DNA of 33,685 nt from Akkermansia muciniphila. Lineage in GTDB: Bacteria > Verrucomicrobiota > Verrucomicrobiia > Limisphaerales > SXQI01. This document shows positions 1 to 33,685 of this stretch, in pieces. Each line of letters begins with the position of its first letter. Within the stretch, counting starts at the first letter, position 1. Location of the stretch: positions 1-33,685 of the forward strand of contig CAMBHS010000011.1 in assembly GCA_945867235.1 (NCBI GenBank). Reading direction: 5' to 3'. The position numbers were made by a program, and so were the translations under genes. The notes below the pieces were generated by a model, which saw nothing but the letters and a program-made list of their open reading frames with translations, was not told the origin of the DNA and ran no database searches.

Positions 1-1047
1 ATTCAGCGCACCGGAGACGACGACGATCTTAAATGTGGAGCCCGGTTCGTAAACTTGTCCTATCGCTCGATTCAGTCGGTCGTGTTCCGTAGTTTTTGAG
101 AGATCGTTGGGATCAAAGGTGGGTAGATTGGCAAGGGCAAGCACTTCTCCCGTCTTGGGTCGAACCACGACAGCACAGATGCCGAGTGGGCGATGCTTTG
201 CCATTCCTTCGGCAAGTTCGGTTTCCACGATATACTGCACGCCTGCATCCAAAGCCAAAATTGCGTTGAGTCCTGCTTTGGGTTCCACGTCTTGATCACG
301 GAAGCGAACCAATTCCTCGCTGGAACGATTACGTTCCGTATTGCGCCATCCGTAAACACCACTCAGTCCCACATTGAGATAACTTTCCAATCCAGATTTG
401 CCGGTGGTGCCCGTCACGACACCTTGGGGCGTACGGTTGGTTCCCGTTCCCACGTAACCCAACACATGTGCCGCCAGAGTTCCGCTTGGATACACACGTT
501 CTTGGTCAGCCTCCGCCTGTAGGGCACTGCGTCGAATATAATTGAAGTAAACTTGTTTCTTTTTAGGGAGTTTTTTTTCGTCCGTCGCAAACACGAGGTT
601 GGTCATGGCTTGCTCCAATCGGTGCCATGTCGCCGCATCCACCTTGTGTTTGATCATCACATACTGATCAAATATCGGGGTTCCATCTGCTTTTTTTCGA
701 ATTTCCCGCGGCTTAAGTTTTTCTGCGAGTTCATGGACTGGTAGCTGTAAAATTGGTGCGATGGTTTGAGCCACGACGAGGTGATTCGTGTCAATAATAG
801 TGGGATCTGCTGAAATGTTGTAAACCGTTTGACTTGTGGCCAGCAGGGTGCCCCGAATGTCCTTGAGATCCCCACGCCGTGGGCCTCGTAATATGCGTCG
901 CTCAGTATTATTTGTTGCCGCTTTGCGAAGTTCCTCATGACGAAAAACCTGCAAATCAATCAACCGCCCGATTAGCAGGAGGAAAAAAAGGGCGAGCATG
1001 ATGGTGATAGCCATCAGTCGACCTTGTTTTCTTTCCGCGTTTCTCAT
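1..1047 (-). CDS. ftsI: Penicillin-binding protein / FtsI-type peptidoglycan transpeptidase, truncated by window start
   Basis: The minus strand translates from ATG at 1047 without stops to the window edge: MRNAERKQGRLMAITIMLALFFLLLIGRLIDLQVFRHEEL... ending ...NRAIGQVYEPGSTFKIVVVSGALN. N-terminal TM, PBP dimerisation region, and the 'EPGSTFK' active-site motif. dcw context downstream of rsmH and the ftsL-like gene. Confidence 0.93.
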   Translation of the reverse strand, partial: MRNAERKQGRLMAITIMLALFFLLLIGRLIDLQVFRHEELRKAATNNTERRILRGPRRGDLKDIRGTLLATSQTVYNISADPTIIDTNHLVVAQTIAPILQLPVHELAEKLKPREIRKKADGTPIFDQYVMIKHKVDAATWHRLEQAMTNLVFATDEKKLPKKKQVYFNYIRRSALQAEADQERVYPSGTLAAHVLGYVGTGTNRTPQGVVTGTTGKSGLESYLNVGLSGVYGWRNTERNRSSEELVRFRDQDVEPKAGLNAILALDAGVQYIVETELAEGMAKHRPLGICAVVVRPKTGEVLALANLPTFDPNDLSKTTEHDRLNRAIGQVYEPGSTFKIVVVSGALN

Positions 1048-1080
1048 GTTAACATCCCATTTTTATGTGGGTTTATGGTA

Positions 1081-1446
1081 TTATTTCTTGGCCGAGAATA
1101 TTCCGTGGCTGAGGGTTTGTAGTTCTTGAGGCCCATCAGGAAGGCGCACGATTTGATCCGGCTTGGGTTCGTTTAATCCCAGATTCATTCGTCGCATTTG
1201 AGTTTCAAGCTCACGCGTCGTACTCAATCTGGCACCTTCCCGTTGTAGGTTTTTCTCTCGGAATTTTAATTCCTCGATCCGGTTTTCTAACCCTTTAGTT
1301 TTTTTGCCTAATTGGTTGATTTGCTCCTTTTGCCACACATAACCCAATCCGGCGCAGGCGATCAGGGTGCAAACCATCAACACCATAATCACATCTAACC
1401 CGTGTGTTTTGCCGGCTTGAAATCTTTGTCGGTTTGGTCGTGGCAT
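1081..1446 (-). CDS. ftsL: FtsL-like cell division protein (short bitopic membrane protein with coiled coil)
   Basis: 121 aa, one TM (VIMVLMVCTLIACAGLGYVW) followed by a heptad-rich region; sits between rsmH and ftsI as ftsL does in dcw clusters. Confidence 0.65.
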   Translation of the reverse strand: MPRPNRQRFQAGKTHGLDVIMVLMVCTLIACAGLGYVWQKEQINQLGKKTKGLENRIEELKFREKNLQREGARLSTTRELETQMRRMNLGLNEPKPDQIVRLPDGPQELQTLSHGIFSAKK

Positions 1447-1468
1447 GGTTATTTCTCCTTAAGGTTGC

Positions 1469-2404
1469 TCATACCAGTTTCGTTAGAACTCTGAGCTGGG
1501 CACTACGTGAACGTGGGTTTTTTATCAATTCTTCGGGGGATGGTGTAACGGCTTTCCGTTGCAACCACCTCGCTTCGATTGGTTTAGGAATGCGGAGTTC
1601 GGGCACGTCGACATCACCGGAGGTCACGTAATCTCGTTCTAATCGTCGCCCAAAGTCTTTCACCACTCGGTCTTCGAGCGAATGGAAGGTGATCACTGCG
1701 AGGTGCCCTCCAACCTTCAAAAGACTCCAAACCCCGGTGAGTCCACTACGGAGTGAACCCAGTTCGTCATTCACTTCCATCCGGAGTGCCTGAAATACCT
1801 GTGTTGCCGGATGGGTCTTTGCGCCTCGACGCGGTTTTGCTTTCTCCACCACCGCTGCCAACTGGATCGTCGTGCGAATAAGTCCGCTCGCCCGTGTTTC
1901 CACGATGGCTCGGGCAATTTTTCGTGATTCTCGTTCTCCGCCGAATTCCCAGAAGAGATTGGCTAATTCTTTCTCCTCATAAGAATTTGTAATGGTGGCC
2001 GCAGTCTTCTTTTGTTGAAGATCCATTCTCATATCCAACGGGCCTTCCTGTTGAAAACTGAATCCACGTTCGGCCTGATCCAATTGAGGGGAACTCGTGC
2101 CAAGATCTAAAATCACGCCATCGCAAGCCTCAGCCTGCACCCACCTCGGTAATTCGGTAAAATTTCCCTGCGATAAGGTCACCCTGTCTCCAAATCGGGC
2201 TAACCGTTCCGAGGTTGCCGAAAGGGCTCGCTCATCGCGGTCGCACCCAAAAAGTATTCCGTCAGGTCCGCTGGCCTCCAGAATGGCTTCAGCATGACCC
2301 CCGCCCCCTAGGGTTCCATCCACATACCATCCGTTTGTCGTTGGCTTGAGAGCTTCCACAACTTCTTTCAACATTACCGAACAATGCACAAACCCAAGTT
2401 TCAT
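1469..2404 (-). CDS. rsmH: 16S rRNA (cytosine1402-N4)-methyltransferase RsmH (MraW)
   Basis: 311 aa; HCSVMLKEVVEAL, YVDGTLGGGGHAEAIL, DLGTSSPQLDQAERGFSF, VITFHSLEDRVVK motifs typical of RsmH. Confidence 0.97.
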   Translation of the reverse strand: MKLGFVHCSVMLKEVVEALKPTTNGWYVDGTLGGGGHAEAILEASGPDGILFGCDRDERALSATSERLARFGDRVTLSQGNFTELPRWVQAEACDGVILDLGTSSPQLDQAERGFSFQQEGPLDMRMDLQQKKTAATITNSYEEKELANLFWEFGGERESRKIARAIVETRASGLIRTTIQLAAVVEKAKPRRGAKTHPATQVFQALRMEVNDELGSLRSGLTGVWSLLKVGGHLAVITFHSLEDRVVKDFGRRLERDYVTSGDVDVPELRIPKPIEARWLQRKAVTPSPEELIKNPRSRSAQLRVLTKLV

Positions 2405-2446
2405 TGAATCAACACGGCTTAAGATCGCCGCTCCTCAAAATAATTT

Positions 2447-2878
2447 TCATCGAACCGACGTCATTTCCATTAATTTGCTGCCGAGTCGACTCCAACCCGT
2501 GTTGCGAGCAATACGAGTGGGAAATATGGTTTCGATTCGGTTTTTTACTGGTGCCAGTTCGAGATCGGCGTCGAGTAAATCATTGCGCATTACTTTCACC
2601 TCTTCCAATGCGAGTGACCCTTGAATCGATGGACGATCCATTGTTGAGTTCCTCTTCTTCGGAATGAAGGAGGTTCGAAAAGTGGGTTTTTTTGAAACGG
2701 CGAATGCGCTTCGCGTTGTCGAATCATCTAGGGCACTTTCGCTTGGGATTGGAGCGACAATTTCCCGGTCGGATCCAAATTTCGGCAGCAGGTTTTCCTG
2801 CCGTAATTCGTAGGGACTACGTTCGCTTCGCATCCCTATGAAACTTTTTCCTACCGCAAGTAACTGGGTTAAATTCAT
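2447..2878 (-). CDS. Uncharacterised 143-aa protein encoded between mraZ and rsmH
   Basis: Open frame with ATG 6 nt after the mraZ stop, same strand, filling the mraZ-rsmH gap. No recognised domain; appears low-complexity/disordered. Confidence 0.65.
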   Translation of the reverse strand: MNLTQLLAVGKSFIGMRSERSPYELRQENLLPKFGSDREIVAPIPSESALDDSTTRSAFAVSKKPTFRTSFIPKKRNSTMDRPSIQGSLALEEVKVMRNDLLDADLELAPVKNRIETIFPTRIARNTGWSRLGSKLMEMTSVR

Positions 2879-2884
2879 TTTATT

Positions 2885-3358
2885 TTAAATCAGCTTGAAG
2901 GCTTCGGAGGCGAGAGCGTCATCGACCACACTTGCTTGGTCATAGCGTTCGGGATTCCAAATTTCGAAACGGTCCCACGAACCGACCAGCACCGCTTCCT
3001 TGTCAATCCCAGCGGGTTTGGTGATCAGTTCAGGAAGGCAAATACGGCCACTTTTATCCAAGGTGACTTGGTCGGATTTTTTCCCCAGAAGACGGCGCAA
3101 AGAATCTGCCGTGGGATCAGAATAAGGCATGCTTTTTAGCTTCGCCACCAATGCCTGGAGAGGTTCGGGCGGGAGAACCAACAAATACGCATCGCGCTGG
3201 ATGCCATTGGGCCAAAGGATCACCGTGAACACCTCGTCGGGTACGGACCTCCACTTTGCCGGTATTTGCAGACGACGCTTGTCGTCTACCCCGTGCCGGT
3301 AGAGGGAATTATAGTAAACTGGCGTGATGTTCACTAAAGCAGACATAAAATGCAGCAT
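2885..3358 (-). CDS. mraZ: Transcriptional regulator MraZ (start revised; ATG at 3358 or 3346)
   Basis: YRHGVDDKRRLQIPAKWR and DQVTLDKSGRICLPELITKPAGIDKEAVLVGSWDRFEIWNPERY are duplicated SpoVT/AbrB-like MraZ repeats. The ORF-track start (GTG at 3403) lies inside the operator repeats, so a downstream ATG is preferred. Confidence 0.93.
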   Translation of the reverse strand: MLHFMSALVNITPVYYNSLYRHGVDDKRRLQIPAKWRSVPDEVFTVILWPNGIQRDAYLLVLPPEPLQALVAKLKSMPYSDPTADSLRRLLGKKSDQVTLDKSGRICLPELITKPAGIDKEAVLVGSWDRFEIWNPERYDQASVVDDALASEAFKLI

Positions 3359-3377
3359 GGGTTTTCGATCCCTGCTG

Positions 3378-3412
3378 CCCCACAACGCCCCAAAGTTACC
3401 CACTTCAACCCA
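3378..3412 (-). promoter_or_regulatory. MraZ-binding operator: four TGGGN boxes with 5-nt spacers
   Basis: Minus strand reads TGGGT-TGAAG-TGGGT-AACTT-TGGGG-CGTTG-TGGGG; boxes at 3408-3412, 3398-3402, 3388-3392 and 3378-3382. Matches the known MraZ box (TGGGN direct repeats with 5-nt spacer). Confidence 0.9.
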
Positions 3413-3823
3413 CTTCGGTCAATGGATAATTTGGAATTTTTACTGCTACTTATTCACATTTCTTGTGAAAAACATGTAAATAACTCAATCGTTTTGACTT
3501 TTGATTTGAAGGAACTCACCCAAAAGAATTAAACCAGAAAGCACCATTAATAGAATCGTAAACAACTCAAAAACAACATGTTATATGTTTTTATTGATTC
3601 AAAATTTAACCTAACAATGAGGGTTCACGATGATGGTGGCAGTGTTCGAATAAATAATGCCGATACGTAACGAATCTTTTTGGATACGGCATTCGCCAAG
3701 AAACCTAGGTTAGCGGTAGAAATTGAGGTTGAACGTAATTCCCCATTTCGACCCACATTCAATAACTTCAAGGGGCGTTGCGTTGGTGATTTCCATGCTT
3801 TAAACTTTCGCTTCTTGAATCGA

Positions 3824-4900
3824 TTGAAACTCAGTGACTTTAATTACAATCTGCCCCAACACCTGATCGCGCAGCACCCTGCTGAATGTCGGGAAGGATC
3901 ACGGTTACTGATTTACCATCGAACAAATGGGCTCATCCGCCATGCTAGATTCCTTGATCTTTTGGAGGAATTACGTTCTGGAGATTTGCTTGTAGTCAAC
4001 GATTCGCGTGTCATTCCGGCACGGTTAAGAGGCTCTAAACCGACCACGGGCGGTGCTTTTGAGGTCTTATTAATTGAGGAAATCAAAGAAAACGAATGGT
4101 GGGCCATGGTTCGCCCTTCCAAACGGTTGGTAATTGGTGGATGCATCGATTTACATCGACTCGATGGGACGAAAGCTGGCATCCAGGTTGAGTTATTAGA
4201 AAAAACAGACACGGGTCTATGTCGGCTTCAATTCCTTCTCGAACGCAACATTTTTGAAGTTTTACCGGAGTTAGGTGAAATACCGTTGCCGCCCTATATC
4301 AAAAGACCAAAGGGAAAGACTGGATCGCAGGATGTAGAGAGATATCAAACCGTTTATGCCCAAGTTAATGGTTCGGTGGCTGCTCCGACTGCTGGACTTC
4401 ATTTCACACCAACCATCCTCGACGATTTGAAAACTCGAGGGATCCGAGTTGCCCCTGTCACACTGCACGTTGGGGCAGGGACATTTGCTCCCGTGAAAGT
4501 TAGCGCAATTGAGGAGCATCAGATGCATTCGGAGCGGTTTTTTCTACCCATGGAAACATTAGCTGAGATTCAAAAGTGTCGGTTGGATGGAGGTCGAGTG
4601 GTGGCCGTTGGAACCACGTCGTTGCGGGTTCTTGAATCTGCCGCCAACATTGGCTTGGAACAAGCGGCCGGCCGGTGGCAACAAACTCAATTGTTTGTTT
4701 ATCCACCCCACGAATTTAGCCTGGTTGATGCTATGTTGACCAACTTTCATCTTCCCGAATCGACCTTGCTCATGCTCGTGAGTGCGTTCATCGATCCAGG
4801 TCGTGCCGAGGGCCGAGAGAAATGTTTGGCGGCCTATGAGGAAGCGATCCGACAAGGCTATCGTTTTTTTAGCTATGGTGATGCGATGTTCATTAGCTAA
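3824..4900 (+). CDS. queA: S-adenosylmethionine:tRNA ribosyltransferase-isomerase QueA (likely TTG start at 3824; ORF open from 3680)
   Basis: KLSDFNYNLPQHLIAQHPAECREGSRLL... VNGSVAAPTAGLHFTP... HVGAGTFAPVK... PHEFSLVDAMLTNFHLPESTLLMLVSAF. Family N-terminus (MKLSDFxYxLPxxLIAQxP) aligns to TTG 3824. Confidence 0.95.
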   Translation: MKLSDFNYNLPQHLIAQHPAECREGSRLLIYHRTNGLIRHARFLDLLEELRSGDLLVVNDSRVIPARLRGSKPTTGGAFEVLLIEEIKENEWWAMVRPSKRLVIGGCIDLHRLDGTKAGIQVELLEKTDTGLCRLQFLLERNIFEVLPELGEIPLPPYIKRPKGKTGSQDVERYQTVYAQVNGSVAAPTAGLHFTPTILDDLKTRGIRVAPVTLHVGAGTFAPVKVSAIEEHQMHSERFFLPMETLAEIQKCRLDGGRVVAVGTTSLRVLESAANIGLEQAAGRWQQTQLFVYPPHEFSLVDAMLTNFHLPESTLLMLVSAFIDPGRAEGREKCLAAYEEAIRQGYRFFSYGDAMFIS

Positions 4901-4987
4901 AGGCCTTCCGAATTAATGACGAATGTTTTTGGTCGAGGCTCATCAAAATGACTTGATCTGGAGGTAAATGCGTTGAAGCTGTAAACA

Positions 4988-5593
4988 ATGAACCCTTCAG
5001 TTGAAAAAATGAAGCAAATCATACAAAGCAATCGAGCAGGCACCCGTCATTTTCCGTTATTTCGTCTGCTGGTCGCCCTCGTGTTAGGAATTAACCTAGA
5101 GACCTCTACATGGGCGGAGTCGCGCTCGCGAGCGATGACATTACGCGAATTGGTGGGCTCCGCAGATTTGGTTGCAATAGGACGAATTAAAAGCAAGAGC
5201 GTGGATCGGACGCAGGATATCCCCATTCGGACGACGATTGAAGTGGATGTGGAAGACTTTTGGAAGGGTTTGGAGACATCGGAGAAGTGCCTGACTTTTT
5301 CCCTCCCCGGAGGAGTCCTGGGAGAGCGGAAGGTTGTCCTCACGGGTCAACCGGAGTTCGGCTTAGGGGAGCGATGCGTGGTTTTTCTGAAACGATCCGC
5401 GACTCGACAATGGGTATTGGTGGGGTTTAACCAAGGGAAAATTCCGGTCTTATCTTCAGCTGAGAACTTGGAAGGATGGGTCAACCCACCGCCAATGGAA
5501 TTGTCTAGTGCCAACCCCATCGAGCAACCGAGGGCAATAAGTATTGCAGGATTAAAAAAACAGGTGGTTGCAATCCATTTATCTTCACCATGA
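4988..5593 (+). CDS. Uncharacterised secreted protein, translationally coupled to the downstream metalloprotease
   Basis: 201 aa; hydrophobic N-terminal segment, then LVGSADLVAIGRIKS...TTIEVDVEDFWKG...FSLPGGVLGERKVVLTGQPEFGLGERCVVFLKR...VGFNQGKIPV. Stop overlaps the next start (ATGA at 5590-5593). Confidence 0.8.
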   Translation: MNPSVEKMKQIIQSNRAGTRHFPLFRLLVALVLGINLETSTWAESRSRAMTLRELVGSADLVAIGRIKSKSVDRTQDIPIRTTIEVDVEDFWKGLETSEKCLTFSLPGGVLGERKVVLTGQPEFGLGERCVVFLKRSATRQWVLVGFNQGKIPVLSSAENLEGWVNPPPMELSSANPIEQPRAISIAGLKKQVVAIHLSSP

Positions 5594-7344
5594 TACCCTT
5601 ACAAAGGTTTGTTATCGCTTTACTCCTCGTGAGTTGGCTAGACCCCGTCAGCGCGTTTGTTCCGTATATCAACGTTCAAGGTCAAGTCCTCCGCTGGAAC
5701 ACGAAGTCGATGGTCTATGATTCCCGATTGGTGAATCCCACCACCAAAGCGATTCGGTACTACCTCGCCACAGATGCTTGGTCCACAGCGAATCGGGAGA
5801 TGGAACTGAATGCCATCAGAGCCAGTTTCGCACAGTGGCAGTCGGTTCCCGGAACCTCCCTGCGGTTTGAGGATGCAGGATTGGCACCCAAATCTGATGA
5901 AATCACCTCTGGCGATAATACCAATCTAGTGTTCTGGGCAAAAAAAACTCGATTGGTTGGCGGAGTAGACTTGACCAACCTTCGAGGTTACACGGCGGTA
6001 TTGCTCGATGCTGACAATAACATTTTAGAGGCAGATACTGTGTTGAACGGTCTTGATTTTGGATGGTTTACCTCGGTGACCAACACGATCAGTGCGGATC
6101 AATTTGTCGAGGCTGTGGTTTTGCACGAAATTGGGCATTTCATTGGACTTGATCACACTCCGGTGGGAGGTGCAACCGTGATTCCAGCCGCCAATGGTGT
6201 CAGCACATCGGTAGGACTTTCTGCGGATGAAATCGCTGCGGTCAGGTTTCTCTATCCTCTGGAGTCCTATAAGTCAAAGTTGGGTTCCATCGGGGGGCGC
6301 GTCACCATGAATGGTAAGAATGTATTTGGTGCCGCAGTTTTTGCAGAGACCTTGCAAGGCAACATTGCGGCTGGCACGGTCTCATCCGTGGATGGGAGTT
6401 ACGTTTTCGAGGCGTTGCCCGTGGGAAGCTATCAGGTGAGGGCGACCCCTTTGGATCCATCCTCGGTGACCGAACAGAATTCTCTGTTTCGTGGACGAGA
6501 CATCGCCCCCGATTACGTGGGTGCGAATACGAGTTTCCGGCCCTCTACCAACCTAGCGGTCGCGGTTGCCGGACTTTTAAGAACGACCCTGAATATCACC
6601 GTGGTATCGAATGCGGCTCCGTGGCGAATTGTGGGGATAAACAATCCTGACACGATCCCAGGCGCGGAAACCAAGGATCGATCGGCGGTCAGCGTGAGAC
6701 AAGGTCGGCAAAACTTTTATATTGGGATCGCTTCCTCTCAGATTACGTCTGATGCCACGATCAGTATCACCGGCGATGGGGTCACGATTGTCCCCTATAA
6801 GTTTATCGCAAATCGATTTGTTAATAATACCCACGCAGTGGTTGCTTTTGCTTCTGTTGCGACCAATGCGACCCCAGGCTTGCGCTCCTTGGTGGTAAGG
6901 CGAGGCGAAAATGTGGCCTATGCAAATGGATACCTTGAGATCCTTCCCGCCTATCCTGACGATAATTTCGATGGGCTGGACGATGGATTTCAACGTAAAT
7001 ATTTTCCGCTTTGGACAAGCGCGACCGCTGCACCCATCGTGGATGCTGACCTTGATGGTTTTAGTAATCAGTTCGAAGCGGCGACGGGGACTAATCCGAC
7101 CGACCCAAAGTCGGTAAGTTTTCTAATTCAATCTGTCCAAATGTCGGGGGAAGGAACGAGGGTTTTATGGAAAAGTGATCCCGGACGCCGCTATCAATTA
7201 TCAGCCCGCCCGGAATTCAGCACGCAGCAGGCGTGGAAAAATCTAGGAACGCCGGTGACTGCTCCCGGTGCGAACGCTGTTTATCTCGATGCCTCTACTC
7301 CGGGTGTCACCAAATTTTATCGGCTGCAACTTTTGCCTCCTTAA
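5590..7344 (+). CDS. Secreted matrixin-like zinc metalloprotease with carboxypeptidase-regulatory-like domain and DxDxDGxSN calcium-binding-type C-terminal region
   Basis: HEIGHFIGLDHT matches HExxHxxGxxH; signal-like N-terminus; GGRVTMNGKNVFGAAVFAETLQGNIAAGTVSSVDGSYVFEALPVGSYQVRATP resembles a CarboxypepD_reg domain; DADLDGFSNQFEAATGTNPTDPKS; C-terminal GRRYQL...FYRLQLLPP. Confidence 0.9.
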   Translation: MIPLQRFVIALLLVSWLDPVSAFVPYINVQGQVLRWNTKSMVYDSRLVNPTTKAIRYYLATDAWSTANREMELNAIRASFAQWQSVPGTSLRFEDAGLAPKSDEITSGDNTNLVFWAKKTRLVGGVDLTNLRGYTAVLLDADNNILEADTVLNGLDFGWFTSVTNTISADQFVEAVVLHEIGHFIGLDHTPVGGATVIPAANGVSTSVGLSADEIAAVRFLYPLESYKSKLGSIGGRVTMNGKNVFGAAVFAETLQGNIAAGTVSSVDGSYVFEALPVGSYQVRATPLDPSSVTEQNSLFRGRDIAPDYVGANTSFRPSTNLAVAVAGLLRTTLNITVVSNAAPWRIVGINNPDTIPGAETKDRSAVSVRQGRQNFYIGIASSQITSDATISITGDGVTIVPYKFIANRFVNNTHAVVAFASVATNATPGLRSLVVRRGENVAYANGYLEILPAYPDDNFDGLDDGFQRKYFPLWTSATAAPIVDADLDGFSNQFEAATGTNPTDPKSVSFLIQSVQMSGEGTRVLWKSDPGRRYQLSARPEFSTQQAWKNLGTPVTAPGANAVYLDASTPGVTKFYRLQLLPP

Positions 7345-7465
7345 TTCGAAGCGTGTTTCTGGAAATGGAGGGGCGGATTGCAAAAGGAATCTTCTTTGGC
7401 TGGAATACAGTACATCGAATCATCGCGATATTGCATCGACCGATTCCTTACCTTAGTTTGCTGGC

Positions 7466-8377
7466 ATGAGTAACTGGCCAGCAATCTGGCATACCCTTTT
7501 AATTTCTTGCCTTGGTTTTTTACTGAGCGGTTGTTTCCCTAATGGACACAAGTCTTTTGAGGAAGATAAAGACCCTTATTTTATTGAGGGTAAGAATCGG
7601 TTTCGAAGTTATGACTATATAGGGGCGGCGGAATCCTATGTCCGAGTTCTGAACAACAATCCGAATTCGGCTCTAGCTCATTTTGAGTTGGGAATGATTT
7701 TTAAAGACAAGGTTTACGATCCCATTGCCGCCATTTACCATCTGGATAGATACCTACGACTTCGCCCCAAATCCGAGTTGGGGGACGTGGTAAAGATGCA
7801 TATGGAAGCGATGAAAATTGACATCGCTAAAACAGTCTCTTATGGAGTCGTAGCGCGTGATGTTCAGCGGCAAATGGAACAGTTAATCACCAACAATTTG
7901 GCACTTCGAATAGAGATGACGAACAATCGAGTGCTGTTGACGACCAATCGTTTTGAAAATACCGCGTTGCGTGGCGAGTTGGCTGCCGTCAAATTAGCAT
8001 TGGATCGAAAACCACTTTCGGTCACAAATTATGTGACCAATTATATTCGCGTGCCTAATACTCCACCCGGGGTCAAACAATCGTTACCTATACCGAAACC
8101 CACACCTGTCCCCCGTTCCCTTCAGCAACACTCGGTGTCATCGCCTCATGCAACTCCCGCCACTCGCCCCGCTCCGCAACCGAGGAACGAAACTCCGGGT
8201 CGAGTGGCACCTGTAAGTGTGAACCGAACGCATGTTGTGAAAGTCGGCCAAACCTATGGTTCGATTGCGGTGCTGTATGGGGTGACGGCAAGTGCGATGC
8301 AGGCTGCGAATCCCCGAATCAATCCCCGCCAATTGCAAGCGGGTCAATTGCTGAATGTTCCTGCGAGTGCCCCGTAG
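7466..8377 (+). CDS. Lipoprotein with TPR-like region and C-terminal LysM domain
   Basis: Lipobox LLSGC; TPR-like SYVRVLNNNPNSALAHFELGMIFKDKVYDPIAAIYHLDRYLRLRPKS; LysM HVVKVGQTYGSIAVLYGVTASAMQAANPRINPRQLQAGQLLNVP. Confidence 0.85.
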   Translation: MSNWPAIWHTLLISCLGFLLSGCFPNGHKSFEEDKDPYFIEGKNRFRSYDYIGAAESYVRVLNNNPNSALAHFELGMIFKDKVYDPIAAIYHLDRYLRLRPKSELGDVVKMHMEAMKIDIAKTVSYGVVARDVQRQMEQLITNNLALRIEMTNNRVLLTTNRFENTALRGELAAVKLALDRKPLSVTNYVTNYIRVPNTPPGVKQSLPIPKPTPVPRSLQQHSVSSPHATPATRPAPQPRNETPGRVAPVSVNRTHVVKVGQTYGSIAVLYGVTASAMQAANPRINPRQLQAGQLLNVPASAP

Positions 8378-8383
8378 GTCTTT

Positions 8384-9193
8384 ATGTTTCGTCGCGTGAT
8401 CCTGACAGGGTTGATGGCGTTCTGGATAACGATGACCGTTCTTCTTTGCAGATCCGAATTGGGTGGAAAAGGTGAGGCTGGAGCTTCGGTTCCGCTTGGA
8501 ATGGTATGGGCAAAAATTTTGACGGCCCCCGACGACTCGATGTTGGAACTCAGCTCCCAAGGCAAAAAAATGGGTTATCTTCGCTGGATCCCCAGCGTCG
8601 GCCGAGAGACGTTGACCGGCAAACGGATGAGCGAACAGTATGAACTTGAAGGAATGGTTGAGGCTCCTGAGAATTTCGGTGTCACGTTGGAAGGCACTTT
8701 GTTATTGCCAGATAATGCGGGGCACCTTCGTCTGAATGGTCACGGTAAATTCGGAACCAATCATTTGTGGAATGAGTTGATGTTGAAAGGAACACTCAAA
8801 CCCACAACATGGGAGATTCAGGCAAAATCAGCGCTCGAAGAAATCACTTTGAAGTCTGACGATGGTTTGACCCAGTGGCATAAAAAAATTTACTTTGCCG
8901 ACCTCAAAAATCCTCAAAAATTGATCGCCGAGTCAGGACTCAATCTTCCATTGGCACTTTTGGCAGGTCTACCCAATATGGCTGGAACCAATTCCATTTT
9001 ACCCAACCTGAATTGGAGTGCCCGTAAGGACTGGCTCAGGCTAGGACATTCCCGAGTTAGAGTCTACCGATTGGAGGCACGGTTATTTGATCGTTATGAA
9101 ATTGTCGCGATCATCAGTCGCGTGGGAGAAATCCTTCGGTTGGACCTCCCTGGAGATGTTCATTTGGTAAGCGATGTGCTGCTTAATTTATAA
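8384..9193 (+). CDS. Hypothetical protein with N-terminal signal/TM segment
   Basis: 269-aa open frame tightly placed between the LysM lipoprotein and ABC ATPase genes; no recognised domain. Confidence 0.75.
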   Translation: MFRRVILTGLMAFWITMTVLLCRSELGGKGEAGASVPLGMVWAKILTAPDDSMLELSSQGKKMGYLRWIPSVGRETLTGKRMSEQYELEGMVEAPENFGVTLEGTLLLPDNAGHLRLNGHGKFGTNHLWNELMLKGTLKPTTWEIQAKSALEEITLKSDDGLTQWHKKIYFADLKNPQKLIAESGLNLPLALLAGLPNMAGTNSILPNLNWSARKDWLRLGHSRVRVYRLEARLFDRYEIVAIISRVGEILRLDLPGDVHLVSDVLLNL

Positions 9194-9199
9194 ATTCCC

Positions 9200-9970
9200 A
9201 TGATCGAACTGGTTCAATTGGTCAAGCGATTCGGCGATCTGACTGCGGTCAATGATCTCAGTCTCACCGTGCCGCGAGGAGAATTCTTTGCGGTGCTAGG
9301 ACCGAATGCGGCAGGCAAAACAACGACGATCAAGATGCTGTCCGGTCTTCTTCGACCGAGTTCAGGCCAAGCAAAAATCGCAGGGTTTGATGTGCAAACG
9401 CATCCGATGGAAGCCAGAAAACGCATGGCCTACGTGCCTGATTTTCCGTTTCTTTATGACAAACTAACCACCGCTGAATTCCTTCGATTTACGGGGCAAA
9501 TTTTTCGGATGGAAGAAAAAGTGATGTTGAGGAATTCAGATGAATTGATTTCTCGATTCAATTTGGAACCCTACCTCAAGAAAAGTATCGAGGGACTTTC
9601 CCATGGCACACGTCAGAGGGTGGCCATCGTTTCGGCACTCCTTCACGATCCTGAAGTGATCATTCTTGACGAACCAATGGTCGGGTTAGATCCCCACCAT
9701 GCACGCGTCCTCAAGGATATTCTTAAAGAAAAGACCAAGCAGGGAATGACAGTTTTTATTTCCACTCATCAGCTCAGTGTGGCTGAGGAAATGGCGGATC
9801 GAATCAGCATTATTCATCATGGTCGTTTGGTGGCCTTGGGGACTCAGGAAGAATTACGCCGACAAAGCGGGGTGGATGGTGCATTGGAACTGACGTTTCT
9901 CGCCTTGACCGCAGCCGAAGCGAATCTTGTATCCGACCACACTCATGCACCTGTCACCCATGCGTCATGA
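9200..9970 (+). CDS. ABC transporter ATP-binding protein (ABC-2/CcmA type)
   Basis: Walker A GPNAAGKTT, signature LSHGTRQRVAIVSALLHDP, Walker B VIILDEPMVGLDP, H-loop STHQLSVAEEMADRI. Confidence 0.95.
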   Translation: MIELVQLVKRFGDLTAVNDLSLTVPRGEFFAVLGPNAAGKTTTIKMLSGLLRPSSGQAKIAGFDVQTHPMEARKRMAYVPDFPFLYDKLTTAEFLRFTGQIFRMEEKVMLRNSDELISRFNLEPYLKKSIEGLSHGTRQRVAIVSALLHDPEVIILDEPMVGLDPHHARVLKDILKEKTKQGMTVFISTHQLSVAEEMADRISIIHHGRLVALGTQEELRRQSGVDGALELTFLALTAAEANLVSDHTHAPVTHAS

Positions 9971-11700
9971 GTAAGGATTCCAACGCTTCCCCATTGCGCT
10001 TATTGGTGCAGGTAAATTCGCGCCAGATGTTTCGACGCTTCCATTCTGCTTTGACCCAATCTCCAGCGTGGTTCTTTTTGGTGCTGCTCTTTACCGGGGG
10101 ATACCAGATGCTTTCCTTTTGGTTGTTCTATCGAGGATTGCGCTTTGTAGAAACGTTTCCTGGTCTAGGAACCCTATTAACAGAGCGGTTGCTATTTGTT
10201 CTCTTTGCGTTCCTATTCATTCTGTTGCTGTTCAGCAGTCTCGTGATCAGTTACACCAATTTCTTTCGCAACCGGGAAACCATGTTCCTGTCTAGCCTTC
10301 CGATCCCACGGGAAACGATTTTTCGCTGGAAATTTATTGAATCGACCCTTCTCGCTTCATGGGCCTTTGTTTTTTTAATCGCACCTTTGCTCGCGGCATT
10401 CGGACTCACGCGGGGTGTTTCATGGCACTTCTATGCATTGGCGGTGCTGTTGGTGGGGATGTTTGTCGTGCTTCCGGCAGTATTCGGAGCATGGTTTGCG
10501 ATGGTGTTGGCTCGGTATTTGGATCGGCGATCCTTTCAGATCAGCATTATAGTGACGGGTATCTCCCTACTGGCTGCGGTGGCATTTTTGATGCAACCAG
10601 AGCCATTGACAGATGAAATGCTGGAGATCCGCGTGTTAGCGGTTTTGGATCAAATGCTTGTCCAAACGCGATTCGCTCAATTCCCGCTGTTGCCCAGTTA
10701 CTGGTTATCCTCAAGCGTATTGAATTGGGCGGAAGGAGCGTGGTCCACGGCCATTTTTTTCGCTCTGGTGCTGCTAAGTAATGTATTATTTTTCGGTTTC
10801 GTTTGCCTGACCTATACGGGCCAGTTCTTATACTCGGCGGCATCGACAGTACAAAGCCGCAGTAGCATTTTTGGACAATGGAAATGGGGACTTAAATCGA
10901 GTCGTCGTGGGTCCGAAAATCAAATGGCCCTTGGTGGTCTAGAGCGTTTTATAGGTTGGTTTCGCTGGATTAAACCCGATTCCAGGGCACTCATCGTTAA
11001 GGATTTACGCATTTTCTGGCGAGACACGACGCAATGGGGGCAGACCTTGGTTCTGTTCGGTTTATTGGCTGCCTACATCATCAATCTGCGTCATTTTTCG
11101 ACGCAATTAACGAACACTTTTTGGATCAATACGGTGTCCTTCCTAAACCTCGGAGCCTGTAGTTTAAACTTGGCCACCTTAACGACTCGGTTCGTTTTTC
11201 CGCAGTTCTCATTGGAGGGTAAACGCGTGTGGATTCTTGGCCTCGCCCCCTTGGGATTAGTGAGAGCCGTCAAGATGAAGTTTCTGCTCGCTTGTATCGC
11301 CTCCTTAGTGGTAACGCTGGGATTAATCCTATTATCCTGTCGAATGTTGAAGATGGATTTTTTTCGGTTATGCTTTTTTTCGGTGGCTATCATCGTCATG
11401 ACCTTTACCCTGAATGGGCTCGCAGTGGGGTTGGGCACCATGTATCCTAATTTCCGCGAGGAAAACCCGAGTAAAATTGTGAGCGGCTTTGGAGGTACAT
11501 TCTGTCTTATTGTCAGTTTTTTCTACATTTTGATCTCCATTGGTTTACTGGCTTACGGTTCACCTTGGGTGTCCTCAGGAGACATGAGCATTACCACCTC
11601 TATTATTTGCGGGGGATCCTTTCTTGCTTTGTCCGTTCTTGTCGGATGGTTACCCTTTTATTTGGGCCTCAAAAAAGTAGCCAACTTTGAACAAACCTAA
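9967..11700 (+). CDS. ABC transporter permease (multi-TM, about 577 aa)
   Basis: Many hydrophobic segments; start overlaps the ATPase stop by 4 nt (ATGA, 9967-9970), typical of coupled ABC genes. Confidence 0.88.
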   Translation: MSKDSNASPLRLLVQVNSRQMFRRFHSALTQSPAWFFLVLLFTGGYQMLSFWLFYRGLRFVETFPGLGTLLTERLLFVLFAFLFILLLFSSLVISYTNFFRNRETMFLSSLPIPRETIFRWKFIESTLLASWAFVFLIAPLLAAFGLTRGVSWHFYALAVLLVGMFVVLPAVFGAWFAMVLARYLDRRSFQISIIVTGISLLAAVAFLMQPEPLTDEMLEIRVLAVLDQMLVQTRFAQFPLLPSYWLSSSVLNWAEGAWSTAIFFALVLLSNVLFFGFVCLTYTGQFLYSAASTVQSRSSIFGQWKWGLKSSRRGSENQMALGGLERFIGWFRWIKPDSRALIVKDLRIFWRDTTQWGQTLVLFGLLAAYIINLRHFSTQLTNTFWINTVSFLNLGACSLNLATLTTRFVFPQFSLEGKRVWILGLAPLGLVRAVKMKFLLACIASLVVTLGLILLSCRMLKMDFFRLCFFSVAIIVMTFTLNGLAVGLGTMYPNFREENPSKIVSGFGGTFCLIVSFFYILISIGLLAYGSPWVSSGDMSITTSIICGGSFLALSVLVGWLPFYLGLKKVANFEQT

Positions 11701-11740
11701 ATCGCCTTTACTCCAATCAGGACAAGACTAAAATACATTT

Positions 11741-12424
11741 ATGGGATCACAGTACGACGATTCTGACTTTATCGATGCCGATTATCAGGCCACCCCGAAG
11801 ACGACATATTCCAGTGCCCATACGTCGGCACCGCCGTCACAATCCCAGCGTCCCCCTTCACGCGAGGATCTGGAATCAAAAGTAAGCGACACCCAGCAAC
11901 GGTTAAGCGAGCTTAAGCGAGCCCAGGAAGAACTAGAACGCGAAAGAGCTGGCCTCGAAGAATCTCGTCGTCGCCGCATTGAATTCCAAACCGGCCGCGA
12001 GGAAATGTTACTCAATCTTCAGCGCGGTATCGGTCTTCTCGATGAGGCTGAATTCACCGCCCGCCGAGATGCGGAGCAGATCAATCGCACGGTGGTTGAC
12101 TTACGCGAGGCGTTAAACAAGGTGAACGCGTTGAGGGACGAGAATTGGACTCAGGAAAACTGGGGCACAGAATTGACCCGTGCATTGACTACTTTGGAAA
12201 ACGCACGTATGGAATGGAATTCGGCTAGGATCAAATGGCCCAAGCTAGAAGCGAAATCGGATGATTCTAGTGTTAAGAAAAATGGAACCGATGGGCCTGA
12301 CAGCATTATCCCTACCTCTGATTTTAAAGCACTCTGCCGAATTGGGCTCGCATTGAATTGGCCCGTTGCTGGAGTTACCTTGGTTGGCTTGACAGTGATC
12401 ATTCTCTTAATGCTTCGTCGATGA
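11741..12424 (+). CDS. Coiled-coil protein with C-terminal transmembrane anchor
   Basis: Long E/R/K/L-rich heptad region (SDTQQRLSELKRAQEELERERAGLEESRRRR...) and C-terminal TM VAGVTLVGLTVIILLMLRR. Confidence 0.75.
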   Translation: MGSQYDDSDFIDADYQATPKTTYSSAHTSAPPSQSQRPPSREDLESKVSDTQQRLSELKRAQEELERERAGLEESRRRRIEFQTGREEMLLNLQRGIGLLDEAEFTARRDAEQINRTVVDLREALNKVNALRDENWTQENWGTELTRALTTLENARMEWNSARIKWPKLEAKSDDSSVKKNGTDGPDSIIPTSDFKALCRIGLALNWPVAGVTLVGLTVIILLMLRR

Positions 12425-12431
12425 AATACAC

Positions 12432-12938
12432 ATGGTCTGGTGGAAAAAAAACAATCCTGACCCTATCGATCTTCGTTCCAAGGCGTTGAGATCCCAACTG
12501 TCTCGATTGGAAGATGAGATAAACCGGTTGCAATCACAGGTCGATCGGCCTGAAGCAACGCCCAAGCCTCGCACCGTGGGGAGTCCGCAGATTTCGACTC
12601 CCGTCCACCCGATTAGCTCATTACCTAAAGAACCGATTTTCGAACCCGTTGACCGCTTACAGAACAAATCTGAAGCGCAATCCTTGCCTGCCCATTATAA
12701 TGACTTGGGTGTTCGTAAATACGATCCATTCAGTGCTTGGCGGAGGCTAAAAACATTTTTTCGTGGTCCTGCTTCCACCAACCCGAAACTCGTCACTTAC
12801 CTTGCCGCTGGAAGCATTAATGGACTCCGTCCTTTGCGTTATGAAAAACGAGTCGCTCGGAATCGTTTCATTCTATTATCGATTTTTTTTGTAATTATTC
12901 TTTGGGGGATTCTGACCATGATTTTTAAACAGAGTTAA
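12432..12938 (+). CDS. Small coiled-coil protein with C-terminal transmembrane anchor
   Basis: N-terminal LRSQLSRLEDEINRLQSQVD coiled-coil-like segment; C-terminal TM FILLSIFFVIILWGILTMIF; 7 nt after the preceding gene. Confidence 0.7.
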   Translation: MVWWKKNNPDPIDLRSKALRSQLSRLEDEINRLQSQVDRPEATPKPRTVGSPQISTPVHPISSLPKEPIFEPVDRLQNKSEAQSLPAHYNDLGVRKYDPFSAWRRLKTFFRGPASTNPKLVTYLAAGSINGLRPLRYEKRVARNRFILLSIFFVIILWGILTMIFKQS

Positions 12939-12967
12939 GGCTGAAACGATCGTGGAGCTGTCCCAAG

Positions 12968-14809
12968 TTATTGACGCCCTGACTTTTCGTTTTGAACGAA
13001 CGCTTGGATATGCGCCTGCAGCACATCCAACGGCAGAGCACCTTGGAGCAATAGGGCGTCATGAAAGCGACGCAGATCAAATTTCGATCTGAGTTCCTTT
13101 TCAGCGAATGTCCGCAGTTCCTTAATTTTTAATTGCCCAATTTTATAAGCCAGAGCTTGTCCAGGCCACACAAGGTAACGATCCACTTCTACGGTAATAT
13201 CATGTTCTGTTTTTCCCGCATTCGCAGAAAAGTAATCAATGGCCTGTTGCCTGGACCAACCGAGCGAATGCATTCCCGTATCAACCACCAGTCGGATGGA
13301 GCGCCACATTTCATAAGTGAGCTGTCCAAATTTCATGTAAGGGTCTTTATAAAAGCCCAACTCTTCCCCAAGACTTTCGGCGTAAAGACCCCATCCTTCG
13401 ATAAATGCGGTGTATTCACCGAAGCGTCGGAAATCGGGTTGACCTGTCATTTCTTGCGCTAAGGCCAATTGCAAATGATGGCCTGGGACAGCCTCATGCA
13501 AGGTTAACGCCTCCATTTCCCAACGGGGTCGGGAGCGCAAGTCATAGGTGTTGGCGAAGAAAAATCCGGGTCGCCCAACGCTGATAGCACCGGGTTCGTA
13601 ATACGCTGTGGTCTGAGTTTTTTCTGAATAACTTGGAATCGCCATCACACCATAAGGAAGTCTGGGCAAGGTCCCAAAAATACGGGCTAATTCGGGATCC
13701 GCCCGTTTACAAATATCCCGATAGGCGGTGATAAGGTCTTCAGCTCGGGTGTAAAAAAAACGGTCGTCCGTGCGGAGGAAGGTTAGAAATTCTGAGAAAG
13801 TTCCACTGAACTCAGTTTGCTTGATGATGGTTCGCATCTCCGCTCGAATGCGTTTGACCTCGGATAAACCGATCTCGTGGATTTGTCTCGGTGTCAGCGT
13901 GGTGGTCGTATGAACGCGTGCATTGTAGGCATACCAATCTTGACCATTCGGCAGTTTGGCGAGGCCAGAACTTGTCACTGCTTGAGGGTAATATGTGTCA
14001 TTAAAAAAACTGAGCAATCGTTCCCATGATGGTTTTATCGCGTCGCGATAAATCTTGGTGGCTTGGTTCCGCAGGCGTTCCTGTTCACTCGAAGGAATAG
14101 AGGTAGGAAATTCAAAAAACCGGCGGAGCAGGGGACTTTGTTGGGGGTCATCCACAATCTGCCGACGAATTTGTTCGGCAACATCCCGAAGCGTTATCTG
14201 GGGCGGGGTAGTTTTTTTGGCCAAACCCACCTTTAACACTTCAATAGTTTGATCAATCCATAGTGGCAATCCACTGCATCGGCCGAGGATATTTTCATAA
14301 TCACCCACATTCACATTGGGCATCATGGCGATGATTTGAGCCGCCTCGAGTTGCACGCCGCCCATCTGGTTGACGACTAAAAGTTCGGCAGAAAATTGAA
14401 ATCCCTCGATACGTTCGCGGAGTTTTCGTTGATACAGATCGAAATTCAATTGATCCTGTTCTACCAACGAAGAGCGATTGACGGTTTGTAAGGCGGTGAG
14501 AAGAATCAAAGCCTCCTTTTTCTCGCGCTCTACCGCACCAAGGGAGTGGTCTGACCATCGATTGTTCTGTCCCGGGTAGCCGTAGTAGGTTGCGGCCTCG
14601 GGATGGATTTCCATCTGATATTTCCACTCAGTTTGGAACAGTTCTTTCAGGCGTTGGCTGTCGGATTGTTCGCCTTTTTTGTTAATAATCGCTTGGAGAT
14701 CGGGGCGAGAAGCTCCATCAAGCGAAGGTTGTGTCTGAGCAAAAAAAGTGGCCTGACTCCACAACAGAGTCAAGCTTAACGAAATGGAAGAGAAAAACGA
14801 CGAGTTCAC
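12968..14809 (-). CDS. DUF885 family protein (secreted, putative zinc peptidase-like)
   Basis: 613 aa with signal peptide; [20 protein letters not shown] and [19 protein letters not shown] are typical DUF885 motifs. Confidence 0.92.
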
Positions 14810-16167
14810 ATGTGGTCGATGATGTTCTGACCAAATTCAGAGCATTTAATTTCGGTGGATCCTTCCATAAGTCGTGCAAAATCGTAGGTGACTCTTTTGG
14901 ATCCGATTGCACCATTGAGACCTTTAATGATCAGGTCAGCCGCTTTATCCCAACCAAGATAACGGAACATCATTTCCCCGCTCAGCACCACGCTGCCGGG
15001 ATTGACCCGATCAAGATTTGCATATTTCGGAGCGGTGCCGTGTGTGGCTTCGAAGATAGCATGCCCAGTGATGTAGTTTATATTGCCACCGGGTGCGATT
15101 CCGATGCCGCCGACCTGTGCGGCCAGCGCATCTGATAAATAATCCCCATTCAAATTCAATGTCGCGATGACATCGAAATCTTCCGGGCGAGTCAGCACTT
15201 GTTGGAGGGTGATGTCCGCGATGGAATCCTTGATCAGAAGGCGACCTGCTTTCAGCGCGGCTTTTTGCTCCTCGTTCGCTGCCGGTTCGCCCTGCGACTT
15301 TTTCGTCCGTTCGTATTGCGCCCAGGTATAAACCTTGTCTCCAAATATCCGCTCCGCCGCTGAGTAACCCCAATCACGGAACGCACCTTCGGTATACTTC
15401 ATGATATTACCCTTGTGCACGATGGTGACGCTTTTCCGTTGGTGATGGAGCGCGTATTCTACTGCGGATTTCATCAATCGAATCGTGCCCACGTTGGAAA
15501 CGGGTTTGATCCCAATTCCCACTTGGACTGGGATATTCGAGGTGTCGTGATCGGGAGCCGCCAACTTCATGTAATCGGCAATGGCTTGATGTGTGCCGAA
15601 CCGGATCTTTTTGAAGTCCTTGGGAAAAGTTGCTTCAATGAAATCCAATAACAGTTTTGCTTCGGGAGTGCCCCCAGCGTATTCAATCCCAGCGTAAATG
15701 TCCTCTGTGTTCTCACGAAAGATGATCATCTCCACCTTCTCTGGATGTTTCACAGGCGATGGAACTCCGGTAAAATACTGCACAGGTCGCAGGCACACGT
15801 AGAGATCAAGCATCTGCCGGAGGGCGACATTAAGTGAACGGATACCACCCCCAACCGGCGTCGTTAGGGGGCCTTTGATGCCGACCAAGTATTCCTGAAA
15901 CGCAGCGACGGTTTCATCCGGGAGCCAGTTGTCGAATTTGTTTTTCGCCGATTCTCCAGCAAATACCTCAAACCAGTTGATCTTTTTTGTCCCTGCGTAG
16001 GCTTTTTCAACCGCCGCGTCGAAAACTCGAACACTGGCTGCCCAAATGTCTGGACCCGTCCCGTCACCCCTGATGAAAGGGATTATAGGATTATTAGGGA
16101 CGTCAAGTTTGCCTTGATTAACAGTTATTTTACCGCCGGATGGAGGGGTGATATCAGTGTAGGCCAT
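14806..16167 (-). CDS. icd: Isocitrate dehydrogenase (NADP+)
   Basis: [94 protein letters not shown]. Confidence 0.96.
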
Positions 16168-16201
16168 TGAGGGTCAGTTTCGCGTTGATAAGGGTTTAAA
16201 A

Positions 16202-18187
16202 TCAGGCCACAGCCCTCAAGGATTTGCCTTGGGCTGGCGTGAGGATTTGTTTTACCTGAGCCACAGCATTTTCTGCAGTCAGTCCATATTTTTCACGGAG
16301 ATAATCCACTGTGGAAGCATGTTCAATAAACTGGTCGGGCCAACCAATCCTGATCATAGGTGTGCTGATCTGTTTTTCAGACAATAGTTCTAACACCGCA
16401 CTGCCATATCCACCCGTGACAACATGATCTTCGAAGGTCACTACAACCTCGGCGGACTGTGCAAAAAATGTGTGAATTCCAGCATCCAGTGGTTTGGTAA
16501 AACGTGGGTTGATTACCGCCACATCAAAGCCTTCGGCGGTGAGCATCGCCGCGGCTTCGCGAGCCGTGCGGTTCATTGGACCCAGCCCAAAGAGAGCTAC
16601 TTTTGGGTGTCCAGTTTGAGCGTAATTTTGGATGACTTCAGCCTTGCCGATCTCGATCAATTTGGCCTGATCCTTGATGGCAACGCCTTCGGCGGGCCCA
16701 CGGGGATAGCGGATCGCCACAGGATGCGATTGATGGGTGGCAGTGAACATCATATCCACCAACTCGTCCTCATCCTTCGGCGCCATCGCAATTAGGTTCG
16801 GGATGCATCGTAGGTAAGCGATGTCAAATAACCCGTGATGGGTTGGTCCATCGTTGGCTGAAAGCCCCGCTCGATCCATACAAAAGATCACGGGCAAATC
16901 TTGAAGTGCGACGTCATGCAGGATGCAGTCGTAGGCACGTTGGAGAAATGTGGAGTAAATCGCTACGACAGGTCGGAAACCCATCGTCGCCATCCCCGCC
17001 GCAAAAAGGACAGCGTGTTCCTCGGCGATTCCCACGTCGTAGTATTTGTGGGGCATCGCTTTTTCCAAAGCTTTCAGGCCCGTGCCTGTAGGCATGGCTG
17101 CGGTGATGCCCACAATGCTGTTATCTTTCTGGCAGAGACGAACCATGGTTTGACCAAAAACATCCTGGTAGGCCGGAGGGGTTCCGGGTTTCCCCGCAGG
17201 ACTTTCACCCGTCAATGCATTGTAAGGGCCGCAGCCGTGAAACTTTTCAGGAAATTGAATAGCCGCATTAAACCCGCGGCCCTTTTTGGTGAGAACGTGA
17301 ATGATGACGGGATGATCCACACTCTTTGCGTATTCAAGAGTGCTCACGAGTAGCGGGAGGTCATGTCCATCAATCGGACCCAAATATTTCAACCCCAGTT
17401 CCTCAAAGATCATGCTGCTTCCAAACCCGCCTCGACTTTCGCCACTCGCCGTCGGGTTATGTTGGAGTGCGACATCTGCAGCCGCTCCCTTGAGTGCTTC
17501 CTCGGCTTTGTGTCCGATCTTAAGGGCTAGTTCCCCCTTTGGCATTTTACGCAGGAAATCTTCGAAATTCTTATGAAGTTTATTGTAGCTCGGGTGGGTG
17601 ATCAGTTTATTGAGGTAAGCCGAGATGGCTCCCACATTTTTGGCGATGCTCCATTCGTTGTCATTGAGAATCCCAATAAATCGTTTCGTGGTGTGGGCGA
17701 TGTTGTTCAACGCTTCGAAGGAGATTCCATTCGTCAATGCGGCGTCTCCAAAAATACAAACCACGTTCTCCCCCGTTCCTCGTTGATCCCTCGCTGCCGC
17801 CATTCCAAGGGCGGCGGAAAGTGCCGTCCCTGCGTGGCCAGCTCCGTAACAATCGTGTTCGCTCTCAGAGCGGAGCGCGAATCCGTTCAATCCGTCCGTT
17901 GTCCGAATGGTGTGAAACCTGTTTTTCCGGCCTGTCAGCAATTTATGAACATAAACCTGATGGCTCACATCCCAAACGAACTTGTCTTTCGGAGTGGAAA
18001 AAACAGTGTGCAAGGCGAGGGTCAATTCTACCACGCCAAGGTTGGGGCCTAAATGGCCACCGTTCTTGGCCAATTTTTCGATCAATTCCTCTCGGATTTC
18101 GCCAGCGAGCACCAACAACTGGGGCATCGTCAGTTTCTTTACATGGGACGGATCATCTACCATATCCACAAATCGGCTCATACTCAT
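16202..18187 (-). CDS. dxs: 1-deoxy-D-xylulose-5-phosphate synthase
   Basis: GGHLGPNLGVVELTLALHTVF, FVWDVSHQVYVHKLLTGR, VCIFGDAALTNGISFEALNN, LNDNEWSIAKNVGAISAYL, YYDVGIAEEHAVLFAAGMA, DRAGLSANDGPTHHGLFDIAYLRCIPN. Confidence 0.95.
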   Translation of the reverse strand: MSMSRFVDMVDDPSHVKKLTMPQLLVLAGEIREELIEKLAKNGGHLGPNLGVVELTLALHTVFSTPKDKFVWDVSHQVYVHKLLTGRKNRFHTIRTTDGLNGFALRSESEHDCYGAGHAGTALSAALGMAAARDQRGTGENVVCIFGDAALTNGISFEALNNIAHTTKRFIGILNDNEWSIAKNVGAISAYLNKLITHPSYNKLHKNFEDFLRKMPKGELALKIGHKAEEALKGAAADVALQHNPTASGESRGGFGSSMIFEELGLKYLGPIDGHDLPLLVSTLEYAKSVDHPVIIHVLTKKGRGFNAAIQFPEKFHGCGPYNALTGESPAGKPGTPPAYQDVFGQTMVRLCQKDNSIVGITAAMPTGTGLKALEKAMPHKYYDVGIAEEHAVLFAAGMATMGFRPVVAIYSTFLQRAYDCILHDVALQDLPVIFCMDRAGLSANDGPTHHGLFDIAYLRCIPNLIAMAPKDEDELVDMMFTATHQSHPVAIRYPRGPAEGVAIKDQAKLIEIGKAEVIQNYAQTGHPKVALFGLGPMNRTAREAAAMLTAEGFDVAVINPRFTKPLDAGIHTFFAQSAEVVVTFEDHVVTGGYGSAVLELLSEKQISTPMIRIGWPDQFIEHASTVDYLREKYGLTAENAVAQVKQILTPAQGKSLRAVA

Positions 18188-18468
18188 GAAGTTTCGTCGT
18201 CGAACGTCAGCGGTTTCGTGGAGATTCGGCCTGAGGATAGCTTTTCGAGTTGTTGAATTTTTAATTCAGCATCTCCCAGCTTTTGTTGACAATGCTGGTG
18301 CAGCAAGGTTCCTTCCGCATACTTGGAAAGTAGCGATTCCAGCGGCAGATCATCGGTCTCCATCGCGGTGACGACGGATTCGAGTTTCTGTAACGCATCT
18401 TCAAATGGCAAATCCACGGGGAGGTCTGTCGGAAGACCCGTCCCTTTTACCGTTTTCGGCATGTTCAT
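18184..18468 (-). CDS. xseB: Exodeoxyribonuclease VII small subunit
   Basis: 94 aa; LPFEDALQKLESVVTAMETDDLPLESLLSKYAEGTLLHQHCQQKLGDAELKIQQL. 4-nt ATGA overlap with dxs. Confidence 0.9.
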   Translation of the reverse strand: MNMPKTVKGTGLPTDLPVDLPFEDALQKLESVVTAMETDDLPLESLLSKYAEGTLLHQHCQQKLGDAELKIQQLEKLSSGRISTKPLTFDDETS

Positions 18469-18549
18469 ACGTTAGGTTAGGAACATCTTTGCGTAAAGTG
18501 GAATGCATCTCTACGCCCGTCAACTCCTACGAAAAACTCCGTATTACGG

Positions 18550-18578
18550 TTGACATTGCCCATGGTGTTGAATTAAAC
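18550..18578 (+). promoter_or_regulatory. Candidate sigma70-type promoter for the leuA leader
   Basis: TTGACA (18550-18555), 17-nt spacer, TTAAAC (18573-18578); alternatively 18-nt spacer with TAAACA. Would initiate near 18585. Confidence 0.4.
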
Positions 18579-18585
18579 AGGATGG

Positions 18586-18660
18586 GTGAGCCGTCATAAT
18601 CTAGGTCTGCTTCCAACGAGTCGATTCCTGCTTTTGTGCAGGACGGCAGTCGGGTTTTGA
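18586..18660 (+). CDS. leuL: Putative leucine leader peptide (24 aa): MSRHNLGLLPTSRFLLLCRTAVGF
   Basis: GTG AGC CGT CAT AAT CTA GGT CTG CTT CCA ACG AGT CGA TTC CTG CTT TTG TGC AGG ACG GCA GTC GGG TTT TGA. 6 of 24 residues are Leu, including LL and LLL; located between a candidate promoter and the terminator before leuA. Shorter than the ORF-track cutoff. Confidence 0.7.
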   Translation: MSRHNLGLLPTSRFLLLCRTAVGF

Positions 18661-18694
18661 CGCGGTTCAAAGTTTTCTTGAAAACCCCACTGCC
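18645..18694 (+). promoter_or_regulatory. Candidate antiterminator stem of the leuA attenuator
   Basis: GGCAGTCGGGTTTT (18645-18658) pairs with AAAACCCCACTGCC (18681-18694) at 13 of 14 positions; mutually exclusive with the terminator hairpin. Confidence 0.75.
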
Positions 18695-18716
18695 AGAAAC
18701 GGCGGTGGGTTTTTTT
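18686..18716 (+). terminator. Intrinsic terminator (attenuator) upstream of leuA
   Basis: CCCACTGCC (18686-18694), loop AGAAAC, GGCGGTGGG (18701-18709); 9-bp stem with one G-U, followed by TTTTTTT (18710-18716). Ends about 73 nt before the leuA ATG. Confidence 0.88.
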
Positions 18717-18789
18717 ATTGGAGTTTCCGCCTTGGTTTCGGTTTGTGGGTGCGGCACCGGAGTTTTTGAATAGGAGAGTGATTAATGCT

Positions 18790-20340
18790 ATGAAAAAAAA
18801 TCGTATCATGATTTTCGACACGACGCTTCGTGATGGGGAGCAATGCCCGGGTGCGTCGATGAATCTCCGCGAAAAACTTGAGATCGCACGCCAGTTGGCA
18901 CGGCTTAAGGTGGATGTTATCGAAGCGGGTTTTCCCGTTATCAGCGCGGGCGATTTTGAGGCCGTTCAAACCATTGCAAGAGAGATCAAAGGTCCCATGA
19001 TCGCCGGATTGGCTCGTTGCGTCGCCAAGGATATTGAAGCGGCTGGAGAGGCTATCAAACCCGCTGGAAAACGTGGGCGTATCCATGTGTTCCTCGCCAC
19101 ATCCAAAATCCACCGAGAATTCAAGCTCGGAAAAGCTCAGAACGAAATCATTCGCCTTGCTGTGGATGGGGTGAAACATGCGAAATCCTACGTGGAAAGC
19201 GTTGAGTTTTCGCCCGAGGACGGGTCGCGTACTGAGCCCGAATTCCTAGTTGATGTTTGCCACGCGGTGATCGCTGCGGGTGCGACCGTTGTTAACGTCC
19301 CTGATACCGTGGGTTGGGCCGTTCCCGAAGAGTATGGGGCATTGATCAAGCATCTTCACGACTCCGTCGAGGCGTTTCGCAATGGCAAAGCGATCATCAG
19401 CGTGCACTGCCACAACGATCTTGGATTTGCGGTAGCCAACTCACTAGCAGCCGTGCGAGCCGGGGCTCGGCAGGTCGAATGCACTATCAACGGCATTGGT
19501 GAACGCGCGGGCAACGCGGCATTGGAGGAGATCGTCATGGCTCTCAAAACTCGTGCAGATTATTACGGTGACATCGATTGCAACGTCGTGACAAAGGAGA
19601 TTCTCAAATCCTCACGCCTTGTCTCCCGCATGAGTGGACTATTGGTTCAACGCAGTAAGGCCATTGTCGGCGAGAATGCGTTTGCTCATTCCAGTGGAAT
19701 TCACCAAGACGGCATCCTCAAGAAACGCGAAACTTACGAGATTATGAACCCTCAGGACGTGGGTTGGGGGGGGACGGAATTGCCACTGACCAAACATAGC
19801 GGACGTGCTGCTGTTGCTTCGCGATTAAAGCATCTCGGTTTCAAAATGACCGATGCTGAAGTGCAATCGATTTTTGCACGATTTAAAGAAATTGGTGATA
19901 AAAAGAAATTTGTTTATGACGATGACTTGACCGCTTTAGTCGAGGGGCACATCACCACAGTTTCCGAGGTGTGGTCGTTGGAATATTTGAACGTCACCTG
20001 CGGCAATTTAACGGTTCCAACCGCGACGGTGCGCTTGCGTAAAAATGGCGCAAAAGAAGGAGCCTGTCAGGATGCGAGCATTGGCGATGGACCCGTGGAC
20101 GCGGCATTGAAGGCCATCGATCGATTGACAAAAATTCAAGGAATCTTGCGTGATTACGCATTGCGTTCCGTTTCTGAAGGGCAGGACGCCATGGGCGAAG
20201 TTACCGTAAAAGTTGACTTTGGTAACAACGAAACGGTGACGGGCAAGGGTGCTGGAACCGATATTGTTGAAGCGAGTGCCCGAGCCTATTTAAATGCGGT
20301 CAATCGTCACCTGAGCAATCCTGCGCCTCGGTCTAAATAA
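18790..20340 (+). CDS. leuA: 2-isopropylmalate synthase (start revised to ATG 18790; ORF open from 18718)
   Basis: [98 protein letters not shown]-terminal LeuA regulatory domain present. Confidence 0.96.
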
Positions 20341-20391
20341 CCTAGGGTTTTATTGGACCCGCTCCCAACCTGTTGCCAGTTCGGGATGGTT

Positions 20392-21789
20392 TTATAGTTT
20401 GATTTGTTCGGCCAATTCTTCGGCTGGGTAGGTCCAGATTTCAGCTAAGGTCGGATGGTAGTGCGGCACAGCGGCCAGTTCGTGGACGGTCATTCGCTTC
20501 GACATGGCGACGATTATTTCGTGGATCAGTTCACCTCCGACGGGTCCGGCACAAGTTGCTCCGATGATTTCTCCTGTTAGCGAGTTCGCTATTATTTTCA
20601 CAAAACCATCCAGAGCTTCCATGATCATAGATTTGCCATGGTCGTTGAATGGGTATTGGGCTGCACGGTAAGGAATTCCTCGCTGTGTCGCCTCCTGTTC
20701 AGTGAGGCCGACCCGTGCCACTTGAGGATCTGTAAAGACAACGCTGCTCAGTAACCTATAATCCATCTGCTTCGGTGCGGTGGGATTCAGAATATTGTGG
20801 GCGGCAATCTCTCCCTGTTGGATGGCTATATGAACGATCTCATGCAATCCGGTGCAATCTCCTGCGGCAAAAATGTGCGGCACGGGGGTGCTCATCGTAG
20901 TGTCCACGGATAATCTGCCTTGATCGCATGTGAGGCCTGCTTGATCCAAGCCCAATCCACGCAAATTTGGAACACGACCCAAGGCGAAAAGAATTTCTTC
21001 CGCGACCACTTTTATTTCCTGACCTTGATGTTCAACGGTAATGACTTTCAAATCATTTTCTCGGTGTGCTCCGATTAATCGGGTGTTCGTCAGGACGTTC
21101 ATTCCTTCACGACGAAAAACTTTTTCTATAACCTCAGCGGCCTGCGGTTCTTCAGATTTCAAAAGCTGGGCACTTCTTTGGATCAAGGTGACATTGACAT
21201 CCAATCGTTGAAAAAATTGTGCTAATTCCACAGCCACGGCTCCACCTCCAAGAACGATCAATGAGGAAGGAAGTTTTTCGAGACTCAACGCGTCGTCACT
21301 GGTCCAGAAGCCCACCTCCTGAAGTTGGGGGAGGGGAGGGGGTGCCACGACGGATCCTGTGGCGATCACAAAATGACTTGCAGTTACGTGTCGTCCGCTC
21401 GTTAAAACCACGGTGTGAGGATCCACAAATCTCGCCATTTCCTGAATGAACTCAAATTTACCGCTCCCCAATTGCGTGGCACGGTAGTCGGCAAATTCCT
21501 TGATCAGTCGCTTCTTTCGCGCCATGACGGAAGAAAAATCGAAGTTGCCTAGCGATGATTGGATGCCGAAAGGGGAACTGTGGCGAACGATGTGACGAAC
21601 CTCGGCCGCGTAGAGCAAAGTTTTCGTCGGCATGCAACCGCGAAGAATGCATAATCCCCCCACCTCGGAACCTCCCTCGATCACGACTGTTTTGGCACCC
21701 CCAGCCGCCGCAGTGCGTGCAGCGGCATAGCCACCACTGCCGCCGCCGATCACAGCAAGATCAAAGTCATAGGAATCTCGTTTCATCAC
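20392..21789 (-). CDS. FAD-dependent pyridine nucleotide-disulfide oxidoreductase (dihydrolipoamide dehydrogenase / mercuric reductase-like)
   Basis: DLAVIGGGSGGYAAARTAAAGGAKTVVIEG, redox CX4C in GGLCILRGCMPTKTLLYAAE, second GGGAVAVELAQFFQRL, dimerisation domain VVFTDPQVARVGLTEQEA...HYHPTLAEIW. Confidence 0.93.
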   Translation of the reverse strand: MMKRDSYDFDLAVIGGGSGGYAAARTAAAGGAKTVVIEGGSEVGGLCILRGCMPTKTLLYAAEVRHIVRHSSPFGIQSSLGNFDFSSVMARKKRLIKEFADYRATQLGSGKFEFIQEMARFVDPHTVVLTSGRHVTASHFVIATGSVVAPPPLPQLQEVGFWTSDDALSLEKLPSSLIVLGGGAVAVELAQFFQRLDVNVTLIQRSAQLLKSEEPQAAEVIEKVFRREGMNVLTNTRLIGAHRENDLKVITVEHQGQEIKVVAEEILFALGRVPNLRGLGLDQAGLTCDQGRLSVDTTMSTPVPHIFAAGDCTGLHEIVHIAIQQGEIAAHNILNPTAPKQMDYRLLSSVVFTDPQVARVGLTEQEATQRGIPYRAAQYPFNDHGKSMIMEALDGFVKIIANSLTGEIIGATCAGPVGGELIHEIIVAMSKRMTVHELAAVPHYHPTLAEIWTYPAEELAEQIKL

Positions 21790-21869
21790 GGATTCTTATC
21801 CTAAATCATCCCGAGTTTCGTGCAATGTTGCGGTCTCTCAAATCTCAAATTTAATCCTTTGTGAAAGGC

Positions 21870-21899
21870 TTGACAGCGCAGTGCATCCAGAAGTATGCA
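21870..21899 (+). promoter_or_regulatory. Candidate sigma70-type promoter for the MFS transporter gene
   Basis: TTGACA (21870-21875), 18-nt spacer, TATGCA (21894-21899); about 50 nt before ATG 21952. Confidence 0.35.
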
Positions 21900-21951
21900 G
21901 TGGCAACCCTAATGCCTGTGCATCACCTTGCAGGCTCACGCCACAGTATCT

Positions 21952-23193
21952 ATGCAAAATTTGCTCAAGCTCAAATTGTCTGCCTTCATGTTCCTCCAAT
22001 ATTTTATCTGGGGATCATGGTATGTGAGCATGGGCACTTACATGTCCACTACCTTAAAATTTGGGGGTCAAGAAATTGGAGCCGCCTATGGAGCATTCGC
22101 CATTGGGGCGATGATTGCCCCGTTTTTTGTCGGACTCATCGCGGATCGCTATTTCGCCTCTGAAAAATTATTGGCATTCTTGGGTCTTTTAGGCGGAGCG
22201 ATAATGTTCATTATCCCTTCGTTGACAACTTTCGGGACGTTTTATCCCATGCTCATCGTTTATTGTGCCACATTCGTTCCGACGCTGGCGTTGGGCAACT
22301 CTCTTTCTCTGCATCATTTAACCGAACCCAAAAAAGATTTTCCATTAATCAAGACACTGTCAGCAGTGGGTTGGATTGCGGGTGGTGTAACGTTGAGTTT
22401 GGTGCTGAAGGGCGAAAAATCGTCGGTCCAGTTCTACCTAGCCGGCGTGGCTTCTATCATCCTAGGTCTTTTTTCACTCACTTTACCCCATACACCGCCC
22501 AAGAAAACAGGATCGGATGTTAAGCTCGGAGAGATTTTAGGTTTGGACGCGCTCTCACTATTAAAAAAGCGTTCCTTCGCGATTTTTATCGGTTGCATGT
22601 TCCTGATCTGTATCCCGCTTTATTTTTATTTCGTGAACATGAACCTGTATGTCACTGAATTAGGATGGGAATACACAGCCGCGAAAATGTCCCTCGCTCA
22701 GGTCTCCGATGTTATCTTTCTCGTGTTGCTTCCAGTGATGCTTCGTTACTTGGGTTACAAGAAAACCATCTGCATCGGAATTTTGGCATGGGTGGCGCGC
22801 TATTTCCTGCTAGCTGCCAGTGCGAACTCAATCGGATGGAGCACAGGCATGGTCCTGACGGCTATTTTGCTCCATGGAGTGTGCTATGATTTTCTGTTTA
22901 TCGCGGGGCAGCTTTATGTAGATGATGAATCGAACGATCGCAACCGCGGTGCGGCTCAAGGGTTTATTGCTTTCATTCTGTGGGGTGTGGGCAATTTTGT
23001 TGGGAGCACTTTGGCTGGTCATTCCCAATCATTATTCACATTAAGTAAACCCTTAGGCACCGTGGCCCACGATTGGCACGGGATATGGATTTATCCCGCG
23101 TGGGGAGCGGTTGGAGTGTTGTTGGTGTTCCTTATTTTTTTCCGCGACCCAAAGAAAAAATCGACCAGTATTTTCAAAAACCGCCATCGTTAG
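21952..23193 (+). CDS. MFS transporter, nucleoside:H+ symporter-like family
   Basis: FLQYFIWGSWYVSMGTYMSTTLKFGGQEIGAAYGAFAIGAMIAPFFVGLIADRYFASEKLLAFLGLLGGA and 12-TM character. ORF track starts at TTG 21928; ATG 21952 preferred. Confidence 0.85.
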   Translation: MQNLLKLKLSAFMFLQYFIWGSWYVSMGTYMSTTLKFGGQEIGAAYGAFAIGAMIAPFFVGLIADRYFASEKLLAFLGLLGGAIMFIIPSLTTFGTFYPMLIVYCATFVPTLALGNSLSLHHLTEPKKDFPLIKTLSAVGWIAGGVTLSLVLKGEKSSVQFYLAGVASIILGLFSLTLPHTPPKKTGSDVKLGEILGLDALSLLKKRSFAIFIGCMFLICIPLYFYFVNMNLYVTELGWEYTAAKMSLAQVSDVIFLVLLPVMLRYLGYKKTICIGILAWVARYFLLAASANSIGWSTGMVLTAILLHGVCYDFLFIAGQLYVDDESNDRNRGAAQGFIAFILWGVGNFVGSTLAGHSQSLFTLSKPLGTVAHDWHGIWIYPAWGAVGVLLVFLIFFRDPKKKSTSIFKNRHR

Positions 23194-23226
23194 TCATCGG
23201 TGTGGCCTTGGATAGAGATCATCGCG

Positions 23227-24102
23227 TTAGAGTATCACGCTAGTGATCCAGGCGAATTCCCCGAACTTAGTTTTGAATGCTGACTCTACGTGAGGCAACC
23301 GCGAAGCCTCTTCAAAAATGGCGAAGGTCGTGGAGCCGCTTCCCGACATCATCGTGACACTGGCTTCGTGGCTTCGCAGGAACTCCTGAAATAGAACTAA
23401 GAGTGGGTATTTGGATAGGACGGGAGCTTCGAGGGAATTATAAAAGCAATGTGCCGCTTCGGAAAGTGTTCCCGAACGCAACGCATCAATCATCGCGGTG
23501 GCTCGTCCTTTTTGCCCATTCAAAGCGTCGGGAAACCGGCTGAGATCTTGGTATGCCCAAGCGGTCGATATTCCAAAGCCGGGATGGATCAGGAAAAGCC
23601 CTCTTCCTTTGAGGCATGCGAAGGGCTCCAGCGGGGTAATACGTTCCCCTCGGTGGGTGCCGAGTGCGGGTTTATTTTGGAGGAAAAATGGAACGTCGGA
23701 CCCTAAGGATGCCGCGAGTTGTCCCAATTCAATAGGTGGGATCGGCAGTCCAAAGATTTCATTCAAAGTCAGCAAGGTTATGGCCGCATTACTGCTCCCA
23801 CCACCTAAACCGGCACCTAATGGGACGCGTTTTTCTAGGTGGATATCTACTCCTGAAAGGATTCCGGAAGCGGCGAAAAAAAGTGATGCCGCCCGGTAAA
23901 CCAAGTTTCCAGAGTCAACGGGCAAACGAGAATCGTTGCACGTAAGGCGAACGCCTTGCAATGGGGACTCCTCAAAACTCAGCAGATCCGCGAATGGCAG
24001 GGGGTGAAGGATAGTTTCCAATTCATGAAATCCATCAGAGCGCTTCCCTAAAATATTCAACAATAGGTTGATTTTGCAATGGGAGGAACGTCTGAATTTC
24101 AT
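23227..24102 (-). CDS. ispE: 4-diphosphocytidyl-2-C-methyl-D-erythritol kinase (start revised to ATG 24102)
   Basis: HCKINLLLNILGKRSDGFHELETILHPL, VPLGAGLGGGSSNAAITLLTLN, LGSDVPFFL, VTMMSGSGSTTFAIF. ORF-track GTG at 24123 falls inside a terminator hairpin. Confidence 0.95.
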   Translation of the reverse strand: MKFRRSSHCKINLLLNILGKRSDGFHELETILHPLPFADLLSFEESPLQGVRLTCNDSRLPVDSGNLVYRAASLFFAASGILSGVDIHLEKRVPLGAGLGGGSSNAAITLLTLNEIFGLPIPPIELGQLAASLGSDVPFFLQNKPALGTHRGERITPLEPFACLKGRGLFLIHPGFGISTAWAYQDLSRFPDALNGQKGRATAMIDALRSGTLSEAAHCFYNSLEAPVLSKYPLLVLFQEFLRSHEASVTMMSGSGSTTFAIFEEASRLPHVESAFKTKFGEFAWITSVIL

Positions 24103-24104
24103 AC

Positions 24105-24139
24105 AAAAAAAACGCGCCAACACTCGAGATGTTGGCGCG
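24105..24139 (-). terminator. Strong intrinsic terminator after the TIGR04073-type gene
   Basis: Minus strand CGCGCCAACA-TCTCGAG-TGTTGGCGCG-TTTTTTTT: perfect 10-bp stem, 7-nt loop, 8 T (24112 down to 24105). Confidence 0.93.
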
Positions 24140-24156
24140 GCGTGGAATACTTAAAA

Positions 24157-24615
24157 TTAATAATCAAACACCCGGAATCTGCTCCCGGGGAAGATGGGTG
24201 CGATATCGCCACCGCTGAAACCGAGTGCAGCATCAGGGCTGAAAATAGGATCGCTCAGCAGGAGTGGCTTATAGCTATCGGGATAAACCGGATCTTCTGG
24301 ATTAGAATTGATCGCCCTGTATTCAGGTTTGAAAACCGGTTTGTAGCTCGGAAATGGAAAGGTGGCGATTTCATAAAGTCCGGCACCGGTTCGCGCCAAA
24401 CTTCGTCCCAAACCGTGAACGATTCCTTTACCATAAGTGGAATCCGTGGTTTCCCAGATGGCGGTTTGTTCCATCGAGCGGGTGAGTTCACCCAATCTAA
24501 TAATTTCCATCGTGTTATTCATACCACGACCCAATTTGCGTTCTGGACCCGCGCATCCGGTTAAGAGGACACCCGCCAATCCGACGCAAGCTAGCAATTG
24601 TTGTGAAATTCCCAT
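24157..24615 (-). CDS. Lipoprotein resembling the TIGR04073 exosortase-system-associated family
   Basis: Lipobox LLTGC; KLGRGMNNTMEIIRLGELTRSMEQT...GIVHGLGRSLARTGAGLYEIATFPFPSYKPVFKPEY matches my memory of TIGR04073. Confidence 0.75.
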   Translation of the reverse strand: MGISQQLLACVGLAGVLLTGCAGPERKLGRGMNNTMEIIRLGELTRSMEQTAIWETTDSTYGKGIVHGLGRSLARTGAGLYEIATFPFPSYKPVFKPEYRAINSNPEDPVYPDSYKPLLLSDPIFSPDAALGFSGGDIAPIFPGSRFRVFDY

Positions 24616-24815
24616 ACTTAATTATTTCTCCCACATTAACCCTCTCGAAAAACTTGTAAAGTCTGTTTTGTTCAATCGCGTGATCCCATTCCTTGCTGAA
24701 TCGTCCACGGTTCCGCTGATGGCGTGGCTGTGTGTTTTCCTGATGGGAAAATCGTTCTGTATCTCATACTTGCGTTGGTCATCTCTCTTGGGTGTGTGGC
24801 ATAATGGATTCAGTC

Positions 24816-27800
24816 ATGTTTGATTGGAATGACATTAAATATCCTGCGAGTTTGCCCATCTCGTCGCGTCGCGATGATATTATCGCTGCCATCCGGGATC
24901 ATCCGGTGGTGGTGATCGCCGGTGAAACGGGTTCCGGCAAAACAACACAAATCCCTAAAATGTGCCTTTCCGCAGGGTTGGGGAGGAAGGGAAAAATCGG
25001 TTGCACTCAACCGCGTCGGGTCGCGGCACTTTCTGTCTCTCGTCGAGTTGCTGAGGAATTAGGGGTGACATGGGGTAGGGAGGTTGGATGCAAAATTCGC
25101 TTTTCTGATCAAACCAGCCGAGATACCCACATAAAGTTCATGACCGACGGGATGCTGCTCGCCGAGGTTCAAGGCGATCCCGATCTGCGGGGCTACGAGG
25201 TGATCATCATCGACGAAGCTCACGAACGTTCATTGAACATCGATTTTTTGTTGGGGCATCTCAATCGACTTCTCGAACGCCGATCTGATCTCAAGGTCAT
25301 CATCACCAGCGCGACAATTGACACGAAAGCTTTTTCTGAGGCTTTCCAAAATGCACCGATTATCGAAGTTTCCGGTCGAGTGTTTCCCGTTGAAGTTCTC
25401 TACGCCCCCTTGGACGCTGGGCTCGTCGAGGAAGGGGAGGTTAGTTATGTGGATGCTGCGTTGCAGGCTGTTGAACTTGCGTGCGGTGATCCAATCGGAG
25501 GGGACATTCTGATATTCATGCCGAGCGAGCGCGATATTCGGGAAACCTGCGATTTGCTTGAGGGACGCTTCGGTTCGAATTGCGAAATTGTGCCACTTTT
25601 CGGGCGCCTTTCTTCTGCTGAGCAACAGCGTGTTTTCAATCCTTCCCATCTGCGCAAGATCGTTGTTGCCACCAATGTTGCGGAAACATCGCTCACAATT
25701 CCTGGCATTCGTTATGTGATCGATTCGGGTCTTGCAAGGATCGCTCGTTACAATTCTCGCACACGCACAAAACGGTTGCCTATTGAACCGATTTCGCAAA
25801 GCAGTGCGAACCAGCGAAAAGGTCGGAGTGGACGCGTCCAAAATGGTATATGCATCCGGCTTTATTCCGAAGCGGACTACAATGAACGCCCTCCGTTTAC
25901 CCAACCGGAAATCCAACGGGCCAACCTCGCTGAAGTCATTTTGCGGATGAAGGCGTTTCGCCTCGGAGAAATAGAAACCTTCCCGTTTATCAATCCACCC
26001 ACCCCGCACGCCATTCGTGGAGGTTACCAATTGTTGCAGGAATTAGGGGCTCTGGACGAGCAACGGAAGATCACGCCGATGGGGGAGGATCTTGGAAGGC
26101 TTCCGATCGATCCCACGATTGGCCGCATGATACTCCAAGCGCGGATGGAACACTCGTTGCCGGAAATAACGATCATTGCTGCTGGCCTGAGCATCCAAGA
26201 TCCACGGGAGCGACCCTTGGAATCCCAAGAGGCCGCCCAACAGTCTCATCACCAGTTTTTTGACGCAGAATCGGACTTCCTGACATTGCTGAATATCTGG
26301 GATAAATATCACGACCGCTGGGAATTACTTAAAACGCAAAACCAGATTCGAAAATTCTGTCGTCAGAATTTTCTATCCTACATACGGATGCGCGAGTGGA
26401 TCGATCTCCACGCCCAGATTAAGGAAACTATCAAGGACTTAGGTCTCGATCACCCCCCCCAATCTGCACAGGGACTACGGTTCAAACCTCCGAGCAATGC
26501 GAACCAACAATACGCGGCGATCCACCGTTCAATTCTGAGCGGATTACTCGGGCAGGTGGCCTATCATGAGGAGAAAAATTTTTACCGTGGTAATGGGAAT
26601 CGGCAGGTCATGATTTTTCCAGGGAGCACCGTGTTTGAAAGGGCAGACTCCAAGAAAAAAATCACGAATCGCGATCCTTCCAATGAGGGTCAATCCAATC
26701 AGCCCGAAATAAAAACACACCAACCCAACTGGGTTGTAGCGGGAGAGGTTGTCGAAACAACCAGATTATTTCTGCGGACCGTGGCGGGTGTGGAACCAGA
26801 ATGGGTCGCCGAATTAGGTGCGCACCTCTGCAAATCCACCCATGTCGATCCGCATTGGAATGAAAAATCAGGCAGGGTTTTGATCCGCGAAAAAGTCTTT
26901 CTTTTCGGCATGGAATTGCTGGCTCGATGGATTGGATTTGGAACGGTGAATCCCACAGCCGCAACGGAAATTTTTATTCGCGAAGCACTTGTCGAAGACA
27001 CCCTTCAATCTCGACTCCCATTTTTGGAACACAACAGAGCCTTGATCCAACGGCTCGAAAACTATCAGACCCGTTTACGACATTTCGATTTAGCCCATCT
27101 GGATCAACGCATTTACCACTTTTATGATACGCGGCTGCAGAATGTTTCTTCGGTGCACGATTTGAATCGAGTCGTTCGTGAAGGTTCCGTTAGCGACAAA
27201 CAGTTCCTCTTCATGCGCGAGTCCGATATTACCGGAGGCAAGGAACTTGGATTGAACCTGCAAGCCTTCCCAGATCAGGTCGATCTTTCTGGAATCAAAT
27301 TACCGGTGTCCTACGCCTATGCTCCCGGCGAGGATCACGACGGGGTAACCGTGCGCCTAACCATGCCCCTGCTGCATTCCTTGCCTCTAGGCGAGTTGGA
27401 ATGGTCAATTCCTGGACTGCGTGATGGGCAAATCGAGTCGTTGATGCGTGGACTCCCCAAGTCTCTCAGGGTGCAGTTACTTCCGATCGATCCCAAAGTG
27501 AAAACGATCTGTAACGAACTCAAGTTGGAAAAGGACGGATTGCCTGCCTCATTGAGCCGATTCATCAATCGATCTTATGGCGTTCTCATTCCGCCAGACG
27601 CATGGAATTGGCATAAACTGCCAGCACATTTACAACTGCGTGTCGAGGTCGTGGGCAAAACAGACAAACCTGTGGCGATCAGTCGCAATCTCGCTTCGTT
27701 GCGAAAACAACTGACGGATACTGTCACCCCGATCGAAGAATCAGCGTGGCGAAAGGTCGTTCGCGAATGGGAGAAATCGGGTCTAACCACTTGGAGCTTT

Positions 27801-28625
27801 GGGGATCTACCCCATCAGATCAAGTTGCCTTCAATCGGTGAAATACCCATCTTGGCCTACCCCGGTCTGGAGAGGGAGAAGGATCATGTAAACCTTCGCC
27901 TTTTTCGTACCCGAACGGAAGCCGAACGAGCGACTCCGAAGGGCGTGGAATTTCTTGCCGAACTTGTTCTGGGTAAAGAATTGGCATGGTTGCAAAAAGA
28001 CCTGCGTGCCCTCGATAAGATAAAGACATTGTATGTCACCATTGGACCCGGTGACGAACTGACTGAAACAGCCTATCAACACTTGCTGCACCACCTCCTG
28101 AATGGAGGGGTTTTGACAGCGATGCATTCCAATGACTTTCAGTCGATGGTGGATCACGCGCGTAAGGAAATCCCGACTCTGGTGAGGCGGTTTCTAGATA
28201 CCACCGGGACAATTCTCCGCCATCGTCAGGAGCTCTTGGTTCATCGCAAACCATACTCCGACCTGCTGAAAGACATTAATAATTTGTTGCCGAAAAAATT
28301 CCTGGAAACGATCCGTTATCCACAATTAGCCCAAGTTCCGCGTTATCTAAAAGCCATTCAAATTCGAGCCGAACGTGCTGCGTTGAACCCCGCGAAAGAT
28401 GCAGAAAGGTCTCGAATGGTTCAACCGTATCGAGACGCTTTCAATGCGTGGAGACAAGAGAAATACTTGACTCCCGAACAGGTCAACCTTTGCGATAGAT
28501 TCCGATGGCTCGTGGAAGAATTCCGAGTTTCAATTTTCGCTCAGGAGCTTGGCACGGTGCAACCCGTGTCAGCGAAACGCATGGATCAGTTTCTGGTTGA
28601 TTTCGGTCGCCCAAAAACCTCGTAA
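24816..28625 (+). CDS. hrpA: ATP-dependent RNA helicase HrpA (DEAH box); ORF open from 24792
   Basis: VIAGETGSGKTTQIPKMCL, TQPRRVAALSVSRRVAEE, FMTDGMLLAE, IIIDEAHERSLNIDFLLGHL, VIITSATID, VVATNVAETSLTIPGIRYVIDSG, QRKGRSGRVQNGICIRLYSEADY; long C-terminal extension typical of HrpA. Confidence 0.96.
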   Translation: MFDWNDIKYPASLPISSRRDDIIAAIRDHPVVVIAGETGSGKTTQIPKMCLSAGLGRKGKIGCTQPRRVAALSVSRRVAEELGVTWGREVGCKIRFSDQTSRDTHIKFMTDGMLLAEVQGDPDLRGYEVIIIDEAHERSLNIDFLLGHLNRLLERRSDLKVIITSATIDTKAFSEAFQNAPIIEVSGRVFPVEVLYAPLDAGLVEEGEVSYVDAALQAVELACGDPIGGDILIFMPSERDIRETCDLLEGRFGSNCEIVPLFGRLSSAEQQRVFNPSHLRKIVVATNVAETSLTIPGIRYVIDSGLARIARYNSRTRTKRLPIEPISQSSANQRKGRSGRVQNGICIRLYSEADYNERPPFTQPEIQRANLAEVILRMKAFRLGEIETFPFINPPTPHAIRGGYQLLQELGALDEQRKITPMGEDLGRLPIDPTIGRMILQARMEHSLPEITIIAAGLSIQDPRERPLESQEAAQQSHHQFFDAESDFLTLLNIWDKYHDRWELLKTQNQIRKFCRQNFLSYIRMREWIDLHAQIKETIKDLGLDHPPQSAQGLRFKPPSNANQQYAAIHRSILSGLLGQVAYHEEKNFYRGNGNRQVMIFPGSTVFERADSKKKITNRDPSNEGQSNQPEIKTHQPNWVVAGEVVETTRLFLRTVAGVEPEWVAELGAHLCKSTHVDPHWNEKSGRVLIREKVFLFGMELLARWIGFGTVNPTAATEIFIREALVEDTLQSRLPFLEHNRALIQRLENYQTRLRHFDLAHLDQRIYHFYDTRLQNVSSVHDLNRVVREGSVSDKQFLFMRESDITGGKELGLNLQAFPDQVDLSGIKLPVSYAYAPGEDHDGVTVRLTMPLLHSLPLGELEWSIPGLRDGQIESLMRGLPKSLRVQLLPIDPKVKTICNELKLEKDGLPASLSRFINRSYGVLIPPDAWNWHKLPAHLQLRVEVVGKTDKPVAISRNLASLRKQLTDTVTPIEESAWRKVVREWEKSGLTTWSFGDLPHQIKLPSIGEIPILAYPGLEREKDHVNLRLFRTRTEAERATPKGVEFLAELVLGKELAWLQKDLRALDKIKTLYVTIGPGDELTETAYQHLLHHLLNGGVLTAMHSNDFQSMVDHARKEIPTLVRRFLDTTGTILRHRQELLVHRKPYSDLLKDINNLLPKKFLETIRYPQLAQVPRYLKAIQIRAERAALNPAKDAERSRMVQPYRDAFNAWRQEKYLTPEQVNLCDRFRWLVEEFRVSIFAQELGTVQPVSAKRMDQFLVDFGRPKTS

Positions 28626-28645
28626 TCCGTTCGTAAAAATTGGGA

Positions 28646-29056
28646 TTAACGTGCTTGGCGAACGCGTATCGTATATTTACGTGCCTTATTGTTCATCGAA
28701 ATAAATTGCACGGCTTCTTGGCTATTTTCAGTCAATATGAGAGTTCGCCATGGAGTCTCGTCACCCGAGGAAAATCCTTGTTCATCCTTGAACACGCATT
28801 GAACCTGAACCTCGATTCGCCGACCCTCGCGGTTGCGGATGTTGGCCACCAACTCCAAGCGACCATCCTCAGTCACACGTTGTTGAATGCCGGAAGAAGT
28901 AATAGATCGTTGAATATGAGAATCCATCAGGACGAAATTGACTTGGTTTTCAACACCATACTGAGTGGTGTTTTTAGGCAAATAGGCTCCTCCGCCGCAT
29001 CCGGTGAAAAACGTCGTGGCCGCACAAACTACAAAACTTAGGGTTTTTATTTTCAT
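28646..29056 (-). CDS. YcfL-family (DUF1425) lipoprotein
   Basis: Lipobox-like TFFTGC; LELVANIRNREGRRIEVQVQCVFKDEQGFSSGDETPWRTLILTENSQEAVQFISMNNKARKYTIRVRQAR matches the YcfL pattern. Confidence 0.75.
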   Translation of the reverse strand: MKIKTLSFVVCAATTFFTGCGGGAYLPKNTTQYGVENQVNFVLMDSHIQRSITSSGIQQRVTEDGRLELVANIRNREGRRIEVQVQCVFKDEQGFSSGDETPWRTLILTENSQEAVQFISMNNKARKYTIRVRQAR

Positions 29057-29070
29057 GGTTCGATGGGTTC

Positions 29071-30210
29071 TTAATGGTCGCTAACAAAAAGGACGGTGTC
29101 CCGCTGCTCCACAATAGTGAAGGTCACGGTTTTAGTGAGATTCGGAACAATTCTACCGGCAGCATCGATAAACTCCACCGTTGCCGTGTGTGATCCGAGA
29201 GGGAGTTCCAAGGCCGTGAAACTGATGAATTGTGGTAAATTATCCCAAGTGCGTGTGTCCGCTTCGGGTGTCGTGGCTGCGGATACTATTTTGCTGACCA
29301 CCCCAGCAGCAATGATTCCGAGTCCCACATTTTGGGACCTGCGATTCATAGCCGTAATGGCGCCTCCCACAATTGCCACGTTCCCAATCGTGTCTGTTGT
29401 TGATTTGAAGACGGCTTTGTTTGCGAGAATGTGATCCATCACTCTCCCCCCTCGAGTGGTCGCCTGGAAATTGAGGTCGTCATAAGCTCCGATGCGAATG
29501 GCTTTGTTCCCCGTTTTGAACCAAGCCCCTCGAACTACCGATCGCCCTTCTCGAATGCGAAGTTCCTCGCCATACTCCCCGCCCGCATACTTGGTCGGAC
29601 CGGTGCCAAATTCCAAGAACACAAGCGTGTTTGCTTTTTTGTCATAGGTCGGTAATTGGCCGATTTTACTCACTTCTTGAGCCCGCTTGAAGGCATCGGA
29701 ACCATCCCCATCGAGTTTGAAGGTCGCGTAACCATCCAGATAATCCAGTGTGACAAAGTCGCTTCGATAATCTTTTTTTTCCGCATCTCCATCCATGAGT
29801 TCACCACTACGAAAACAGGCTCGGGCATTATCCGCTTCTCCATCCATCCAATAGAGAATGCCTCTGTAAAAGTAGGCCATCACACGCTCGTAGGGTTCGC
29901 CAATAAAGTTCTTTTTCGATTCTTCGTTGAAATAATTCCGAGACTTTTTTGCACTTTTATCGGAGCCGAAAATATTTCCTATGACGGAAATGGCTTCATC
30001 GAATTGCAACTTAGCCTCCTCCTGCTTGCCTTGGCGTAAGGCCGACAATCCATTGCGGTAATTCCACAACACCCGATCCTTGGTCGGTGGTTTATTAAGC
30101 TGGGCTGCAGTCGGCATTGCCGATCCAGACCCACTGTCTGTTACACACCCGCTCAGCAAAAGTGCTGCACAACCGCTGATCAGAGCAACCGTCCGTCGAA
30201 TGGAAAACAT
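29071..30210 (-). CDS. COG3014-type lipoprotein (start revised to ATG 30210; ORF open from 30306)
   Basis: Lipobox LLLSGC; DRVLWNYRNGLSALRQGKQEEAKLQFDEAI; FLEFGTGPTKYAGGEYGEELRI; LPLGSHTATVEFIDAAGRIV. Sits between lpoB-like and ycfL-like genes, as in some Gammaproteobacteria. Confidence 0.75.
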   Translation of the reverse strand: MFSIRRTVALISGCAALLLSGCVTDSGSGSAMPTAAQLNKPPTKDRVLWNYRNGLSALRQGKQEEAKLQFDEAISVIGNIFGSDKSAKKSRNYFNEESKKNFIGEPYERVMAYFYRGILYWMDGEADNARACFRSGELMDGDAEKKDYRSDFVTLDYLDGYATFKLDGDGSDAFKRAQEVSKIGQLPTYDKKANTLVFLEFGTGPTKYAGGEYGEELRIREGRSVVRGAWFKTGNKAIRIGAYDDLNFQATTRGGRVMDHILANKAVFKSTTDTIGNVAIVGGAITAMNRRSQNVGLGIIAAGVVSKIVSAATTPEADTRTWDNLPQFISFTALELPLGSHTATVEFIDAAGRIVPNLTKTVTFTIVEQRDTVLFVSDH

Positions 30211-30223
30211 GTGGCTCTCGAAA

Positions 30224-30868
30224 TTAGCGATATGCGGCATCCTCAAGACCTTGCTTCTTGATTTCAGCACTATTTTCCCAAACGATCTCGCTTGTTCGCG
30301 CGTCAATCAGTTGGAAATTATAGAGGATGTAATCACTCGTTCCGGAGGTGCCTCTCGTTGTCATTCCTTCCAAGGTGCCGGTCAGAAAAAAATCCGCTCC
30401 CTTGAATTCCTGAACATTAGGGTTGCTGTTGCTGGTCACTTGACCTGTTTGTTTCAATTCCCGTTCATTTTGCAATGCCGCCATTTGTTCGCGTGCCAGA
30501 AATCGAACTCGACCTTGGGCCTTACTATTCAGCTCCGAACGAATTCGAGTCAGAAAAATATCTTTGTTGATGGGAAATCGAGTCTTGTTTTCCACGGGCT
30601 TCAGGACAATGCGAGGGGGGATGGTTGCTTGAGAAATTTCCTTCACTGATAAAATGGATCGAGCCATCTTATCCGTCACTGCAACGAGATCCTGCGACTC
30701 AATCCCAGTTCCCGCGACAAATCCGCGTTCATCGGCATTTATTTGAGTGACAGGCACTCCGGACGGATTGCGAACCCCCGTCGTGCATCCAACCATGAGG
30801 GTGGCTAGAAGGCTACAGGATATGGGTTTGAACCAGGAACTAAGGGACTTTTGGATCGACATCATCAT
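30224..30868 (-). CDS. lpoB: Penicillin-binding-protein activator LpoB-like lipoprotein
   Basis: Lipobox LMVGC; SQDLVAVTDKMARSIL...PRIVLKPVENKTRFPINKDIFLTRIRSELNS...RVRFLAREQ...ADFFLTGTLEGM...YILYNFQLIDARTSEIVWENSAEIKKQGLEDAAYR. Confidence 0.82.
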   Translation of the reverse strand: MMMSIQKSLSSWFKPISCSLLATLMVGCTTGVRNPSGVPVTQINADERGFVAGTGIESQDLVAVTDKMARSILSVKEISQATIPPRIVLKPVENKTRFPINKDIFLTRIRSELNSKAQGRVRFLAREQMAALQNERELKQTGQVTSNSNPNVQEFKGADFFLTGTLEGMTTRGTSGTSDYILYNFQLIDARTSEIVWENSAEIKKQGLEDAAYR

Positions 30869-31144
30869 AATCTCTTAACAAATAAACATCAGGCACCTAC
30901 AAATCGACACTCCAAGGATTCGCGGGTTAGGAATCCTCTGATCCGGAATAGAATCGTATGATTCATACCACAGTTTGGACGAGCCTCAACCGTTCCTATT
31001 CAGGCATCAGAACTTTATCAACTCCCACTTGTCCATCGAGGCTGGTTCGCAACCCTTTGTTGGCCGCAACCTCGCCTACAATTAATCTCCTGAAGAATAA
31101 TGACTCGCTCTCCTCTGACAATTCGGAAATAACCATGGCGAGAA

Positions 31145-32959
31145 ATGATCGCTTTTTTTAAAAAACTGTGGGGCTTGATTCAACCCTACTCATTGCGGTT
31201 CTACCTTGGCCTGACCATGGGGGTTTTGGCTGGTGTGATGGAACCGATCATGATTTTCACGGTCACGTTGGTTTACCGGCTGCTTTTTCCATCCTCAGAT
31301 TCACCTTCATTCGCCGCAAAGCTCGAATGGGCCCCCCCCATGATTCGTGATTGGCTTAATTATTTGCCAACCACAGGAATTCACCATCAACCAAGAGCCG
31401 TCCTTCTGATCGTGTCCTTGATTCCTTTGGTGCTTTTGCTTCGGGGAACCTTCACCTATCTCAACAACTATTTCCTTCAATGGGCTTCTGTACGTGCCGT
31501 AATGGATCTGAACGTAAAATTATTCACACATATCATTTATCTGCCGGTGAGTTTTTTTAATAAAACCAGCAGCGGCCAACTCATGTCCCGCATCTTGAAT
31601 GACACCCAGCTTTTGCAAAATGTCCTCAGTCATTCCGCAGCGGTTCTCATCAAGGATCCGGTGACCTTATTTGGATTGATCGGATTTCTTTTATGGACGC
31701 AGCCCAAGTTAACGTTGATATCCTTGGTCGCTCTGCCTCTTTGTTTTGCCCCAGTGATTGCCTTCAGTCGCAAGGTGCGTCGTGCAAGTGGTAGCCTCCA
31801 AGAGCGTGCCGCTGAGATGACCGTGGTGATGGCAGAATCCTTTACTTCCGTTCGCGTGTTGAAAGCCTATAATTTGGAGGCTAGGGTCGCGCGCCATTTT
31901 CGCGAGGTCACCTCTCAAGCCGTCTCCTTCATCATGCGCATGGTTCGAGCGAGTGAATTCCCTGGGCCCCTACTCGAATTTATAGGATCCATCGGTGTCG
32001 CACTGGTCCTAGTTTACCTCGCCATCCATGTTCAGTCCGATCACAAGGCAGCCGATTTTCTTGGGATTGTTCTCACCATGTTCTCAATTTACCGTCCCCT
32101 AAAGAATCTGACGCGACTTAACAGTAATCTTCAACAAGCGCGTGCCGCCAGTGCGCGTGTGTTTGAGTTGTTGGACACCAAATCAGATATTCTTGAGCCA
32201 GCATCCCCGAAAAACATGGATGCCTCCAGTGCCAGTATTGAGTTTAAAAATGTCTCCTTCGCCTTTGGAGAAAAAACGGTATTGAACGAGATTAATTTAG
32301 TCGTTCGCCCGGGTCAATTGATCGCTTTGGTTGGAGGAAGTGGGTCGGGAAAAACGACTCTGACTAATTTATTACTCCGTTTTTATGACCCTACTTTTGG
32401 GGCGATTGAGATCAACGGGTTAAACTTGCGGGATGTTTTGACAAGCAATTTGCGCAACCAAATTGCGGTCGTCACTCAGGAAACTATTTTGTTTAACGAT
32501 ACAATCGGCAACAACATAGAACTCGGTCGTCCCGGGGCTTCCATGGCAGAGATTGAGCAGGCCGCTCGGCAAGCAAACGCCCATGATTTCATCATGGAAA
32601 AGGCTGCTGGCTATGGAACTATGGTTGGTGAAAAGGGATCCGCACTTTCCGGTGGTCAACGTCAACGGATCGCTATTGCACGAGCCATTCTCAAGCAAGC
32701 TCCCATCCTGATTCTTGATGAAGCGACCAATGCGCTTGATACAGCTTCCGAACATGCAGTGCAGGAGGCTCTCGCGGGATTGATGCAAGGACGCACTTGT
32801 ATTTGTATTGCTCATCGTCTTTCGTCAATTCAACACGCGGACATCATTGTGGTTATGGATCAAGGTCAGATCGTGGAAACGGGCAAGCACGAAGAATTGC
32901 TGCGACAAGGGGGCGTTTACAGCAAACTCTATCAACTTCAATTCCGCACCCAGGTTTAA
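31145..32959 (+). CDS. ABC transporter with fused TM and ATPase domains (MsbA-like exporter)
   Basis: TM domain then VALVGGSGSGKTTLTNLLLRFYDPTFGAIEINGLNLRD (Walker A), GEKGSALSGGQRQRIAIARAILKQAPILILDEATNALDTASE, CIAHRLSSIQHADIIVVMDQGQIVETGKHEELL. Confidence 0.94.
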   Translation: MIAFFKKLWGLIQPYSLRFYLGLTMGVLAGVMEPIMIFTVTLVYRLLFPSSDSPSFAAKLEWAPPMIRDWLNYLPTTGIHHQPRAVLLIVSLIPLVLLLRGTFTYLNNYFLQWASVRAVMDLNVKLFTHIIYLPVSFFNKTSSGQLMSRILNDTQLLQNVLSHSAAVLIKDPVTLFGLIGFLLWTQPKLTLISLVALPLCFAPVIAFSRKVRRASGSLQERAAEMTVVMAESFTSVRVLKAYNLEARVARHFREVTSQAVSFIMRMVRASEFPGPLLEFIGSIGVALVLVYLAIHVQSDHKAADFLGIVLTMFSIYRPLKNLTRLNSNLQQARAASARVFELLDTKSDILEPASPKNMDASSASIEFKNVSFAFGEKTVLNEINLVVRPGQLIALVGGSGSGKTTLTNLLLRFYDPTFGAIEINGLNLRDVLTSNLRNQIAVVTQETILFNDTIGNNIELGRPGASMAEIEQAARQANAHDFIMEKAAGYGTMVGEKGSALSGGQRQRIAIARAILKQAPILILDEATNALDTASEHAVQEALAGLMQGRTCICIAHRLSSIQHADIIVVMDQGQIVETGKHEELLRQGGVYSKLYQLQFRTQV

Positions 32960-32997
32960 CCCTTCAATTTTCTGGCGTGAAATTTGCTCCGGATTAA

Positions 32998-33378
32998 TTG
33001 GATCGCTCGGATGGAATGAGCCTCCTTTGTGATCCGAATAAACTGAGAATTATCGAAACCATGCAGTCAGCCAACTCCGACGGATTGAGTGCCCTCAATC
33101 GTTACTCCGCTAAAAAATTTGCAAAACCAGTCAATTTCATGTGTTTTACGCCGAACGCAACAGAGGTTTTTCTTGCAGGGGATTTTAATGAATGGAATCC
33201 AACGGCTCAACCATTGACCCGCCAAATGGATGGTGCGTGGACCGGACAAGTATCACTCTCTCATGGTCACCACCGGTATTGGTTTATTGTTGATGGCACA
33301 GTCACTCTCGATCCACGTGCTCAAGGGGTGGGACGCAATGAAAAAAACGAGAGGGTCTCACTCATCGCCGTCAGTTGA
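32998..33378 (+). CDS. Small stand-alone CBM48 (AMPK/isoamylase-N-type glycogen-binding) protein; start uncertain (possibly ATG 33061)
   Basis: VNFMCFTPNATEVFLAGDFNEWNPTAQPLTRQMDGAWTGQVSLSHGHHRYWFIVDGTVTLDPRA is a typical CBM48 domain. Confidence 0.88.
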   Translation: MDRSDGMSLLCDPNKLRIIETMQSANSDGLSALNRYSAKKFAKPVNFMCFTPNATEVFLAGDFNEWNPTAQPLTRQMDGAWTGQVSLSHGHHRYWFIVDGTVTLDPRAQGVGRNEKNERVSLIAVS

Positions 33379-33685
33379 CGCTGCGTTGATCCTCGCTCCA
33401 CTCTGTTTAAGAGTGCGTTGCTCCGCAAAAAAAGCCCGCAACAGTCCACGACATTCCTCCGAGCGTATGCACGGAGTTATGTCGGCGTGATGGTTGAGCG
33501 TTGGGAATTGAAGAAGATTCATCGCGCCGCCCGCCGCTCCGCCTTTGCTGTCCGGCGCACCGAACACAACACGCGTCAGTCGGACATGCACCATTGCCCC
33601 GGCGCACATCGGGCACGGTTCTTTGGTAACATAAAGTGTGCAGTCGTTTAACCGCCAATCTCCGACCGCTGCCTGGGCCTGGGTG
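33358..33685 (-). CDS. tadA: tRNA-specific adenosine deaminase TadA, truncated by window end
   Basis: Frame open to the window edge: TQAQAAVGDWRLNDCTLYVTKEPCPMCAGAMVHVRLTRVVFGAPDSKGGAAGGAMNLLQFPTLNHHADITPCIRSEECRGLLRAFFAEQR; PCxxC deaminase motif. The HAE motif would lie outside the window. Confidence 0.9.
   Translation of the reverse strand, partial: TQAQAAVGDWRLNDCTLYVTKEPCPMCAGAMVHVRLTRVVFGAPDSKGGAAGGAMNLLQFPTLNHHADITPCIRSEECRGLLRAFFAEQRTLKQSGARINAASTDGDE

Follow-up and report, generated by a model that had tools for sequence, protein, structure and literature searches.

A four-box MraZ operator stands directly upstream of mraZ in the stretch of DNA analysed here (33,685 nucleotides, hereafter the window), where it is predicted to cover the core promoter, and further upstream lies a DnaA-box-like element that is conserved in many relatives. 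We consider it probable that MraZ represses its own transcription at the core promoter and that DnaA, the less certain of the two participants, acts from an activator-like position. The operator alone is ordinary, and the novelty lies in its predicted placement over the core promoter and in the conserved partner element. An earlier note on this DNA had recognised the kind of operator, a judgement that stands, and had chosen the number of boxes as its special feature, a choice that does not; the placement and the upstream element had been overlooked.

MraZ is a repressor of dcw transcription that acts by binding TGGGN direct repeats. On the minus strand, positions 3412-3378 of the window read TGGGT-TGAAG-TGGGT-AACTT-TGGGG-CGTTG-TGGGG, with TGGG starts exactly 10 bp apart (3412, 3402, 3392 and 3382), and the array lies about 33 bp upstream of mraZ. 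The boxes and the promoter elements proposed around them are as follows:

3417..3422, minus strand: predicted -35, TTGACC; TTGAC is conserved before box 1 in the class
3409..3412, minus strand: MraZ box 1 (TGGG), called on sequence and kept in relatives
3399..3402, minus strand: MraZ box 2 (TGGG), called on sequence, adjoining the predicted -10
3393..3398, minus strand: predicted -10, TAACTT, between boxes 2 and 3 after an 18-nt spacer; called on class-wide TATAAT-likeness
3389..3392, minus strand: MraZ box 3 (TGGG), called on sequence
3379..3382, minus strand: MraZ box 4 (TGGG), called on sequence

The four boxes with 10-bp periodicity that the earlier note had described are thus borne out, and the arrangement is unique in the genome. 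With up to one mismatch allowed, TGGG-N6-TGGG-N6-TGGG occurs in the whole window at this site only, as two overlapping perfect matches, compared with an average of 0.25 matches in the shuffled window, and a four-box TGKG pattern at the same spacing has a single occurrence in the 2.7-Mb genome, namely this array, its reversed control giving no match. The search for further MraZ targets in the genome gave no regulon signal, two-box GTGGG matches numbering 7 vs 16 in the reversed control.

The array heads the dcw cluster, with mraZ directly downstream, an arrangement that is kept in relatives. The surrounding genes are:

2885..3346, minus strand: mraZ, 153 aa (PF02381, E 7e-13), with an invariant Arg in the DDKRR loop
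2447..2878, minus strand: small ORF, 143 aa, between mraZ and rsmH; kept in relatives, no Pfam match
1469..2404, minus strand: rsmH (mraW) (PF01795, E 1.6e-100)
1081..1446, minus strand: ORF in the ftsL position, named by position; no Pfam match
1..1047, minus strand: PBP in the ftsI position, cut by the contig end (PF03717 and PF00905)
3680..4900, plus strand: queA (Queuosine_synth), divergent, with an uncertain annotated start (PF02547, E 2.9e-125)

The start of mraZ was placed at the ATG at 3346, and not at the in-frame codons upstream of it, because the alignable start in relatives is ATGTCNG. Both the Arg and the Asp of DDKRR, a basic, DNA-contacting loop, are invariant in the MraZ alignment, and relatives of the protein in the PDB include 1n0e, 9qlr, 9sx6 and 9qlg. 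Across many families of the order, mraZ is directly followed by a homologue of the small ORF with the motifs LL..GKS..LLPKF and, at the C-terminus, V.RNDL.DAD; the ORF looks like an uncharacterised dcw gene.

Comparison drew on genomes of the order, the class and the phylum, and conservation was assessed in 49 mraZ upstream regions from the order and 150 from the class. With the period set to 10 bp, a four-box score of at least 14 out of 16 is reached by 23 of the 49 order regions, as compared with 0-1 regions at other periods and 0.03 in shuffles. About two thirds of the class regions (101/150) carry TTGAC together with the 10-bp array upstream of mraZ; in these arrays conservation of the T and of the two Gs after it is 88-97% for boxes 2-4, the last G of boxes 2 and 4 is frequently lost, and an A-rich AAAGTGG context is visible in the consensus. 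The earlier note had named the absence of the boxes from close relatives as evidence that would count against it, and the array is in fact kept upstream of mraZ in relatives. The 10-bp-specific periodicity, the class-wide conservation and the fixed position relative to the promoter and a cognate MraZ strongly support the identity of the site, and we regard the four boxes as a genuine and ordinary MraZ operator, a conclusion that is well supported by sequence comparison. That the boxes and their spacing are chance G-rich sequence, a reading that gains from the short length of each box and nothing more, deserves practically no credence in view of the period-specific conservation across the class and the uniqueness of the array in the genome.

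A second alternative, that the G-rich array is mainly a G-quadruplex, has a precedent in the structure reported for the mraZ promoter of Staphylococcus aureus (PMC11796246), and the array of the window does fit G3-N7 four times. The canonical rule of four G3+ tracts with loops of 1-7 is satisfied by only 20 of the 101 class arrays, however, and what is kept is the T that precedes each G tract, along with the strict 10-bp phase, the last G often being lost. On conservation a G-quadruplex is ruled out as the main function, and we hold this reading to be very improbable.

Variation in the array was seen in several places. In family f56 (G153, G108 and G236), AGTGTA-type boxes with a period of about 10 bp appear to have taken the place of the usual array upstream of mraZ; these accompany a divergent MraZ, and a change of box specificity is possible. 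Variant boxes of the form (C/A)GGTAGAAAA replace TGGG upstream of mraZ in G010, G013, G043 and G049. No MraZ was detected in the four sampled genomes of family f61 (G123, G245, G248 and G315), each of which is 99% complete.

Four boxes are the usual number in the class, and four repeats with 10-bp spacing upstream of mraZ have also been reported for Burkholderia cenocepacia, where MraZ binds the fragment in an EMSA (PMC7761207). The idea that four boxes are an unusual feature is thereby ruled out, and the suggestion that they give tighter binding finds no support. The operator of the window resembles that of E. coli Pmra, as Eraso et al. 2014 is cited in PMC8475190 and PMC7761207, in having, just before mraZ, TGGGN direct repeats at 10-bp intervals, the E. 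coli dcw operon being repressed. It also shares a 10-bp repeat with the Mollicute site (AAAGTGK-N3)3, as given where Fisunov et al. 2016 is cited in PMC5282649, and the AAAGTGG context is common to that site and the class consensus; as cited there, the Mollicute site differs in having three repeats and a final base that is G or T.

Where the array departs from known operators is in its predicted relation to the promoter. The promoter calls rest on conservation, because a generic sigma-70 scan called no promoter at the array. The TTGAC motif stands 3-7 nt upstream of box 1 in the 101 class regions that have it (exactly 5 nt in 59 of them), and class-wide TATAAT-likeness peaks at spacers of 17-19, with a mean of 2.6 of 6 matches, as against 1.4-1.8 of 6 at spacers of 14-16 and 20. 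If these positions are correct, the array covers the core promoter, with boxes 1 and 2 filling the -35/-10 spacer, box 3 lying past the -10 and short of the predicted start, and box 4 falling just beyond that start. In E. coli K-12, by contrast, the sequence is TTGACA-N18-TAAACT-N8-TGGG, such that the three perfect boxes follow the -10, beginning 8 nt after TAAACT, whereas here four boxes run from 5 nt after TTGAC; the array is thus predicted to lie about 28 bp further upstream than its E. coli counterpart. The B. cenocepacia site, too, is reported to be downstream of the -10, overlapping the start site, and is described without a DnaA element (PMC7761207).

The partner element is found 27 nt upstream of TTGAC, where the 9-mer TGTGAATAA fits the DnaA-box consensus TTWTNCACA. 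Two such sequences were noted in the window:

3450..3458, minus strand: DnaA-box-like 9-mer TGTGAATAA (TTATTCACA on the other strand), a perfect DnaA-box match
3464..3472, minus strand: second DnaA-box-like 9-mer, TTTTTCACA, in opposite orientation; a TTWTNCACA match, weak

The second lies 5 nt from the first and was not seen as such in relatives. The first occurs in the sense orientation in 30 of the 49 order regions (shuffle mean 0.33, maximum 2) and in the antisense orientation in 2, and this near-constant mraZ direction makes it unlikely to be part of the promoter of the divergent gene. Its distance from TTGAC is restricted as well: in 33 of 36 class-sample cases it is 26-31 or 37-39; the other three are outliers, and the interval 32-36 is empty. 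A larger order sample behaved in the same way. The strict composite pattern was found in 51 of 194 order genomes (52 places; reversed control, 0), and the spacing count was made on 43 of these places after nine non-mraZ ones had been dropped by sequence and position; kept out of the count were one locus common to eight f25 genomes, G446:C63 and the G178 repeats. The gene was checked for part of the 43, and those present in other samples all lie upstream of mraZ. Distances of 26-31 (26 sites) and 36-40 (16 sites) account for 42 of the 43, the remaining one being 33. The two groups are one helical turn apart (Rayleigh R ~0.66, p ~1e-8, with relatedness ignored).

The order and family f58 (Opitutaceae-like, the family name being inferred) carry the element, most other families of the class do not, and it is missing in a third of the order members, including G001, which is of the same genus. 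In many copies a second half-site follows 11 bp on (TTTGAATAA), and this half-site is absent from the window and its two nearest relatives. An extra TGTGAATAA was seen downstream of the array, near the mraZ start codon, in G047, G014, G009, G025, G055 and G026, and closed f58 genomes likewise have a copy near the start of dnaA. Among the places away from mraZ, the locus shared by the eight f25 genomes (L258-L265) is conserved and has TGTGAATAAAAAAACCCGACTCGG and then TTGAC, and four places in G178:C1 (L076 and L085-L087) form a four-copy repeat with TGTGGATAA and TTGACAGAAATGGG that is probably a mobile element.

Of 29 relatives, 20 have the same 9-mer upstream of dnaA as well, without exception in the dnaA direction, with 0.49 occurrences expected in total (in G000 the dnaA upstream region is itself cut by a contig end). 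It lies mostly 300-364 nt before the dnaA start in surroundings that resemble those of the mraZ element (TGTGAATAACTCGTGAACAA), and in two closed f58 genomes only about 30 nt separate it from the dnaA ATG downstream. Closed genome G145 (4.7 Mb) has only 7 copies of TGTGAATAA; two of them precede dnaA and one precedes mraZ. Tandem pairs of the 9-mer are found upstream of dnaA in some relatives, and head-to-tail pairs at 11 bp precede dnaA, mraZ and B12 ribonucleotide reductase; at L066 (G040:C508:8701-8720) such a DnaA-box-like pair stands upstream of an apparent vitamin B12-dependent ribonucleotide reductase. A further sequence common to relatives (L198-L226), GTTAATATGTTGTCCT, follows the TGTGAATAA pair about 300 nt before dnaA and is probably a dnaA promoter or origin element.

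DnaA is a known transcription factor at dnaA, nrd and Caulobacter ftsZ and in the promoter region of Bacillus subtilis ftsL, and its autoregulation at the dnaA promoter is widespread (PMC8203912). The promoters described here are like the known DnaA-regulated ones in having DnaA-box-like sites before dnaA, a ribonucleotide reductase gene and a division operon, and unlike them in that a single element, conserved and in helical phase, precedes an mraZ promoter that MraZ would repress, an arrangement that the literature searched does not describe for Verrucomicrobiota. The DnaA boxes near E. coli ftsZ, which proved irrelevant (PMC8203912), call for caution against inferring function from boxes alone.

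It may be that the array is a plain MraZ operator and that a different transcription factor binds TGTGAATAA and regulates dnaA and mraZ together. At the position where DnaA boxes tolerate variation the 9-mer shows almost none, the N of TTATNCACA being T in 35 of 36 class-sample copies; its orientation is fixed; and an oriC-like cluster of at least three perfect 9-mers was not found in two closed genomes, all of which would suit a factor other than DnaA. Against this stand the perfect match of TGTGAATAA to the DnaA-box consensus, the presence of the 9-mer in the promoter region of dnaA, a gene that DnaA widely autoregulates (PMC8203912), the head-to-tail copies at 11 bp, and the copy that precedes a ribonucleotide reductase gene, such genes being known DnaA targets. 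We think another factor unlikely, if worth bearing in mind, and lean with some reserve towards DnaA as the protein that acts at TGTGAATAA. The box-reading helix of DnaA is kept in relatives, reading GGRDHGTV wherever the motif was found (L198-L226, L228 and L233). The corresponding motif in E. coli is GGRDHTTV. This points to a lineage-wide T-to-G change (RDHGTV), with which a change in specificity is possible.

For a DnaA element so placed, the following mechanism may be proposed. The sequence itself, its conservation, the spacing and the occurrence of the element at dnaA too are observed, and the binding of MraZ and of DnaA, the promoter positions and the direction of the DnaA effect are what we infer from them. 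MraZ would repress its own operon through the four boxes, and with it mraZ, the small ORF, rsmH, ftsL, the PBP gene and onward; given what is established about MraZ, autoregulation of these downstream genes may reasonably be expected. An MraZ ring on one face of the helix would block RNA polymerase directly at the core promoter. Class I activators bind at about -70. DnaA at TGTGAATAA, likewise at about -70 and held to one face of the helix, would contact the polymerase and raise or time dcw transcription against MraZ repression, and the supply of division-gene products would thereby be tied to replication initiation.

Extended to the Verrucomicrobiota, for the order of the window and the Opitutaceae-like family, we put forward as a tentative proposal, somewhat short of an even bet, that the dcw promoter is a two-input node at which DnaA, from one or two fixed helical positions upstream, activates or times transcription and MraZ, bound across the core promoter, represses it. 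If this is true, the node, together with the same element at dnaA, would couple the supply of division proteins to replication initiation directly at the level of transcription, and the phased element at an MraZ-controlled dcw operon and at dnaA would offer a concrete and easily mutated test site in a little-studied phylum.
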